A DNA stretch of 64,000 nucleotides from an uncultured Caproiciproducens sp. Lineage in GTDB: Bacteria; Bacillota; Clostridia; Oscillospirales; Acutalibacteraceae. The DNA is taken from contig NZ_OY761810.1 in assembly GCF_963664915.1 (NCBI RefSeq), forward strand, positions 2,060,661 through 2,124,660, read 5' to 3'. Below, in pieces: positions 1 to 64,000 of the stretch. Under the pieces are notes generated by a model. That model saw only the letters and a program-made list of their open reading frames with translations. It was not told the DNA's origin and made no database searches. The first letter of the stretch is position 1. Each line of letters starts with the position of its first letter. A program made the translations under genes and the position numbers.

Positions 1-47
1 AAGCAATAATCATATAATAATATGTAGTCATTAAAGGGGTTGAGAAA

Positions 48-503
48 ATGTATAGAAGGTGTCCATACTCTAATCATTCGAATCAAAACGATGGTGGGTT
101 AGAGGATTTTGGTCCGGAACCTTTCGTAATAAATATTGACAGAGCTACACGTAAAAACAATACCTTTCGTACGGCTTTATGGTCGGGTAGTCATCTGCAG
201 CTAACATTAATGAGTATTTGTGTCGGTGAGGACATAGGATTAGAGAATCATCCAAATCTTGATCAATTCATACGTATTGAGCAGGGCCAAGGACTTGTAA
301 AAATGGGTGAGAGCAAAGACAATCTAAATTTTCAAAAGAGAGTTGCTGAAGACTATGCAATTATCATACCCGCCGGAACATGGCATAATCTGATTAACAT
401 CGGGAACGTGCCGTTAAAACTTTACTCTATTTATGCGCCGCCCCAGCATCCAAGGGGTACGATCCATAAAACCAAAGCAGACGCAATCGCTGCTGAACAT
501 TAA
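48..503 (+). CDS. Cupin-domain protein
   Basis: The 151-residue protein has the two conserved cupin motifs. The first runs from about residue 60 to 85 and contains the metal-ligand pattern HPNLDQFIRIEQG. The second is near residues 105-117 (PAGTWHNLINIGN). A short tail follows, APPQHPRGTIHKTKADA, which is common in small stress-type cupins related to mannose-6-phosphate isomerase. The substrate cannot be told from sequence. The ATG at 48 has a good ribosome site (AAAGGGG, 35-41). The gene stands alone, with a hairpin terminator just after its stop. The family assignment is secure and the function is unknown. Confidence 0.85.
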   Translation: MYRRCPYSNHSNQNDGGLEDFGPEPFVINIDRATRKNNTFRTALWSGSHLQLTLMSICVGEDIGLENHPNLDQFIRIEQGQGLVKMGESKDNLNFQKRVAEDYAIIIPAGTWHNLINIGNVPLKLYSIYAPPQHPRGTIHKTKADAIAAEH

Positions 504-525
504 ATGACCTATTTATGATACTACT

Positions 526-563
526 AATAGGAGAGCATTAGGAATACTGAATGCTCTCCTATT
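526..563 (+). terminator. Hairpin terminator after the cupin gene
   Basis: A perfect 14-bp stem (526-539 with 550-563) has a 10-nt loop and lies 23 bases after the cupin stop. The tail is AU-rich rather than a clean U run. Confidence 0.6.
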
Positions 564-654
564 TATCATACCCACAGGGATGGAACACGGTATAGAATAT
601 TAAGTCTGCGAGTGTGCCTTTGATGGAGAGGAAGCTACGGACAAACTTGCTTTC

Positions 655-697
655 AAAAACGTCTCTCCCTGCTTGTGCGTCGGGAGAGACGTTTTTT
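655..697. terminator. Bidirectional intrinsic terminator
   Basis: A 15-bp perfect stem (655-669 with 682-696) is flanked by five A's on the left and a seven-T run on the right. It can end transcription from either side. On the minus strand it would stop the AraC-type gene. Confidence 0.8.
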
Positions 698-768
698 TCG
701 GTTCAGCAACGCCTGGTTTCATCTGGCACTTTATTGAAAACAACAGATTTGTTCCATTTATATAAAAA

Positions 769-1596
769 TTATATACCCATTTTATACTGTTTTGGAGTGA
801 TACCATACATTTTCTTAAATAGCATAATAAAATACGAAATATTCTGGTAGCCAAGGTTAAACGCCGTTTCAGTTACATTTCCATATTGCAGCATCTCTTT
901 TGCTTTTTGCAGTTTAATATTTGTAAAATACTGGCTGGGCGTAATTTTTGTTATCTTTTTGAAATACTGACAAAAATTTGACTCCGACATATTCAGGTCG
1001 TAGGCCATCTGCCTAATGTCTATTGGCTGCGTATAGTTGTTGTACATATATCGTATCGCCTTATTGATAGGATTATTGTTTTCTATACTAAATATTTGGC
1101 TAATGACTTTGTTTTGGATTAAATGGTAAACAAGCTCTTGTGAGTATAAATCCACCAGGAACTTCGAGCAATCGTTTTTGTCCAAGAAGCCTTCCGTAAT
1201 TTTCTTGAGAATGTGATTTATGTTATTACGTCCAAAGAAAAATTGGTTTTTTGTAACATACTGGAGATTAACGAGATACTCATTGCTGATTTTTTCGCTC
1301 ACCTGTTCAATTAATCTGCTGCTTATCTCATAGACCACGGCAATTGTTGGCTTTACAGTCGTTACTTCCACTTTTGAATTGGGTGAAAGCAGAAGAAAAT
1401 GGTTTGGATTATATGTAAGCGTGGCATTATTCGCATCGATGCGTTTTTCTCCCTGTACAATAGTGCAAAGTCTGGCATTGTTATCAGTCCTGTAGGCTTC
1501 GTAAAAATGATTTGGCAGATCATAATACAGCATTTTGATATTATCTGTTTCCAGCCCATCCAACAGCTCAAGATTATTGTAAAAACTCGACACCAT
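769..1596 (-). CDS. AraC-family transcriptional regulator
   Basis: The protein has 275 residues. Residues ~1-165 form a ligand-sensing N-terminal region without a clear family signature. Residues ~175-272 are a typical AraC double helix-turn-helix. The first recognition unit is around IRQMAYDLNMSESNFCQYFKK and the second around VTETAFNLGYQNISYF. The end, FKKMYGITPKQYK, is the classic AraC C-terminus. The ATG at 1596 follows a GGGGGA ribosome site. The gene is divergent from the old-yellow-enzyme gene starting at 1944, so it probably controls that gene, itself or both. The ligand is unknown. Confidence 0.9.
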   Translation of the reverse strand: MVSSFYNNLELLDGLETDNIKMLYYDLPNHFYEAYRTDNNARLCTIVQGEKRIDANNATLTYNPNHFLLLSPNSKVEVTTVKPTIAVVYEISSRLIEQVSEKISNEYLVNLQYVTKNQFFFGRNNINHILKKITEGFLDKNDCSKFLVDLYSQELVYHLIQNKVISQIFSIENNNPINKAIRYMYNNYTQPIDIRQMAYDLNMSESNFCQYFKKITKITPSQYFTNIKLQKAKEMLQYGNVTETAFNLGYQNISYFIMLFKKMYGITPKQYKMGI

Positions 1597-1943
1597 AGTT
1601 TCCCCCTATGCCGCTACGTTTTTTCCTGTTCAAAATAATGATAACAGTTAAACTATGAAGGGCATTAATACGGTTTTATAGAAAATTAAAATCACGTTCT
1701 TTAAGCGCCCAATAAAACAAATATTTCATTTTAACCAACTAATATCCAAGTTTAAATTTAATTATATCTATTTGACAAAAAAATGCAACAATTAACTTTA
1801 ATGTTTATAAAATTTGAGGTATTTTATTAACAATGAGTTAGAAATAAGCAGGGGGGGTAAGATATGATAAGGCTATATAAAACTTTACATTACAGTTTTA
1901 TCTGTGAGGCCAATCAATTACAGTTAGAAAGGATGAATATTTT
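1597..1943. promoter_or_regulatory. Divergent intergenic region between araC-type and OYE genes
   Basis: This 347-base AT-rich stretch separates divergent genes. A TTGACA hexamer at 1772-1777 faces right, but no clean -10 lies at the standard distance (AT-rich candidates are at 1799-1812). An activator-dependent promoter would look like this, which fits an AraC-type neighbour. A G-rich ribosome site at 1851-1857 precedes a possible 36-codon upstream reading frame. Confidence 0.4.
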
Positions 1944-1974
1944 ATGGAGTTTTCTATGCTTTTATCACCGCTGA
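1864..1974 (+). CDS. Possible leader peptide or small upstream ORF
   Basis: A 36-codon frame starts at ATG 1864, six bases after a run of seven G's (1851-1857), which is a strong Shine-Dalgarno. It ends at TGA 1972-1974, overlapping the first 31 bases of the downstream oxidoreductase gene in another frame. The predicted peptide is hydrophobic and aromatic with no domain that I recognise. Its position suggests translational coupling or leader control of the downstream gene, but it could be a chance frame. Confidence 0.35.
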   Translation: MIRLYKTLHYSFICEANQLQLERMNILWSFLCFYHR

Positions 1975-3878
1975 AAATCGGTAAAATGGAGGTCAAAAAC
2001 AGGTTTGTCGTCCCTGCAATGGGAACGAATTTTGCAAATCCAGACGGCACGGTATCACAGCAGCTGATAGATTACTATGTTGCGCGCGCCAAGGGAGGCT
2101 TTGGGCTTATCATCGTGGAATGTACGGCAGTCGACCCAGTTGGTAAGGCAATTATCTGGCAGGGTGGTCTGTGGAATGACGGTCAAGTGGCAGGGTGGTC
2201 AAAACTGGTTGAAGCGGTACATGCTGCCGGCGCGAAAATCATTGTGCAGCTGCATCATGTCGGGCGCCAGACCGTACCATCCTGCATCGGCGGAAAACAG
2301 CCGGTCGCGCCGTCGGCAGTGGCCTGCCCTCTTATGGACTGCATTCCTCACGAGCTGACGATAGACGAAATCTGGGATACCATTCACAAGTTTGGCGATG
2401 CTGCTTACCGCGCAAAGAAGGCGGGATTTGACGGCGTGGAAATTCACGGCGCCCACGGTTATCTTGTGGCCGAGTTTATGTCTACGCACGCCAATAAAAG
2501 AATCGACGAATTTGGCGGAGATTTTATGGGCAGAATGAAATTTCCTCTTCAAATTTTTAAGGATGTCAAGGAAAAATGCGGACACGATTTTCCCCTGGTC
2601 TTTCGTTTCAGCTATGATGAAAAAGTCAATGGCGGACGTACACTGGAGGAATCGACCGTTATCGCAAGACTTGCGGAGGAAGCCGGCGTTGATGCGCTGA
2701 ATATTTCTGTAATGACTTACGCCAGCCTGCAGTGGATGAGCGCTCCGGGTGCCGTTCCGAACGGGTTTAATCAATATCCCACCGAGTTCATAAAAAAAGC
2801 GGTGCAGATACCGGTTTTCAGTGTCGGACGTTACAATAATGTCCATATTGCTGAAGACGTCCTAAAAAGCCGCAGAGCAGATATGATATGCTTTGGCAGG
2901 GAATCACTTGCGGATCCCGATCTTCCGAACAAAGTGATAGAAGGACGAATCGACGAAATTAGCCCCTGTATCGCCTGCCTTCAGTCCTGCCTCGGTTACC
3001 TGTTCAATCCATCCATCAACAAAATATCATGTTTGGTGAACCCTGTTACCGGGCACGAGGGCGAATACGACCTCAGCGAAGCGAAACACAAAAAGAAAGT
3101 GCTGATTATTGGTGCAGGCCCCGCCGGACTGGAAGCCGCATGGATGGCCGCCAAGCGTGGGCATAAAGTGACTGTTTACGAAAAAGAAAGTACCGCTGGG
3201 GGACAGTTCATGCTTGCTGCGATTCCTCCTACCAAGCATGAAGTATTGAAGATGCTGAAATATTACCTGACAATGGGCAAAAAATACAATGTTGAATATC
3301 ATTTTAACAGCGAAGTAACCGAAGATGTGATTGACAGAGAAAAACCTGACGCAGTCGTTTTGGCAACAGGTGGTGTGCCGATCTGTCCGGAAATCCCCGG
3401 CATCCACGATAAATCATTTGTCACGGTTCGTGACATCCTCGGCGGCATTGTCAGCCCGGGCAAAAATGTGCTGATTATAGGGGGAGGCATGTCCGGCGCC
3501 GAAACGGCGGATTTTCTCGGGGAACATGGACGTACCGTAACGATCATGGATATGCTTCCGGCAATAGCGCAGGACGTGGAGAGCACGGTTCGCACTTTCC
3601 TGATGCAGCGTTTGGAAGAACATCATACTCAGATGATTACCAGTGCTAAAGTAAAACGGTTCTATCCTGACGGCGTGGCGTATGAACAGGATGGAATTGA
3701 AAGGGAAATCCGGGGTTTCGATACACTTGTATTGTCTTTAGGCGTAAAATCATATAACCCATTGGAAGAAAAGCTCCGTTCCAGGGTCAATGAGCTTTAT
3801 GTTATAGGTGATGCGGAAAAGGCAGGGAAGGCCAATCATGCAACTGAATCCGGCCTTGCTGTCGCTCTGAAAATATAG
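1944..3878 (+). CDS. Old-yellow-enzyme NADH:flavin oxidoreductase (2,4-dienoyl-CoA reductase / BaiCD type)
   Basis: The 644-residue protein has the layout of bacterial 2,4-dienoyl-CoA reductase, enoate reductase and bile-acid BaiCD/BaiH. An FMN-binding TIM barrel spans residues ~1-340. Next come the 4Fe-4S cysteines (CIACLQSC, then ISCLVNP). A C-terminal FAD/NAD(P)H module follows, with dinucleotide motifs GAGPAGLEAAW (~residue 390) and GGGMSGAETADF (~515). These enzymes move electrons from NAD(P)H through FAD, the cluster and FMN to reduce an activated C=C bond. The barrel motif HGAHGYLVAEFMS is typical. The substrate is undetermined. ATG 1944 has only AAGG 11 bases upstream, while an in-frame ATG at 1956 has GGAG at a better distance, so the protein may begin four residues later. 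The gene is divergent from an AraC-type regulator. Confidence 0.9.
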   Translation: MEFSMLLSPLKIGKMEVKNRFVVPAMGTNFANPDGTVSQQLIDYYVARAKGGFGLIIVECTAVDPVGKAIIWQGGLWNDGQVAGWSKLVEAVHAAGAKIIVQLHHVGRQTVPSCIGGKQPVAPSAVACPLMDCIPHELTIDEIWDTIHKFGDAAYRAKKAGFDGVEIHGAHGYLVAEFMSTHANKRIDEFGGDFMGRMKFPLQIFKDVKEKCGHDFPLVFRFSYDEKVNGGRTLEESTVIARLAEEAGVDALNISVMTYASLQWMSAPGAVPNGFNQYPTEFIKKAVQIPVFSVGRYNNVHIAEDVLKSRRADMICFGRESLADPDLPNKVIEGRIDEISPCIACLQSCLGYLFNPSINKISCLVNPVTGHEGEYDLSEAKHKKKVLIIGAGPAGLEAAWMAAKRGHKVTVYEKESTAGGQFMLAAIPPTKHEVLKMLKYYLTMGKKYNVEYHFNSEVTEDVIDREKPDAVVLATGGVPICPEIPGIHDKSFVTVRDILGGIVSPGKNVLIIGGGMSGAETADFLGEHGRTVTIMDMLPAIAQDVESTVRTFLMQRLEEHHTQMITSAKVKRFYPDGVAYEQDGIEREIRGFDTLVLSLGVKSYNPLEEKLRSRVNELYVIGDAEKAGKANHATESGLAVALKI

Positions 3879-3992
3879 GAATCACGTACCGCTGAATTTT
3901 CCTGAGTATCGGGAATAAGCGAGTAGGAGGTCACGCATTCATTGACCAGCCTACCTTTCTCACCATCGTGCGTACGTTTGGCACACTTATAA

Positions 3993-4024
3993 AAAGCGGG
4001 TACAGTTTCAGCTGTACCCGCTTT
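3993..4024 (-). terminator. Intrinsic terminator of nth
   Basis: A 13-bp perfect stem (3993-4005 with 4012-4024) has a 6-nt loop. Read on the minus strand it ends in a T run (A's at 3991-3995 on the plus strand). It begins three bases beyond the nth stop. Confidence 0.75.
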
Positions 4025-4026
4025 CG

Positions 4027-4665
4027 CTATCTATTTTGTTCTTTCGCATATTTACAAAAATCCTTCATGCAGCACAATTCGCATTGGGGGTTCCTTGCAT
4101 TACACACCGCGCGGCCATGCAGCACAAGCCTATGGCAAAACAAATTGGATTCGTCCGTTGGCAGCACCGCACGAAGCTGCTTTTCCACTTTGAAAGGGTC
4201 TTTTCCCTCGCTGATACCCAGCCGTGCGCAGATACGGATACAGTGCGTGTCGGTTACCACGGCGGGCTTATGATAAATGTCTCCGACCACAAGATTGGCT
4301 GTTTTTCTACCCACACCCGGCAACCGTGTCAGTTCTTCAATACTGTCCGGTACAACCCCACCGAACTCGGATTTCAGCATCCTGCACATGGCAAAAATAT
4401 CGCGTGATTTGGTTTTATACAGCCCGCAGGAGTGAACCAGTTCTTCAATTTCTTCCACCGAGCCGCCAATAAATGCATCAAGTGTGGGAAAACGCTCAAA
4501 AAGCGCGGGGGTTACCAGATTGATCCGCGCATCGGTACACTGTGCGGAAAGGCGCGTTGCAATTAGAAGCTGAAGCGGATCTTCGTAGGTGAGTGAGCAG
4601 GCAGCGTTAGGATATTCTTTTTTCAAGGCTTCCACTGCTAAAGCTGCGCGTTGCTTCTTCGTCAT
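4027..4665 (-). CDS. nth: Endonuclease III (DNA glycosylase / AP lyase)
   Basis: The protein has 212 residues, the usual Nth length. It carries the helix-hairpin-helix LPGVGRKTANLVVGD with the catalytic lysine in GRKTAN, and the catalytic aspartate in VVTDTHCIR. A C-terminal 4Fe-4S cluster motif C-x6-C-x2-C-x5-C begins at CNARNPQC. The enzyme excises oxidised pyrimidines and nicks abasic sites in base-excision repair. The gene is monocistronic with its own terminator. In many Firmicutes nth sits by dnaD, which is not the case here. Confidence 0.96.
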   Translation of the reverse strand: MTKKQRAALAVEALKKEYPNAACSLTYEDPLQLLIATRLSAQCTDARINLVTPALFERFPTLDAFIGGSVEEIEELVHSCGLYKTKSRDIFAMCRMLKSEFGGVVPDSIEELTRLPGVGRKTANLVVGDIYHKPAVVTDTHCIRICARLGISEGKDPFKVEKQLRAVLPTDESNLFCHRLVLHGRAVCNARNPQCELCCMKDFCKYAKEQNR

Positions 4666-4870
4666 ATAAGTTCCTCCCCTGTAATCAAGCTTGTAAATAA
4701 ACCGCAGAGAGGCGTATTTCTTCGCTTATTTCAACTATTTACTATTTTATATCAAATCTGTGCGAAGTACAAGTTGACAAGTTCAGTTAATGACATTAAG
4801 GCGCGCGGGCTACATCCGATGGTCATATCGCGGGACAATATGGAGCCTAGAAACAAAGCAAAACCAGTGG

Positions 4871-5003
4871 GCAGCGAAAGATTATATTCGCACTGCAATA
4901 AACGAAAAAGCTATGCGAGACAAAGTAAAATAAAAGCCCATGCCGAAGAATGAGCCTAAACGCCTATATTAATGAGCTGATTGAGAAGGATATGGAAGAA
5001 TAA
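4871..5003 (+). pseudogene. Decayed ribbon-helix-helix (Arc/CopG-like) protein fragment
   Basis: Three reading frames in succession spell pieces of one small protein. They are RTAINEKAMRDKVK (ending in TAA at 4931), then KIKAHAEE in a shifted frame (TGA 4951), then MSLNAYINELIEKDMEE (4950-5003). The last piece is the hallmark C-terminus of chromosomal Arc/CopG-type DNA-binding or antitoxin proteins. Two frame shifts would restore one protein, so this looks like a dead gene. No toxin partner is seen. Confidence 0.4.
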
Positions 5004-5081
5004 TAGTTAAGAACGGAGATAGGAATAGAATCGTTTACTTGCAGTTAATACAATTCATAATCATACATTAAAGTGAAAAGA

Positions 5082-5125
5082 AAAGCCGCATAAATACCGA
5101 AATAATCCAGTATTAATGCGGCTTT
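5082..5125 (-). terminator. Terminator downstream of the tRNA-Ser pair
   Basis: A 10-bp stem (5082-5091 with 5116-5125) is followed on the minus strand by TTTTCTTTTC. It lies 10 bases past the 3' end of the GCT tRNA. Confidence 0.65.
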
Positions 5126-5134
5126 ATCTGATTA

Positions 5135-5224
5135 TGGCGGAGAAGAAGGGATTTGAACCCTTGCGCCAGTTACCCGACCTACTCCCTTAGCAGGGGAGCC
5201 CCTTCACCACTTGGGTACTTCTCC
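5135..5224 (-). tRNA. tRNA-Ser(GCT)
   Basis: A 90-nt minus-strand gene. The acceptor stem GGAGAAG pairs with CTTCTCC, the anticodon loop is CTGCTAA (anticodon GCT), and it has the long serine-type variable arm. The T-arm is GGGTTCAAATCCC and the 3' CCA is encoded. It reads AGC/AGU codons. Confidence 0.95.
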
Positions 5225-5272
5225 ATGTTTGGTGAAAACAAATCATTAATTATTGAATTTATTAAGAATAAA

Positions 5273-5361
5273 TGGCGGAGAGGAAGAGATTCGAACTCTT
5301 GGTCCCTCGCGGGATCACTAGTTTTCAAGACTAGCTCCTTAAACCACTCGGACACCTCTCC
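5273..5361 (-). tRNA. tRNA-Ser(TGA)
   Basis: An 89-nt minus-strand gene. The acceptor stem GGAGAGG pairs with CCTCTCC, and the anticodon stem CTAGT/ACTAG encloses loop CTTGAAA (anticodon TGA). It has a long variable arm and an encoded CCA. It lies 48 bases upstream of tRNA-Ser(GCT) on the same strand, so the two are probably co-transcribed. Confidence 0.95.
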
Positions 5362-5439
5362 ATTACAAGTGCGAAAATAATAATATCATATTTTAGGTGC
5401 TTATGTCAATGCATTATGTAAAAAATCTTTGGAAAAGTT

Positions 5440-5471
5440 GTCCGCCGTCCTGTTAGTGAAGGGCGGCGGAC
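5440..5471 (-). terminator. Terminator of the PF06541-type gene
   Basis: An 11-bp stem with one G-U pair (5440-5450 with 5461-5471) lies just beyond the stop at 5478. Downstream minus-strand sequence is T-rich but interrupted. Confidence 0.55.
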
Positions 5472-5477
5472 ATTTCG

Positions 5478-5864
5478 TTATTTTGCAAAAAAAGGTACTC
5501 TTTCACATAATCCGCAGATTCCCATTGCAGGAAGTGTAGCCAAACACCACAGTAAAGAAAACGGTACGCAGATTTGACCCATGATATTTAGCGGCAGAGC
5601 GGAATAATCCCATACGTTGAGTTTCAGACCAACATTCACGAGAAGACCGGTCCCGAATTCTACCGCAGTAATAATTCCGGAACCGACAAAACATTTGATA
5701 GACATTGGTTTGCTTTTCATACGGTTATTGCATATACGGTCAATCAAACATAGACATAAACCGCCTGCCGCAGCCATGGAAATATCTGTCTTCCCGCGGC
5801 AGATAATTTCCAGTGCAGGATAAATAGTTCCTCCTGCCAAAAATAAGAACGCATATTTCTTCAA
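5478..5864 (-). CDS. Small membrane protein of the putative 'ABC-transporter type IV' (PF06541-like) family
   Basis: The 128-residue protein has about four hydrophobic segments. The motifs match a common Clostridia membrane family sometimes named putative ABC transporter permease: YPALEIICRGKTDISMAAAGGLC near the N-terminus and LNVWDYSALPLNIMGQICVPFS near the C-terminus. No ATPase partner is nearby and its real role is unknown. It is a single-gene unit with its own terminator. Confidence 0.7.
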   Translation of the reverse strand: MKKYAFLFLAGGTIYPALEIICRGKTDISMAAAGGLCLCLIDRICNNRMKSKPMSIKCFVGSGIITAVEFGTGLLVNVGLKLNVWDYSALPLNIMGQICVPFSLLWCLATLPAMGICGLCERVPFFAK

Positions 5865-6067
5865 TCAATATCACCCCACTTTGCGTCTATTGAAATTGTT
5901 TGCAGGGTGAATAAATTTATTCGTCTATACTTAAATTTTAAAAAGAATGTCCGATAATATTAATAATAAAATTTTTGCAGAATGCTTTGAATTTTACCGT
6001 ATTGATAAACTATCATATCAAGAAAAACCATTCAATAATGCAAAATTTGTCGAAAATGGGTGGCTGA

Positions 6068-8317
6068 ATGAGATATAAAAATAATAAGAATATCTTAATC
6101 ATTATTGCCGTTGTCACAATATTAATGATACTTGGGGTTTGCTTTGTTTTAGGAGTGCGCGGCATTTTAACAATTAATACACAAACATCACTTCAAAAAA
6201 TTTCAGAGCAGGGTGCAAATGCCGCACGCACGGCCATTGTCGGAAATTTGGACGTGCTCAGCGCCCTTTCAGAACAGGAAGGACTCACTGGCGAAAGTAA
6301 TTCGGATAGAATCAAAATTCTTTCGGATGAAGCAAAACGAAAAAATTTTTTGCGGGTGGCTTATACCGATCAGTCCGGCCGTGCGGTTACCAACGACGGT
6401 GAAACCATAATGATCAGCGAAAGGGAGTACTTTCAAGAAGCATTATCCGGCCATGCCAACATTTCGGGCGGACTGACCGATTTGTTTGACCCAAAGAGTA
6501 AAATCATCGCATATGCGGTGCCGGTTATTCGTGCTCAAAAGATTGTGGGTGTATTGATTGCCACAATTCAAGATAATGAGAAATTAAATATTATGGATAA
6601 TATTGCTGTTGATTCCGACTATTCTGTATATGTCATTTCACGTGATGGCGGGATGGTTTCCAACAGGAGCGGTCAGGCTAATTTTGATAACTTTTTTCAA
6701 TATATTGCAACACAGTCCCCAAAACAGGAATTCAATAAGATTAAGAGTGATTTTCTTGCTCATCAGTCCGGTAAAGGATTATGTACTGTGAACGGAGTGC
6801 ATAAGCTGATCGGATACAGCAATATTAAGGGAACTGACGGCTGGATGTTTATGGTTATGGTTGAAAAGAATCATATAATGGCTCCTGCCAATCAAATTCT
6901 TATTATGAGCGCTATTTTGTTTGGGCTGCTGATCCTTGAATTTATCGTTGCATCAGTTGGCTTTTTAAAATTTAAAAAGACATGCTATGAAGCGAATGTA
7001 CGGCGAAAAGAGGATATCAGTTATTTAACTTATACCGATACTTTGACGAATCTGCCGAATCGCAAGGGAATTGAGAAAAACATTGTAGATTGGATGAATC
7101 TCTGCCATGTGGAAAGCAAGAATGGGGCAGCCTTTTTTCTGGATATAGATAATTTTCAATCGGTAAACAGTACTTTCGGCAATGATATCGGAGATGCTTT
7201 TCTCGCTTCGGCCGCTGCCCGTCTAACGGCAGTGAAGGGCGAAAACACGTTAGTCGGGAGAATTGGCGGCGATGAATTTGCTCTGCTGATTTCAAATGTA
7301 AATACTTCTGAAGAACTTGAAAATTACTCTAAGAGTATTCTGCATCTGTTTAAAGAGCCCTTCCTGATCCATGATAATGTTATTCAGCTGACATGCAGTG
7401 TCGGTGCGATTCTGTTTAACTATCGCGAGATAAAAAAAGATAATAAATTCGATGAAATTATTAATCGCGGTGAATTCGTACTGCGCGAAGCAAAAAACAC
7501 ATCAAAGGGCAGTTATGCACTTTTTAATGAAGAATACGGTATTACGATTGATCGCCAGCATCAAATGCAGCGCGAACTCAAAATGTCAATTCACAATAAT
7601 GAGCTTTCCTGCTATTATCAGCCGCAGTATGATTATGAGAAGAAATCTATTGTCGGATTCGAATCTCTGGCTCGCTGGAACAGCGCCAAATTTGGAATGG
7701 TCTCGCCGGTTCAGTTTATTGCAATGGCCGAGAAAACCGGATTTATCAAGGAATTGGGCCGGTTTGTTGTGGATCAGACCTTTGCTTTTGCACAAAGCAT
7801 GAAAGATTGTGGCATTCGTGTTTCCTTTAATACTTCACCGGTGGAACTTTTGCAGGCCGACTATGTTGATTATGTTATAGAACGTTTTTACTACTATGGC
7901 TTAAATTCTGGCAGCGTGGCGATTGAAGTAACGGAATCCTCGCTTATTGAATCTTTTGACGGAGTGATAAAAAAGCTTGAAATTCTAAGCCAACATGGTA
8001 TTTGTGTCTATCTTGACGATTTTGGTACGGGTTTTTCTTCACTTACTTATTTAAAAAATCTCCCCATTCATTCGGTGAAAATTGATAAAAGCTTTATTGA
8101 TGAGGTTGTAACCGACAAAGTAGGGAGAGATATTGTCGACATGATTGTCCGCCTGGCGAAAAAGCTGGATCTTGAAGTAATTGCGGAAGGCGTGGAGACG
8201 AAGGCACAAATCGAATGCATTTACGATTGCGGCTGCAATATGATTCAAGGGTATTACATCAGTCCGCCTGTACCGAGGGAAAAAGCAATAGCACTGTTGG
8301 ATGTACTGCATAAATAA
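6068..8317 (+). CDS. Membrane-bound GGDEF-EAL cyclic-di-GMP enzyme with extracytoplasmic sensor
   Basis: The protein has 749 residues. It opens with a membrane segment (~8-32) and a periplasmic-facing Cache-like sensor domain (~33-275, with a typical AYTDQSGRAVTNDG stretch). A second membrane segment (~279-300) leads to the GGDEF domain. The GGDEF motif at 400-404 and the upstream LDIDNF are intact, so cyclase activity is plausible. The RxxD inhibitory site is absent. The EAL domain begins near 510. Its signature reads ESL (E532) and the metal and catalytic motifs are present (SFNTSP, EVTES, DDFGTG, KIDKSF, AEGVET, QGYYISPP). It therefore probably degrades c-di-GMP, and could also make it. 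The ATG at 6068 follows GGGTGG. A terminator follows, so it is a single-gene unit. Confidence 0.93.
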   Translation: MRYKNNKNILIIIAVVTILMILGVCFVLGVRGILTINTQTSLQKISEQGANAARTAIVGNLDVLSALSEQEGLTGESNSDRIKILSDEAKRKNFLRVAYTDQSGRAVTNDGETIMISEREYFQEALSGHANISGGLTDLFDPKSKIIAYAVPVIRAQKIVGVLIATIQDNEKLNIMDNIAVDSDYSVYVISRDGGMVSNRSGQANFDNFFQYIATQSPKQEFNKIKSDFLAHQSGKGLCTVNGVHKLIGYSNIKGTDGWMFMVMVEKNHIMAPANQILIMSAILFGLLILEFIVASVGFLKFKKTCYEANVRRKEDISYLTYTDTLTNLPNRKGIEKNIVDWMNLCHVESKNGAAFFLDIDNFQSVNSTFGNDIGDAFLASAAARLTAVKGENTLVGRIGGDEFALLISNVNTSEELENYSKSILHLFKEPFLIHDNVIQLTCSVGAILFNYREIKKDNKFDEIINRGEFVLREAKNTSKGSYALFNEEYGITIDRQHQMQRELKMSIHNNELSCYYQPQYDYEKKSIVGFESLARWNSAKFGMVSPVQFIAMAEKTGFIKELGRFVVDQTFAFAQSMKDCGIRVSFNTSPVELLQADYVDYVIERFYYYGLNSGSVAIEVTESSLIESFDGVIKKLEILSQHGICVYLDDFGTGFSSLTYLKNLPIHSVKIDKSFIDEVVTDKVGRDIVDMIVRLAKKLDLEVIAEGVETKAQIECIYDCGCNMIQGYYISPPVPREKAIALLDVLHK

Positions 8318-8326
8318 TAGACAGAC

Positions 8327-8368
8327 TATGGGGTGAGATTGATTGATTTTGCCCCGTAGTTTTTTTTA
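8327..8368 (+). terminator. Intrinsic terminator of the GGDEF-EAL gene
   Basis: A 9-bp stem (8327-8335 with 8353-8361) with one G-U pair is followed by a run of eight T's (8361-8368). Confidence 0.85.
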
Positions 8369-8376
8369 CAATTTGT

Positions 8377-8385
8377 GATATAATT
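8377..8385 (+). promoter_or_regulatory. Extended -10 promoter of nagB
   Basis: TGATATAAT fits the extended -10 consensus TGnTATAAT. No good -35 is visible because the upstream bases are the terminator. Transcription would begin near 8392, placing the palindrome at 8415-8447 in the 5' leader. Confidence 0.6.
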
Positions 8386-8414
8386 TGATAAAGAAAGAAA
8401 TTTTTAGCAAATCC

Positions 8415-8447
8415 GTTCATAAATAAAAATAATTTTTATTTATGAAC
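8415..8447. repeat. Perfect 16-bp inverted repeat in the nagB leader
   Basis: Arms 8415-8430 and 8432-8447 are perfectly complementary around one central base. The sequence is AT-rich (GTTCATAAATAAAAAT and its complement). It ends 29 bases before the nagB start, between promoter and ribosome site. It could be a repressor operator or an mRNA hairpin. It does not look like the Bacillus NagR site. Confidence 0.7.
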
Positions 8448-8476
8448 TTTGGCTGCCATATGAAAGGGAGATTTAT

Positions 8477-9229
8477 ATGAAAATTATCAGCGCACCGGAT
8501 TATCAGAGTATGAGCCGAAAAGCGGCTAATATTATATCTGCACAGGTTATTTTATTTCCAAATTCGGTTTTGGGTCTTGCTACCGGTTCTACTCCGCTCG
8601 GTGTTTACAGCCAGCTGGTAGAATGGTTTAAGAAGGGTGATATTGACTTTTCTAAGATACACAGTGTCAATCTTGACGAGTATTGCGGATTGTCGACCGA
8701 GCATGAACAAAGCTACCGCAATTATATGAATACAAACTTTTTCAATCATGTGAATGTGCCAATAGAAAATACGAACGTACCGAACGGTCTTGCAAAGGAC
8801 ATTGACGCGGAATGCAGGCGGTATGACAATGTAATCACCAGCCTCGGCGGCATTGATTTACAGCTTTTGGGTATCGGCCACACCGGCCACATTGGTTTTA
8901 ACGAGCCAGATGATGACTTTGACAAAACCACCCACTGCGTCAAGCTGAAGCAAAAAACAATCGATGCCAATGCGCGGTTTTTTGACAATGCGGCAGATGT
9001 GCCGCAGTTTGCCATCACTATGGGAATCAAAGCAATTATGCAGGCAAAGAAGCTTCTGCTGGTTGCGAACGGAGCAAGCAAAGCGGATATTCTCTGCCGT
9101 TCACTCTTTGGACCGATTACTCCGGAGGTTCCGGCATCCATCCTTCAGCTTCACAACGACCTGACGGTTGTCGCCGATGAAGCGGCGCTGGCAGTTATCC
9201 GTGAGCAATACCCGTCTTTAATTGGATAA
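8477..9229 (+). CDS. nagB: Glucosamine-6-phosphate deaminase
   Basis: The 250-residue protein is full length for NagB. It shows the sugar-phosphate loop LATGSTPLGVY, the catalytic-aspartate motif VNLDEYCGL and the catalytic-histidine motif HTGHIGFNEPDD. It converts glucosamine-6-phosphate to fructose-6-phosphate plus ammonia, the entry of amino sugars into glycolysis. A GAAAGGGAG ribosome site precedes the ATG. nagA is not adjacent. A UUCG-loop terminator follows immediately. Confidence 0.96.
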   Translation: MKIISAPDYQSMSRKAANIISAQVILFPNSVLGLATGSTPLGVYSQLVEWFKKGDIDFSKIHSVNLDEYCGLSTEHEQSYRNYMNTNFFNHVNVPIENTNVPNGLAKDIDAECRRYDNVITSLGGIDLQLLGIGHTGHIGFNEPDDDFDKTTHCVKLKQKTIDANARFFDNAADVPQFAITMGIKAIMQAKKLLLVANGASKADILCRSLFGPITPEVPASILQLHNDLTVVADEAALAVIREQYPSLIG

Positions 9230-9246
9230 TTTAACATATATTTTAC

Positions 9247-9276
9247 AGGGTGAACTTCGGTTCACCCTTATTTTTT
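9247..9276 (+). terminator. UUCG-loop intrinsic terminator of nagB
   Basis: A perfect 9-bp stem (9247-9255 with 9260-9268) is closed by a TTCG tetraloop and followed by TATTTTTT. Confidence 0.92.
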
Positions 9277-9287
9277 GGTATATTCTG

Positions 9288-9296
9288 TGCTATAAT
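9288..9296 (+). promoter_or_regulatory. Extended -10 promoter of the dipeptidase gene
   Basis: TGCTATAAT matches TGnTATAAT and lies 34 bases upstream of the GTG start at 9331. The -35 region overlaps the preceding terminator tail and is poor. Confidence 0.55.
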
Positions 9297-9330
9297 AAAC
9301 ACAACATATCATAGGAAAGGAAGAATAGCA

Positions 9331-10710
9331 GTGAGTTTTGGAAGCAGGATTTTAAATTATCAGGAAGATATTATACATGATTTAGCGGAGCTGGTTGCAA
9401 TTCCATCCGTGCGCAGTGAGGCCGTCGAAGGCATGCCGTTTGGGAAAGCATCTGCCGAGGCGCTGAATCTGATTCTGAATATGGCTGAAAAAATGGGATT
9501 TGCAACAAAGAATGTCGGGAATTTTGCAGGTCACGCCGAGTATGGTGAAGGCAGCGAAGTTGCCGCGGTGGTCGCTCATATGGATGTTGTGCCGGCGGGA
9601 GAGGGCTGGGATACCGACCCGTTTGTTATGACAAAGAAAGGAAATCTGTATTTTGGCCGCGGTACGGCAGATGACAAGGGAGCTGCAATTGTTGCCCTGT
9701 ACTGTTTAAAAGCGCTGAAAGATGAAAATATCAAGCCGAAACGCCGCCTTCGTGTGATCTTCGGCGCTGGTGAAGAAACCGGAAGCAATGACCTTGAAAT
9801 GTACTTGAAGTCGGAACAAATGCCCGTTATGGCGTTCACTCCGGATTCAGAGTATGGTATTTGTAATAGGGAAAAAGGGATTCTGCACCTGACGATTTCA
9901 TCAAAGGAGCATCATTCGGCTGTGGTCCGTGAATTCATCGCCGGCACCGTTGTCAATGCCGTTCCGTCAAAAGCAAGGGCTGTTGTGATGTGTACGGAAG
10001 ATGTTTACTTGAAACTTGAGAATGCCGCTTCTCATGCGGACGGCGACTTCAGTTTGGAAAAAACGGAGAACGGTACTGAAATCACTTCTTTAGGCAAAGC
10101 ATCCCATGCCATGCAGCCGCAGGATGGCTTTAACGCCGCGACCCATCTGATGAAACTGCTTGGCGAAGTGTTTTCCGAAGAAGAACTCGGGGGACTGATC
10201 AGTTTTGTAAATAAAAGCATGGGGACGGAACTGCATGGCGAATCTCTTGGTGTTTATGTAAGCGATCAGGAATCGGGTCCTCTTACACTCAATCTCGGCT
10301 TAGCCGATATCCATGACAGCTCTGTTTCAATCGGCCTTGATATTCGTTACCCGGTTACCGCAAAGGGGAAGGATATTTTCGCAACCATCGCGGAAAGTGC
10401 CCTGCCGTACGGACTTGAGACAACGCTGAATCAAGATAACAAGCCCCTTTTCCTGCCGGAAAGCAGCCCGTTTATTTCCCTTTTACAAGATGCTTTTGCG
10501 GCTGTTACGGGAAAACCGGCCGACGTGTATGCCACCGGGGGCGGAACCTATGCACGTGCGTTTGGTGGAAGAGCTGTTGCGTTTGGCCCTTTCTTCACCG
10601 ATGAACCGGACCGCCGCCTGCACAATACGAATGAAAACATTGACATTGAACGTTTCATGATTCACGCACAGGTGTGTCTTGAAGCGATGTATCGCATGCT
10701 TACTCAATGA
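9331..10710 (+). CDS. M20-family dipeptidase (PepV-like)
   Basis: From GTG 9331 the product is 459 residues, the PepV size. A longer frame opens at 9250, inside the nagB terminator, and cannot be the start. GTG 9331 has AGGAAAGGAAG just upstream and gives a family-typical N-terminus. Zinc-site motifs are present: VAHMDVVPAGEGWDTDPF, GRGTADDKG, GAGEETGSND and TPDSEYG. The lid domain follows, then a C-terminal GGGTYARAF region. It hydrolyses dipeptides in the cytoplasm. The HD-domain gene begins 12 bases later and probably shares the transcript. Confidence 0.92.
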   Translation: MSFGSRILNYQEDIIHDLAELVAIPSVRSEAVEGMPFGKASAEALNLILNMAEKMGFATKNVGNFAGHAEYGEGSEVAAVVAHMDVVPAGEGWDTDPFVMTKKGNLYFGRGTADDKGAAIVALYCLKALKDENIKPKRRLRVIFGAGEETGSNDLEMYLKSEQMPVMAFTPDSEYGICNREKGILHLTISSKEHHSAVVREFIAGTVVNAVPSKARAVVMCTEDVYLKLENAASHADGDFSLEKTENGTEITSLGKASHAMQPQDGFNAATHLMKLLGEVFSEEELGGLISFVNKSMGTELHGESLGVYVSDQESGPLTLNLGLADIHDSSVSIGLDIRYPVTAKGKDIFATIAESALPYGLETTLNQDNKPLFLPESSPFISLLQDAFAAVTGKPADVYATGGGTYARAFGGRAVAFGPFFTDEPDRRLHNTNENIDIERFMIHAQVCLEAMYRMLTQ

Positions 10711-10722
10711 ACAGGGGATAGA

Positions 10723-11397
10723 ATGGATAAATATAATCACGTCAGACTTAAAGATATCTTGAAGAATGAAGAAATTAGTGCGTATATTACAAATGGCAAT
10801 GATAATTTAGGAGTGATTGGGTTTACCGAACATGGCTTTGCCCATGCAAAGCGTTCATCCAATTACGCAAGCTATATTTTACGTACGCTCCATTACGATG
10901 ACCGCTCCTGTGAACTTGCAGCCATCGCGGGCTATATGCATGATATCGGCAATGTGGTCAACCGTGTCGATCACGCTCAGAGCGGTGCACTGATGGCTTT
11001 TCAGATTTTGAACAGGCTGGGGATGCCGCCGGATGAAATTGCGTTAATTGTCGCTGCAATCGGGAATCATGACGAGGGGACCGCTGCTGCGGTCAATCCG
11101 ATCGCCGCAGCGGTTATTCTTTCCGACAAGGGAGATGTACGCCGCACCCGTGTACGCGACAAAGAAACCGTCAATGCGGATATCCATGACCGTGTCAATT
11201 ATGCGGTTGAGAGAGCTACCACCGAGGTGGATGCCGAGAAAAAGACGGCTACGCTCAATATTACGATTGATACGCAGATTTGCCCTGTAATGGAATATTT
11301 CGAAATTTTCATGACCCGTATGGTGCTTTGCCGCCAAGCGGCAATGTATCTTGATTTACAGTTTGAACTCATTATTAACGATACCAGACTTCTTTAA
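10723..11397 (+). CDS. HD-domain phosphohydrolase
   Basis: The 224-residue protein has the HD-superfamily metal ligands: an early histidine (EHGFAHAKR), the HD pair in AGYMHDIGNVV, a histidine in VDHAQSG, and the distal AIGNHDEG with LSDKGDV. These enzymes remove phosphates from nucleotides or related compounds. The substrate is unknown. It lies 12 bases after the dipeptidase gene and is followed by a strong hairpin. Confidence 0.88.
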   Translation: MDKYNHVRLKDILKNEEISAYITNGNDNLGVIGFTEHGFAHAKRSSNYASYILRTLHYDDRSCELAAIAGYMHDIGNVVNRVDHAQSGALMAFQILNRLGMPPDEIALIVAAIGNHDEGTAAAVNPIAAAVILSDKGDVRRTRVRDKETVNADIHDRVNYAVERATTEVDAEKKTATLNITIDTQICPVMEYFEIFMTRMVLCRQAAMYLDLQFELIINDTRLL

Positions 11398-11406
11398 AAC
11401 CGATGC

Positions 11407-11441
11407 AAAAGGCGCGCCGCATAAACAGCGGCGCGCCTTTT
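11407..11441. terminator. Bidirectional terminator between convergent HD-domain genes
   Basis: A 14-bp perfect GC-rich stem (11407-11420 with 11428-11441) has T's on its right and A's on its left. It serves both converging genes. Confidence 0.88.
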
Positions 11442-11455
11442 TGGTTTATAGGTTA

Positions 11456-11929
11456 CTATCGCGAAATCAATGCGGGATAAATTCTCAAAATCTCGATTAC
11501 CGAACAGAATTTATCGGAAAGGCACACGACAAGTGCCTCTTTATACTTCGGCGGAATCAAAGTCAGCGGCCACATATGTTTCGCAATAATGTCTTTTTCA
11601 CGGTCGTTGAGTGAAAAATGTTCTTCTGCGTTTTCAAGCGCGGTCAAGGGATGCTTGAAGCCGTGAAGACCCCTTGGATTTTTTGTCACATGCCAGTCAT
11701 ACAGGAAAAAGTCATGCAGCAGGGCACCCCTGATGATGCTGCGGCAGTCGACATTCAGATTCAGTTTTCTGCTCAGTACGTAACTGTAATAGGCTACTGA
11801 AATGCTGTGTTCCAGGCAGGAAATATTCGCGTGCTGAATAAAGGTTCCCATCAACTGTACGTCATCGGATTTTAGCAATTCAATGGAACAGTCCTTAAAA
11901 TATTGTTTTTCATTATTAGATAATTTCAT
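11456..11929 (-). CDS. Small HD-domain hydrolase
   Basis: The 157-residue protein has an HD fold signature: histidine in CLEHSISVAYY, HD in ALLHDFFLYDWH, HGFKHP, and a distal LSDKFCS. This compact type is widespread in Clostridia and usually annotated only as HD domain. It is unrelated in length and sequence to the convergent HD gene at 10723. The substrate is unknown. Confidence 0.85.
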   Translation of the reverse strand: MKLSNNEKQYFKDCSIELLKSDDVQLMGTFIQHANISCLEHSISVAYYSYVLSRKLNLNVDCRSIIRGALLHDFFLYDWHVTKNPRGLHGFKHPLTALENAEEHFSLNDREKDIIAKHMWPLTLIPPKYKEALVVCLSDKFCSVIEILRIYPALISR

Positions 11930-12010
11930 TATTTCATCTCCGGTTTATCTGAAGAACTGTTACCATCATAGTTCTTTTTTTCCTTCATATCAAGCGAAAA
12001 ATAAAAATAA

Positions 12011-12034
12011 TGCCAGCGTTCTTAGGCGCTGGCA
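12011..12034 (-). terminator. Probable terminator of the aspS-gatCAB operon
   Basis: An 8-bp stem (12011-12018 with 12027-12034) is followed on the minus strand by TTATTTTTAT, about 50 bases beyond the gatB stop. Confidence 0.65.
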
Positions 12035-12085
12035 ATTTTATATCCTTTAAAGGACCTGTGAAAGCTACTCCTTTTAGGGGATATC

Positions 12086-13504
12086 TTAACTGCGCAACAA
12101 TTGAATTAAGAGCTTTTCCGCTTCAACCGCATCTGCGCGGCCGCGCGTCGACTTCATAACAGCGCCTAAAATCGCTTTCAGCGCTTTTTCTTTACCGCCG
12201 AGGTAATCGGACACTGCACTTTGATTGGAGGCGATTGCCTGCTCACAGGCGGCTTTAAGCGCATCCGTGTCAACACCGCCCATGTCCGCTTCACTGATCA
12301 ACTCGTCTGCGGCTTTGCCGGTGTCGAGCATTTTTTCAAGTGTTGCCTTTAAAAGATTCATTTTAATTTTACCCGCGTCCAGAAGCTGCACAAGCGCGCT
12401 TAAATTTTCAGGGGTTACACTCACCTGAAAGTTTTCTTTTGCGCTGTCGCCATCCAGACGGCTGAAAATCTGTCCAATCATGCAGTTCGCTACAATCTTC
12501 GGATTTTTCACGCCGTTCACGGCTGCCTCAAAGTATTCGGCTATGCTGCGGTATTTGATTAAAAGCTGCGCGTCAGCTTCTGAAATGCCAAACTCGGTTA
12601 TATAACGATCCAGCTTCTCATGAGGCGGTTCAGGGAGTTTCTCTTTTAGATGTGCAACCATTTCATCCGTAACGTGAATGGTTACAAGATCCGGTTCCCT
12701 GAAATAGCGGTAATCGTGGGCATCTTCTTTGCCGCGCATGCTTTCGGTGCAGTCGTCTTCTTCATTATAGCGACGGGTTTCCTGCACAACCTTTTCACCG
12801 CTTTGCAGCAGATCGATCTGCCGGTTGACTTCATAATCCATCGCTTTTGCCATATGGGCAAAGGAATTCATATTTTTTATTTCCGCCCTAGTGCCAAGTT
12901 TTTCCGTACCCTCGGGCCGAACAGAGATATTCACATCACAGCGCATGGAGCCTTCCTGCATTTTGCAGTCGGAAATACCGATAAACCGCATCATGAGCTG
13001 CAATCTTTCAAGGTATTCTTTCGCCTCGTCAATACTGCGGATATCTGGTTCCGAAACGATTTCAATCAGCGGTACGCCGCCGCGGTTATAATCCACATAG
13101 GTGCTGCCGCGCTGATGAACCAGCTTTCCGGCATCCTCTTCAATATGAATGCGTAAAATGCGGATTTTTCTGCCGTTGCTCAGTTCTACATAACCGTTTT
13201 TGCACAGCGGCATGTCATACTGGGAAATCTGATACGCCTTCGGCAAATCAGGGTATACATAGTTTTTACGGTCCATCTTGGAAATAGGGCTGATTTCGCA
13301 GTTTGTTGCCAAACCGGCCATGATTGCGTATTCAACGACTTTTTCATTCAGCTTTGGAAGCGTTCCCGGCAGTCCGATGCAGATAGGGCAGCAGTGGGTG
13401 TTCGGGTCGCCGCCGAACTCCGTAGAGCACGAGCAGAAGATTTTTGTTTTCGTCGATAATTCGATATGCGTTTCCAGTCCGCAGACCAGTTCGTAGTTGA
13501 TCAT
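12086..13504 (-). CDS. gatB: Asp/Glu-tRNA amidotransferase subunit B
   Basis: This is a full-length GatB (about 472 residues). The N-terminal catalytic cradle opens with YELVCGLETHIEL and includes the zinc-type cysteines CSCSTEFG and HCCPICIGLPG. The GatB/YqeY tail domain ends the protein (KALKAILGAVMKSTRGRAD). The subunit activates mischarged tRNA with ATP so it can be amidated to Gln-tRNA or Asn-tRNA. The ATG at 13504 overlaps the gatA stop by one base (TGATG). A GTG one codon earlier is possible but closer to the GGGGG ribosome site. Confidence 0.97.
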   Translation of the reverse strand: MINYELVCGLETHIELSTKTKIFCSCSTEFGGDPNTHCCPICIGLPGTLPKLNEKVVEYAIMAGLATNCEISPISKMDRKNYVYPDLPKAYQISQYDMPLCKNGYVELSNGRKIRILRIHIEEDAGKLVHQRGSTYVDYNRGGVPLIEIVSEPDIRSIDEAKEYLERLQLMMRFIGISDCKMQEGSMRCDVNISVRPEGTEKLGTRAEIKNMNSFAHMAKAMDYEVNRQIDLLQSGEKVVQETRRYNEEDDCTESMRGKEDAHDYRYFREPDLVTIHVTDEMVAHLKEKLPEPPHEKLDRYITEFGISEADAQLLIKYRSIAEYFEAAVNGVKNPKIVANCMIGQIFSRLDGDSAKENFQVSVTPENLSALVQLLDAGKIKMNLLKATLEKMLDTGKAADELISEADMGGVDTDALKAACEQAIASNQSAVSDYLGGKEKALKAILGAVMKSTRGRADAVEAEKLLIQLLRS

Positions 13505-14964
13505 CACTTTACCCCCATGTGCGCAGACCTGAAAGTGGTTTCTCCCGCAGCTGCCTCATATTGGTGCGCGGCATTTAAAATGACCGCTTCGCTGAAGCTG
13601 CTTCCGATGAGCTGCATGCCGATGGGCAGACCCGCCGCGTCAAAGCCGCAGGGGATGGAGACAGCGGGCAGACCCGCAATATTAACCGGTACGGTGCAGA
13701 TATCCGTCTGGTAGGTTTCAACCGCGTCCTGCACGGTGAAATTTAACGGGAAAGCCGTCATGGGAACGGTGGGGGCCAAAATTACGTCGCATTTTTCGAA
13801 CGCATCCTGAAACGCCTTCACGAGAGTACCGCGCAGATTTTGCGCTTTTTTATAATACGCATCGTAATAGCCCGCGCTTAACACATAGGTACCAAGCAGG
13901 ATTCTGCGCTTGACCTCCTTGCCGAAGCCCTCACTGCGCGTTTTGCATACCATTTCATTGCGGTCGTTATAATGCGAGGTCCTGTAGCCGTAACGGATGC
14001 CGTCGTACCTACCCAGATTGGAAGACGCTTCCGCGCATGCCAGAATGTAATAAACCGGCAGGCTGTACTTTAAAGAAGGCATATCGAAATAGACGATCTG
14101 AGCGCCAAGGGATTCATAAACTTTGATGGCTTTCTGAATCGCATCATTTACGTCCTCGCGGATACCGTCAAAATATTCTTTTGCAATACCGATTTTCATA
14201 CCTTTGATGCTGTTATTCAGACTTTGGCTGACCGGTTTGCCGCTAATGCCGCGTGAAGTGGAATCCTTTGTGTCATAGACGGAGATGGCGTCATAGACGA
14301 GCGCCGCATCCTCAACCGTTGTGGTAATCGGCCCGATCTGGTCGAAGCTTGAGGCATAAGCGATCAGCCCGTAACGGGAAACGGCGCCGTAGGTTGGCTT
14401 TAACCCGACCAGACCGCAAAAGCTGGCCGGCTGGCGGATGGAACCGCCCGTGTCGGAACCAAGCCCGTAAACGGCGAGGTTGCCGCCCACCGCCGAAGCG
14501 ACGCCGCCGGAGCTGCCGCCCGCCACGCGTGAAAAGTCATGTGGATTCAGCGCGCCACCGAAACAGGAGGTCTCACAGGAAGAGCCCATTGCAAACTCGT
14601 CCATATTTGCTTTTCCAAGCAAAACAGCGTTCTGGTTCTGGAGAATATCCCATACCGTTGCGTTGTAAATCGGATAATAGCCTTTCAGAATGTTGGAACA
14701 GCAGGTAGTTTCGATTCCTTTTGTGGAAATGTTGTCCTTTAAGGTCATCGGAATGCCCTCCAGCGGCAAAAGTGTTTCACCGCTGACAATTTTTCTGTCC
14801 ACGCGCTTTGCCGTTTCCATCGCAAGGTCTAAGGTAGGATTGACATAGGCGTTGACTTTCTTATTTTCATTTTCAATCGCTTCAATGTATTTTTGGGTGA
14901 GCTCCCGGCAGCTGATCTGCCCGGAGGTCATTTGTTTGCTCAATTTTTTAATCTGACTGTCCAT
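13504..14964 (-). CDS. gatA: Asp/Glu-tRNA amidotransferase subunit A
   Basis: The 486-residue protein belongs to the amidase-signature family. It has the Ser-cisSer-Lys triad: lysine in PMTLKDNIS, then serines in AGGSSGGVASAV and GSDTGGSIRQPASFCG. It releases ammonia from glutamine for the GatB reaction. It lies between gatC (9-base gap) and gatB (one-base overlap), the standard CAB order. Confidence 0.98.
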   Translation of the reverse strand: MDSQIKKLSKQMTSGQISCRELTQKYIEAIENENKKVNAYVNPTLDLAMETAKRVDRKIVSGETLLPLEGIPMTLKDNISTKGIETTCCSNILKGYYPIYNATVWDILQNQNAVLLGKANMDEFAMGSSCETSCFGGALNPHDFSRVAGGSSGGVASAVGGNLAVYGLGSDTGGSIRQPASFCGLVGLKPTYGAVSRYGLIAYASSFDQIGPITTTVEDAALVYDAISVYDTKDSTSRGISGKPVSQSLNNSIKGMKIGIAKEYFDGIREDVNDAIQKAIKVYESLGAQIVYFDMPSLKYSLPVYYILACAEASSNLGRYDGIRYGYRTSHYNDRNEMVCKTRSEGFGKEVKRRILLGTYVLSAGYYDAYYKKAQNLRGTLVKAFQDAFEKCDVILAPTVPMTAFPLNFTVQDAVETYQTDICTVPVNIAGLPAVSIPCGFDAAGLPIGMQLIGSSFSEAVILNAAHQYEAAAGETTFRSAHMGVK

Positions 14965-14973
14965 CCTTACCTC

Positions 14974-15252
14974 CTACACGCGTTTTTTGACCAGAAAATA
15001 TCCGTCATCCTGGCTCTCTGCGTTTTTTAAAATCTCCTCCCGGTCAAAGGAGGGAACAACAGCATCTTCCCTGAACACATTGGAGAGATTGTTGATGTTG
15101 TCAAAATCGGACGCGTCGGCGCTGGCCGCGTTGATTGTATCGGCAAAGCCGATAATTTCGCTCATGTCTTTTGTCAGTTCGTCCAGTTCGCCGGGACTGA
15201 CGGAAAGCTTTGCAAGGTTGACGATATTTAATATTTCTTCATGTGTTATCAT
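14974..15252 (-). CDS. gatC: Asp/Glu-tRNA amidotransferase subunit C
   Basis: The 92-residue protein is the usual GatC size. It starts MITHEEILNIVNLAKLSV, with the family pattern of an N-terminal helix followed by a long belt that wraps GatA. A GGAGGG ribosome site precedes the ATG. It sits 27 bases downstream of aspS. Confidence 0.96.
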   Translation of the reverse strand: MITHEEILNIVNLAKLSVSPGELDELTKDMSEIIGFADTINAASADASDFDNINNLSNVFREDAVVPSFDREEILKNAESQDDGYFLVKKRV

Positions 15253-15279
15253 GGAAAACCCTCCTTTTTCGGGTCAGGT

Positions 15280-17031
15280 TTATTTTCTCAGTTTGATGTG
15301 TACTTCGCGCAGCTGCTGTTCAGTGACTTCGTTGGGTGAACCCATCAGCACATCCTGTGCGTTGGAGTTCATCGGGAACGCGATCACCTCACGGATGTTT
15401 TCCTCGCCGGTCAGCAACATAATCATGCGGTCAACGCCCGGAGCCATGCCGGCGTGCGGCGGAGCGCCGTACTGAAACGCGTTGTATAACGAGGTGAATT
15501 TATCTTTGATCGTCTCTTCGGTGTATCCTGCGATTTCAAACGCTTTGACCATGATGGCGATATCGTGATTCCGTACTGCGCCGGAAGAAAGCTCAACGCC
15601 GTTGCATACAATATCATACTGATAAGCAAGAACGTCCTCCGGTTTTTTGGTCATCAGCGATTCCATTTCACCCTGCGGCATGGAGAACGGGTTGTGTGTG
15701 AAAATATAGTTGCCTGTGTCCTCGTCGATTTCAAACATTGGGAAGTCGACAATAAAGCACATTTCAAAGGCGTCCTTGTCAATCAAGTTCAGCCTTTCGC
15801 CAAGCTCCGTGCGAATCTGTCCCGCGAGTTTGGGCGTGATATCATTGTCATCCGCAATAAAGAAAATTACGCAGCCGGGTTTCAGCTCGGCGCGGCGGAT
15901 GAGTTCTTCACGTTTGTCGTCGGACAGATATTTGTTAATCGGCCCTTTGTATTCATTTTCTGCGGTTACACTGATATAGCCGAGGCCTTTCATGCCGATT
16001 TCACCTGAAAATTTAAGCATATTTTCAAAAAAGCTTTTTGGCTGAGAGGCACAGTCCGGCACAGTGACCGCGCGAACCATTTTGCCTTTAAACGGGGCAA
16101 AAGAAGTATTTTCAAAGATATCGGTAATATCGATGATTGTAAGCGGATTACGCAAATCGGGTTTGTCCGTTCCGTATTTCAGCATGGATTGTGCGTACGG
16201 AATGCGTACAAACGGCGCTTTGGAAACTCGTTTATCAGAAAATTTAGCGAAAGTATCGCCCAGCACTTCTTCGGCCACGGAGAATACATCCTCCTGTGTC
16301 GCAAACGCCATTTCAAAATCCAGCTGATAAAACTCGCCGGGGGAACGGTCGGCTCTTGCGTCTTCGTCCCTAAAGCACGGCGCAATCTGAAAATAGCGGT
16401 CAAAGCCGGATACCATCAGAAGCTGCTTAAAAAGCTGCGGTGCCTGCGGCAGTGCGTAAAACTTTCCGGCGTGCTTGCGGCTTGGAATCAGGTAATCACG
16501 CGCGCCCTCCGGGGAGGAAGCGGAAAGAATCGGCGTTTGTATTTCCAAAAAACCCATCTCTGTCATTTTGCTGCGCAGAAAGGAAACAATCTGGGAGCGC
16601 AGGACAATATTCTGATGAACCTTCGGATTGCGCAAATCGAGGTAACGGTATTTCAGGCGCACATCCTCTTTGGTGTCTTTTGACAGATCAATTTCGAACG
16701 GCAGGCTGGAAAGCGTTTTGCCCAGAACAGTCAGCGCGCTGACTTTCACTTCTACCGTGCCGGTATTTATTTTGGGATTAACCGTGTCTTCGTCCCGCAG
16801 CACGACGGTGCCGGAGGCGGTAATGGTGCACTCTTTTGCGACATTATCCAGCAGATTATTATCGTAAACCACAATCTGAACAACACCGTAGTGATCGCGT
16901 AAATCGACAAATTTGACGCCGCCGTGGTCACGAATATTTTCGACCCAGCCGGCCACACGTACATCCTTGCCAATATCCTTTTCGCTGACTTCGCCGCACA
17001 GGTGCGTGCGATATTGGTTGACACAAATCAT
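15280..17031 (-). CDS. aspS: Aspartyl-tRNA synthetase, bacterial type, probably non-discriminating
   Basis: The 583-residue protein has an OB-fold anticodon domain (~1-110), a class II catalytic core (RYLDLRNP motif 1 region, FRDEDARADR motif 2, and GMAPGVDR motif 3), and the bacterial GAD insertion (~300-410). The anticodon domain reads RDHGG. In Pseudomonas the matching histidine (H31) helps the enzyme accept tRNA-Asn as well as tRNA-Asp. Being first in an operon with gatCAB supports a role in making Asp-tRNA-Asn for amidation. The promoter is at 17075-17103. Confidence 0.96.
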   Translation of the reverse strand: MICVNQYRTHLCGEVSEKDIGKDVRVAGWVENIRDHGGVKFVDLRDHYGVVQIVVYDNNLLDNVAKECTITASGTVVLRDEDTVNPKINTGTVEVKVSALTVLGKTLSSLPFEIDLSKDTKEDVRLKYRYLDLRNPKVHQNIVLRSQIVSFLRSKMTEMGFLEIQTPILSASSPEGARDYLIPSRKHAGKFYALPQAPQLFKQLLMVSGFDRYFQIAPCFRDEDARADRSPGEFYQLDFEMAFATQEDVFSVAEEVLGDTFAKFSDKRVSKAPFVRIPYAQSMLKYGTDKPDLRNPLTIIDITDIFENTSFAPFKGKMVRAVTVPDCASQPKSFFENMLKFSGEIGMKGLGYISVTAENEYKGPINKYLSDDKREELIRRAELKPGCVIFFIADDNDITPKLAGQIRTELGERLNLIDKDAFEMCFIVDFPMFEIDEDTGNYIFTHNPFSMPQGEMESLMTKKPEDVLAYQYDIVCNGVELSSGAVRNHDIAIMVKAFEIAGYTEETIKDKFTSLYNAFQYGAPPHAGMAPGVDRMIMLLTGEENIREVIAFPMNSNAQDVLMGSPNEVTEQQLREVHIKLRK

Positions 17032-17074
17032 ATTCCGTTAATCCCCTTTAAAGCTAAAGTTAATTTAAAGTATA

Positions 17075-17103
17075 ATTATACCATAAAATGCATCATACGG
17101 CAA
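17075..17103 (-). promoter_or_regulatory. Sigma-A promoter of aspS-gatCAB
   Basis: On the minus strand TTGCCG (17098-17103) is spaced 17 bases from TATAAT (17075-17080), with TGG before the -10 making it an extended -10. Transcription would start about 35 bases before the aspS ATG. Confidence 0.8.
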
Positions 17104-17190
17104 CGGAAATTGTTCTTGTTTTCCCGCCGGGTCACGATGCACTTTATCACTTTACTATATCATATTTTGGTACGAATTGCGATACAAAAT

Positions 17191-18408
17191 TCACTGCGCC
17201 TTGACAATATTAATTAGTACTTCTACCATGCTGTCCATGGACTGCACCGGAATATACTCGAACCTGCCGTGAAAGTTATGCCCGCCGGTGGACAGGTTGG
17301 GGCAGGGAAGACCCATAAACGAAAGCCTGGCGCCGTCGGTGCCGCCGCGGATGGCCACAATTTCCGACTCAACATTTGCTCCTTTCATGGCTTTCTGCGC
17401 CTTTTCAATGATGAACATATGCGGTTCAATTTTTTCCTTCATGTTGAAATAGGAATCGTGCATGTCAAGCTCAATGGTACTGTCACCGTATTTTTCGTTG
17501 AGGTAGTGGGCGATTTTTTCAAAACGGGTTTTTTTCTCCGTGAATTGATACATGTCGTGGTCGCGGATAATGTAGCGGAGAACGGTTTTTTCCTCGTCGC
17601 CCTCCATATGGCTCAGGTGATGAAAACCCTCGTAACCCTCGGTGCATGCGGGAATTTCGTTCGGGGGGAGCATGGAATTGAACTCAATGCCCATCAACAT
17701 CGCATTTTTCATTTTGTTTTTCGCGTCACCCGGATGAATATTCACCCCGTTGACCGTAACGATTGCGGCCGCGGCGTTGAAGTTTTCGTACTCGATTTCT
17801 CCCAGCTTGCCGCCGTCTACCGTATAGGCGTAATCCGCGCCGAAATGCTCCACGTCGAATTTATCCGCGCCGCGTCCGATTTCCTCGTCGGGGGTGAACG
17901 CGACTGCTATTTTTCCGTGTTTTACGCCGTCGTCGTTCAGCCTTTGCATGGCAGTAATGATTTCCGCCACGCCCGCCTTGTCGTCGGCACCCAGCAGGGT
18001 GGTGCCGTCTGTGACGATCAAATCCTTCCCTTTATAATCACACAGGCTCTCAAATTTTAACGGACTCATGACAATGCTTTTCTCCTGATTAAGGACAATG
18101 TCCCCGCCGTCGTAATTCTCGACGATTCTTGCTTGAATGCCTGCGCCGCTCGCGGAGGGACTTGTATCCATATGGGAAATCAGCCCGATGACGGGTGCTT
18201 TTTCGGCACAGTTTGCGGGCAGTGTTCCGTAAACATAACCGCTGTCATCCATATGGGCGTCATCCATTCCAAGGCATTTCATTTCTTCAACCAGAAAACG
18301 CGCGAGCACCTTTTGCTTTTCTGTACTGGGGCAGACGGTATTCGGCGCACTTTCGTCCGAGGTTGTGTCATAGCTGACATATTTTAAAAATCTTTCATAT
18401 GCTCTCAT
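17191..18408 (-). CDS. pepT: Tripeptide aminopeptidase (peptidase T)
   Basis: The 405-residue M20B peptidase carries the di-zinc motifs: GLISHMDTSPS, LLGADDKAGVAE, AFTPDEEIGRGAD and YTVDGG, and ends with a RGGTDGARLSFMGLPCPNL block. It removes the N-terminal residue from tripeptides. No neighbour is functionally linked. Its transcript may run toward aspS because no clear terminator is visible in the 160-base gap. Confidence 0.96.
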   Translation of the reverse strand: MRAYERFLKYVSYDTTSDESAPNTVCPSTEKQKVLARFLVEEMKCLGMDDAHMDDSGYVYGTLPANCAEKAPVIGLISHMDTSPSASGAGIQARIVENYDGGDIVLNQEKSIVMSPLKFESLCDYKGKDLIVTDGTTLLGADDKAGVAEIITAMQRLNDDGVKHGKIAVAFTPDEEIGRGADKFDVEHFGADYAYTVDGGKLGEIEYENFNAAAAIVTVNGVNIHPGDAKNKMKNAMLMGIEFNSMLPPNEIPACTEGYEGFHHLSHMEGDEEKTVLRYIIRDHDMYQFTEKKTRFEKIAHYLNEKYGDSTIELDMHDSYFNMKEKIEPHMFIIEKAQKAMKGANVESEIVAIRGGTDGARLSFMGLPCPNLSTGGHNFHGRFEYIPVQSMDSMVEVLINIVKAQ

Positions 18409-18512
18409 TTTAATTAACTCCTTTTTATGTTATAGCAATTTTCTGAAACAGGACTTTTTATTCTTTGAATCGATATAAATTTTATTTTACTACGATGGCA
18501 CAGAAAAAACAA

Positions 18513-19895
18513 TCATGAACTGAACAGCCACGCGCTTTTCAGGCAATCGACCGCCGCGCCGATCTCTTTGATCGGAATCCCCGCAAAGCCGAGCATCACT
18601 TTTGATGTGCCGTTTTCATTGGGCGGCATGGTCCTCACACCTTTTTCGGCCGCCAAAGCGCACAGTTCCCGTGATGATTTTCCGGTTTTCACCGTCAGAA
18701 TCAGACACAGTAGCGTTTCTTCCAGTAAAATTTCTATTTTGTCTCCGAAAGCGTTTTTCAGCGCTTTGATCAGTGCGGTGCTTTTTGCGGCGTAAAGTTT
18801 TCTCAGCCGCCTCAGGTGGCGTTCCAGCTGACCGTTTCTGACATAGCTGCTCAGGGCAAGCTGCTCTATTTTTGATGCTGTCTGGTTATAACGGTTCGAC
18901 CGCGCGCGGTACTGTTCCAGCAGGTTTTCCGGCAGTGCCATATATCCGACGCGCACCGACGGGAGAAGAAGCTTTGAGAAGGAGCCGATATAAACGATGT
19001 GCTCTCCCGTGCCCATGCTTTGCATGGCCGGGATCGGGCGCGCGTTGTAGCGCAGCTCGCCGTTGTAGTCGTCCTCAATGATGATTCCTCCGCTTTCCTT
19101 TGCCCAGTTCAGCAGTTCAAAACGTCTGCTCATCGGGAGGCTCGCACCCGTTTGTATCCGGTTGGAAGGGCTGATAAACAACAGTTTAGCGCCGCAGCCC
19201 TTCAAAGCATCCATACAAATTCCGCTTTCGTCCGCCGGCAGATGCACAACAGAGAGGCCGCAGTCGGCAAAGACCTGCTCGGCCTGTAAAAACCCGGGCT
19301 CCTCCATTGCAACGCACTTGTCATGGCTATTTAAAAGACCGCATAATATGGATAGAAGGGGTTGTGTTCCCGCGCCGATGACAATCTGCTCCGGGGAGGC
19401 GACGACGCCTCTCACGCTGTAGCTGTAGGCGGAAAGCGCTTCGCGCAGGGAGAGTTCTCCCTGATGCTCGCCGTACCCCGCGATGACCTCCTGCCGGTTC
19501 AAAACATCACGGATATGCCGCCGCCAGACCTTAATGTCAATATTGTCGCTGTCAACGCAGTCACTGCCGAAGTTGTAGCGGATCTGCGAAACATTCGGGG
19601 CTTGGGCGCCGATGCGCCGCGGTTTCTGCCGTCCGGTGTCATCATGGGCTGCGGTCAGCACAAAATAACCGCGCTGCGGCCGTGATTGAATATAGCCTTC
19701 CACGCAAAGCTGCTGATACGCATTTTCCACCGTCGTGCAGCTCAGTTTTAAATCTTCCGCCAGTTTGCGGATGGAAGGAAGGCGTTCACCTTTTGAAAGA
19801 TGCCCGGCCTCAATTGCCGATTTAATCGTAAGATAAAGCTGCTGGTACAGCGGCGTGCCGCAGCTTTCATCCAATATCAGATAATCATAGGTCAT
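18513..19895 (-). CDS. MocR/PdxR-type regulator (GntR HTH fused to aminotransferase)
   Basis: The 460-residue protein has an N-terminal GntR winged helix (residues ~10-78, with GERLPSIRKLAEDLKLSC) and a class I aminotransferase-like domain (~110-455). The pyridoxal-phosphate lysine lies in YIGSFSKLLLPSVRVGYM. Such proteins bind PLP or its adducts and regulate B6, GABA or related genes. It is divergent from two ECF S-component genes, which are its likely targets. The intergenic region has two direct AACTGTA copies and one inverted ACAGTT copy. Confidence 0.9.
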   Translation of the reverse strand: MTYDYLILDESCGTPLYQQLYLTIKSAIEAGHLSKGERLPSIRKLAEDLKLSCTTVENAYQQLCVEGYIQSRPQRGYFVLTAAHDDTGRQKPRRIGAQAPNVSQIRYNFGSDCVDSDNIDIKVWRRHIRDVLNRQEVIAGYGEHQGELSLREALSAYSYSVRGVVASPEQIVIGAGTQPLLSILCGLLNSHDKCVAMEEPGFLQAEQVFADCGLSVVHLPADESGICMDALKGCGAKLLFISPSNRIQTGASLPMSRRFELLNWAKESGGIIIEDDYNGELRYNARPIPAMQSMGTGEHIVYIGSFSKLLLPSVRVGYMALPENLLEQYRARSNRYNQTASKIEQLALSSYVRNGQLERHLRRLRKLYAAKSTALIKALKNAFGDKIEILLEETLLCLILTVKTGKSSRELCALAAEKGVRTMPPNENGTSKVMLGFAGIPIKEIGAAVDCLKSAWLFSS

Positions 19896-19911
19896 TGGGT
19901 TCCTCCATCAA

Positions 19912-19961
19912 AACTGTACTGGCTATTTTTTTATTAACTGTATATTTCAATATGAACAGTT
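19912..19961. promoter_or_regulatory. Candidate MocR operator boxes
   Basis: AACTGTA occurs at 19912-19918 and 19936-19942 as direct repeats 24 bases apart. An inverted ACAGTT lies at 19956-19961. Two direct boxes plus an inverted one recall the PdxR operator layout of Bacillus clausii. The assignment rests on pattern and position only. Confidence 0.45.
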
Positions 19962-20017
19962 TTACGCTAATATTATAGCACAGCTTTAAAGCGAATCAAT
20001 CATTGGAGTGTAAAATT

Positions 20018-20545
20018 ATGAAAACAAACCAGCATCAATCAACAAAAACATATGTATTGACGGCTCTTTTTGCCGCGATGATTTTTGTTGTCACAGCCTA
20101 CATCCTTCACATCCCCACACCTGCGACGGGCGGTTATATTCATCTTGGGGATTCCATCCTTTATTTGGCGGCCAGTATCCTACCGACTCCGTTTGCTATG
20201 GTGGCCGGTGGAATCGGTGAGGCAATGTCCGACGCGCTTACAGGCAGCGTGGCATATGCTCTGCCTACACTATTCATCAAATCGGCAATGGTTCTGTGCT
20301 TTTCTTCAGCGGGAAAAACGATCGTTCGTAAGCGCAATGCCTTTGCGGCCGTGGCTGCGGGAATTATCTGCATTGCCGGATATTATCTGACGGAAGTCAT
20401 TTTTCTTCATAGCTTTATTTCCCCGCTGGCAGAAATACCGGCTAATATGATTCAGGCGGGCGCAAGTGCGGCAGCTTACTTAATGATGGGTAATGCGCTG
20501 GACAGATTGAATGTTAAAAATCGTATCAGCGCTAATTTCAATTAA
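20018..20545 (+). CDS. ECF transporter S-component (first)
   Basis: The ATG at 20018 has GGAG nine bases upstream and gives a 175-residue membrane protein. A longer frame from 20003 overlaps that ribosome site. It has about five to six hydrophobic helices, with TYVLTALFAAMIFVVTAY first and GGYIHLGDSILYLAASI next, a pattern typical of ECF vitamin-uptake S-components. The substrate is not readable from sequence. A divergent MocR regulator suggests a B6 vitamer or related compound. It would use shared EcfA/A'/T units encoded elsewhere. Confidence 0.8.
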   Translation: MKTNQHQSTKTYVLTALFAAMIFVVTAYILHIPTPATGGYIHLGDSILYLAASILPTPFAMVAGGIGEAMSDALTGSVAYALPTLFIKSAMVLCFSSAGKTIVRKRNAFAAVAAGIICIAGYYLTEVIFLHSFISPLAEIPANMIQAGASAAAYLMMGNALDRLNVKNRISANFN

Positions 20546-20571
20546 TAACAACGTAGTTGGAGGGCAAAATC

Positions 20572-21147
20572 ATGAAATTCAATACAAGTCAGCAAAAAAC
20601 AACGGTGAACATCGCACTTACCGGGTTAATGGGCGCTCTGGTGCTGGTGGGAACCTATCTGAATATTCCGATTCCCGTGCCGGGTGATAAAACGATGATC
20701 GGCCTTGGCAACGTATTTTGCATTCTGTCCGGTCTGCTTTTAGGCCCGGTTTACGGCGGCGCGGCGGCCGGAGTCGGTTCGTTTGTTTTTGACTTGACCG
20801 CGGGCTGGGCATCCAGCGCACCGTTTACGCTGGTCTTTAAATTCATGATGGCCTTTGTCTGCGGCACCATTGCCTACAGCGGGAACAAATCCGCGAGAAA
20901 ACTTTCCCGTCTGATTATTGCCGCCATAGCGGGCTCGCTGAGCTACTGCGCGCTGTACCTTGGCTATTCCTATGTTAAGGAACTGCTTATTGGCTCCGCT
21001 GTGCAGGTTGTCAATATCAAAATAGCCACAAAGGCTGCCGCAACCCTCACGAACGCGGTCATTGCGGATGTAGTGGCCGTTCCGCTTTACATAGCCATCA
21101 GAAAGGCGCTGGGAAAAAATCATCTTGACGGCAAACTTCGTGAATAA
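20572..21147 (+). CDS. ECF transporter S-component (second)
   Basis: The ATG at 20572 has GGAGG at 20559-20563 and gives 191 residues. The protein has about six helices, with the family pattern NIPIPVPGDKTMIGLGNVFCILSGLLLGPVYGG near the start. It lies 26 bases downstream of the first S-component and is probably co-transcribed. Two adjacent paralogous S-components under one PLP-type regulator may take up different forms of one vitamin. The substrate is inferred only from context. Confidence 0.8.
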   Translation: MKFNTSQQKTTVNIALTGLMGALVLVGTYLNIPIPVPGDKTMIGLGNVFCILSGLLLGPVYGGAAAGVGSFVFDLTAGWASSAPFTLVFKFMMAFVCGTIAYSGNKSARKLSRLIIAAIAGSLSYCALYLGYSYVKELLIGSAVQVVNIKIATKAAATLTNAVIADVVAVPLYIAIRKALGKNHLDGKLRE

Positions 21148-21235
21148 TGCTCGAAATATTGTTAAATTCATTCACGCATGATATAATATACTCCTTGCAA
21201 ATAAATGCAGTTAAACGTATTGGAGTATAGGATAG

Positions 21236-22549
21236 ATGAAAGAAAAAAAAGACCCCAAAATCAGAAGTTCGATTGTGCGCGACGCGCTCAGCACCTTTGG
21301 CACAACCGCATTCGGCGCGGTAATGGGATTTATTTCCTCTTTGGTTATTACAGGCGTTCTGGATCCGGCTTCCAAAGGGTATATCACACAGCTTCAGTAT
21401 GTGGGAACACTTCTGGTCACATTCCTTTCACTGAGTGTCAGTTCTGCGGTCATCTATTATACATCGCGTTATGGATTGAAGAATGTAAAAAAAGCGCTGA
21501 CGAAAATTTGTGCAGGGATCATTGTTTTAATTGTCGTGGTGGGTTTGGCCAGCGTTTTTGTACTTCGAAAGAGTTACTTTGCAGACACGCCGATGCTCTA
21601 CAGCGTGCTTGCGGTGGTCTACGGCGTGTTCTCCTTTTTATCCACAGTTTATACCTGCATTCTGCGCGGAGAGAATAAATTCAGCGCGTATAACATTATT
21701 ACACTGATCCAGCGTGTGCTGACTACGCTTTTTGCGTTCAGTGTATTTTTCTGGAAAACCCCTCTGGTGATTATCTTGTCCAGTATTTTGATTATGATCG
21801 CGATGGTTGGAATGTGTATTTCCGTAATGCACAGGGGACCGGAGCAAACGGTGAGCGAAGAAGATGATGTGCTGGTCGGTGCGGGTACGATGGTACAATA
21901 CAGCCTGAAATCCCACATCTCAAATATGCTGACTTATGTAAACACCTATGCCGCTAATTTCATTGTGAAAGGCTATTATAAAGTTGCCGCGCTCGGCGTT
22001 TACTCTTTTGCATCCACGCTGATGGAGCAGGTTTGGCTTTTGCCGAATGCCGTCAGCATGGTGATTATGTCGCGCATTGCCGGCATGAAGGTACAGGAGG
22101 ACAAAGTTAAACTGACACTGATGTCCTGCAAAATTGTAACGTATATCACCTTTGTATGTGCGTTTCTATTAACTTGGGTGGCGCAGGTTTTTGTTCCGAT
22201 TGTATTTCCAAAATATATTGAGGCCGTCCCCGCACTGAGGATTCTGATTATCGGCTCTATTTTTATTACCTATGCGAAGGTGCTTGCAAACTCTATTGCG
22301 GCGTACGGAAAACCGGAGCTGAACATCATTTCGACTGTGATCGGTGTCGCGTTCAATATTGTCCTCAGCTTTGTACTGATTCCCAGCATGGGCATTAACG
22401 GCGCGGCGGTTTCCACCTCTATTTCGCTGACGGCGCAGGGGCTGACTTCAATTATTATATTTTGCCGGTTTACGAAAACACCGTTTTATAAGCTGCTGAT
22501 TCCCAGCAGGGAAGAAATTTCTGTGGTAAAACGAATCATCAAGAAATAA
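21236..22549 (+). CDS. Polysaccharide/lipid-linked oligosaccharide flippase (Wzx/MATE-like)
   Basis: The 437-residue protein has about 12 predicted membrane helices and belongs to the MOP flippase superfamily (polysaccharide biosynthesis family). The early segment STFGTTAFGAVMGFISSLVI and the late segment PSMGINGAAVSTSISLTAQGL are typical. It probably moves a lipid-linked sugar across the membrane. No glycosyltransferase cluster surrounds it, so the substrate is unknown. Confidence 0.82.
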   Translation: MKEKKDPKIRSSIVRDALSTFGTTAFGAVMGFISSLVITGVLDPASKGYITQLQYVGTLLVTFLSLSVSSAVIYYTSRYGLKNVKKALTKICAGIIVLIVVVGLASVFVLRKSYFADTPMLYSVLAVVYGVFSFLSTVYTCILRGENKFSAYNIITLIQRVLTTLFAFSVFFWKTPLVIILSSILIMIAMVGMCISVMHRGPEQTVSEEDDVLVGAGTMVQYSLKSHISNMLTYVNTYAANFIVKGYYKVAALGVYSFASTLMEQVWLLPNAVSMVIMSRIAGMKVQEDKVKLTLMSCKIVTYITFVCAFLLTWVAQVFVPIVFPKYIEAVPALRILIIGSIFITYAKVLANSIAAYGKPELNIISTVIGVAFNIVLSFVLIPSMGINGAAVSTSISLTAQGLTSIIIFCRFTKTPFYKLLIPSREEISVVKRIIKK

Positions 22550-22584
22550 TCAAATTATATAAACAGGGGACCTGTGGGTAAGAA

Positions 22585-22612
22585 ACACCCCGCATCAAAA
22601 GATGCGGGGTGT
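22585..22612. terminator. Bidirectional hairpin terminator
   Basis: A 12-bp perfect GC-rich stem (22585-22596 with 22601-22612) with an AAAA loop lies between convergent flippase and ABC-importer genes. Confidence 0.85.
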
Positions 22613-22627
22613 AAATTTTATAACGAT

Positions 22628-23377
22628 CTATTGGTTGCGGAAACGGGATAAAAACTCCTTTGTACTTTCCTGCCGGGGATTGGAAAAAAGCTCCGCCGGC
22701 GTGTTTTCTTCCGCGACCACACCGTCCGCCATGAACACCACACGGGAGGAGACGTCGCGTGCGAAAGCCATTTCATGGGTTACAATTACCATGGTCATGC
22801 CTTCGTCCGCCAGGTCGCGCATAACTTCGAGAACCTCACCGACCATTTGCGGGTCGAGTGCGCTTGTCGGCTCGTCAAACAGCAGCATTTCCGGTTCCAT
22901 GGCAAGGGCGCGGGCGATGGCAACACGCTGCTGCTGCCCGCCGGATATCTGGCGGGGTTTGGCGTTGATGTATTCTCCCATGCCAACCTTCGTCAGATAT
23001 TTCATTGCGGTTTCTTCCGCTGTTTTTTTATTTTTTTTCAATACCTTTGTAGTCCCGGCCATGCAGTTTTGAAGCACAGTCATATTGTGAAACAGATTAA
23101 AGGACTGAAACACCATGCCGACTTTGGAACGGTAAGCATTGATATTTGTTCCCTTTGCGGTAATGTCTTTGCCATGGAAGAAAATCTGGCCGGAAGTCGG
23201 CGTTTCAAGCATGTTGATGCAGCGGAGAAGCGTGGATTTTCCGGAACCGGAAGCGCCGATAATGCAGATTACATTGCCGTGATAGGTTTCAAAGTCGATA
23301 TCCTTCAGCACCGGATTGTCGCCAAAGCTTTTGCTCAGATGGCTTACCTGTAAGATTGGAGATTTTATTTCGTCCAT
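22628..23377 (-). CDS. Polar amino acid ABC importer, ATPase subunit
   Basis: The 249-residue protein has Walker [12 protein letters not shown], signature [14 protein letters not shown], Walker [14 protein letters not shown] and the switch histidine in VTHEM. It matches the GlnQ/ArtP-like amino acid importer family. It overlaps the permease gene by 13 bases and is last in an operon ordered binding protein, permease, ATPase. Confidence 0.95.
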
Positions 23378-24186
23378 GTTTTATTGCCTCCATGCTTCTT
23401 TACGGGATTGTGGCCGCACGGGTCAGCCATCATATCGCTTTTTACAAGCGAATAGTAGCTGGAACCGTCGATCCTGTGTTCCATCCAGCGCAGCAGGCGT
23501 GAACAGGAAAAAGTCATGATAAAGTAAATGATACTGATGATAAAGAATACTTCGAAATACCGGAAATAAGCGCCGGCGGCGGAGTTCCCGGAGAAGAACA
23601 GCTCGGTGACGGATATAATATTCAATACCGAAGTATCCTTGATGTTGATAATCAGATTGTTGCCGATCTGCGGAAGAATATTACGCAGAGTCTGCGGCAT
23701 AATGACGCTTACCATGGTCTGCCAGTGTGTCATTCCGATTGCCTTCGCGGCTTCCGTCTGGCCCACGTCGATGGAATCGATTCCGCCGCGGACGGTTTCC
23801 GCCATGTACGCGCCTGTATTGATGGATACAATGAAAAATCCGGCGAACATCGCGGTCATATCCACGCCGAACATCTGCTTTGAACCATAGTAAAGAACCA
23901 TAGCCTGAACGATCATCGGAGTACCGCGGAACACTTCTATGTACGCAGCCAGAATAAACTGCAAAATTTTATACAAAATTTTAATAAGCGGATTTGCCTT
24001 TCGATTGTAAGGCAGCGTTCTTAAAACGCCGACCAACAGGCCGATGATACAGCCGATCAATGTGCCGACCAATGCCAACAGAAGCGTTACGCCCGCTCCG
24101 CGGAGAAAAATCATTCCGTATTTACTAAGCAGATACAAAACCCAACCGAAAAAATCGGTTTCGTTGGGAAGATTCATAGAGTACAC
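23365..24186 (-). CDS. Polar amino acid ABC importer, permease
   Basis: The 273-residue protein is a HisM/GlnP-type permease. The EAA coupling loop reads [21 protein letters not shown]. Residues ~25-240 hold five membrane helices. The C-terminus (~30 residues, [11 protein letters not shown]) is longer and more charged than usual. The GTG at 24186 has GGAAG at good distance. An in-frame ATG lies three codons later. Confidence 0.93.
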
Positions 24187-24214
24187 TCACTTCCTGCCTT
24201 GACGCGAAAAATCA

Positions 24215-25117
24215 TTATTGAGCCATTGGCTGCTTTGAAATAGCATCCTTCATAATTTTGTCGCGGTCGACTTCGCTGATGCCCGAAAGAGCTTTATTAA
24301 TCGAAGCTTTTAATTCTGTAGCGGATTTTGAAACCGCAATGCCGAGGTTTACTTGTTCATCGGAGGCCTTGAAGTCGTCCCCGCTCTTGGAAAAGTCAAG
24401 CATGACTAAATTTTTGTTTGTGAAAGAGGCGGCCATCGCCGTCGGTTTATCGGTTACGAATATTTCTGTTTTACCGGAGGTCAAGGCGACAATCAATGCC
24501 GGAACATTTTTCATTGCCGGCTGAATTTTTGCGTCCGGAATCTGTTTAAGCATATCATACCAGATTGTATTCTGCTGTGAAGTGCAGGAGGCGCCCTTCA
24601 GATCCGATACGCTTTTGGCAGAGGCATATTTGCTGTCGGATTTTACAAGCGCGTAGATAGAGGCTTTGTAGTAAACATCCGTGAAGTCGACAGTCTGCAG
24701 GCGATCCTTTGTAATGCTCATACCCGCAATTGCGGCGTCCAGTTTACCGGAAGACACGCCGGGAGCAAGGCCGTCCCATTCTGTTTTCACAATTTCGAGG
24801 TCATATCCGATTGCATCGGCAATCTTTTTTGCCATCATAACGTCGTAACCGTTGGCGTACTCGCCGCTGCTGTTGGAAATTGCGATTGCGCCGTTGGAAT
24901 CATCTGCCTGTGTCCAGTTGTACGGGGCGAAAGCACACTCCATGCCGACCTTCAATACTTTTTTTGCAGATGTGCTTTCCGCACCTGCGGATGCGGCGGT
25001 GGAAGCAGCGGGCGCGGTGGACTGTGTTTCATTTTTGGTACATCCCACAAGTGAAAACATACTGAGTGCCATGGCTGCGCAAAGCATGGCAGATAAAACC
25101 CTCTTTGTCTTTTTCAT
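24215..25117 (-). CDS. Amino acid ABC importer, substrate-binding lipoprotein
   Basis: The 300-residue protein has a lipoprotein signal peptide with lipobox SLVGC, followed by a Ser/Ala-rich linker. The SBP family 3 domain runs from about 53 to 297 and includes KVGMECAFAPYNW, GYDVMMAKKIADAIG and DAAIAGMSITKDR. It captures a polar amino acid outside the membrane. Sequence does not fix which one. It is the first gene of the importer operon, behind a consensus promoter. Confidence 0.94.
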   Translation of the reverse strand: MKKTKRVLSAMLCAAMALSMFSLVGCTKNETQSTAPAASTAASAGAESTSAKKVLKVGMECAFAPYNWTQADDSNGAIAISNSSGEYANGYDVMMAKKIADAIGYDLEIVKTEWDGLAPGVSSGKLDAAIAGMSITKDRLQTVDFTDVYYKASIYALVKSDSKYASAKSVSDLKGASCTSQQNTIWYDMLKQIPDAKIQPAMKNVPALIVALTSGKTEIFVTDKPTAMAASFTNKNLVMLDFSKSGDDFKASDEQVNLGIAVSKSATELKASINKALSGISEVDRDKIMKDAISKQPMAQ

Positions 25118-25257
25118 AATGATACCCCTTCCATTTTAAAAAGCAATATCGGCTTTAAGCCGATGAAACAAACCCAATGTAAGAAGAATGCAGGGAAGAT
25201 GAATGAATGCTGCAAAAATTACAATTTATATCCGCCGAACCTGCTGAATTATTGCAA

Positions 25258-25286
25258 ATTATAATATGATTACATTGAAATGTCAA
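25258..25286 (-). promoter_or_regulatory. Consensus sigma-A promoter of the amino acid importer operon
   Basis: On the minus strand a perfect TTGACA (25281-25286) lies 17 bases from a perfect TATAAT (25258-25263). The start would be near 25251, giving a leader of about 135 bases to the binding-protein gene. No known riboswitch was recognised in that leader. Confidence 0.88.
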
Positions 25287-25361
25287 TGGCTGTTTATTGA
25301 AAAATCATGCAATCGATTTGAGCGTTTTATGCATTTTGCTCCTTGTTAGCACACTAAAGTG

Positions 25362-25395
25362 AAGTCAAGATAAAAAATATTTTTTATCTTGACTT
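25362..25395. repeat. Perfect 34-bp palindrome upstream of the MarR operon
   Basis: Arms 25362-25378 and 25379-25395 are perfectly complementary with no loop. Each arm ends in TTGACT read outward, and the right one is the -35 of the marR promoter. It may be an operator, a divergent-promoter element or a terminator-like hairpin. Confidence 0.8.
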
Positions 25396-25417
25396 TGAGG
25401 GCCGCTTGGATTACACT
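25389..25417 (+). promoter_or_regulatory. Promoter of the marR-ABC exporter operon
   Basis: TTGACT (25389-25394) is followed after 17 bases by TACACT (25412-25417). The -35 lies in the right arm of the 34-bp palindrome, and the operator starts four bases after the -10. Confidence 0.7.
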
Positions 25418-25420
25418 AAA

Positions 25421-25461
25421 TAAATACTTAACCGGTTAATAATTAACCGGTTAAGTATTTA
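25421..25461. promoter_or_regulatory. Double-palindrome MarR operator
   Basis: The 41-base element is a perfect inverted repeat (20-base arms around 25441). Within it the 12-bp palindrome TTAACCGGTTAA occurs twice (25428-25439 and 25443-25454), centres 15 bases apart. It sits on the expected transcription start and ends 20 bases before marR. Autorepression by the MarR protein is the natural reading. Confidence 0.75.
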
Positions 25462-25481
25462 TCGTAAAAGGAGGCACAAGG

Positions 25482-26000
25482 ATGAATACCGATATTCGCT
25501 CGATTGTCGCACGTTTAGGCCAGCTGAATATTATCCATCGGATCTATATTCACCGGGCGGCTGCGGAAAACAATATTTTCTTCGGTCAGCTCCCAATTTT
25601 GGAATATGTAGAGAAGCATGACCGGTGCACGCAAAGGGAACTTGCGGAACAACTGCAGGTATCCGCACCTTCCATTACAACTTCAGTGAAACGTATGCAG
25701 AAGACCGGATTGCTGCAAAAAGCGGCGGATGAAAATGATTTAAGATGCACCCGCATTACCATCACGGAAAAAGGTAAAAAACTGTCGCAGCAGTCCCGCA
25801 GAGCATTTGACGCTGTTGATGCGCGCATGTTTGTGGGATTCGCCGACGAAGAATGTGAGCAGTTTCGGGGTTATTTGAACCGCCTGATTGCCAATATTGC
25901 GACGGATGAATTCAAGGGAAGAAATATGTTCTCTCTGATTGTAACAATGACCACTGAAAAAAAGCTGCATAGCGCAAATGAAGGGGAGGATCATCTGTGA
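25482..26000 (+). CDS. MarR-family regulator
   Basis: The 172-residue protein has a winged helix-turn-helix: recognition region QRELAEQLQVSAPSITTSVKRM, with wing KAADENDLRCTRITITEKG. It probably binds the double TTAACCGGTTAA operator just upstream and represses itself and the two exporter genes behind it until a drug or other ligand binds. The C-terminal ~25 residues extend beyond a minimal MarR. The stop overlaps the next start (GTGA). Confidence 0.92.
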   Translation: MNTDIRSIVARLGQLNIIHRIYIHRAAAENNIFFGQLPILEYVEKHDRCTQRELAEQLQVSAPSITTSVKRMQKTGLLQKAADENDLRCTRITITEKGKKLSQQSRRAFDAVDARMFVGFADEECEQFRGYLNRLIANIATDEFKGRNMFSLIVTMTTEKKLHSANEGEDHL

Positions 26001-27727
26001 TCAAACAATTGGCGCCTTTCTTGCGCAAATACTGGTGGGCAATGGTGATTGCCCCGGCCACCATTATCTGCGAGGTGCTTGTGGAAATACGCATTCCAAT
26101 CCTGATGGCTGAAATCGTGGACGAAGGAATTCCGAGCAGGGATATAGCCTATGTGATGCGCACAGGAGGGCTGATGGTGCTGATGGCCCTTGTTTCGCTT
26201 TTGCTCGGTACGGTGTCCTCCCGCTTCGCGTCAATTGCAGGTATGGGATTCGGCAGCGAAATCCGCGGCGGACTTTTCAACAAAGTACAGGAGTACTCTT
26301 TCTCCAATATCGATAAATTCAGCACCGCGTCACTGGTTACCAGACTCACAACGGACGTGAACAATGTGCAGATGGCGTTCATGATGATCGTGCGTTTAAT
26401 GGTGCGTGCTCCTGTCATGCTTGTAAGCGCCACCATCATGGCATATTATATCAATTCCAGCCTTGTCACCGTCTTTCTGCTTGCAATTCCCTTTCTTGCC
26501 ATTATGCTGACAATCATCGGGGTTTCGGCATTCCCAAAATTTCAGGCGATGCTGAAAAAATATGACAAAATGAACGGTTCAGTTCAGGAAAACCTCATCT
26601 CTATCAGGGTCGTAAAGGCTTTTGTGCGTTCAAGATATGAAAAACAGAAGTTTAAAGATGCCAATGACGGCTTGATGGATGCCTCTGTCAAGGCGGAGCG
26701 GATTTTGCAGTGCAATATGCCGGTTATGCAGCTTACCATGTACGCGTGCATTGTTGCAATCATGTGGTACGGCGGCGGAATGATTGTAGCGGGAGGAATG
26801 AAAACAGGTGAGCTCATCAGCTTTATCAGTTATGTCACACAGATTTTAATGCAGCTGATGATGCTTTCCATGGTGTTTGTCAGCGTCATCATGTCCAGGG
26901 CTTCGGCGGGCCGGATTGTGGAAGTCCTGAATGAAAAGCCGGACATTGCGGATGATCCATCCGAAGAACATCCTCCGGTAAAAGACGGCTCCGTCCGGTT
27001 TGAGGATGTATCGTTTCAATACAATCCGAATGCGAAGGACAGCATTCTGAATCATATTAATCTGGATATCCGGTCGGGTGAAACGATTGGAATCATCGGG
27101 TCTACAGGCAGTGCCAAAAGCACCCTTGTTCAATTGATTCCGCGTCTGTACGATGTGACTGAGGGACATGTTTTGGTTGGCGGAAAAGATGTCAGAGACT
27201 ATCAAATCAGGGACCTGCGCAATGCAGTCAGCATGGTGCTTCAGAAAAATGTACTCTTTTCAGGCACAATCAGGGATAATTTGAAGTGGGGCAATGAAAA
27301 CGCGACGGACGAACAGATCTTTGAAGCCTGCAGGGCCGCGCAGGCGCATGATTTTGTCATGAGCTTTCCCGATGGTTACGACACCGACCTGGGGCAGGGG
27401 GGCGTGAATGTTTCCGGCGGTCAGAAGCAGCGCCTGTGTATTGCGCGGGCATTGCTGAAAAAACCGAAAATATTGATTCTGGACGACAGCACAAGCGCAG
27501 TGGATACCGCGACAGAAGCAAAAATACGTACATTATTGCAGCAAAATCTCAGGGAAACTACAACAATTATCATTGCGCAGCGAATTACTTCCGTGTGCGA
27601 CGCGGACAGAATCATTGTGATGAACGAAGGGGAAATCAACGCGGTCGGCACCCATGACGAGTTGATGCGGACCAATGAAATCTATCGTGAGGTTTATGAT
27701 TCCCAACAGAAAGGAGTTGCTGACTAA
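25997..27727 (+). CDS. ABC exporter half, degenerate-site subunit
   Basis: The 576-residue half transporter has six membrane helices (~1-310) and a nucleotide-binding domain (~335-570). Walker A reads GSTGSAKSTL, with alanine in place of the usual second-last glycine. The signature is VSGGQKQRL. Walker B ends LILDDSTS, with aspartate in place of the catalytic glutamate. This is the hallmark of the degenerate-site partner in heterodimeric exporters such as TM287/288. GTG 25997 overlaps the marR stop. The partner gene follows with a one-base overlap. Confidence 0.93.
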   Translation: MIKQLAPFLRKYWWAMVIAPATIICEVLVEIRIPILMAEIVDEGIPSRDIAYVMRTGGLMVLMALVSLLLGTVSSRFASIAGMGFGSEIRGGLFNKVQEYSFSNIDKFSTASLVTRLTTDVNNVQMAFMMIVRLMVRAPVMLVSATIMAYYINSSLVTVFLLAIPFLAIMLTIIGVSAFPKFQAMLKKYDKMNGSVQENLISIRVVKAFVRSRYEKQKFKDANDGLMDASVKAERILQCNMPVMQLTMYACIVAIMWYGGGMIVAGGMKTGELISFISYVTQILMQLMMLSMVFVSVIMSRASAGRIVEVLNEKPDIADDPSEEHPPVKDGSVRFEDVSFQYNPNAKDSILNHINLDIRSGETIGIIGSTGSAKSTLVQLIPRLYDVTEGHVLVGGKDVRDYQIRDLRNAVSMVLQKNVLFSGTIRDNLKWGNENATDEQIFEACRAAQAHDFVMSFPDGYDTDLGQGGVNVSGGQKQRLCIARALLKKPKILILDDSTSAVDTATEAKIRTLLQQNLRETTTIIIAQRITSVCDADRIIVMNEGEINAVGTHDELMRTNEIYREVYDSQQKGVAD

Positions 27728-29616
27728 TGCCGGGACCAAGGATGGCGACAGGCGCGAAGCCCAAAAGCATACGGAAAACATTACTCCGGATCGGGGGCTA
27801 TATTGTCGGCCAAAAGGGCAGGTTTATTCTGGTGGTTCTGTTTGTGCTGGTGAGCGCGCTTGCGAACGTTGCGGGCACCTATTTTATCAAGCCGCTTTTG
27901 AACGACTGCATTGTTCCGATGATTGGAAAACCGGTCACGGCCGAAAGCCTGCGGCCGTTTGTACGGATGATCGCGCTGATGGGCAGCATTTACGCGGTGG
28001 GTGTGCTTGCGGCCGTGGCCTACTCACAGATCATGGTGCGCGTGTCAAACGGAACCTTGAACGCGGTGCGCAGCGATCTGTTTAATAAAATGCAGGATTT
28101 GCCGATTCAGTACTTTGACACGCATACCCACGGCGAACTGATGAGCCGGTTTACCAGCGATGTGGATACGCTGCGCGAAGCCATCACCATGGGTGTGACG
28201 CAGCTTTTGTCCTCGGCGGTCACGGTCGCGGGGACGTTTATCATGATGCTGATTCTCAGCCCGGTTCTTACCCTCCTGATTGTGGGGATGCTCGTGATTA
28301 TGACGCGCATTATTAAAACGATCGGCGGAAAATCCGCTGGAAATTATAAAAGGCAGCAAAAAGCAATCGGTGCCGCAAACGGATACATTGAAGAGATGAT
28401 CGAGGGGCAAAAAGTTATCAAAGTTTTTTGCCATGAGGACAAAGTCAGAGACGAATTTCAAGCTCTGAATGAAAATCTTCGCCAGTGTTCCACCAATGCA
28501 AATTTTTACGCAAACGTAATTATGCCGATTATGGGAAATCTGTCGTATATCAATTATGCAATGACGGCTGCCGCAGGGGCGGCGCTGGTCATCGGCGGGC
28601 GGATGGATATCGGTTCAATCGCTTCTTTCCTCCAGTATACAAGAACGTTTTCACAGCCGATCACTCAAATTTCCCAGCAGTTCAACGTGGTTTTGGCGGC
28701 ACTCGCGGGTGCGGAACGCATCTTTGAAGTCATCGATGCCGAGCCGGAAAAAGACGACGGCTCCGTCACGCTGGTTAACGCGAAAAAGGACGAGGACGGA
28801 GCCCTGACCGAAACGGAAGAGCGCACGGGCATGTGGGCTTGGAAATACCCCCACAACGACGGAACTGTGACTTACACGCAGTTAAACGGTGATGTCCGGT
28901 TCAACGACGTGACCTTTGGCTATGATGAGAAAAAGAGTGTGCTCCATGATGTTTCTCTTTACGCGAAGCCGGGACAAAAAATCGCTTTTGTAGGGTCGAC
29001 TGGTGCCGGAAAAACAACGATCACCAATCTGATCAACCGGTTTTACGAAGTTTCCGAAGGAAAAATTCTGTATGACGGAATTAATATTAAAAAGATCAAA
29101 AAGGATGATTTGCGGCGTTCACTTGCCATGGTCCTGCAGGATACCCATTTGTTTACGGGTACGGTCAGAGACAATATCCGTTACGGAAAACTCGACGCCA
29201 CTGATGAGGAGGTCATCGCGGCGGCAAAACTTGCGAATGCGGATTATTTTATCCGCCATCTGCCGCAGGGGTATGAAACGTTGCTGACCGGCGACGGAGC
29301 GAATCTAAGTCAGGGTCAGCGGCAGCTGCTGGCAATCGCCAGAGCCGCCGTCGCCAATCCGCCGGTACTGATCCTGGATGAGGCAACCAGTTCAATTGAT
29401 ACCCGTACGGAAGCACTGATTGAAAAAGGGATGGATAAGCTCATGTACGGACGCACAGTGTTTGTCATTGCGCACAGGCTGTCCACCGTAAGAAACTCCA
29501 ATGCTATTATGGTTTTGGAAAACGGGGAGATTATTGAGCGGGGCAGCCATGCCGATTTGATTCAGGATCGGGGGAAATATTATCAGCTGTACACCGGCAA
29601 ATTTGAATTATCGTAA
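27727..29616 (+). CDS. ABC exporter half, catalytic subunit
   Basis: The 629-residue half transporter has six helices and a nucleotide-binding domain with canonical Walker A GSTGAGKTTI. The signature is LSQGQRQLL and Walker B is LILDEATSSIDT with the catalytic glutamate. An insertion of about 40 residues precedes the nucleotide domain (rich in Glu/Asp, then WAWKYPHNDGT), as in TM288-like subunits. Together with the preceding subunit it probably exports drugs or lipids. TAATG overlap couples translation. Confidence 0.94.
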   Translation: MPGPRMATGAKPKSIRKTLLRIGGYIVGQKGRFILVVLFVLVSALANVAGTYFIKPLLNDCIVPMIGKPVTAESLRPFVRMIALMGSIYAVGVLAAVAYSQIMVRVSNGTLNAVRSDLFNKMQDLPIQYFDTHTHGELMSRFTSDVDTLREAITMGVTQLLSSAVTVAGTFIMMLILSPVLTLLIVGMLVIMTRIIKTIGGKSAGNYKRQQKAIGAANGYIEEMIEGQKVIKVFCHEDKVRDEFQALNENLRQCSTNANFYANVIMPIMGNLSYINYAMTAAAGAALVIGGRMDIGSIASFLQYTRTFSQPITQISQQFNVVLAALAGAERIFEVIDAEPEKDDGSVTLVNAKKDEDGALTETEERTGMWAWKYPHNDGTVTYTQLNGDVRFNDVTFGYDEKKSVLHDVSLYAKPGQKIAFVGSTGAGKTTITNLINRFYEVSEGKILYDGINIKKIKKDDLRRSLAMVLQDTHLFTGTVRDNIRYGKLDATDEEVIAAAKLANADYFIRHLPQGYETLLTGDGANLSQGQRQLLAIARAAVANPPVLILDEATSSIDTRTEALIEKGMDKLMYGRTVFVIAHRLSTVRNSNAIMVLENGEIIERGSHADLIQDRGKYYQLYTGKFELS

Positions 29617-29659
29617 TAAGCAAAGAGGACGTTTCCATGGAAACGTCCTCTTTGCTTAT
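29616..29659. terminator. Perfect 44-bp palindromic bidirectional terminator
   Basis: Arms 29616-29637 and 29638-29659 are perfectly complementary. It starts on the last base of the exporter stop and lies 12 bases before the convergent AEC gene's stop. Confidence 0.8.
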
Positions 29660-29671
29660 GTAAGTTGGTAT

Positions 29672-30595
29672 TCAGAACAGCTGCTTTGCCAAAGCGCAGA
29701 AAAAAGGCATTGTTGCTACGGAAAGAAGGGTGGTCAGCGCTACGGATTTCGCAGCGAGCTTTGCGTCGCCGCCGAATTGAACCGCAAACATTGCCGTGAT
29801 TGCCGCCGTAGGAGCGGAACAAAGGAGCAGTGTGGCGGAAGCAATTGTTTTTTCGATATGAAAGGGAAGCATCACTGCAAGTGTCAAACAGGGGATTAAG
29901 ATCAGCCGTATGACTGAAAGCTTATAAAGGTCCCGGTCAATGAACAGCTCCCTGAGTTTGATCCCGGAAATATAATTGCCCACGACAATCATGGCAAGAG
30001 GGGTGTTCATAGAAGCAAAATAGTCAATGGGAAATGCAACAATATCCGGCAATTTAAAGGAAAAAGCAAAAAGGGGAAAAGCAATTAATAGCCCCATAAT
30101 TCCCGGATTGCATATGATTTTCTTATATTCAAAAGTTTTCTTGTTACTGATGCTCATTATTCCGTGGGTCCAGATAAAAAAATTAAACACCACATTGTAC
30201 ATCGCGGCATAGGCGACTCCCGTACTGCCGAAAACGGCTTCCACAAGAGGAATTCCCATGAATCCGCTGTTTGAATAACCGGCGGCAAAACGAAGGATTT
30301 TCTTTTGATGATCGGGATTTTTGCGAAAAAACAGCATACTGACAAGAACGGAAAGCCCGATGGCGATCATCGACCAGAAACTGGCTGACATCAAATTGTG
30401 AATGCCAATCTTTCCAATCATACTCTGCAGAGAGGATACAATCAGGCAAGGGGTCACGACATTTAGCAAAATGGCGTTAATTTGCCGTGAGCCGCGCTTT
30501 GTTATCATACCTGTTTTACCGCAGAAATAACCAACGGAAATCATAATAAAAAGGATAATCGCCTTTTGGAAGATTGTAAAAAACGACGACAGCAT
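29672..30595 (-). CDS. AEC-family transporter
   Basis: The 307-residue protein has about ten hydrophobic helices in two halves. It carries typical auxin-efflux-carrier family features such as VGYFCGKTGMI in helix 1 and NSGFMGIPLVEAVFG. Family members export organic acids such as malate or other anions. The substrate is unknown. No partner genes are adjacent. Confidence 0.88.
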   Translation of the reverse strand: MLSSFFTIFQKAIILFIMISVGYFCGKTGMITKRGSRQINAILLNVVTPCLIVSSLQSMIGKIGIHNLMSASFWSMIAIGLSVLVSMLFFRKNPDHQKKILRFAAGYSNSGFMGIPLVEAVFGSTGVAYAAMYNVVFNFFIWTHGIMSISNKKTFEYKKIICNPGIMGLLIAFPLFAFSFKLPDIVAFPIDYFASMNTPLAMIVVGNYISGIKLRELFIDRDLYKLSVIRLILIPCLTLAVMLPFHIEKTIASATLLLCSAPTAAITAMFAVQFGGDAKLAAKSVALTTLLSVATMPFFCALAKQLF

Positions 30596-30717
30596 CAGGT
30601 ATTCTCCCCGATCATTATGAATTTTATTTGAGCGCAGACCGTGGACGGCATCATGGTGTAGTAGTAAATCAAGTGAAGCATCCTTTCCTCATCGCATAGT
30701 TTATTTAATGCACGAAA

Positions 30718-32037
30718 TCACCCTAATTTTCTGGAATGAAACAATTTTTCCATCGTTTTGACGACGGCGTCGCTGTCCTGGCTGCCGATGATGTGCGGCG
30801 CGACTTGTTTCAGGTAGTCCGCCGCATTTGCAACCGCATAGCCGTAGTCCGCAGCTGCAATCATCGCGGCATCGCTTTCATCGTCGCCGAAAGCGGCGAC
30901 CTTTTCCAGAGCGTACCGTTTTTTTAGTTCAAGGACGGCATTTTCTTTAGAGGCATCCACGCTGTAAATTTCCAGAAAATAAAATCCTTCGTTGTATTGG
31001 TCCGCGTAATAGGTCGCGTTAATCTGATCCGAGCAGCTCAGATTCAGAATATCTTTATACAGCTTTTGAATCATATCCAGTCTGTCAACCGCCATGATAT
31101 ACACAACGTCACGGTCTTTAGGCAGCGGGTTGTAAATATAGTTTTTCAGGGGATGCAGTTTGTGAGTATGGTAAAATTTTTCTTCCGCCGCATTTGTAAA
31201 ATCGCCGTAATAAATATGCAGAATATCGTTGATGATCGTATGCACAAAGCAGTTCAGTCCATATTTTTCAAATACCCCAAGCACTTCTTTTGCCGTGGAG
31301 TAAGGAATGTTTTTACTGTACAGGTAGGTCTTTCCCTTCATATCATACAGCGCTGCGCCGTTCATCGTTATAATCGGAAGCGGAAAAGGAATTCCTTTCA
31401 GAATCGGTTCGATGGAGGAGGAGGAACGAGCGCTTGCCACAGTGATCATTGCGCCTCTCTGCAAAAGCTGATTCAGCTTTATTTTGGTGTAATTGCTGAT
31501 ATTGCCGCCGGAGTCCGTCAATGTGCCGTCAAGATCGCTCACAAATAAAAGCTGTTCGTTTTTGCCCCGGGGCAGATGAAACGCGTTAACGCCGAGCGAT
31601 ACAAAAATACCGATCAGTGTATCAAGAATTCTGTTCATCGCGAAAAAATAAGGATTGGCGTCCAATCCGTGCGAAATGGTTATGCTCATAAAAACGACGC
31701 AGGTAATATACGACGCGGATGTTTTTTTCGCCAGCACGGTAATGTAAATCAGCGGAATTATTGCGGCGGAAATCAGCAGATATTTTAAGATTGGTGCTTC
31801 CGAAGGAATAAAACGTTTTTCAACCATCATAATCAGCATGCCGGAAATGCCCCCGATAAAAGTGCCGATGATGCGGTTGAACGCAACCTTTCGGCTGTTG
31901 GAGACATACGGCTGCATGCACAGGACAGCCGCTATAGCGGAATAAAACGGGATTCCGTCGCCCCGTATTAAATAAATGACAAAGCATAGGAAGACAGCAA
32001 CAGAGGATTTAATAGTCCGCATTCCAATTTTAGGCAT
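30718..32037 (-). CDS. Membrane (FUSC/aromatic-acid-exporter-like) domain fused to Cof-type HAD phosphatase
   Basis: ATG 32037 follows AGGAG at good spacing and gives 439 residues. The N-terminal ~155 residues carry about five membrane helices resembling the FUSC or ArAE family (IGTFIGGISGMLIMM, then a late helix LDTLIGIFVSLGVNAF). The rest is a Cof-type HAD hydrolase with DLDGTLTDSGG (D168, D170), SARSSSS in motif II and GDDESDAAM in motif IV. HAD enzymes of this class dephosphorylate sugar phosphates and similar metabolites. The fusion suggests phosphatase action tied to a membrane export step, but the substrate is unknown. Confidence 0.82.
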   Translation of the reverse strand: MPKIGMRTIKSSVAVFLCFVIYLIRGDGIPFYSAIAAVLCMQPYVSNSRKVAFNRIIGTFIGGISGMLIMMVEKRFIPSEAPILKYLLISAAIIPLIYITVLAKKTSASYITCVVFMSITISHGLDANPYFFAMNRILDTLIGIFVSLGVNAFHLPRGKNEQLLFVSDLDGTLTDSGGNISNYTKIKLNQLLQRGAMITVASARSSSSIEPILKGIPFPLPIITMNGAALYDMKGKTYLYSKNIPYSTAKEVLGVFEKYGLNCFVHTIINDILHIYYGDFTNAAEEKFYHTHKLHPLKNYIYNPLPKDRDVVYIMAVDRLDMIQKLYKDILNLSCSDQINATYYADQYNEGFYFLEIYSVDASKENAVLELKKRYALEKVAAFGDDESDAAMIAAADYGYAVANAADYLKQVAPHIIGSQDSDAVVKTMEKLFHSRKLG

Positions 32038-32195
32038 TTGCAAAACTCCTAAGTAATGTTTATTTTTATTAGTTTACCACAACACAGCAAATTTGCAACA
32101 AAAGAGCATTAATGTCATACATACCATCGAAAAGCGTGAGGGGCGTTTTATAAGGTTATTCGTGAAAAGCAGGCTGGTGATCATTGATTTTTATC

Positions 32196-32224
32196 TTGCC
32201 TGATCTATAGAAATATGATATAAT
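32196..32224 (+). promoter_or_regulatory. Promoter of the crcB pair
   Basis: TTGCCT (32196-32201), 17 bases, then TATAAT (32219-32224) preceded by TGA. A second extended -10 (TGTTATAAT, 32287-32295) lies downstream, within the structured leader. Confidence 0.7.
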
Positions 32225-32279
32225 GACCTCAATAAAAATTAAATTATAACAAATTCTCGCAGTATGATATTGTGTTTTT

Positions 32280-32330
32280 GGAGAATTGTTATAATATAAA
32301 CCGCGATAAAAGCTAATGGCTTCTTTGAAG
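32280..32330 (+). promoter_or_regulatory. Possible diverged fluoride-riboswitch-like leader
   Basis: The segment contains ATAAACCGC (32296-32304) followed by AGCTAATGGCTTCT (32311-32324). This resembles the AUAAAC...GCUAAUGRCUYCU half of crcB-type fluoride aptamers. The 16 bases before ATAAAC start GGAGA but do not form the expected first stem. It sits upstream of fluoride channel genes, so a degenerate or variant aptamer is plausible. Confidence 0.4.
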
Positions 32331-32375
32331 TTGGGAGATTATCAGCTTTTTCAACGGCAATATTTGCGTTTTAAA

Positions 32376-32422
32376 AGCGAACGTTCTCTGCGTTTATTAG
32401 TGCAGGGAGGGCTGGCTTTTTT
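32376..32422 (+). terminator. Leader terminator (possible attenuator) before crcB
   Basis: An imperfect 16-base stem (32376-32391 with 32402-32417) is followed by TTTTTT, 28 bases before the first crcB start. A terminator inside a leader suggests conditional read-through. Confidence 0.55.
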
Positions 32423-32449
32423 ATTTTATAATTTATTACGGGAGGTATC

Positions 32450-32842
32450 ATGAAAAATATCTTATCCATCGGAATTGGCGGCGCAATGGGAACTATGGCA
32501 AGGTTTGCCGTTCATCAAATTGCTCTTTCGTCCGGATTAGGCGATCGTGCGTTCTTTGCCATGCTTATCAATATCAGCGGCAGTTTTTTGCTTGGTCTGG
32601 CCCTTGCTTATTTTGCGGAACGGGTTACTAAGCCGGAAATTAAGCTGGGGATCACCACCGGATTTTTAGGCGGATATACTTCGTTTTCCACACTCTGTAA
32701 AGAATCTATCGGGTTTTATCTATCGGATGATCTGGTATCTTTCTCTGTTTATGTTGCCGTTTCAGTGTGTTTGGGTTTAAGTGCCGCGTGGGCGGGAATG
32801 CAGGCTGCGAAGCGCCTCATGCGCCGGGAGGACGCCGAATGA
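32450..32842 (+). CDS. crcB: Fluoride channel CrcB/Fluc, first subunit
   Basis: The 130-residue protein has four helices with the Fluc motifs GIGGAMGTMARFAVH, LINISGSFLLG and GGYTSFSTL (the Phe/Thr/Ser polar-track region). Fluc proteins work as antiparallel dimers that let fluoride leave the cell. Two adjacent crcB genes usually encode the two orientations of a heterodimer. ATG follows GGGAGG. The stop overlaps the next start (ATGA). Confidence 0.93.
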   Translation: MKNILSIGIGGAMGTMARFAVHQIALSSGLGDRAFFAMLINISGSFLLGLALAYFAERVTKPEIKLGITTGFLGGYTSFSTLCKESIGFYLSDDLVSFSVYVAVSVCLGLSAAWAGMQAAKRLMRREDAE

Positions 32843-33204
32843 ACTGGATTTTGCTGTGCATTGGCGGCGCATGCGGCGCCATGGCTCGCTATAAAATCGG
32901 AGAAATTCTTTTGAAACATTCAAAAGATGGGTTTCCGTTGAGCGCGCTGCTTATTAATATAAGCGGAGCTTTGCTGTTCGGCATTATTTGCGGACTGGGT
33001 TTTAGCGGCAATCCGTATCTGCTTTTCGGCGACGGCTTTTGCGGCGCCTTCACAACATTCTCCACATTCTCAGTAGAGAGTGTGAAATTGATAAAAAGCG
33101 GTGAAATCAGAAAATCAGTCCTTTTTATCGGACTGTCGATTACATTTGGTTTAATCTTATTTCTTGGAGGGCACATGGCGGGGAAATTATTTACGGATGC
33201 TTAA
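32839..33204 (+). CDS. crcB: Fluoride channel CrcB/Fluc, second subunit
   Basis: ATG 32839 overlaps the first subunit's stop by four bases and has GGGAGGA just upstream, giving 121 residues. A longer frame from 32767 lies inside the first gene and has no such site. Motifs: GGACGAMARYKIGE, LINISGALLFG and GAFTTFSTFSVE. It is the expected opposite-orientation partner of the first CrcB. Confidence 0.93.
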   Translation: MNWILLCIGGACGAMARYKIGEILLKHSKDGFPLSALLINISGALLFGIICGLGFSGNPYLLFGDGFCGAFTTFSTFSVESVKLIKSGEIRKSVLFIGLSITFGLILFLGGHMAGKLFTDA

Positions 33205-33221
33205 GCATCCGTAAATAATTT
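33184..33221 (+). terminator. Palindromic terminator of the crcB pair
   Basis: A perfect 38-bp palindrome (33184-33202 with 33203-33221) overlaps the second crcB stop. The tail after the stem is short in T's. Confidence 0.65.
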
Positions 33222-33286
33222 CACCCCGCTGCAATATGAATAGGTTATTGCTACAATAATAAAATGTTTCGGTTATGTTTAACATA

Positions 33287-33339
33287 TTGACAAAAGATAA
33301 AAAAGTGCTTATACTATAATTATACCCCACAGGGGTGTA
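33287..33339 (+). promoter_or_regulatory. copA promoter with CsoR-type operator
   Basis: TTGACA (33287-33292), 17 bases, TATACT (33310-33315). Just downstream, TATACCCC-ACA-GGGGTGTA (33321-33339) is the GC-rich inverted repeat typical of CsoR copper operators. The CsoR-type gene at the end of the operon is its likely ligand. Confidence 0.8.
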
Positions 33340-33352
33340 GTGAGGTGAGCAG

Positions 33353-35956
33353 ATGAATAGAAAATTTAATGTAACGGGCATGACTTGTTCAGCATGCTCA
33401 GCGAATGTAGAAAAAAGCGTTAAAAAACTGAATGGAGTGCATTCCGTGAATGTCAATCTGTTGTCAAACAATATGACAGTGGACTATGACGAGGCGGTGA
33501 CGAACGATGCCGAAGTGATCAGGGCGGTTGACAACGCAGGGTACGGCGCTTCCGTATTCTCTCGTAAAGCAACTACAAACGCAAAGAATCAACCGGCTGA
33601 AAACCCGGTTAAAATTGAATTAAAGTCGATGAAGACACGCTTGATTGTTTCTTTTGCGTTTTTAATTCCGCTTCTGTATCTTTCCATGCACCACATGCTC
33701 AGTGAATGGATTGGCCTTCCGGTACCGGACTTTATCAAGACGGCATTCCATGGGGCAGAAAACGGTGTAGTGTTTGCATTCGCGCAGTTTTTACTGCTTC
33801 TGCCGATCGCTTACGTCAACCGAAAGTACTTTCAGGTGGGCTTTAAAACCCTTGCGAAAAGATCGCCCAACATGGACTCGCTGATCGCAATTGGCTCGAC
33901 GGCCGCGATTGTTTATGGTGTATTTGCCATTTTCAGGATTGGTTACAGTTTGGGACACGGCGATATGGAGACAGCGGATCATTTTTTGATGGATCTTTAT
34001 TTTGAATCGGCAGGAACTATTTTGACGCTGATTACGCTTGGAAAGTATCTTGAAACAAGATCAAAAGGGAAAACGTCGGAAGCGATAACCAAACTGATGG
34101 ATCTGGCACCGAAAACCGCCGTTGTCATTCGGGATGAAGTTGAAGTTGAAATTCCGGTGGAAGAAGTAGTGATCGGTGATATTCTGCCGGTGCGCCCCGG
34201 TCAAAGCATTCCGGTGGACGGAACCATTGTTGAGGGAAGTTCCTCTGTTGATCAGTCCGCGCTGACCGGTGAAAGCATTCCGGTTGAAAAGCATGTTGGG
34301 GACAAGGTAATTGCCGCAACCATCAACAAAACAGGATTTTTTAAATTTGAGGCTCAAAAGGTCGGAGACGACACGACGCTCGCAAAAATCATCGAGCTGG
34401 TGGAGGATGCGAGTTCCTCAAAAGCACCGATTGCAAAGCTTGCGGATAAAATCAGCGGAATATTTGTTCCAGTGGTCATCTGCATTGCGATTATTTCCGC
34501 AGTTGCGTGGCTGCTTGCCGGACAGTCGTTTGAATTTGCGCTTTCCATCGGTATTGCTGTGCTGGTTATTTCCTGTCCATGTGCGCTGGGGCTTGCTACT
34601 CCCGTTGCCATTATGGTCGGTACGGGAAAGGGCGCCTCAAACGGTATTCTGATTAAATCAGCGGAATCACTGGAAATCGCACATACCATCAATACTGTGG
34701 TTCTTGATAAAACCGGCACCATCACCGAAGGAAAACCGAAGGTGACGGATATTATTGTTACAAAACTGATTACTGAAGAAAAACTGCTTGAAATCGCAGC
34801 TTCCATTGAAAAACCTTCGGAACATCCGCTTGCGGACGCAATTGTGGACAAAGCGGAACAATCAGGCATAGAATTAAAAGCCATAGAAAAATTTGATTCC
34901 TTTTCAGGGCAGGGTGTTGCCGCAGTTTTGGAAGGAGAGCAATACTTTGCAGGAAATCTTGCGATGATGAACAGCAGGCAGATTGATGTATCCTCCCTTC
35001 AGAGTACCTGTGATGCACTCGCCGAAGACGGGAAAACGCCGCTGTATTTTGCGCAGGGACAAAACCTGCTGGGTGTGATTGCAGTGGCGGATGTCGTGAA
35101 ACCTACGAGTTTTGAAGCCATTGAACAATTTAAAGCAATGGGTATTGACGTGGTCATGCTAACGGGCGATAATAAAAGAACAGCCGAAGCGATTCGCCGT
35201 CAGCTTCATATTGACAGAGTGGTGGCGGATGTAATGCCGCAGGATAAGGAAAGTGAAATCCGAAGGATTCAGGAAAGCGGCAAAAAGGTCGCTATGGTTG
35301 GTGACGGCATCAACGACGCTCCCGCGCTTGCGAGAGCGGATGTAGGTATTGCCATTGGAGCGGGAACGGATATTGCCATTGAATCGGCGGATATTGTGCT
35401 GATGAAAAGCGATCTGCTGGATGCTGTCACCGCAGTACAGTTGAGCAAGGCCGTTATCCGCAACATTAAGGAAAATTTGTTTTGGGCATTCTTTTACAAC
35501 AGCATTGGTATTCCGCTCGCGGCCGGCGTGTTCTTTTCACTGCTCCGCTGGAAGCTGAACCCGATGTTCGGTGCGGCGGCTATGAGCCTAAGCTCCGTAT
35601 GCGTGGTTTCCAATGCTTTGAGGCTGAAACTGTTTAAGCCGCACAGATTATCCGTAAATCGCAAACAAAGTAGAATTGAAATTGAAACTCAAACAGAAAC
35701 AGAAACAGAAGGAGATCAATCTGAAATGAAAAAAATCATTACAATCAAAGGTATGAGCTGTGAGCACTGTCAGGCAAGAGTGGAAAAGGCGCTGAATGCC
35801 ATAGAAGGCGTTGAAGCAAAGGTCGATCTGAAAAAAAATAACGCTACAGTCTCTTTGAAAACAGAGGTTTCCGACGAAGTCCTGAAAAATGCTGTGAATG
35901 AGGCCGGGTACGAAGCGGTTTCAGTCGAAGAAAAAAAGAGTCTGTTCGGTAAATAA
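33353..35956 (+). CDS. copA: Copper-exporting P-type ATPase with C-terminal CopZ-like domain
   Basis: The 867-residue protein starts with a heavy-metal-associated domain ([14 protein letters not shown], residues ~8-20). Eight membrane helices carry the CPC metal site (C408-P-C410). The phosphorylation motif DKTGT is at D452, followed by GDGINDAPA. It pumps Cu(I) out of the cell using ATP. Unusually, after the last helices and a Thr/Glu-rich linker ([13 protein letters not shown]) a second metal domain closes the protein ([15 protein letters not shown], residues ~792-867). It looks like a CopZ chaperone gene fused in frame. An internal ATG at 35726 with GGAG at 35711-35714 could still yield free CopZ. 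Confidence 0.95.
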
Positions 35957-35976
35957 TTCTACCATGGAGGACTGAG

Positions 35977-36240
35977 ATGAAAGCAGATAAAGAAAAAATA
36001 ACCCGGCTGCTGAAAACCGCGCGGGGCCAGCTTGACGGACTTTTAAAGATGGTGGAAGAGGACCGTTACTGCATTGATATTTCCAATCAGCTGATGGCCA
36101 CACAGGCAATCCTCAAAAAAGCTAATATTGAAATTATTCATGCGCATCTTGGCAGCTGTGTGAAAGAGGCATTTGAAGAGGGCAATGCGGAGGAAAAAAT
36201 CGATGAAATACTGGCTGTGATGGATAAGCTTTCGAAATAA
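35977..36240 (+). CDS. csoR: Copper-sensing repressor CsoR
   Basis: The 87-residue all-helical protein has the Cu(I) ligands C32, H57 and C61 in the CsoR spacing (25 and 4 residues apart). The TARGQLDGLLKMVEEDRYC segment is typical. Copper binding releases it from DNA. It follows copA by 20 bases with a GGAGG site. It probably represses the copA-csoR operon through the inverted repeat at 33321-33339. Confidence 0.93.
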   Translation: MKADKEKITRLLKTARGQLDGLLKMVEEDRYCIDISNQLMATQAILKKANIEIIHAHLGSCVKEAFEEGNAEEKIDEILAVMDKLSK

Positions 36241-36275
36241 CGGTCCTTCGGGAGTTGACCGCATATAAAAATAAA

Positions 36276-36307
36276 AAAAGCCTTCATGAAAATGAGGGCT
36301 TTTCTTT
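36276..36307 (+). terminator. Intrinsic terminator of copA-csoR
   Basis: A 12-bp stem (36276-36287 with 36292-36303) with a GAAA loop and one G-U pair is followed by a T-rich tail (TTTCTTTATA). Confidence 0.85.
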
Positions 36308-36359
36308 ATATTGTAATAAAATTTGAAAAAAGAAGAATCATAGATGATTATGGATAATA

Positions 36360-36388
36360 TTGACAAATTATGAGATTTGAAATATAAT
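36360..36388 (+). promoter_or_regulatory. Perfect sigma-A promoter of the chemoreceptor gene
   Basis: TTGACA (36360-36365), exactly 17 bases, TATAAT (36383-36388). The leader to the ATG at 36483 is about 88 bases. Confidence 0.88.
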
Positions 36389-36482
36389 CACTGTGTGTAA
36401 AAGCAACATGGAGAGTTTAAGTAAAGAAGTAAAATTTTATCAGTTTTGAACTGAATTTTTTAATTGCTGAGGCGGTAGAAAA

Positions 36483-38369
36483 ATGAATTTTACATCTAAG
36501 AAGTCTGTCCTAATTTCTGCAATCGCAATCCTTCTTCTTCAGCTAGCCGGGTTTCTGTTCAATTTCCACGGGCTGACCGGTTTTCTCTATTTTGCAATCG
36601 GGAGCATTCTGATTCTGTTTGCTGCCGATGCCCTGTTTGGAAAGTCTGACGGCAGTTCACAGCCCGCCGCTCAAAAATCATTTGGGAAGGAAGAACTGGG
36701 CGAGCAGCTGTTTCAAGTTGCGGAAACCATGGGATTTGACTCCCAGCAACTGATTTGGCTTTCAAAAGACAATATGAAAACTTTTGAAAAACTTGCGAAA
36801 ATTTCTTATGAGATTGAGAAGTTCAGCGAACAGAATGCAGCCAGTTCGGAAGAAATTAATGCCAGCATTAATGAACTTGCCGGAGCGTGCAACAATTTGA
36901 ATTCCGGCGTCATAAAAATTGAAGATCATTCAAAAACCTCAATAGAGATGCTGGATAAAAATGAGCAGACCATCAGAAGCATCGGCAGCTTTATCCTTGA
37001 TCTTACGTCGGTTATTAAAGTTGCCTCCGACAGTAATATCGAGCTTCAGCAGTCCTCCAACAAGATTAATGAAATTGTCGATTATATCAGAAAAATTTCA
37101 AGCCAGACCAATCTTCTGGCTTTAAATGCCGCAATAGAAGCCGCGAGGGCGGGGGAAGCCGGCAGGGGCTTTTCTGTTGTCGCCGGCGAAATCAGAAGAC
37201 TTGCCGTACAGACGGATGATGCGATTTCCGTCATTGAAGGCGTGGTAAAAAATATTGTCGATAAGATACAAACGTCCAACACGGCTATGACCGAAATCGG
37301 CGATAAAATGAAAAATGTTGACGGCATTGTAAGCGAGTCTTCACAGATTATTCAGGAAATCAGCTCCATTCTGAAGGATGTTCAGAATGCCATATCGGGA
37401 TTGACCGATGAATCGCTTACGCAAAAAAATACGGCGGCAGAAATTGAAAAGGCTGTAGAAAATGTCGCAACAGCGGTACAGAAAACCCATGATGTCTCTT
37501 GCTCTGCCATACAAATGGTGGATGTGCAGCAAAAGAAAAATGAAACGATTCTTTCCTTCTGCAACAAAATCGGTGAGACGGCCGAAATGCTGCAAAAAGA
37601 CGCAATGTATTTTAAAAAGGACGATGAAATTATATTTGGCGTGAATCCTTTTGTCGAGCCTGACCGCATCAGAAAGACCTATGTGCCGATTCTGGAGCGT
37701 GTATGCTCCAGCGTTGGGCTGAAATGCCGCACCCTGATTGTTAGGAGTTATGATGCGCTGAGTGAAAGTGTAGATAAGGGAATTATTGATATCGGATGGT
37801 TTTCACCGTTTGCGTATGTCAGCGCGCATGAAATATGCGGAGCGAATGTTCTGGTAACGCCGAAGGTTCAGGGACGCTGTTCTTATAATGGATATATTGT
37901 TGCCCGCAAGGACGGCAGAGTCCATTCCATCAATGACTTAAAAGGTAAATCATTTGCATATGTTGATGAGAAAAGCGCGTCAGGCTATTTGTATGCCCGG
38001 GACATGATGAAACAGAATCATATGGATCCCGACTCCATGTTTGAAAAGGTTGTGTTTTTAGGCAACCATAACAATGTAGTCAACGCTGTCCTTGCGGGAG
38101 AGGTGGACGCGGGCGCAACTTATGACGAGGTTTACAATCAGGCGCGCACCGACGGACTTTTTACAGATCAGCTGATTATTGTTGCCCGTACGGAAGAAAT
38201 ACCGAAGGATGCGCTGGCTGCCAGAAAAGATATGTCTGCGGCGCTCATGGAAAAACTGAGCGCGGCCTTTGTGGAGTTCAATGATTACAAGGGAATTGAT
38301 ACAACTGTTCAAGGTTTTGTTAAAAATGAAGATAAGGCGTACGATATTATCAGACGGCTTAATCATTAA
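36483..38369 (+). CDS. Methyl-accepting chemotaxis protein with C-terminal PhnD-like binding domain
   Basis: The 628-residue protein begins with two closely spaced membrane helices (~8-27 and ~33-50), leaving almost no outside loop. The MCP signalling domain (~100-370) has the conserved hairpin tip ISSQTNLLALNAAIEAARAG and continues to FSVVAGEIRRLA. From ~380 to 625 follows a phosphate/phosphonate-binding (PhnD, PBP type 2) domain: FGVNPFVEPDRIR, SPFAYVSAHE, LKGKSFAYVDEKSASGY, and AGATYDEVYN. By topology this domain would lie in the cytoplasm, so it may sense an internal ligand. The family roles are clear but the ligand is unknown. It is monocistronic behind a perfect promoter. Confidence 0.9.
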   Translation: MNFTSKKSVLISAIAILLLQLAGFLFNFHGLTGFLYFAIGSILILFAADALFGKSDGSSQPAAQKSFGKEELGEQLFQVAETMGFDSQQLIWLSKDNMKTFEKLAKISYEIEKFSEQNAASSEEINASINELAGACNNLNSGVIKIEDHSKTSIEMLDKNEQTIRSIGSFILDLTSVIKVASDSNIELQQSSNKINEIVDYIRKISSQTNLLALNAAIEAARAGEAGRGFSVVAGEIRRLAVQTDDAISVIEGVVKNIVDKIQTSNTAMTEIGDKMKNVDGIVSESSQIIQEISSILKDVQNAISGLTDESLTQKNTAAEIEKAVENVATAVQKTHDVSCSAIQMVDVQQKKNETILSFCNKIGETAEMLQKDAMYFKKDDEIIFGVNPFVEPDRIRKTYVPILERVCSSVGLKCRTLIVRSYDALSESVDKGIIDIGWFSPFAYVSAHEICGANVLVTPKVQGRCSYNGYIVARKDGRVHSINDLKGKSFAYVDEKSASGYLYARDMMKQNHMDPDSMFEKVVFLGNHNNVVNAVLAGEVDAGATYDEVYNQARTDGLFTDQLIIVARTEEIPKDALAARKDMSAALMEKLSAAFVEFNDYKGIDTTVQGFVKNEDKAYDIIRRLNH

Positions 38370-38465
38370 ATTTTTCAATATAATAAATTTCCAATATTTT
38401 CAATAGTTTACATAATTTTCAGTATTGTCTTCTTTGTCGGTTGGTGTTACGATAAGTGCAAGAAA

Positions 38466-38481
38466 GTTACAAACATGTAAC
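38466..38481. repeat. GTTAC-N6-GTAAC inverted repeat upstream of the CAP gene
   Basis: GTTACAAACATGTAAC is an inverted repeat with 5-bp arms, 37 bases before the CAP-protein start. A further GTTAC occurs at 38446-38450. It could be a regulator site or chance. Confidence 0.3.
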
Positions 38482-38517
38482 CTTTCAAAATCGAGAAGCA
38501 TGAAAAGGAGATCATAC

Positions 38518-39492
38518 ATGAAAACGAAAATACTTGCATTAATCGCTTGTGTGCTTATGTCAGGTACGGCCGGTGCAATAGTGAACAGCGGCAATACAGC
38601 GGCCACACCGGATGAAAGCACCACTACAAGTACCGTTTCTGTCGATTCTCAGACAGCATCCACTCAAGCAGAAGCCGGTACCGTTCAAGTAACCAGCGCA
38701 GCACCGGCGGCAAACACACAGGAAATAAGCAGCAATACTGTTGCCGATATTGTTAAGTCCAACACTTCCAGCGTTTGTCCGAAAACTTCAGCTTCCAATG
38801 GAACAGTTGCAGGAACAAACACTACGAACTGCAAAGTTGGCAGCAATTGCAGCAGCAGCCCGATTTGCAGCGACGGCAACGGCTGCACAAACAAATCCAA
38901 TTGTACGGCGGGCACAAGCTGCACAGTCAAATCGAATTGTCTGACTTCCGTGAATTCCGCAAACGGAACCAAGTACCAAATTACGATTGGCGGCAAAACA
39001 TATTCCTGCCCCAATACAAGCTCAAGCTCTAATACAGCTTCCAAACCAACTTCAAGTTCAAGCTCTCAGGGTAGTACCTCAAGTACGCCTGCTTCCACAG
39101 GCGGCAGCTATTCGTCTTTCCAGGATCAGGTTGTCCAGCTTGTCAATCAGGAAAGAGCCGCGAATGGATTGAAAGCGCTTACGGTTAATTCGTCTCTGAC
39201 GAAAACTGCAACCTTAAAGTCGGAGGATATGGCCAAACTGAACTATTTTGATCATCAGTCCCCCACATACGGTTCTCCGTTTGATATGATGAAGCAATAT
39301 GGAATCAGCTACAGGTCTGCCGGAGAAAATATCGCAATGGGACAGACAACTCCGCAGCAGGTCATGCAGGGTTGGATGAATTCATCGGGACACAGAGCGA
39401 ATATCCTGAATTCTTCCTTTACACAAATCGGTGTTGGCATTGCCAAAAACGCACAGGGTCAGTACATTTGGACCCAACAGTTTATTGGCTAG
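38518..39492 (+). CDS. Secreted CAP-domain (SCP/YkwD-like) protein with six-residue cysteine repeat
   Basis: ATG 38518 follows AAAAGGAGAT and gives 324 residues. An upstream frame from 38425 lacks a site and has no signal peptide. It starts with a Sec signal peptide (KTKILALIACVLMSGTAGA) and a Ser/Thr-rich stretch. Residues 105-141 follow, in which seven cysteines recur every six residues exactly (C105, 111, 117, 123, 129, 135, 141). A Ser/Thr linker leads to the CAP domain (~205-324): VNQERAANGL, FDHQSPTYGSPFDMM, AGENIAMG and SGHRANILNSSFTQIGVG. CAP proteins of spore formers are secreted or coat-associated. Function here is unknown. Confidence 0.88.
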   Translation: MKTKILALIACVLMSGTAGAIVNSGNTAATPDESTTTSTVSVDSQTASTQAEAGTVQVTSAAPAANTQEISSNTVADIVKSNTSSVCPKTSASNGTVAGTNTTNCKVGSNCSSSPICSDGNGCTNKSNCTAGTSCTVKSNCLTSVNSANGTKYQITIGGKTYSCPNTSSSSNTASKPTSSSSSQGSTSSTPASTGGSYSSFQDQVVQLVNQERAANGLKALTVNSSLTKTATLKSEDMAKLNYFDHQSPTYGSPFDMMKQYGISYRSAGENIAMGQTTPQQVMQGWMNSSGHRANILNSSFTQIGVGIAKNAQGQYIWTQQFIG

Positions 39493-39527
39493 ACTGATTT
39501 ATTTACTTTCATAAAAATTATCTTTGT

Positions 39528-39561
39528 AAGAAGGCTGTCGGAAATCGGCAGCCTTCTTTTT
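39528..39561 (+). terminator. Intrinsic terminator of the CAP-protein gene
   Basis: A 13-bp stem (39528-39540 with 39546-39558) with one G-U pair and a T run (39557-39561). Confidence 0.85.
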
Positions 39562-39692
39562 GTGCTGCAATTGAAAAGGATAAAAAGTGTTGACACAAGA
39601 TAGGGGGCATCGTCATAAAGTGTTTACTGGAGGCCTGGACAACAACCCAAAATGGATTGCTGCAAAAGGCTTCGCACACGGGAGGAATAGAT

Positions 39693-39980
39693 ATGAATAA
39701 TTTTTTCACATGGGAAACGCTGGCGACCTTTACTGGATGCGTTGCAGCAACAGCGCTTATTACGCAATTCATAAAGAGCGCATCGTTCCTAAAGGACATT
39801 GCGACACAATGGGTGTCATATTTCATTGCAGTGGTACTTTTGCTGGGAGCGACGTATTTTACCGGCGCACTGACGTGGGCCACCGGTGCAATAATACCCT
39901 TTAACGCAGTGATTATTGCACTGAGTGCAAACGGCGCTTATTCTGCAATACTAAGGGTAACCGGAACCAAAGAATATTAA
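39693..39980 (+). CDS. Small holin-like membrane protein
   Basis: ATG 39693 has GGGAGGAA at 39680-39687 and gives 95 residues. It opens with FFTWETLATFTG, then three hydrophobic segments (TALITQFIK, VSYFIAVVLLLGATYF, AVIIALSANGAYSAI). Such proteins are common beside phage lysis genes in Clostridia, but no other phage gene is intact here. A holin-like role is a guess from size and shape. Confidence 0.6.
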   Translation: MNNFFTWETLATFTGCVAATALITQFIKSASFLKDIATQWVSYFIAVVLLLGATYFTGALTWATGAIIPFNAVIIALSANGAYSAILRVTGTKEY

Positions 39981-40220
39981 GTAAACGTGATAACGTCCAA
40001 TAGCTAGACGGAATGCCCTCTCTGGTATTTTTTTATCAGGAGGGCATACGGTCTATTTCAACATTAGGACATAAATGGGATTATACGCCGGACAGCTATC
40101 GAACTGTAGTAAATGTATCTGAAGCCGCATATAGTAAAAACGGGTTCTAGGTGACTGTCTGGTCACAGGCACAGTGGATGTTGAAGGGGTCAATAAGCTT
40201 TGGAAGGTGGGTGAAACACC
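39981..40220. other. Intergenic region before the CDP-glucose dehydratase gene
   Basis: A hairpin (about 40013-40024 with 40036-40047, T-rich loop) probably ends the holin-like transcript. A 45-codon frame (40013-40150) has no ribosome site. No gene is supported. Confidence 0.45.
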
Positions 40221-41342
40221 ATGGAAACTTTGGAAATAGATTTCAAAAAAATGTTCGGGGGCTTTTACCGGGGAAAAAATGTGCTGGTGACAGGGCATAC
40301 AGGCTTTAAAGGTTCTTGGCTTTCCCTGTGGCTGTACCTGATGGGCGCGAGGGTGATCGGTTATGCGCTTGATCCCGCAACTGACCGGGATAATTTTGTT
40401 CTGTGCGGACTAAGGCACAGAATGATGGATATTCGCGGAGACATTCGTGATGATGCAAGGCTCAAACAGGTTTTTAGCTTATACGAGCCTGAAATCGTGT
40501 TCCATCTCGCCGCCCAGCCCATTGTCCGCCGTTCCTATGAAATCCCTGATGAAACCTTTGAAACCAATGTGATGGGAACCGTGCGGGTGCTTGAAAATAT
40601 TCGTCTTTCCGGTACGGTGAAAACAGGTGTGATTGTCACGTCCGACAAATGCTACGATAACAAAGAGCAGTTTTGGGGATATCGGGAAGGGGATATGCTT
40701 GGCGGATACGATCCGTACAGCGCCAGCAAAAGCTGTGCGGAAATTGTCACGGCTTCCTACCGGAATTCCTTTTATAACGCCCGTTCGGGAAAATATCCCG
40801 GAAAATGTGTGTCATCCGTCCGTGCGGGCAACGTGGTCGGAGGAGGAGATTGGTCCGAATGCAGGTTGATACCGGACAGTATCCGCGCCCTGCAATCTCA
40901 GAATCCGATAGAAATCAGGAATCCTGATTCCGTTCGCCCCTGGCAGCATGTTCTGGAACCGCTGTACGGCTATCTTTTGCTGGCATATAAAATGGCAGAA
41001 GAAGGCTCCCAATATGCCGGCGCTTGGAATTTCGGCCCTGATTTTGATTCGATTGTTCCCGTCAGCAGGGTGGCTGACATGCTTGTATCGCTCTGGGGAA
41101 GCGGGAAATGGGTGGACTGCGCTGAACAGCCGACCTTGCACGAAGCCGCTTTATTGAGTCTTGACTGTACAAAAGCAAAAACGTTTCTGGGATGGAAACC
41201 CCGCATGGACTTGCAAAAAGCATTGGAATATACCGTGGAGTGGTATCAAAAATTCCGCAGTGAGGATGTTTATCACCTTTGCAGAAGGCAGATTTCCGCT
41301 TATTGCGCGGCATGCATGTCCGCAGAGGAAAGTTTGGATTGA
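40221..41342 (+). CDS. rfbG: CDP-glucose 4,6-dehydratase
   Basis: The 373-residue short-chain dehydrogenase/reductase has the NAD motif VLVTGHTGFKGSW, as in RfbG. It also has the typical DKCYDNKEQFWGYREGD block and the active-site Y-x3-K in YSASKS. It removes water from CDP-glucose, the first committed step to CDP-linked 3,6-dideoxy sugars. The usual partners (CDP-glucose pyrophosphorylase rfbF, dehydrase rfbH) are not beside it. A ribosome site GGAAGGTGGG is upstream. Confidence 0.92.
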   Translation: METLEIDFKKMFGGFYRGKNVLVTGHTGFKGSWLSLWLYLMGARVIGYALDPATDRDNFVLCGLRHRMMDIRGDIRDDARLKQVFSLYEPEIVFHLAAQPIVRRSYEIPDETFETNVMGTVRVLENIRLSGTVKTGVIVTSDKCYDNKEQFWGYREGDMLGGYDPYSASKSCAEIVTASYRNSFYNARSGKYPGKCVSSVRAGNVVGGGDWSECRLIPDSIRALQSQNPIEIRNPDSVRPWQHVLEPLYGYLLLAYKMAEEGSQYAGAWNFGPDFDSIVPVSRVADMLVSLWGSGKWVDCAEQPTLHEAALLSLDCTKAKTFLGWKPRMDLQKALEYTVEWYQKFRSEDVYHLCRRQISAYCAACMSAEESLD

Positions 41343-41356
41343 TAGCGAAAAAGGCA

Positions 41357-41393
41357 GAGGTCCGAAAAGCAGTGTTGCTTTTCGGACCTCTTT
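41357..41393. terminator. Bidirectional terminator between rfbG and the holin-family gene
   Basis: A perfect 15-bp stem (41357-41371 with 41376-41390) with GTGT loop between convergent genes. Confidence 0.82.
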
Positions 41394-41422
41394 CATAAAA
41401 TTTTTCACGAAATTATCTCTCG

Positions 41423-41797
41423 CTACATGACCCTGACGGGAAATATTGCATCAAGTACGCCAATTACCAGTGCGCCAAGGATGGCGCCTATAATGGAAAC
41501 GCTCATGCCGGGAACCAAAAACTGCGCGACGTAGATAATGATTGCGGATATAAAAAATCCTTTCAATCCTTTTCCAAATGGAGCCGCGTCAATTTTCATC
41601 ATTCTTTCCACCAAATAGTCAAGAAAGCTGATTACCACTGCCGCCAGCATAAAAGACCATAATCCGTTGATGGAAAAGCCCGGAGTTAAAAATGATACGA
41701 TTGCAAGAATGACTGCTATAATGACGAGTCTGCCAAACCAACGAAGCAATTCAGAACCTGTTGAATGCTCGGTTTCCATATGACCTTCATGTGTCAT
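41423..41797 (-). CDS. Phage-holin-family (superfamily IV) membrane protein
   Basis: The 124-residue protein has four membrane helices and resembles the 4-TM phage holin superfamily IV (PF04020-like), e.g. LRWFGRLVIIAVILAIVSFLTPGF and late GALVIGVLDAIFPV. Non-phage homologues are common in Clostridia with unknown function. The N-terminus is histidine- and glutamate-rich (MTHEGHMETEHST). Confidence 0.72.
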   Translation of the reverse strand: MTHEGHMETEHSTGSELLRWFGRLVIIAVILAIVSFLTPGFSINGLWSFMLAAVVISFLDYLVERMMKIDAAPFGKGLKGFFISAIIIYVAQFLVPGMSVSIIGAILGALVIGVLDAIFPVRVM

Positions 41798-42009
41798 TCA
41801 ATTCATTCCTCCTATGCCGCACGCAAAATAGATTCGGTACGGACAATTATAGTTTTATCTAAATACTGCCGTGATATCCTTTTTTGTCACTGACAGTTAT
41901 TGTAAAAAATTTAGATTCATCATTAGCGTGACTTGTAGGTGTATTAATCTGAAATCACACATTTACGCCGCCGACATAATTATGGTATAAATAACTTTTT
42001 GGTGGGTGA

Positions 42010-42627
42010 ATGAATGTGTACCTGATATCCGTATTATTATTTGCGCTGTCGGCTAACCTTGACAATTTTACCGTGGCGATTACATTCGGAATGAGAAAAA
42101 TAAAATTTAAATTCTTTATTAATTTTTTGATTGCCGTAATCACAGGTGTCGGCACTTTTTTTTCTATGTCAATCGGTCGAATAATCGGCCATTTTTTTTC
42201 TGTATCGGTATCCAACATGATCGGCAGTATAATACTGATTGCCATCGGGATCTGGTTCCTAAAGGATTTCTTTAAAAAGCCAAAAGAAAAGCGGGAGCGT
42301 CGGCAAAAAGAAAAAGTGAACCTCAATGATATGCTGAAAGATCCTGGGAAAGCGGATTTAGACCGTTCAGGCACAATTGATGTAGGCGAATCTGCGATTC
42401 TTGCCCTTGCATTGACAATCAATAATTTCGGCATGGGAGTGGGCGCAAGCATATCGGGGCTGAACATATGCGCCACAACTATTTTCACCTTTATAATCAG
42501 TATGTTTTCTATTACATTAGGCTACCATATCGGAAAAAGCTGTATTCCACAGTCACTCTGCAAATTTGTGCCGTTGATATCGGGCGGAATCGTAATCGCG
42601 CTCGGACTTTTTGAAATGCTGGTCTGA
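42010..42627 (+). CDS. ytaF: Sporulation membrane protein YtaF (MntP-like)
   Basis: The 205-residue protein has about six helices in two related halves (LSANLDNFTVAITFGMRK and LALTINNFGMGVGASISG), as in the MntP/YtaF family. The central loop contains a perfect EF-hand-like calcium loop (DLDRSGTIDVGE). YtaF is a membrane protein linked to sporulation whose transport substrate is not established. It is a single-gene unit, convergent with the cis-prenyltransferase gene. Confidence 0.85.
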   Translation: MNVYLISVLLFALSANLDNFTVAITFGMRKIKFKFFINFLIAVITGVGTFFSMSIGRIIGHFFSVSVSNMIGSIILIAIGIWFLKDFFKKPKEKRERRQKEKVNLNDMLKDPGKADLDRSGTIDVGESAILALALTINNFGMGVGASISGLNICATTIFTFIISMFSITLGYHIGKSCIPQSLCKFVPLISGGIVIALGLFEMLV

Positions 42628-42654
42628 CGGCTTGTGATTTTGCCGAACTGTTTC

Positions 42655-43320
42655 TTAGCCGCCCAGGGTAACATCCTGCTCCTGATACCATTCAAGGGCC
42701 TGATAAAACTGTTCGGGCTTAAAATCCGGCCACAGATCGTCAAGCACGTAAATGTCCGCATAAATAGACTGCACGGGAAGAAATCCGCTCAGCCGGCGTC
42801 TTCCGCCCCAGCGTATAATCAGGTCGATTCTTGAAATGTCGGAAGATGCGATTGTGTTTGCCATGTTTCCGGTAGAATTGGTACCGTTGTTTTTCAATGA
42901 ACAGTTTAAATCCCAGTTCCACCCATAGTTTACAAGAAAATTGATTTTCATCAGGCCGCGGCCAAACCGCACTCTCTTGGAATAGGGCAGAAGTTCTTTA
43001 GGGAATAATGGGGAATCCGTATTGCCTACAATTAAAAGGTCGGCATCCTGATTCGCAAGGTTAAGAACCGCGTCAACACAGGCGCTTTGAAACGCTTTCG
43101 TCTGAATGGCAGGACGTTTGGTATTGTCGATTGTAAATCCGTAAAAGGTCATTTCTTTGATGCCGAGCTCAAGGCACATTTTGTAGAGCTCAAATCCCGG
43201 ATTGATACCAAACTTGTACCCGTCCTGTTTTTCATACCCGTTTTTTTCAGCCCATCTTCTGTTGCCGTCTGGGATAATTCCAATATGCTGTGGAAGTCTG
43301 CCGAAAGCTGAATTGTTCAT
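42655..43320 (-). CDS. Cis-prenyltransferase (UppS-like), atypical active site
   Basis: The 221-residue protein has the cis-prenyltransferase start QHIGIIPDGNRRWAEKNGY with the catalytic aspartate. It is about 30 residues shorter than housekeeping UppS. The usual RTSGE motif, whose glutamate helps bind magnesium, reads RWGGR here (IIRWGGRRRLSGFLPVQ). It is therefore probably a paralogue of undecaprenyl diphosphate synthase, with altered product or activity. A housekeeping uppS should lie elsewhere. It is divergent from the ger operon. Confidence 0.8.
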   Translation of the reverse strand: MNNSAFGRLPQHIGIIPDGNRRWAEKNGYEKQDGYKFGINPGFELYKMCLELGIKEMTFYGFTIDNTKRPAIQTKAFQSACVDAVLNLANQDADLLIVGNTDSPLFPKELLPYSKRVRFGRGLMKINFLVNYGWNWDLNCSLKNNGTNSTGNMANTIASSDISRIDLIIRWGGRRRLSGFLPVQSIYADIYVLDDLWPDFKPEQFYQALEWYQEQDVTLGG

Positions 43321-43462
43321 ATTTTTCTCCGATTCAATCCCATCAATTACTTTGAAGAATAGTCTGCATCATTCATCAAAATTTATACCGAAAAGGCGGA
43401 GCAAAAAGGATAAGCTTTTTCCTTTTGTTTGATTTTTATAACATAACCGGTCATTTTGACTT

Positions 43463-43493
43463 CACATATTTTACTAAGGAATTAAGCATAATA
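43463..43493 (+). promoter_or_regulatory. Possible sigma-G-type promoter of the ger operon
   Basis: CATAATA (43487-43493) matches the sigma-G -10 consensus CATACTA at six of seven bases. A weak -35 (CACATA, 43463-43468) lies 18 bases before. Forespore expression is expected for germination receptors. Confidence 0.35.
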
Positions 43494-43524
43494 AAAGGAA
43501 TTATTTAATACGGGGGGACCGAAT

Positions 43525-45078
43525 ATGTTCCATTTTTCAGTGAAACACAAAAAAGAAAAAGTAACCGGGCACGTTGAAAGTTTTAATCAGGAGCTTTCTG
43601 AAAATATTTTGGGACAGTCCCTGAAGGGCAATGTTGAAACCTTGAAAAACCTTTTCACAGATGTGGATACTATGATCGTAAGATATATTCAAAACAATGA
43701 TAACGGAAATCTCAAATACTGTATTGCCTATTGTGACGGAGTAGTCAATTCAACGATCATCAACGAGAACATTATTAAACCATTAATGCTGTCCACCGCT
43801 GTTCAATCCGATGCGCATCTGATTGATAATCTGATTGAAAATGTTATTTTAATCAATGAAACCACGAAAACCAATCAAATAAAAGATATTGTGGAATCCA
43901 TCACCTACGGTGATGCAATTTTGTTTGTGGAAGGTGAGGATACAGCTTTAATCCTGAATACAAAAGGTTTTCATACCCGCTCTATTGCAGAACCGGAGAA
44001 CGAAAAAATTCTTTCCGGTCCGCGCGAAGGATTTAACGAATCACTCATTCAAAACCTTTCTTTAATCAGACGTAAAGTGCGTACAAATGAACTGAAAATG
44101 AAATTTAGATCCTTTGGGAAAATCACAAAGACCAAGGCCTGTATTTGCTATATTGACAAAGTTGTAAATAAAAAAATTCTGAACGAACTTTACCGGCGTT
44201 TGGATTCAATAGACATTGATGCCGTTCTGGACACCAATTACATTACGGAACTGACCAAAGACTCCGCATGGTCCCCTTTTCGAACGACAGGGTACACGGA
44301 ACGTCCCGATGTGGTCATTGGGAAACTTCTGGAAGGAAGAATCGCCGTTTTTCTGGACGGTACGCCGGTTGTGCTTACCATTCCTTATCTTTTTATCGAA
44401 AATTTTCAAAGCAGCGAAGATTATTATATGAACTTTTATTATACCTCACTGTCACGGTTTCTTCGTATAGCAGGTTTTTTCTTAACAATAAGCGTTCCCG
44501 CTTTATATATTGCAATTGTCGCGTTCCAACAAGAAATGCTTCCGACACTGCTTCTGATCAGCATTGCCGGCGCAAGAAAAAGTGTGCCTCTGCCCGCTGC
44601 CGCGGAAGTATTTATTATGCTTGCCGTTTTTGATATTTTACGTGAAACCGGTATCCGCATGCCGTCAAATGTCGGACAGGCGCTCAGCATTGTCGGCGCG
44701 CTTGTGATCGGGCAGGCCGCGGTGGATGCAAAACTTGTAGCCGCTCCGATGATCATTGTAGTAGCCATTACGGGCATTACCAGTTTACTGATCCCTAAAA
44801 TGAATGCGCCGGTGACGTATGTACGCGTGTTTTTGCTTGTTGCGGCTACCACTTTTGGCTTGTTTGGATTTGTGCTGGGGCTTTCGGGCGTGTTTATTCA
44901 CTTGTTGAATTTAAATTCCTTCGGTATTCCGCAGATGTCCCTTAGCGGGTCTCTTCAATTCCAGGAGAATAAGGATACCTTTATCAGGGCACCCTGGTGG
45001 AAAATGATTACTCGCACCAAATCGATGACAAGCAATACCGTGCGTATGAAGAACAGTCGCGGAGGAAATGATGATTAA
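43525..45078 (+). CDS. gerKA: Spore germination receptor A subunit
   Basis: The 517-residue GerA/GerKA-family protein has an N-terminal soluble domain (~1-280) and five or six membrane helices (~300-460). Typical motifs include ESITYGDAILFVEG, ESLIQNLSLIRRK, and SVPALYIAIVAFQQEMLPT. GerA subunits form ion channels in the spore inner membrane that open on germinant binding. It is first in a gerA-gerC-gerD-gerB-like operon. The GGGGGG ribosome site is strong. The suffix K is by resemblance only. Confidence 0.92.
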   Translation: MFHFSVKHKKEKVTGHVESFNQELSENILGQSLKGNVETLKNLFTDVDTMIVRYIQNNDNGNLKYCIAYCDGVVNSTIINENIIKPLMLSTAVQSDAHLIDNLIENVILINETTKTNQIKDIVESITYGDAILFVEGEDTALILNTKGFHTRSIAEPENEKILSGPREGFNESLIQNLSLIRRKVRTNELKMKFRSFGKITKTKACICYIDKVVNKKILNELYRRLDSIDIDAVLDTNYITELTKDSAWSPFRTTGYTERPDVVIGKLLEGRIAVFLDGTPVVLTIPYLFIENFQSSEDYYMNFYYTSLSRFLRIAGFFLTISVPALYIAIVAFQQEMLPTLLLISIAGARKSVPLPAAAEVFIMLAVFDILRETGIRMPSNVGQALSIVGALVIGQAAVDAKLVAAPMIIVVAITGITSLLIPKMNAPVTYVRVFLLVAATTFGLFGFVLGLSGVFIHLLNLNSFGIPQMSLSGSLQFQENKDTFIRAPWWKMITRTKSMTSNTVRMKNSRGGNDD

Positions 45079-46210
45079 AAAGATGGTCTGCGTGATAATG
45101 AGTCTGGTTCTGCTTTCGCTGACCGGCTGCTGGAGCTATCACGGGCTGAATGATATGACCATTGTCACAGGAGTCGGCATCGACATTGATCCATCTACCA
45201 AAGAGTATTTGCTTACCACCGAGGTGGTCGACGCAACCGCCACAACCATGGAATCGGGGACAAAGGCAAAACTTGTAGAGTCTCGCGGGAAAACGGTGAT
45301 GGATGCAGTCCGCAATGCAAAGAAAAGGTTGCTCAGCAAGCTCTATTGGGGAAATAACGAGATTTTGGTTGTAGGATCGGACCTTGCCAAAAACGGCAAT
45401 CTGGGCAATGTGATTGATTGGTTCTTAAGTGATGAGGAATGCCGGGAAACGGTGGGAATTGTTGTTTCACAGGAAAAAACTGCAAAAGACATTCTAAAAA
45501 TCGAAGGATTGGACAGTTCGGTTGTTGCTTTTGAAATTAAAAAAATTATTGAACAAGACCAGACAACCGTAGGAACGATTGAAAACGTTCCGTTGTTCCG
45601 TGTTTTCAGCATACTGGAAAGTCCCGGCCGTTCCGTTGTGATTCCGGCATTTCGCAATACGAAAAATGACGATAAAATGGTGGTGGAGGCAAACGGTGAG
45701 GCTGTCTTTAAAGGCGATAAGATGATCGGGTATCTGGACCCGGAGGAAAGCAAATACTATTTATTTGCCGTGGACGGTATTCATGGCGGGGTCATAAACG
45801 TCTCTTCCAAGAATGATAACACACCGGATGTGGCGCTTGAAATTTCGAAAAACAAAACGAAAAGCTCGTATTCTTATACAGGTAAAAACCTGAAAGTGAT
45901 TCTTCAGACCGATACGGATGTCTATTTGGATGAGATTGATGCACACGTGGATTTGCTGGATGAAAACAAAATCAAGGAAATAGAGACAAAAGCACAGAAT
46001 ATGATTGAAGACCACACCAAGGCCGTCATAAAAAAAGTGCAGACGGAATATAATTCGGATATTTTTGGATTCGGCAATATGATTTATAAAAAAGACCCAC
46101 AGCTTTGGAAACAGCTGGAACCTCAGTGGGATAAACTGTTTCCATCAATACAGGTAGAGGTACAATCCAAAGTAAATATCGTAAATACCTCCTTTTTAAA
46201 ACACAGTTGA
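45071..46210 (+). CDS. gerKC: Spore germination receptor C subunit (lipoprotein)
   Basis: Two in-frame ATGs exist at 45068 and 45071. The second is better spaced from GGAGG (45061-45065). The product is ~379 residues with a lipoprotein signal (LLSLTGCWSYHGLNDM). It has the GerC domains, e.g. GVGIDIDPSTKEYLLTTEVV, SKLYWGNNEILVVG, and PQLWKQLEPQWDKLFP at the C-terminus. It is anchored on the outer face of the spore inner membrane. The start overlaps the gerA stop. Confidence 0.92.
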   Translation: MIKKMVCVIMSLVLLSLTGCWSYHGLNDMTIVTGVGIDIDPSTKEYLLTTEVVDATATTMESGTKAKLVESRGKTVMDAVRNAKKRLLSKLYWGNNEILVVGSDLAKNGNLGNVIDWFLSDEECRETVGIVVSQEKTAKDILKIEGLDSSVVAFEIKKIIEQDQTTVGTIENVPLFRVFSILESPGRSVVIPAFRNTKNDDKMVVEANGEAVFKGDKMIGYLDPEESKYYLFAVDGIHGGVINVSSKNDNTPDVALEISKNKTKSSYSYTGKNLKVILQTDTDVYLDEIDAHVDLLDENKIKEIETKAQNMIEDHTKAVIKKVQTEYNSDIFGFGNMIYKKDPQLWKQLEPQWDKLFPSIQVEVQSKVNIVNTSFLKHS

Positions 46211-46225
46211 AAGTAGGGGTACCCA

Positions 46226-46438
46226 TTGCTGACGTTTATAGTAATCATTTTGTATTTGGCTGTAATTTTATTTGACTTTATCCCCGTTATAAAAAGCGGG
46301 GATAAAAAAATATGCTGGGTCTATTCTGTGTTTATGGCGGTCAGCTTTTGTGTGCTGATACTGTATACATTTGACATCATGGTTCCCAGTCCATCCGGCT
46401 TGATCAAACATCTGGTTGAAATTTTTTATAAGCCGTGA
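46226..46438 (+). CDS. Small two-helix germination-receptor-associated protein (D-subunit type)
   Basis: A TTG start with AGGGGT upstream gives 70 residues with two hydrophobic helices (VIILYLAVILFDFIPV and FMAVSFCVLILYTFDIM). It sits between the C and B subunit genes. Several Bacillus germination operons encode such small D subunits that modulate receptor activity. The assignment rests on size, shape and position. Confidence 0.65.
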   Translation: MLTFIVIILYLAVILFDFIPVIKSGDKKICWVYSVFMAVSFCVLILYTFDIMVPSPSGLIKHLVEIFYKP

Positions 46439-46481
46439 AACACGAAAATGAAACGATTTAACCTGAAAGGAACAGTTTTTA

Positions 46482-47570
46482 ATGAACAGCAAATACATTT
46501 CAACGCGCCAGGCTATCTGCATCATCGTTGTTTATATCTGCGGGAGCAGCGTTGTGCTTGGGGGGAGCTCCACAGCGGAACAGGATACCTGGATTTCTCT
46601 GCTTTTGTCACAGATTATAGCAATACCGATGGTTCTTATTTATGCCAGAATTATCAAACTGTTTCCTGAAAAAAATATTTATGAGGTCATAGAGATTCTG
46701 TTTGGAAAAATCGCGGGTAAAATTGTGACCGTCCTCATTTCATGGTATGCGATTCATCTGGCGGCGCTGGTTTTGCGGAATTTTTCCGAGTTTATTGAAA
46801 CTACCTCCATGCCGGATACACCGCAGCTTCCGCTTATGATCATTATGATTCTTGTTACAGTTTATATGGCAAAAAGCGGAGTTGAAATTCTGGGGAAATG
46901 GTCGTTGGTAAGCTTATTTATTATTGTTTCTGTCGTATTTCTCACTGTTATACTCCTGCTCAATCAGATAAAAATTGATAATTTACTGCCTGTTATGAAT
47001 CACAGCACAAAAGTTATTTTAGCTGGATCCTATGATCTTTTTACCTTTCCATTTGCTGAAACAGTTCTGTTCTTAACAGTGGCCGACTTTATAAAAAAAG
47101 AAGACAGTCCCTCTAAAATCTATGTTTGGGGCGAGGTTTTAGGAGCTGTGATCCTACTGGTTGTCTCTCTGAGAAATATAGCTTCGCTTGGCACGGCATT
47201 GATGAAAGCGGAGTATTTCCCGTCCTATACAGCAGCCAGAATTATCAATGTCAGTGATTTTCTTGCAAGAATTGAAGGTTCTATATCAACAAATTTTATA
47301 CTGGGGGGAATCACTAAAATCACCGTTTGTATTTTGGCGGCTTCGAAGGGTTTATCCAGTTTATTCAATATACAGGATTATAAAAAGCTGGTATTTCCAA
47401 GCAGTCTATGTGTGCTGGCTCTGTGCAGTATTCTTTACAGCAACACTATTGAGATGATGAATTTTCTGAAAATATATGCTATTTATGTCATCCCTTTCCA
47501 GATTATCATCCCTGTCGTCATCTGGATCAGCGGTGAAATCCGGAAACATGCTAAAGGAGCAGCTGCATAA
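46482..47570 (+). CDS. gerKB: Spore germination receptor B subunit
   Basis: The 362-residue protein has ten helices and belongs to the GerB family of the APC-type amino acid transporter fold. It opens YISTRQAICIIVVYICGSSVV and has AEQDTWISLLLSQ, both typical. GerB subunits are thought to hold the germinant-binding site, often for amino acids. The germinant here is unknown. It is the last gene of the operon, before a terminator at 47591. Confidence 0.92.
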   Translation: MNSKYISTRQAICIIVVYICGSSVVLGGSSTAEQDTWISLLLSQIIAIPMVLIYARIIKLFPEKNIYEVIEILFGKIAGKIVTVLISWYAIHLAALVLRNFSEFIETTSMPDTPQLPLMIIMILVTVYMAKSGVEILGKWSLVSLFIIVSVVFLTVILLLNQIKIDNLLPVMNHSTKVILAGSYDLFTFPFAETVLFLTVADFIKKEDSPSKIYVWGEVLGAVILLVVSLRNIASLGTALMKAEYFPSYTAARIINVSDFLARIEGSISTNFILGGITKITVCILAASKGLSSLFNIQDYKKLVFPSSLCVLALCSILYSNTIEMMNFLKIYAIYVIPFQIIIPVVIWISGEIRKHAKGAAA

Positions 47571-47590
47571 AGTGCGCGCATGTCATAGAA

Positions 47591-47630
47591 TCTCGCGCTG
47601 GCCGATGAGAAGCGTTCAGCGCGGGATTTT
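47591..47630 (+). terminator. Terminator of the ger operon
   Basis: A 10-bp stem with one G-U pair (47591-47600 with 47617-47626) is followed by TTTT, then an AT-rich run. Confidence 0.75.
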
Positions 47631-47831
47631 ATAATTTTTTTTTAAAAAATTTAATTTTTATGATATGTCCCATTGAAGAAAAGAATATTATTGCGCGGGA
47701 ACAATTTATGTCGAATTTCATTGATAAAAAACGATATTAATTCTTATTTTATATTTTTTGAATTTGTCTCATTTATTTTAATTCGCATATTTTAAGTAAA
47801 ATATTACTAATTACTTCTCTGTTTCATTGTA

Positions 47832-47859
47832 TTGACTTATTACAAATGCTTGTTATAAT
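47832..47859 (+). promoter_or_regulatory. Promoter of the electron-transfer locus
   Basis: TTGACT (47832-47837), 16 bases, TATAAT (47854-47859) with TGT before the -10. The leader to the ATG is about 85 bases, with no riboswitch that I recognise. Confidence 0.7.
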
Positions 47860-47951
47860 ATTATCGAGATGTGTTTTATAACAATTTAAATTTTATTGCT
47901 GTCAGGGTTTTCCCGCAAAATTAATTTTAATTTTTTTGAAAGAGGATCACT

Positions 47952-50033
47952 ATGAAGAAAAATATCGTTGTTATTGGTGCGGGTTATTCAGGATTGCTGA
48001 CCGCGAAAAAATTAGCAAAAAAACTCAAAAAATTTGATGATATCCATATAACAATCATTGATAAAAATCCGTTTCATACCATGTTAACCGAGCTTCATGA
48101 GGTAGCCGCGAACCGAGTGGATGAAGACAGTATCAAGATCAGCCTCAATCGGGTTTTTGCCGGAAGAAAAGTAAACGTTAAGCTCGATACGGTTCAATCC
48201 ATTGATTTTGAACAGAAGCTTGTTGCCGGCGCCAGTGAAAATTACAACTATGATTATCTTGTGCTTGCAGCCGGATCCAAGCCCACTTTTTTCGGCGTTA
48301 AGGGAGCAGAAGAGTTTGCCCATACGCTGTGGTCGTACGACGATGCGGTGAGGCTGAAGGATCATATTCATGATTTTTTCAGAAAAGCGGCGCGTGAAAC
48401 CGACGAAGAAGTTAAGAAAAGATTGCTGACTTTTTATGTGGTGGGTGCAGGTTTTACCGGTATTGAAATGGTGGGCGAGCTTGCCGAGTATGTACCGATT
48501 CTTTGTGACAAATATGAAATAGACCGTTCTTTGGTTACAATCTACGATGTGGATGTTCTGCCGCGCATTGTGCCTATTTTGCCGGACAAGCTTTCCGACA
48601 AAATTGAAAGACGCCTTGCCAAGATGGGTGTGGGATTAAAACTCAACGCAGGCGTGGTCAGCATAGGAGAAGACTTTATTGAAATTAAAATCGGCGATAC
48701 GATATCCCGTGAGACCGCCGGAACAGTCATCTGGACGGCGGGAATCGAGAGCGCTGAAATAGCGGGTGAAGCGGCAAAAGTGCTGCAGTCGGCACGGCGC
48801 GGAAGAATTCAGACCGATGCCTATCTTCGTTCAGTTGACAATGAAAACGTTTATGTCGTTGGAGACGATATCCTGTATACGCCGGAAGGCGAAAAGATAC
48901 CGGTTCCCCAGTTGGTTGAAAACTGTGAACAGAGTTCCGGGGTTGCTGCGAAGAACATTGTCACTGCGATTACCGGCACAGGGGAAATGGAGGCATACAA
49001 ACCGAAATTCCACGGCGTTATGGTTTGCGTGGGCGGACGTTACGGTGTTGCCCATGTCGGACTTCCGAACCATATGTTTAGCCTTCCGTCTTTCCTTGCC
49101 ATGTTTGCGAAGCATTTTATTAACATTATTTATTTTATTCAGGTACTTGGCTGGAACAAGATTTTCAGTTACGCAAAACATGAATTCTTTACGGTGCGTC
49201 ATGACAGAAGTTTTGTAGGCGGCCATTTTTCCAATAAAACCCCAAGTTTCCTGTTGGTTGCCCTTAGAATCTGGCTGGGTGCGGTCTGGCTGTATGAAGG
49301 CGTTATGAAGGTCGTTGAGGGCTGGTTTAATTCACCGCAGCTGACCGGCTTCTTTGGCGGAGCGAACACATGGTATAATACCATTCTGCATGGTGTGACA
49401 GGTGCTGCAGCGGCGGCACCGGATGCAACCAGCGGTGCAACCACCACCGCGGCTACAGGTGCTGCGACGGTTGTAAACGCGGTGGCCGGGGCGGCTTCAG
49501 TAGCTGTGGACGCCATTTCTTCCGCGACAACGGGAGCCGCCGATGCGGCGGGTCAGGCAGCGGGAGCTGCAGTTGCCGCCGTTGGGCAGGTTTTGATGAA
49601 TTTCAGCTTCCTTGGCTGGTTCCAGGTGATTCTTGTGAGCGGAAAAGAGCTGGCAAAATCCACTCTAAACGATATGGCTTTCAAGCTTGACGTTCCGGTA
49701 ATGAACTGGTTTGTCAATACCTTTATACTTCCGAACCAGACAGTACAGCTTATTATGCAGATATTTATCGTTACCGCAGAAATCTTAATCGGCCTGTCAT
49801 TGATCGGCGGTCTGTTTACAACGCTGTCGTCGGGCCTTTCCCTGATCCTTCAGGTGATGTTCGTATGCACCACAGGACTGTACCTCAACACCTTCTGGAT
49901 GATTTTCGCGGGTATTGCTGTTTTGATCGGAGGCGGAAGAGTCTTTGGTCTGGACTATTATGTGATGCCGTTTTTGAAGAAGCACTGGAAAAATGTAAAA
50001 TTTGTAAGAAAGTTATATATTTACAATGATTAA
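47952..50033 (+). CDS. ndh2: Type II NADH dehydrogenase fused to a DoxX-like membrane domain, with possible flavinylation motifs
   Basis: The 693-residue protein starts with a two-dinucleotide-fold NADH:quinone oxidoreductase (~1-430): FAD motif GAGYSGLLTAKKLA, NADH motif VVGAGFTGIEMVGELA, and NVYVVGDD. A C-terminal DoxX-like domain of about four helices follows. It matches the layout of Listeria Ndh2, which feeds electrons to a quinone for extracellular transfer. Between helices 1 and 2 is an Ala-rich loop (~470-550). By topology it is outside the membrane, and it holds D491-A-T-S-G-A-T497 and D520-A-I-S-S-A-T526. Both fit the ApbE flavinylation pattern Dxx[ST][GS]AT. The overlap with the next gene is 8 bases. 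Confidence 0.9.
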   Translation: MKKNIVVIGAGYSGLLTAKKLAKKLKKFDDIHITIIDKNPFHTMLTELHEVAANRVDEDSIKISLNRVFAGRKVNVKLDTVQSIDFEQKLVAGASENYNYDYLVLAAGSKPTFFGVKGAEEFAHTLWSYDDAVRLKDHIHDFFRKAARETDEEVKKRLLTFYVVGAGFTGIEMVGELAEYVPILCDKYEIDRSLVTIYDVDVLPRIVPILPDKLSDKIERRLAKMGVGLKLNAGVVSIGEDFIEIKIGDTISRETAGTVIWTAGIESAEIAGEAAKVLQSARRGRIQTDAYLRSVDNENVYVVGDDILYTPEGEKIPVPQLVENCEQSSGVAAKNIVTAITGTGEMEAYKPKFHGVMVCVGGRYGVAHVGLPNHMFSLPSFLAMFAKHFINIIYFIQVLGWNKIFSYAKHEFFTVRHDRSFVGGHFSNKTPSFLLVALRIWLGAVWLYEGVMKVVEGWFNSPQLTGFFGGANTWYNTILHGVTGAAAAAPDATSGATTTAATGAATVVNAVAGAASVAVDAISSATTGAADAAGQAAGAAVAAVGQVLMNFSFLGWFQVILVSGKELAKSTLNDMAFKLDVPVMNWFVNTFILPNQTVQLIMQIFIVTAEILIGLSLIGGLFTTLSSGLSLILQVMFVCTTGLYLNTFWMIFAGIAVLIGGGRVFGLDYYVMPFLKKHWKNVKFVRKLYIYND

Positions 50034-51006
50034 TGAACATGTTACAGAGAGTGCTGCCGCTGAATTCTTAACTTTTGATGACGCGGCGGAACGTGTAAAA
50101 CAAGAGGTGGGCAGGTTACTGTCCGCCTCTCCCAAACTCATTCGCAATTATACACAGCACCTGACACTTTCGTGGGGAAAGTTTCTTCGTTCACGTGCTT
50201 TGCTTACCTGTGCAGAAAACGGGGATGGACTGATTCATCCCAATGCGGTGAAATTTGCATCCTCAATTGAAATATTGCATCTCGCCACTCTGGTTCACGA
50301 TGATGTAATTGACAATTCCAATGTCCGCAGAGGATTTGTGACCCTTCAAAAAAAATATGGAAAACGCACTGCTGTCATATGCGGTGATTATCTTTTCTGC
50401 CTGGCTCTTGAACAGGCTTCCTCCATATTGAATAAAAAGGATTACCTTGACTTTAATATTCCGGATTACATGACCAGAATTTGTCTGGGTGAATTAAAAC
50501 AGAACCAAAATAATAACAATCTGGATCTTTCTGTTGCCGGTTATCTCAGAATTATCTCTGGAAAGACCGCTGCTCTGTTTGAGGCTTCTTTTTACGCGGG
50601 ATCGATTCTCTGTGAAGAGGCAAAGGAAACTGTCGGAAAATATATGCGCCTGGGACATCTGATCGGTATGATCTTTCAGCTTACTGATGACTGCATCGAC
50701 TTTGAAGCACCGCAGCAACTGGCAAAAAAACCGGTTCAGTCCGATTATGAGCAGGGTGTGATTACGCTTCCGCTGATTTATGCTTTTCAGGCACGCACCG
50801 ATTTTAAAGAAAAGGCCAAAACAGAGCAGATTTCCCGCAACGATATCAACTCTGCTGTTGCTGAAACCGGTGGGTTGAATTACACACGGATGATTTCAAA
50901 GAAATATTACGACAAAGCTTTTGCAATCATTGAGCAACTCAATGCGTCCGACGGAAAAAAAGAAAAGCTGCATTCAATTTTGGATAAGGCTTATCGTGGA
51001 TTATAA
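50026..51006 (+). CDS. Polyprenyl diphosphate synthase (DmkB/HepT-like)
   Basis: The 326-residue trans-prenyltransferase carries the first aspartate-rich motif LVHDDVIDNSNVRRG and the second FQLTDDCIDFEAPQQ. It makes the isoprenoid side chain for a quinone. The residues before the first motif do not by themselves give chain length. Its place after the NADH dehydrogenase matches the Listeria electron-transfer locus, where DmkB makes the demethylmenaquinone tail. The start overlaps the ndh-like gene by 8 bases. Confidence 0.92.
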   Translation: MINEHVTESAAAEFLTFDDAAERVKQEVGRLLSASPKLIRNYTQHLTLSWGKFLRSRALLTCAENGDGLIHPNAVKFASSIEILHLATLVHDDVIDNSNVRRGFVTLQKKYGKRTAVICGDYLFCLALEQASSILNKKDYLDFNIPDYMTRICLGELKQNQNNNNLDLSVAGYLRIISGKTAALFEASFYAGSILCEEAKETVGKYMRLGHLIGMIFQLTDDCIDFEAPQQLAKKPVQSDYEQGVITLPLIYAFQARTDFKEKAKTEQISRNDINSAVAETGGLNYTRMISKKYYDKAFAIIEQLNASDGKKEKLHSILDKAYRGL

Positions 51007-51156
51007 ATGGCAATCTGTGCGATCTGTGACTGCTTTTCCAATCAGAAAGAATGTCGTAGACTTTTGTCCTGTCAGTAAGAATTATATAATATTTGTGGGT
51101 ACCAACAGCCTGTTGATTTCAATCGGCGGATTTTTCATCTGAGACGGAGTTTATCA

Positions 51157-51546
51157 ATGAAATTTATTAAAAAAACAGATATTCTTATTCTTGTCGTTGC
51201 TCTAGTGCTCTGTTTGACCGCGTGGTTTTCTTACCAATCAATCGTTGGTAAAAAAGCGGCAAAAGCCGAAATCTATTACAAGTCGGAATTGGTAGAGACT
51301 GTCGATCTGACGGCTGGAGTGGATAAGAGCTTTTCCATTGATCAGAATAAAAACGTAGTTTTTCACGTTTTTAAAGATGGAAGCATTTGTTTTCAGGAAT
51401 CTAATTGCCCGGATAAAATATGTATCCACGCGGGCAGGCTGCGCACAATCGGTGAAAGTGCGGCTTGTCTTCCGAACAGTATCGTATTAAAAATTGTGGC
51501 GAAAGACCAGCGCAGTTCGGACGACCTGGATGCTGTGATTGGATGA
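51157..51546 (+). CDS. eetA: NusG domain II membrane-anchored protein (EetA-like)
   Basis: The 129-residue protein has an N-terminal anchor helix (DILILVVALVLCLTAWFSY) and an extracytoplasmic NusG_II domain (PF07009 type). The domain includes the conserved cysteines NCPDKICIHAGRL and ACLPNSIVLKI. In Listeria and relatives EetA is needed for flavin-based electron export, though its chemistry is unsettled. It precedes and slightly overlaps the EetB-like region. The name is by synteny and domain. Confidence 0.82.
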   Translation: MKFIKKTDILILVVALVLCLTAWFSYQSIVGKKAAKAEIYYKSELVETVDLTAGVDKSFSIDQNKNVVFHVFKDGSICFQESNCPDKICIHAGRLRTIGESAACLPNSIVLKIVAKDQRSSDDLDAVIG

Positions 51547-51559
51547 GGGAAATCAAAGA

Positions 51560-52102
51560 ATGACTGAACAAAAAAACAGGACCAAACGTGAAATAAACTC
51601 CCTAAGGATAAAACAAATGGTTCTGACGGGCCTTCTTTTTGCGGTAGTCCTTGTACTTTCCGTTGTAGAAAATGAGCTGCAGATTCCCGTCCCCGTTCCC
51701 GGGGTGAAACTAGGGCTTTCAAACATCGTAGTAATGTATTCCTTGTTTTTCGTGGAAAAGAAGGAAGCGCTGCTGTTGGCGGTGTTAAAATCACTGTTTG
51801 TTTTTTTGACCAGAGGCGCGGTCGCATCTCTTTTAAGTCTTTGCGGAGGACTTCTTTCCGTTTTAACTATGATCGTATTTTTGCTTATTTTTAAGGAAAA
51901 AATATCTTATCTGATGATTAGTATTCTAGGTGCAGTCTTTCACAATGTTGGACAGATCATTGCGATTTCCATTTTATATACAAACATGTTTTTATGGGCT
52001 TATTCCCCTGTCCTGTTGATTTCAGGGATCATAGCGGGGGCAGCAACGTCCACACTACTCAAGGTTACTCTGCCGGCTTTAAAAAAGATCGGTTTTAAGT
52101 AA
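51560..52102 (+). CDS. eetB: Gx transporter family / heptaprenyl synthase component I-like membrane protein (EetB-like)
   Basis: ATG 51560 has GAGGG upstream and gives 180 residues. The longer frame from TTG 51539 has no better site. There are about five helices, including VLTGLLFAVVLVLSVVENELQIPVPVPGVKLGLSN. This is the family pattern of Gx transporters (PF07456), which resemble ECF S-components. In the Listeria locus EetB pairs with EetA in electron export. The function is inferred from synteny. Confidence 0.82.
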   Translation: MTEQKNRTKREINSLRIKQMVLTGLLFAVVLVLSVVENELQIPVPVPGVKLGLSNIVVMYSLFFVEKKEALLLAVLKSLFVFLTRGAVASLLSLCGGLLSVLTMIVFLLIFKEKISYLMISILGAVFHNVGQIIAISILYTNMFLWAYSPVLLISGIIAGAATSTLLKVTLPALKKIGFK

Positions 52103-52127
52103 TAAAATTTAAAAATAGGAGAGAAAT

Positions 52128-53168
52128 ATGAAAAAAACATTAGCAGTAATTATGGCCGCGGCAATTTCAGTATTCAGTTTTGCCGGATGCGGTTCAACTA
52201 CCGCTGCAAGCTCTGCAGCCGCAGCATCATCCGCCGCTGCTTCCGGTACAGTAAAAACCGGGTTGGGCGTGGTATCGTCTGTTGCGTCTTCTACTGCAGT
52301 AAAAGATGGGAAAGGAACGGCTGTTGCGGATGTGACTGCTGTTGCCGTTACAGTTGGCTCAGACGGTAAAATTTTGAAATGTTCTATCGACGGTATCCGT
52401 GCGGACGTCGAGTTTTCCGACAAGGGAAAGCTTTTAACACCTGCGACCACTGTTTTCAAGAGCAAAAATGAACTTGGTGAAGCATACGGCGTGAAAAAGG
52501 TTTCTAAGATTGGCAAAGAATGGAACGAGCAGGCCGACGCATTTGCAAAGTACGTTGTTGGTAAGACAGCGGACGAAGTAAAGGGCATTGCTGTCAGCAG
52601 CGAAGGAAAGGCAACAGCTTCCGAGCTGACTGCTTCCGTTACGATTCATGTGGGGGATTTCATTACTGCTGTTCAAAAAGCAGTCAACAATGCACAGGAT
52701 ATCGGCGCAAAAGCGGATGATAAACTTGGACTGGGCATTGAATCTTCCGGTGAACAATCCGCAGATGCCGGCGAAAAAGACGGTGTTGCGCAGGTTTACT
52801 CTTATTTCACAGCATCTACGTTCAGCGCGGACGGCAAAATCACAAGCAGTGTGATTGATGCCACACAGAACAAGGTCACCTTTGACAAGACAGGCAAAAT
52901 TACATCCGATGTGAAAGCAGAGCAGAAGTCAAAGGACGAACTTGGCGATGCTTACGGCATGAAGAAAGCTTCTAAGATTGGCAAAGAATGGAACGAAGAA
53001 GCCGCTGCATTTGCCAAATATGTCGTTGGTAAGACTGTTGCTGAGGTAAAAGGAATTGCCATTAACAGTGAAGGCGAATCTACGGATAAAGAACTGACCG
53101 CTTCCGTGACAATCTCCATCAGCGATTTTATGAAGATCCTTGACAAAGCGGCAACCAACGCGAAATAA
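52128..53168 (+). CDS. Duplicated-domain lipoprotein of the electron-transfer locus
   Basis: The 346-residue protein has a lipoprotein signal (FSFAGCGST) and a Ser/Ala linker. Two tandem ~140-residue repeats follow. Each holds K-[NK]-ELG-[ED]-AYG-[VM]-KK, SKIGKEWNE, AFAKYVVGKT-[AV]-[DA]-EVKGIA and ELTASVTI. It occupies the position of Listeria PplA, the lipoprotein modified with FMN by ApbE. However, I see no canonical Dxx[ST]GAT motif. The site where it would fall reads T-A-S-V-T in both repeats. It may be a related electron carrier or a non-flavinylated partner. Confidence 0.75.
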   Translation: MKKTLAVIMAAAISVFSFAGCGSTTAASSAAAASSAAASGTVKTGLGVVSSVASSTAVKDGKGTAVADVTAVAVTVGSDGKILKCSIDGIRADVEFSDKGKLLTPATTVFKSKNELGEAYGVKKVSKIGKEWNEQADAFAKYVVGKTADEVKGIAVSSEGKATASELTASVTIHVGDFITAVQKAVNNAQDIGAKADDKLGLGIESSGEQSADAGEKDGVAQVYSYFTASTFSADGKITSSVIDATQNKVTFDKTGKITSDVKAEQKSKDELGDAYGMKKASKIGKEWNEEAAAFAKYVVGKTVAEVKGIAINSEGESTDKELTASVTISISDFMKILDKAATNAK

Positions 53169-53194
53169 TCAGAAGCAAATTTACGAGTATTCAC

Positions 53195-53228
53195 GAGAGG
53201 TAGATTGATTTCTACCTCTCCATTTTTT
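53195..53228 (+). terminator. Strong terminator between lipoprotein and apbE
   Basis: A perfect 10-bp stem (53195-53204 with 53211-53220) with TTGATT loop, then CA and six T's (53223-53228), 12 bases before the apbE start. It should make the lipoprotein more abundant than downstream products if no internal promoter exists. Confidence 0.88.
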
Positions 53229-53239
53229 GAGGTGGGAAA

Positions 53240-54286
53240 TTGGTTAAAAAACTGATTGCGATGATTCTTGCTTTGACGCTGATTTTTCAGCTTCCGGCCT
53301 GTAATACAAATAAAAAAACGCGTTATGAAGCTCAATTTTTACAGCTTTTTGATACAATGACCGAAATTGTGGCTTATACTGAAACCAAAGAAGAGTTTAC
53401 AAACCTTTCCAATTTGATTTATAATAATCTAAAGGTTTATCACGAGCTTTATGATATTTATGATGATTACCCCGGAATCAACAATATCAAAACAATCAAT
53501 GACAATGCAGGGAAGAAACCGGTCAAGGTAGACAAAAAGATTATAGATCTGCTGCTCTTTGCCAAAAATGAAAGCAGAGATGAGAAGCCTGTCTTCAATA
53601 TTGCGCTGGGTTCCGTTTTAAAAATATGGCATCAATACAGAGAAGCGGGAATTGATGATCCGGAAAGTGCTGCCCTGCCGCCCATGGCCGACCTGAAAGC
53701 GGCCATGCAGCATACGGATATCAATAAAGTTATCATTGATGAAAAAGCTTCCACAGTATATCTTGAGGATCCGAAAATGAGCCTTGATGTGGGCGCTGCT
53801 GCCAAAGGCTACGCCACGGAGCAGGTTGCCCAAATCGCAATAGCAAAAGGATACAAATCTGCCTTGCTCAGCGTCGGCGGCAATGTGCGGGCGATCGGCG
53901 ACAAGGGTGTGAACAGCGAACAGTGGAATGTAGGAATTCAAAACCCGGATTCGGAAAGCAATAAAAAATCTCTTTGCACAGTGAATCTGACCAATCAATC
54001 CGTAGTGACCAGCGGAATTTATGAACGGTATTATACCGTTGACGGGAAGAACTATCACCATATTATTGATCCGAAAACACTGATGCCGTCCACTTATTTT
54101 AAAGCTGTTACCATTATCACCCAAAATTCCGGAATGGCGGACGCGCTTTCCACCATTGTTTTCAACATGCCTTACGAACAGGGGCTGGCGTATATCAGAA
54201 CCCTTCCGGATACGCAAGCGCTTTGGGTATTACCGGACAATTCAATTAAATACAGCGACCATTTTCAGAAATACATCAAGAAGTAA
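53240..54286 (+). CDS. apbE: FAD:protein FMN transferase (ApbE), lipoprotein form
   Basis: The start is TTG 53240 after GAGGTGG. The 348-residue protein has a lipobox (LIFQLPACNT), placing it outside the membrane. The ApbE core motifs are present: MSLDVGAAAKGYATE, SVGGNVRAIG, TSGIYERYY, HHIIDPKTLMP and the magnesium-site region NSGMADALSTIVFN. It moves FMN from FAD onto a Ser/Thr in a Dxx[ST]GAT-type site of an exported protein. In this locus the NADH dehydrogenase loop (T497, T526) is the only visible match. Confidence 0.94.
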   Translation: MVKKLIAMILALTLIFQLPACNTNKKTRYEAQFLQLFDTMTEIVAYTETKEEFTNLSNLIYNNLKVYHELYDIYDDYPGINNIKTINDNAGKKPVKVDKKIIDLLLFAKNESRDEKPVFNIALGSVLKIWHQYREAGIDDPESAALPPMADLKAAMQHTDINKVIIDEKASTVYLEDPKMSLDVGAAAKGYATEQVAQIAIAKGYKSALLSVGGNVRAIGDKGVNSEQWNVGIQNPDSESNKKSLCTVNLTNQSVVTSGIYERYYTVDGKNYHHIIDPKTLMPSTYFKAVTIITQNSGMADALSTIVFNMPYEQGLAYIRTLPDTQALWVLPDNSIKYSDHFQKYIKK

Positions 54287-54310
54287 GATTCATGAATGAG
54301 GAATGCGCAA

Positions 54311-56011
54311 ATGGCATATAAAAACCTTCAAAGTTTTATTAAGAAACTGGAAACATGCGGAGAGTTAAAAACGATCGATGCACCTGTGTCACCGGAGCTG
54401 GAAATTACGGAGATAACCGACCGTGTTTCCAAAGCCTATGGCCCGGCACTGCTGTTCCGGAATGTAGACGGCTCAAAATATCCTGTCCTGATGAACGCTC
54501 TGGGCAGCTACTCCAGAATGAGTATGGGTCTGGGCGTGGAAAAGCTGGATGATGTTGCTGCCGAAATTCAAAAATATTTGAATGTGGCCAGTGATTTGTC
54601 TTTTTCCGGACTTGCGAAAAGCATCCCCCTTTTGTTCCCTCTGCTCAGCGTATTCCCCCGGCGGAGCAAATTCAGGGGGGAATGCCAGCAGGTAATTGAA
54701 AGGTTCGTGGATTTATTCACGCTGCCCGTGCTGAAATGCTGGCCGCAGGATGCGGGGCAGTTTATTACGCTTCCCATTGTTTTTACGAAGGATCTAAAAA
54801 CAAAAAGGCAGAATGCCGGAATGTACCGTTTGCAGATTCTTGACAGCACCAGTACTGCGATGCACTGGCATAAGCACAAGGATGGCTCCGAAATCTACAG
54901 GAGCTATGCGGAACAAAAGCTGAAAATGCCTGTTTCGGTCGCGCTGGGGTGCGACCCTGCCATTATCTATGCGGCTACTGCGCCTCTGCCGAAAATGCTG
55001 GATGAAATGATGCTGGCCGGATGGCTGCGCAAATCGAGAGTGAAAATGGTCAAGTGCATTACAAATGATATTTATGTTCCCGCAAGTGCGGAATTTGTGC
55101 TGGAAGGCTATGTTGATCCGACGGAAGAACTTGTGTTGGAAGGCCCTTTCGGCGATCATACGGGCTACTATTCCCTTGCCGACTATTATCCCAGATTTCA
55201 TGTGACCTGTATTACGCATAAAAGAAATGCGGTCTATCCGGCGACGGTCGTGGGAAAGCCCCCGATGGAAGACTGCTACATGGCAAAAGCGACAGAGCGC
55301 ATTTTTCTGCCGCTACTGCGCATGCAGATTCCGGAGCTGGTGGATTTGAATTTGCCGCTGGAAGGTGTATTTCACAACTGCGCGATTCTTTCTGTCAAAA
55401 ATAAATATCCAGGTTGTGCGCGCAAGGTTATGAATGCGGTTTGGGGCATGGGGCAGATGATGTACACGAAATTGATTATTACTGTGGATGAATCTGTGAA
55501 TGTGCAGAACTTAGCGGAAGTTCGGGATGCGGTGCTCAAGAATGTCTACGGAACACAAAGTCTGCTGTTTTCGGAAGGCCCGCTGGACGCACTGGACCAT
55601 TCTTCGAATAAAGCGCTGTATGGAAGCAGATTGGGTGTTGATGCAACAGACACCGCAAACGGATTGGATGACGAAATTACAAATACTTTTAAAATACTGC
55701 GCATTCATAAGGATCGTCCGTGGAAGGGCAGGGAAATCGTTGAAAATTATCTTTGGAAGAACCCGGATAAATTTGTGATTGTTGTGGATGAAGATGTGGA
55801 TACAAGGAACCTTTCAACCGTAATGTGGAAGGTGTTCAATAATATTGATGCAAAAAGGGACATTGCGGTCATCGACTTTAAAATTGGGATAGACGCTACT
55901 AAAAAATGGAAGCAGGAAGGCTTGACGCGGGATTGGCCGGATGATATTGTCATGACGAATGCTATGAAGAAACAGGTCGATAAAAGGTGGAACGAATATG
56001 GGATTGACTAA
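54311..56011 (+). CDS. ubiD: UbiD-family prenylated-FMN-dependent decarboxylase
   Basis: ATG 54311 has GAGGAA at good distance and begins MAYKNLQSFIKKLE, the usual UbiD start. An ATG at 54296 lacks such a site. The 566-residue protein has the family motifs YRLQILDSTSTAMHWHKHKDGS and LEGPFGDHTGYYS. These enzymes decarboxylate (prenylated) hydroxybenzoate or naphthoate in ubiquinone or futalosine-type menaquinone synthesis, using cofactor made by UbiX. It overlaps ubiA by 14 bases. Confidence 0.93.
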   Translation: MAYKNLQSFIKKLETCGELKTIDAPVSPELEITEITDRVSKAYGPALLFRNVDGSKYPVLMNALGSYSRMSMGLGVEKLDDVAAEIQKYLNVASDLSFSGLAKSIPLLFPLLSVFPRRSKFRGECQQVIERFVDLFTLPVLKCWPQDAGQFITLPIVFTKDLKTKRQNAGMYRLQILDSTSTAMHWHKHKDGSEIYRSYAEQKLKMPVSVALGCDPAIIYAATAPLPKMLDEMMLAGWLRKSRVKMVKCITNDIYVPASAEFVLEGYVDPTEELVLEGPFGDHTGYYSLADYYPRFHVTCITHKRNAVYPATVVGKPPMEDCYMAKATERIFLPLLRMQIPELVDLNLPLEGVFHNCAILSVKNKYPGCARKVMNAVWGMGQMMYTKLIITVDESVNVQNLAEVRDAVLKNVYGTQSLLFSEGPLDALDHSSNKALYGSRLGVDATDTANGLDDEITNTFKILRIHKDRPWKGREIVENYLWKNPDKFVIVVDEDVDTRNLSTVMWKVFNNIDAKRDIAVIDFKIGIDATKKWKQEGLTRDWPDDIVMTNAMKKQVDKRWNEYGID

Positions 56012-56867
56012 AATTTTCATTAAGATTCAATCATACGGCAAGTTGGTCATGTTCTCGCATACAATTTTTTCTTTCAGCTTTGCTTTGGTGTCCATGGTGC
56101 TGGCTGCAAAAGGGCTTCCGCGTATCTCCACTGTCATCTGGATTATAGTCTGCTTTATGGGCGCGCGTACCGGCGCGAATGCAATTAACCGTGTGATCGA
56201 CGCGAAGATCGACGCGAAAAATCCGCGTACAGCCGGCCGTCAGATTCCAAAAGGGGAAATGCAAGAGAGTGAAGTCGTTGTTTTTACGGCAATTTGTTTT
56301 CTTATCATGCTGTTTGGGGCGTACCGGCTGAACTGGGTCTGCTTTGCCCTGTCGCCGGTCGCGCTGTTTCTGCTGATTATCTATTCCTACTGCAAGCGGT
56401 TCACTTATTTATGCCATTTGATTTTGGGCGTCACCTGCGCCTGCGCGCCGGTCGGCGCATGGCTTGCTGTTACAGGAAAGTTTGCGCTTGTTCCGCTCTT
56501 CATGGGCGCCGCCAATACATTGTGGGTTGCCGGGTTTGATATTATCTACGGTTCGCAGGATTATGACTTTGACAAAGCGAACGGTCTGCACTCCATTCCG
56601 GTGAAATTCGGTGTTAAAAACGCTTTGCTCATCGCCATGATGTTTCATATGATTACCTTGATTTGCATGATCATGATCGGGATTCTTGTGCCTCAGTTCG
56701 GGGTGATTTATTATCTGGGGTTGGCTGTCATCGCCGCCCTGTTTGTTGCGGAGTACCGCATGGTATCTCCCGCAAACCTGACCAATGTCAATATAGCGTC
56801 CTACAGCGTAAATCAGCTTGTCAGCCTTGTTCTGCTGGCGTTTGGTTTGCTGGATGCTTTTATTTAG
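55998..56867 (+). CDS. ubiA: UbiA-family aromatic prenyltransferase (MqnP/UbiA-like)
   Basis: The 289-residue protein has about nine helices. The two aspartate motifs are NAINRVIDAKIDAKNPRTAGR and DIIYGSQDYDFDKANGLHSIP. It attaches a polyprenyl tail to an aromatic ring in the membrane. The first motif resembles MqnP of the futalosine pathway and UbiA rather than MenA. Tail donor would come from the polyprenyl synthase at 50026. It lies between ubiD and ubiX. Confidence 0.92.
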   Translation: MGLTKIFIKIQSYGKLVMFSHTIFSFSFALVSMVLAAKGLPRISTVIWIIVCFMGARTGANAINRVIDAKIDAKNPRTAGRQIPKGEMQESEVVVFTAICFLIMLFGAYRLNWVCFALSPVALFLLIIYSYCKRFTYLCHLILGVTCACAPVGAWLAVTGKFALVPLFMGAANTLWVAGFDIIYGSQDYDFDKANGLHSIPVKFGVKNALLIAMMFHMITLICMIMIGILVPQFGVIYYLGLAVIAALFVAEYRMVSPANLTNVNIASYSVNQLVSLVLLAFGLLDAFI

Positions 56868-56880
56868 GGAAAGGCATAAA

Positions 56881-57468
56881 ATGAAAAAAATAATCGTAGG
56901 AATCACAGGAGCGAGCGGAAGCGCGTATTTTTTGCGCGTGATGGAAGTTTTATCTCGGCAGGAACTGGAAATTCACCTGATTGCTTCCGAGCATGGCCGA
57001 AAAGTTCTGGCTTATGAAACCGGAGTGAATTTGGAAGATCAGACGCAGCTTTGGAATAAAAACAGAGCCGATATTATTTTGGAAGACAACGAGAACCTGT
57101 TTTCGCCTGTCGCAAGCGGATCTTACCGCTGTGATGCTATGGTGATTCTTCCGTGTTCCATGTCCACAGTGGCTGAAATCGCAGGAGGCATCACCAAAAC
57201 GCTCCTGACACGGGCTGCCGACGTCATGATCAAAGAAAAGCGCAGACTGGTGCTGGTTCCAAGGGAGACGCCTTTGTCCACTGTTCATTTAAAAAGAATG
57301 CTTGAACTGTCACAGCTTGGCGTAACCATTTTACCCGCTATGCCGGGATTTTACGGTCATCCTGAAACGGTCGATGAGATCATCAGCTTTGTTGCGGGCA
57401 AGGTTTTGGACAGTCTTGAAATAGAAAATGATTGCTATCGAAGGTGGGAAGGAACACATGAAAAATAG
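56881..57468 (+). CDS. ubiX: Flavin prenyltransferase UbiX
   Basis: ATG 56881 gives 195 residues, the UbiX size. A longer frame from 56818 runs into the ubiA gene. It begins with the FMN-binding IVGITGASGSAYFLRV and carries PCSMSTVAEIAGGITKTLLTRAADVMIKE and VPRETPLSTVHLKRM. It makes prenylated FMN, the cofactor that UbiD needs. The UbiD-UbiA-UbiX order gives prenylation plus decarboxylation of a quinone precursor. Confidence 0.95.
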   Translation: MKKIIVGITGASGSAYFLRVMEVLSRQELEIHLIASEHGRKVLAYETGVNLEDQTQLWNKNRADIILEDNENLFSPVASGSYRCDAMVILPCSMSTVAEIAGGITKTLLTRAADVMIKEKRRLVLVPRETPLSTVHLKRMLELSQLGVTILPAMPGFYGHPETVDEIISFVAGKVLDSLEIENDCYRRWEGTHEK

Positions 57469-58414
57469 AATAATTCTTGCTTTGTTTTTTTGCTTATTGA
57501 TTTTTTCATCAGGCTGCGCGCCGCAGAGTGCTGTGAGCAGCTCGGCGGGCGGTTCGGAAGAACCTATTATCCGAATTGGAATGATGTCTTCTTCGGATGT
57601 AATTCCGTTCGTTCTGATTAATGAAAACGGGCTTGCCGACAAATATAAGTTCCTGTTGGATCTGGAAGTGTTTGCTTCTGCCAAGGACAGGGACGCTGCT
57701 TTGCAGGCCGGGGAACTGGATGGCGTGCTGACGGATTATATTGGCGTGTGCATGTACCAGAATGCCGGATTCGACGTAAAGATTACCGGAATTACCGACG
57801 GGGACTATATACTGGTTGCAGGGAAAAATACGGGCATCAAAAATATCAGCCAGATTAAAGGGAAGAGCATTGCAATTTCCGAGAAAACGCTGATCGAATA
57901 TACGCTGGAAGACATTTTAACCAATAATAAAATGACCGATAATGATGTGGTGAAAGAAGTAGTCCCCAAAATTCCAGACCGTCTTGAACTGCTTCGAAAC
58001 AACAAAATTGACCTTGGGCTGCTGCCGGAGCCTTTTGCAACCCTTGCACTGAATGACGGTGCCGTCTCTCTGGGCAGCGCGAATCAGTTCGGGCTGTACC
58101 CGGCGGTTTCCGCGTTCTCACAGACTGCGCTGGACAGCAAGTCCGATGCGATTCATAATCTGTATAAAGCCTATAATGAAGCCGTTGATTACATGAATCA
58201 CACAGATATCCGCAAATATGAGAAAACAGTGATTAAGGCCGTGGGATATCCCGAAGAGATGGTCGGCAAAATAACGGTGAAACAGTTCAGAACCAGCAAG
58301 CTTCCCACAAAACAGGAAGTCGAAGCCGCCATTCAATGGGCGAGCAAAAAAGGCCTCTGTAAGCCGACGCTGCAATACGGCCAGATGGTGTATGATGTTT
58401 ATTCCAGATCATAA
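57458..58414 (+). CDS. ABC importer substrate-binding lipoprotein (NMT1/SsuA-like)
   Basis: ATG 57458 has GGAAGG upstream and gives 318 residues. An ATG at 57428 would extend further into ubiX. A lipoprotein signal (LIFSSGCAPQ) precedes an NMT1/SsuA-type binding domain: IGMMSSSDVIPFVLINENGL, AGELDGVLTDYIG, and LLPEPFATLALND. Relatives bind nitrate, sulfonates, thiamine precursors and aromatic acids. Its position after the quinone genes suggests uptake of a ring precursor or of a flavin/thiamine-type cofactor, which is inference only. Confidence 0.85.
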   Translation: MKNRIILALFFCLLIFSSGCAPQSAVSSSAGGSEEPIIRIGMMSSSDVIPFVLINENGLADKYKFLLDLEVFASAKDRDAALQAGELDGVLTDYIGVCMYQNAGFDVKITGITDGDYILVAGKNTGIKNISQIKGKSIAISEKTLIEYTLEDILTNNKMTDNDVVKEVVPKIPDRLELLRNNKIDLGLLPEPFATLALNDGAVSLGSANQFGLYPAVSAFSQTALDSKSDAIHNLYKAYNEAVDYMNHTDIRKYEKTVIKAVGYPEEMVGKITVKQFRTSKLPTKQEVEAAIQWASKKGLCKPTLQYGQMVYDVYSRS

Positions 58415-58426
58415 CGGCAGAATCCC

Positions 58427-59230
58427 ATGGAGAACAAAATGCTTGTAATAGATCATTTATCGATCAGCTATAAAACGAAAAAGGGGAGAATCCCCGTCAT
58501 TGATGAACTCTCCCTGCAAATTGAACACGGGGAGGTTCTTGCGGTTTTGGGCCCTTCCGGCTGCGGCAAGTCAACGCTGATCAATGCTTTGGCGGGAATG
58601 CTTCCCATCGGCAGCGGCACGGTGGACTACACAAAAGAGAATTTCAAACATACTCTGAATCCTAAAACGCATAAAATCGGAGTGATTCCCCAAAACTGCG
58701 GGCTGCTGCCATGGAAAACAGTCAGGGAAAACTGCCTTCTTCCGCTGAAGCTCCGCGGGGAACCGGACACTGAGGAACGCAGGCAGGAAATAGCCGGTAT
58801 TTATGAGGCTTTGGATGTTTCGCAGCTGCTTCAAAGATATCCTGCGCAGCTGAGCGGCGGGCAGGTTCAGCGCGCGGCGCTCGCAAGGGCGTTTATTTTT
58901 CATCCGGACTTGCTGCTGATGGATGAACCCTTTTCCGCTTTAGACGCCATTACCCGTCAGGACGCGCGGGAACTGTTCCTGAAAATATGGGATCGAAACC
59001 GGCCCACCACGATTCTGGTTACTCACAGCATTGAAGAAGCGCTGTATCTGGGCAATACCGTTGTTGTGATGGGGATTCATCACGGAGATATTCAATATCG
59101 CATGGAGAACCCCTATTTCGGGAAATCCGACCCGATATCTGTTGACTACCTTGTCGCAAAACATATCCTGCATGAGAAATTAAAACCGGATGGCGAAAGG
59201 CGGGATTCTTTTGAGCAAACTGTTGAATAA
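58427..59230 (+). CDS. ABC importer ATPase (NitT/TauT type)
   Basis: The 267-residue protein has Walker A GPSGCGKSTLI, signature LSGGQVQRAALARAF, Walker B LLMDEPFSALD and switch VTHSIEEAL. It belongs to the nitrate/sulfonate/taurine-type importer family. It lies 12 bases after the binding protein and overlaps the permease by 41 bases. Confidence 0.94.
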   Translation: MENKMLVIDHLSISYKTKKGRIPVIDELSLQIEHGEVLAVLGPSGCGKSTLINALAGMLPIGSGTVDYTKENFKHTLNPKTHKIGVIPQNCGLLPWKTVRENCLLPLKLRGEPDTEERRQEIAGIYEALDVSQLLQRYPAQLSGGQVQRAALARAFIFHPDLLLMDEPFSALDAITRQDARELFLKIWDRNRPTTILVTHSIEEALYLGNTVVVMGIHHGDIQYRMENPYFGKSDPISVDYLVAKHILHEKLKPDGERRDSFEQTVE

Positions 59231-59966
59231 ATGCTGGATTTTTTTGCAGGGCTTCCTGCTTATAAACGCAATCTGGTTTCTGGCGTTTGTTCTGATGCGC
59301 ACAACCGTGATTCCAAATCCGATTACGATTTATCAAAATTTCGGCACTGCGTTTTCAAACAATATTTTTGCACATATTCTGTTTAGTTTAAGAAGAATCG
59401 GAGCAGGTCTGGCCCTTTCGCTTTTGGTGGGAGTTCCTGTCGGGATTCTGATGGCGTATTCAGAAAGTGCGAATAAAATACTGTATCCACTTATTTATTT
59501 CAGTTATCCGATTCCAAAGACAGCACTTCTGCCGGTTGCTATGATTCTGTGGGGAATGCGGGACGGTTCAAAGGTCGCTATTATTTTTCTGATCATTGTA
59601 TTTCAAGTCATTGTTTCCGCAAGGGACAGCGTGCGCAATATTGACCCCGCAGTGTACCTTGTAACGGTAAGTGCGGGCGCAAGCCATGCACAGATCATCC
59701 GGCATATTACGCTGCCTGCAATTTTGCCTGAACTGCTCACCAGCATCCGGGTTTCGCTCGGTACCGCGGTATCTATCCTTTTTTTTGTGGAGGGATACGG
59801 AACGAAGTATGGCATGGGGTATTATATTCTGGATGCATGGTCGAGAATCGACTATATTGATATGTATATCGGGATTATCGTGATTTCCGTTGTGGGCTTT
59901 GCTTTGTTTGTCGCTATTGATTTACTTTCGGAGCTGCTGTGCAGATGGAACACACCGATCAGATAA
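59190..59966 (+). CDS. ABC importer permease (NitT/TauT type)
   Basis: About 258 residues from ATG 59190, which lacks a clear ribosome site. TTG 59211 (giving a start like LSKLLNKCWIF) is an alternative. There are about six helices, with IPNPITIYQNFGTAFS and the coupling loop VSAGASHAQIIRHITLPAILPELLTSIRVSLGT. It completes the three-gene importer at the end of the redox and quinone operon. A large terminator follows. Confidence 0.9.
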   Translation: MAKGGILLSKLLNKCWIFLQGFLLINAIWFLAFVLMRTTVIPNPITIYQNFGTAFSNNIFAHILFSLRRIGAGLALSLLVGVPVGILMAYSESANKILYPLIYFSYPIPKTALLPVAMILWGMRDGSKVAIIFLIIVFQVIVSARDSVRNIDPAVYLVTVSAGASHAQIIRHITLPAILPELLTSIRVSLGTAVSILFFVEGYGTKYGMGYYILDAWSRIDYIDMYIGIIVISVVGFALFVAIDLLSELLCRWNTPIR

Positions 59967-59988
59967 CGAATATCTACACACGAGAAAA

Positions 59989-60045
59989 AAAGAAACCTCT
60001 TTCGTTAGTCAGTGTGATCACTGAGAAAACGAAAGAGGTTTCTTT
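59989..60045 (+). terminator. Long terminator closing the redox/quinone locus
   Basis: An 18-bp stem (59989-60006 with 60028-60045) encloses a second short stem (CAGTG/CACTG). The right arm ends in TTTCTTT. Confidence 0.88.
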
Positions 60046-60135
60046 CTATGTCAAAGGGAATACGGTTTACTCCATTTGGAATCTGTTTTTAAATGATCTT
60101 GCAGACTAAAGTGTGCGGAAAGTAAATCGAAATCT

Positions 60136-60567
60136 TCAGATTTTCCATTTAAACAGCAGCACACCGCCGACCATCAAGGCGATTCCTACAAATTTCTGCC
60201 AGCCAAAGGGAATGTGCTCTGAATCAAGAAGTCCGAAAGCGTCGATTGAAGCGGCTACCAAAAGCTGTGAAATCAAGATGACGGAAATTGCCACCGTCGG
60301 CCCTAACCCCTTGATGGCCAGCATGACAGTGACGGTGATAATGATGCCCAGTACACCGCCCAGCAGGTAAACTTTGTTGGTGCCATCCAGCGCCCCAAAG
60401 TTCCCCTTGCCCAAAAATAACAGGGCGATGACAGACAATGCAAATGCCACGCCCTGCACCAGAACGTTGGATTCATATAATCCGATGCGGTCACCCAACC
60501 GGGTATTCATCACTCCCTGAACACTCATTGCCGCGCCCGCCAGGATACTAAAGAGAATGCCCAGCAA
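60136..60567 (-). CDS. YdcZ-type DMT family transporter
   Basis: The TTG at 60567 follows AGGGGGA and gives a family-typical start, LLGILFSILAGAAMSVQGV. A GTG at 60585 lies upstream of that ribosome site. The 143-residue protein has five helices typical of the DUF606/YdcZ group. The substrate is unknown, although some members are drug or metabolite exporters. No partner copy is adjacent. Confidence 0.82.
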   Translation of the reverse strand: MLGILFSILAGAAMSVQGVMNTRLGDRIGLYESNVLVQGVAFALSVIALLFLGKGNFGALDGTNKVYLLGGVLGIIITVTVMLAIKGLGPTVAISVILISQLLVAASIDAFGLLDSEHIPFGWQKFVGIALMVGGVLLFKWKI

Positions 60568-60656
60568 AAAAAATCCCCCTTGCACCGAGTTCGCACTCGT
60601 TTTGTATTAGCTTTTGCAGAAAGGTGCAAAACATGCAAGCAAGCCTTTTTCAATGA

Positions 60657-63281
60657 TCACTGGATAAGTTTTCTCCTGCGCCCTTCGTCGACAGCAAGCA
60701 TCCTTGTTGAAACTCCGAGTTTTCCAAAAATATTCAATACATGAGTCTTCACGGTAGCCTGTGAAATGCATAGCTTTTCCGCAATTTCTCGGTTGGTAAT
60801 TCCCTGTGCCAGTTCTGCTAAAACATCAAGTTCACGCGCGGATAGGATTTCCTGTTCCTTTGGGGCAACAGCGGTTTTGCTGCAAATGGTGATCGCATCG
60901 CGCACAAAGGCTGATTCTGCAAGACTCAGCCCGTTTTTATTGGAATCCTGCACGTTTAATTCGCGAAGCAACGGTAAAAGAGTGCGCCGGTCAAGATAAA
61001 ACGGCATAAGTATTCGATTCTCGTACGCGTAGTAGACTGCCTCGCGTAACAGGTTCCTTACTTGACGCTGTTGCTCAGGCTTCTTTGGAAACTGTGACAG
61101 CATGAAAAGCTTTAACAAACCAGCTTCAACAAGACGCAGATGATTTTTATGCGCGCGTGCAAAGACCAGCACTTCTTCAGTTTCTTTCAGCGCGTCTGTG
61201 GTTTCCCCGCGCCCAAAGATAAGGCGGGCGTGTAAAAGTCTCATATAAGGCTGAAATTTGTAATTATCAGCATTTTCTAATTCTTCAAGAAAAGCAGTCA
61301 CAAGCTCCGGCTTAAGCGGCCTTTCGCAGTCAAGTTCGTGGATAAGCCGGGCCAAATTAAGCACGTTGAAAGACGGATACTCAGATAATATTTCCTCAAT
61401 ATAAGCAGCTCCGGCGTCGGCTTCGCCGTTTAAGAATTTCATTTCAGCAAGATGATACGTTATTGTCATGTCAACCACATCGACACGGATGTGTTGTTCA
61501 TCTGAAATTTGCTGGGAATGCTGAAGCGCCTCAAGCGCTTTATCGAGTTCCATGCGCCGCATATAGACCCCGGTAAGGCCAATATAAAAATTTATACCTA
61601 TTCCTGATATCATCGACGGAGATTTCAATAGTTCCATCGCTTTCGCATAACATTCAAGGCTTTCGTTCAGACGTCCCGTTTCCTCATAGAGCTGGGCCTT
61701 TTCATTAAAGGCAAAAATCTCAACAAAAGTATTCGCGCCGGCGCAGGTTTTATTGGCTTGATCGATGCAGTTCTCGGCCTCTTCATACTGCATATGCTCC
61801 ATGAGCGCGGCTGCATTTTGAACTAGAATCATAGCCTTTGCCACCGGTCCGAAATGAAGCCCGTCTATTTGCTTTGCTGTCAGCGTGTGATATTCCGGCA
61901 GAATATGGGTATCCTTTGACACATAAGCTTGAGCAAACTGCATCATGCGGAAGATGTCGGTACCGTCATAGCATTCCCTGAACTTTTCGTACAGTATGCG
62001 GCAACGCTCAATATCAAGGTGGCCAAGGTTATACATAAAGCACTGTGATGCAAGATCGGCATCCTCAATCAGTTGGTCAAGCGGTACCCGGTCCAAATAG
62101 TTCCATGTCTCAATGCTGCCGCCCATTGTACGCGCCACGCGCATGACGTTTTCATAATCATCTACCAAGCAGAGTTCACGCATGGCTTCCACGGGGTCGC
62201 CACGCTGTTCAAAGGCCGCCACGGATTTTGTAAGAAGTGCCTTCTTGCGCTCCGCAGGCAGGTGCGAGAACTGCTGCGACAGATATTCGGAAAGTATGTT
62301 GTGATAACGGTAAACGCCGTTTTGCTCGTCAATGCAGATGATTAGCAAGTTTTTTTGGGTAAGATCCTCAATTATTTCATCAAAATCAGCCTGTGAAAAG
62401 CCGTCAAAAAGCTGTGCGCAGATACTGGCGTCGAAATAGGCGAGATACCCGGTTCCTACAAGGAAGTCACGCTCGCTTTGCGTCAGAGACTCAAAGATTT
62501 CGCGGGAAAGGTATTCAGCCGCGATTCCTCCACCCGCATGTAGCAGCATTCCTGAATTTTTGCCCGCCGGTTCGGCAGCCGCAGCAAGCTGCAGACCACC
62601 GATCCACCCCTCGGCGTATGTGTTGAGCTGAATCAGTTCTTCATCACTTTTGTTAAGTTTTAATGTTTGTTTTAAAAAGCTCATGCCCTCTTCCGGTGAA
62701 AGCTGCATCTGCTGCCCGTCTATAAACATAAGGCGGCCGGAAACAGCGAGTGAACCCAAATATATGGGTGGATCCTCACGTGAAAGCATAAAAAGATGTA
62801 GATTTTCAGGCATAGCTCCTATGAAAAATTCCAATGTGCGCATCAGTGCCGCGTCGCTGATGCAATGAACATCGTCAAGTACCATGTAATAGTCTTCTTC
62901 ACCGCACAGTCGGTTAATAAGCATGGTCAGCAAGTTTTCCATATGGGAAGCATCAAAGTTAGAATGCAGCAGCGCGAGAAAGCCATCGTCATTTCCAAGA
63001 AATGTGCTTGTTGCTGCAGCAAAGTAGTACCAGAAGGAAAAAACATTCGAATTTGAAGCGTCAAGCGAAACCCAGCCAACATTTTTGAGCCCGGTTTCGC
63101 GTATAAAGGAGGAAAGCAGTGTAGTTTTTCCGGTTCCGGCACCACCGCGCACAAAAATAACACCCATGTCTTCGCAGCGTGATACCTTGTCAAACAGTGT
63201 CTTGCGCACCACATAATTACGGCGCGGAGCGGGCATTTTTAGTTTTGTGGACAGCAGCAGGGTATCGGAAGAAGTGTTCAT
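60657..63281 (-). CDS. MalT-type LuxR-family regulator (STAND ATPase)
   Basis: The 874-residue protein has an N-terminal ATPase (~1-330) with Walker A RGGAGTGKTTLLSS (~45-58) and Walker B YYMVLDDVHC. A long helical, TPR-like middle (~350-790) is followed by a C-terminal LuxR helix-turn-helix (~805-865: LSARELDVLAELAQGITNREIAEKLCISQATVKTHV). Such proteins switch on genes when an inducer binds and they oligomerise. The ABC-2 permease gene just upstream on the same strand is the likely neighbour target or partner. The inducer is unknown. Confidence 0.93.
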   Translation of the reverse strand: MNTSSDTLLLSTKLKMPAPRRNYVVRKTLFDKVSRCEDMGVIFVRGGAGTGKTTLLSSFIRETGLKNVGWVSLDASNSNVFSFWYYFAAATSTFLGNDDGFLALLHSNFDASHMENLLTMLINRLCGEEDYYMVLDDVHCISDAALMRTLEFFIGAMPENLHLFMLSREDPPIYLGSLAVSGRLMFIDGQQMQLSPEEGMSFLKQTLKLNKSDEELIQLNTYAEGWIGGLQLAAAAEPAGKNSGMLLHAGGGIAAEYLSREIFESLTQSERDFLVGTGYLAYFDASICAQLFDGFSQADFDEIIEDLTQKNLLIICIDEQNGVYRYHNILSEYLSQQFSHLPAERKKALLTKSVAAFEQRGDPVEAMRELCLVDDYENVMRVARTMGGSIETWNYLDRVPLDQLIEDADLASQCFMYNLGHLDIERCRILYEKFRECYDGTDIFRMMQFAQAYVSKDTHILPEYHTLTAKQIDGLHFGPVAKAMILVQNAAALMEHMQYEEAENCIDQANKTCAGANTFVEIFAFNEKAQLYEETGRLNESLECYAKAMELLKSPSMISGIGINFYIGLTGVYMRRMELDKALEALQHSQQISDEQHIRVDVVDMTITYHLAEMKFLNGEADAGAAYIEEILSEYPSFNVLNLARLIHELDCERPLKPELVTAFLEELENADNYKFQPYMRLLHARLIFGRGETTDALKETEEVLVFARAHKNHLRLVEAGLLKLFMLSQFPKKPEQQRQVRNLLREAVYYAYENRILMPFYLDRRTLLPLLRELNVQDSNKNGLSLAESAFVRDAITICSKTAVAPKEQEILSARELDVLAELAQGITNREIAEKLCISQATVKTHVLNIFGKLGVSTRMLAVDEGRRRKLIQ

Positions 63282-63349
63282 AATAAGCCACCAGTACTGT
63301 AAAGTGATACCATGATTTTACCCCCGCTGCGATGTTTTTGCAAGGTATG

Positions 63350-64000
63350 TCATACCTTTTTTACATACATGCGCCGTAAAACTGTGCAGGAAAATAAAAA
63401 GAGTACAAGTGAAAAGCCTACGACATAAATAATTGACCATACGTGCTGGCCGCCATTGCCATTTTGCAGGTGCTGTGCAAAATCCATCAGTTCCTTTTGC
63501 GGCAGCAGCTTTATAATATTATCCAACACGGAATTGTTTTTACTGAAAGAGTAAAAGCCGCCCGCTAGGATTGACGTCAGCACGGTGACGGAATTGCCAA
63601 GCATGTTGGCATTGTCGGGCTTTTTGATGAAGGTATGCAGCAGCAGTGCGAATGAGATACCCAAAATGCCGAGTACGGCCATGAGTCCTGCATATTGTAA
63701 AAGTGAAAAGCCAATATTCCAGCCGCACCACTTGAGAACGGCAAGCATAATAAAAGCAGGCATTAGAAACGACAGACAATAGGCGCAGTGTGCGGCCAAA
63801 TACCAGCCAAAGGAGGCCGGTGAAGCAGCGATACGGTGTAATTGCCCCTGTTCTTTGTCGTCAGCAAAGGCAAACAGGTTTGAGAAAGCGATCATCAGCA
63901 AAAACATCATCATAAAGCCGATAATGTTTACACCTGTTCCTCTTTCGGTCTTGCTGTCTGCAAAATGTGCATTCGGGTATTTCAAAAGCAAAGCAATCGT
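63350..64000 (-). CDS. ABC-2 type permease (partial, N-terminus outside window)
   Basis: The reading frame is open through the window edge at 64000. The visible ~216 residues contain about five helices of an ABC-2 exporter permease. The central motif EQGQLHRIAASPASFGWYLAAH (YhgE/DrrB type) is typical. The stop lies 68 bases from the regulator's start. The ATPase partner is probably beyond the window. It may export a drug or peptide under control of the MalT-type regulator. Confidence 0.8.
   Translation of the reverse strand, partial: TIALLLKYPNAHFADSKTERGTGVNIIGFMMMFLLMIAFSNLFAFADDKEQGQLHRIAASPASFGWYLAAHCAYCLSFLMPAFIMLAVLKWCGWNIGFSLLQYAGLMAVLGILGISFALLLHTFIKKPDNANMLGNSVTVLTSILAGGFYSFSKNNSVLDNIIKLLPQKELMDFAQHLQNGNGGQHVWSIIYVVGFSLVLFLFSCTVLRRMYVKKV

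Follow-up and report, generated by a model that had tools for sequence, protein, structure and literature searches.

The fused type II NADH dehydrogenase (Ndh2) encoded in the window, by which we mean the whole 64,000-nucleotide stretch of Caproiciproducens DNA analysed, carries two candidate flavinylation motifs in a loop predicted to lie outside the cell. The motif core recurs throughout our sample of fused Ndh2 proteins, among them those of Listeria and Enterococcus raffinosus, and the feature is thus broader than an earlier sequence-only reading of this DNA had seen. Judged from the sequences, ApbE likely attaches FMN to Ndh2 at one or both motifs. That the tethered FMN acts as an electron relay stands at roughly even chances; in that case, a single protein could connect NADH and the quinone pool with the cell exterior. 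The fused Ndh2 is probably the membrane enzyme that starts electron export in many bacteria.

The Ndh2 gene (47952-50033, plus strand, as for all of its parts below) is an ORF with an ATG start that encodes 693 amino acids and ends in a DoxX/DoxD-like membrane domain. The N-terminal type II NADH dehydrogenase domain is present, Pyr_redox_2 covering residues 4-324 in a Pfam scan, and the AlphaFold2 (AF2) model of the protein (mean pLDDT 74.3) aligns with the bacterial NDH-2 4nwz with a TMt of 0.94 and an rmsd of 2.3 in Foldseek, where the 50 matches listed all fall on the dehydrogenase part. A PDB sequence search gave bacterial NDH-2 enzymes as the nearest solved relatives; among the best 60 of 159 matches, all were confined to the first ~395 profile positions and there was no solved fused Ndh2. 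The closest named genome is Caproiciproducens faecalis (locus L030, 89% identity), and the named Listeria Ndh2 is 40.6% identical over residues 2-454 (tblastn). Fused to the dehydrogenase domain are four long AF2 helices (residues 433-455, 596-619, 623-640, and 645-660) along with shorter ones. Helix 1 of the DoxX-like domain (49248-49316) is preceded by a Lys/Arg-rich stretch and followed by a loop of residues 456-595 (49317-49736), of which 482-544 are predicted to be disordered (pLDDT <50); helices 2-4 (residues 596-660, 49737-49931) come next. The DoxD match of the window protein is weak, at 21.3 bits for a cut-off of 22.7, and reaches 34.5 bits in the relative L173. PF04205 (FMN_bind) is absent from Ndh2 in Pfam searches at E 0.001 for the whole protein and at E 10 for the C-terminal part.

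From the charge distribution, the loop is predicted to lie outside, as the sequence-only reading had proposed. Across 129 relatives, Lys plus Arg amount to 4.2 per 100 residues in the loop, versus 15.8 before helix 1 and 19.7 in the C-terminal tail after helix 4. The NADH site and the two positively charged flanking stretches should all face the cytosol, which makes the loop itself extracytosolic by prediction. It contains the two motifs first noticed there, D491-ATSGA-T497 (DATSGAT, residues 491-497, 49422-49442, predicted acceptor T497) and D520-AISSA-T526 (DAISSAT, residues 520-526, 49509-49529, predicted acceptor T526). Both had been assigned to the ApbE pattern. The assignment holds for site 1, an exact instance of the literature consensus Dxx[ST]GA[ST] (PMC12052999), and fails under the strict consensus for site 2, where Ser replaces Gly. 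According to the available text of the same source, the seven-residue motif alone suffices for ApbE, surface loops included; labelling is weaker in loops than at termini; changing Gly to Ala lowers flavinylation to ~50%; and changing Asp to Ala has a minor effect. Since the Gly to Ala change halves labelling, site 1 is the likelier acceptor, and site 2 is perhaps partly filled. In a six-member alignment of residues 480-544, S494, A496, and T497 are the only invariant positions, though several rows have a shorter linker; at site 2, D520 and A525 reach 90% conservation or more among the 33 rows of an alignment of close relatives. The AF2 model shows no flavin pocket, but it leaves the loop unmodelled (block means of 23-32 at residues 481-540) and is thus uninformative about a pocket.

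To follow the motif beyond the window we used 248 Ndh2 ORFs from fetched loci, accepted by bit-score or E-value limits, which gave 234 distinct sequences after removal of 14 identical C-termini and 129 nonredundant loops at 80% identity. These counts cover fused matches with a fetched locus. The homologues were collected by similarity to the window Ndh2, so distant lineages are under-sampled, and the relatives are not independent, the corrections for this being the 129-row set and a 119-row tree only. Scanning genome contigs yielded 80 loci. At the set limits, genome searches found matches in 84 of 391 genomes of the class and in 98 of 398 of the phylum, the latter search including stand-alone NDH-2, and in 21 of 299 genomes of the class of G555, which we take to be Bacilli. 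Two records filed as plasmids, NZ_CP154629.1 and NZ_CP030101.1 (2.6 and 2.9 Mb), resemble entire chromosomes in length.

The strict motif D..[ST][GSA]A[ST] occurs in 156 of the 234 distinct loops, with 250 matches, against a mean of 1.3 and a maximum of 6 for shuffled loops. The core [ST][GSA]A[ST] is found in 194 of 234 loops (shuffled mean 22.1), and a wider core, [STA][GSAN][AS][ST], in 229 (shuffled mean 62.8, which already makes this pattern less telling); the canonical Gly form is restricted to 33. The check asked for by the sequence-only reading, conservation among relatives, thus came out in its favor, the motif being retained in loops of proteins down to ~35% identity. One may still ask whether the loop is a low-complexity spacer in which the repeated DAVSAAT-like units serve a structural or protein-docking purpose and look like the ApbE motif by coincidence. 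Ala, Thr, and Ser do abound in the loop, the model has it disordered, and in some relatives (L063) the tandem units are near-identical down to nearly identical codons, as after recent duplication. We nevertheless regard this explanation as highly improbable, because the strict motif is present in 83 of the 129 nonredundant loops, where composition-preserving shuffles average 0.6, and because it persists where Ala is scarce: among the 71 nonredundant loops with <15% Ala, 55 have the core (shuffled mean 3.3) and 40 the strict motif (shuffled mean 0.17). Outside the loop, the strict motif has no match in 129,537 amino acids of the relatives. On the strength of the shuffles, the zero matches outside the loop, and the low-Ala loops, we reject the idea that the motifs arose by chance in an Ala-rich, low-complexity linker.

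Motif number and spelling vary among the fused relatives. Each motif-bearing loop has between one and seven copies, the maximum being seven tandem DAVTAAT motifs in L207; copies within one protein differ synonymously in L117 and L207 and hardly at all in L063. Distant members have a single motif in a short loop (for example DATSSAS, DAASGAS, or DGASSAS), other relatives retain GDKLVAGAS or GDKLVSGSS, and the class of G555 has loops with DATSGAS, DAASGAS, DAASSAS, and DAVTGAT. Listeria (AATSGAS) and E. raffinosus (QVTTGAS) keep the [ST]GAS core and miss the Asp at -6. The widest core is absent from five of the 234 loops (L065, L163, L164, L169, and L194); of these, L065 reads DGASTAT and DAVSTAT, and three have decayed forms, DAQATAS in L163 and L164 and DAEATAS in L169. 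On a quick tree of 119 rows built with the loop excluded, the strict motif is gained or lost at least 20 times, and the number class (none, one, or several) shifts 36 times, indicating that motif copies come and go while their position persists.

This variation bears on a second alternative, that the loop is a conserved noncovalent site where free FMN, riboflavin, or quinol would bind, at the outward-facing mouth of the DoxX/DoxD bundle, the Ser/Thr being a ligand rather than a covalent acceptor and ApbE serving only PplA and FMN_bind proteins. Several lineages that lack the Asp at -6 and have a Ser acceptor, such as Listeria with AATSGAS and those with GDKLVAGAS, fit such a site, and free flavins participate in electron export by Lactobacillus plantarum (PMC9888254). 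Conservation, however, falls on the positions that define an ApbE motif: Asp at -6, Ser/Thr at -3, Ala at -1, Thr/Ser at 0. Relatives of the window protein also repeat the motif up to seven times, in linkers that the window model shows as disordered, and a folded pocket would have no need of such repetition. We therefore consider noncovalent binding improbable and covalent attachment by ApbE the better reading of the loop.

Covalent attachment calls for an ApbE, and the apbE gene that the sequence-only reading had placed in the same locus is there (53240-54286, PF02424). Of 53 close loci whose downstream sequence extends to 7 kb or more, 52 have apbE and 51 a pplA-like gene; the apbE exception, L064, bears a strict motif, and its 10 kb of downstream sequence contain no apbE. 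In an earlier locus listing, all 59 of 59 ApbE matches were located 3.6-7.0 kb downstream on the same strand. At the genome level, an ApbE match accompanies the fusion in 81 of 84 genomes, versus 205 of 307 genomes that lack the fusion (Fisher p 1.5e-9, a generous value since the genomes are related); the three fusion genomes without an ApbE match are G177 (72% complete), G508 (77%), and G449 (94%). We also scored, by motif class, 80 more distant loci together with their flanks. The fetched flank contained apbE for 22 of 36 strict loci and showed none for the other 14; the gene was further present in 8 of 19 loci having the core without Asp, in 9 of 14 relaxed loci, and in 3 of 4 unclassed duplicates. 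It was seen in none of the seven loci without the core by a narrower pattern, which is weak evidence from few lineages; three of these seven read DAVTNAT (one on a 3.2 kb contig) and three have a decayed form. The decayed loci L163, L164, and L169 have no apbE in the fetched flank and a small FMN_bind match in an adjoining gene. Replacement of the loop motif by such a neighbor is only a guess, because the same kind of neighbor also stands beside some motif-bearing copies, G327 and G231 among them.

The linkage to apbE does not single out Ndh2 as the substrate. An FMN_bind protein is present in 56 of 57 tested genomes, and the remaining genome, G174, has a PplA-like protein, so that ApbE has another likely client in each of the 57; among them we found none in which Ndh2 would be the sole client, a situation that would have favored its flavinylation strongly. 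This speaks for the noncovalent alternative, under which ApbE would serve those clients alone.

In the window, Ndh2 heads a series of plus-strand genes that resembles the Listeria cluster, which contains fmnA, the FMN transferase gene, pplA, eetA, and eetB. A polyprenyl diphosphate synthase (HepT/DmkB-like, PF00348; 50026-51006), of a kind that accompanies Ndh2 in 79 of 80 loci, is followed by a NusG domain II protein that is EetA-like by domain and place (PF07009; 51157-51546) and a Hpre_diP_synt_I membrane protein that is EetB-like on the same grounds (PF07456; 51539-52102). In Listeria, EetB is the ECF-S subunit for FAD export (PMC9973259). Next come a PplA-like lipoprotein with two repeated FMN-bind-type domains (52128-53168) and the ApbE FAD:protein FMN transferase (229 bits, E 9.7e-68), which has an N-terminal lipobox-like LPAC by eye. 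The PplA-like protein has no Pfam match, and Foldseek with its model gave none at E <= 0.001; FMN-bind-type structures rank top for the model in VIA-align, with modest Z. Its predicted acceptors, T172 and T328, lie in ELTASVT. The acceptor motif in the window clade is [DE]L[TAS][AS]SVT, versus EVVSGAT/DTVSGAT in Listeria PplA. If ELTASVT is an ApbE substrate, the enzyme would already take Ser at the Gly position.

Downstream of apbE, genes for a UbiD-family menaquinone biosynthesis decarboxylase (TIGR03701 above cut-off; 54296-56011), a UbiA-like polyprenyltransferase (PF01040, and TIGR01475 above cut-off; 55998-56867), and a UbiX flavin prenyltransferase (NF004685 and TIGR00421 above cut-off; 56818-57468) continue in the same direction. 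This co-directional arrangement (54296-57468) suggests that menaquinone synthesis is tied to electron export. After the quinone genes, an SsuA/NMT1-like binding protein and then an ABC ATPase and permease can be read in 57428-59966; such a binding-protein match occurs in 3 of 80 loci, and a similar set can be read in L245. Elsewhere in the window, 36483-38369 reads as a methyl-accepting chemoreceptor-like protein fused to a periplasmic binding-type domain.

These components can be arranged into a route. The cytosolic NDH-2 domain would oxidize NADH and reduce menaquinone (NADH to FAD to menaquinone), and the fused DoxX/DoxD-like helices would hold the flexible loop at the outer surface of the membrane. 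There, the extracytosolic lipoprotein ApbE, given FAD by the EetB-type exporter, would esterify FMN to T497 and perhaps to T526. The tethered FMN could then take electrons from quinol at the outer face and pass them to the PplA-like lipoprotein, to free flavins, or to an extracellular acceptor.

Physiological work in other species touches on the later steps of this route. In Enterococcus faecalis, Fe(III) reduction requires Ndh3, EetA, and EetB but not PplA, and the route from reduced menaquinone to ferric ion is stated to be unknown (PMC9864754). In L. plantarum, flavin-dependent iron reduction likewise requires Ndh2 and EetA/B and not PplA, DHNA-dependent and electrode reduction point to PplA, and the authors allowed for an uncharacterized extracellular flavinated reductase (PMC9888254). 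Lactococcus is described as lacking pplA, and one Lactococcus strain produced current (PMC8837199); in the available text on Alkalibacterium, apbE and an ndh-2-like gene are reported and pplA was not found (PMC10572741). A flavinylated Ndh2 would fit the results from all four, the loops that we read being those of L. monocytogenes and E. raffinosus. If the FMN of Ndh2 is itself the relay, this could explain why iron reduction in some species depends on FAD export through EetB and not on PplA.

A third alternative accepts the first half of this explanation, with which it overlaps: ApbE modifies Ndh2, but the FMN there is incidental or regulatory and the relay is PplA or another flavinylated protein. 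The pplA-like genes in nearly all close loci agree with this, as do several published results: PplA is needed for electrode reduction by resting L. plantarum (PMC9888254), a pplA deletion in that species impairs ferrihydrite reduction, and iron reduction among lactic acid bacteria is associated with ndh2 and pplA jointly (both PMC8837199). Flavinylated FMN_red proteins, moreover, exist in Lactococcus (PMC11334425). An incidental FMN sits poorly with the strong conservation of the Ndh2 loop motif, and the reports that E. faecalis reduces Fe(III), and L. plantarum performs flavin-dependent iron reduction, without needing PplA count against PplA as the relay, so that we rate this alternative unlikely, though still one to be reckoned with. 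Extending the relay reading to its full breadth is a tentative step that we place short of even chances: throughout the family of fused dehydrogenases, with those of Listeria and Enterococcus among them, Ndh2 would be a flavinylated transmembrane conduit whose own FMN relays electrons from quinol to Fe(III), and in some Clostridia the loop would have grown to several, up to seven, FMN sites.

The predicted Ndh2 flavinylation site is a direct, testable candidate for the step from menaquinol to the outside and could be a missing link of the pathway. If the reading is true, Ndh2 would be a single-chain electron conduit from NADH to the outside and would represent a widespread class of ApbE substrate without an FMN-binding domain. 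A flavin there may have been overlooked so far because the long stretch without Lys or Arg yields a large tryptic peptide: the peptide bearing the site has 112 residues in the window Ndh2 and 60 in Listeria, and among the 194 relatives with the core motif it exceeds 50 residues in 115 and has at most 35 in 45. We found no description of a flavinylated Ndh2 in the open-licence PMC literature searched. The name Ndh2 is not used in the main text of two flavinylation surveys (PMC8238504, PMC11334425), the first of which defines its extracellular electron transfer system by an NADH dehydrogenase with a transmembrane helix.

The closest known system is the FLEET pathway of Listeria and Enterococcus, whose Ndh2 is fused in the same way and has SGAS or TGAS as the core in its loop; as the sequence-only reading stated, Listeria combines this layout with a separate PplA. 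The cluster partners are also shared, pplA, the FMN transferase, eetA and eetB or their domain equivalents, and the polyprenyl synthase being common to both. In the available FLEET descriptions, however, Ndh2 reduces quinone and PplA carries the FMN, and a covalent flavin on Ndh2 is not described. The window protein further differs in having two motifs with Asp and a Thr acceptor, compared with the single Listeria motif, which lacks Asp and has Ser. NqrB, a polytopic membrane protein of the ion-pumping Na+-NQR complex, which is unrelated to single-chain NDH-2, offers a different parallel. It is a membrane-complex subunit with covalent FMN (PMC12052999). RnfG, NqrC, PplA, and multi-flavinylated proteins, as described in the available text, share with Ndh2 a Dxx[ST]GA[ST]-like motif, a position on the extracytosolic side (predicted for Ndh2), and linkage to apbE. 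Unlike these proteins, Ndh2 has no FMN_bind domain by Pfam, and its motif lies in a disordered loop of a multi-helix dehydrogenase. A further parallel is given by the FMN_red proteins of Lactococcus, which belong to another enzyme family, are not membrane dehydrogenases, and were demonstrated experimentally to be flavinylated on an unstructured C-terminal extension with one or two motifs (PMC11334425); there too, as in Ndh2, the motifs are attached to a flavoprotein that also binds flavin noncovalently.
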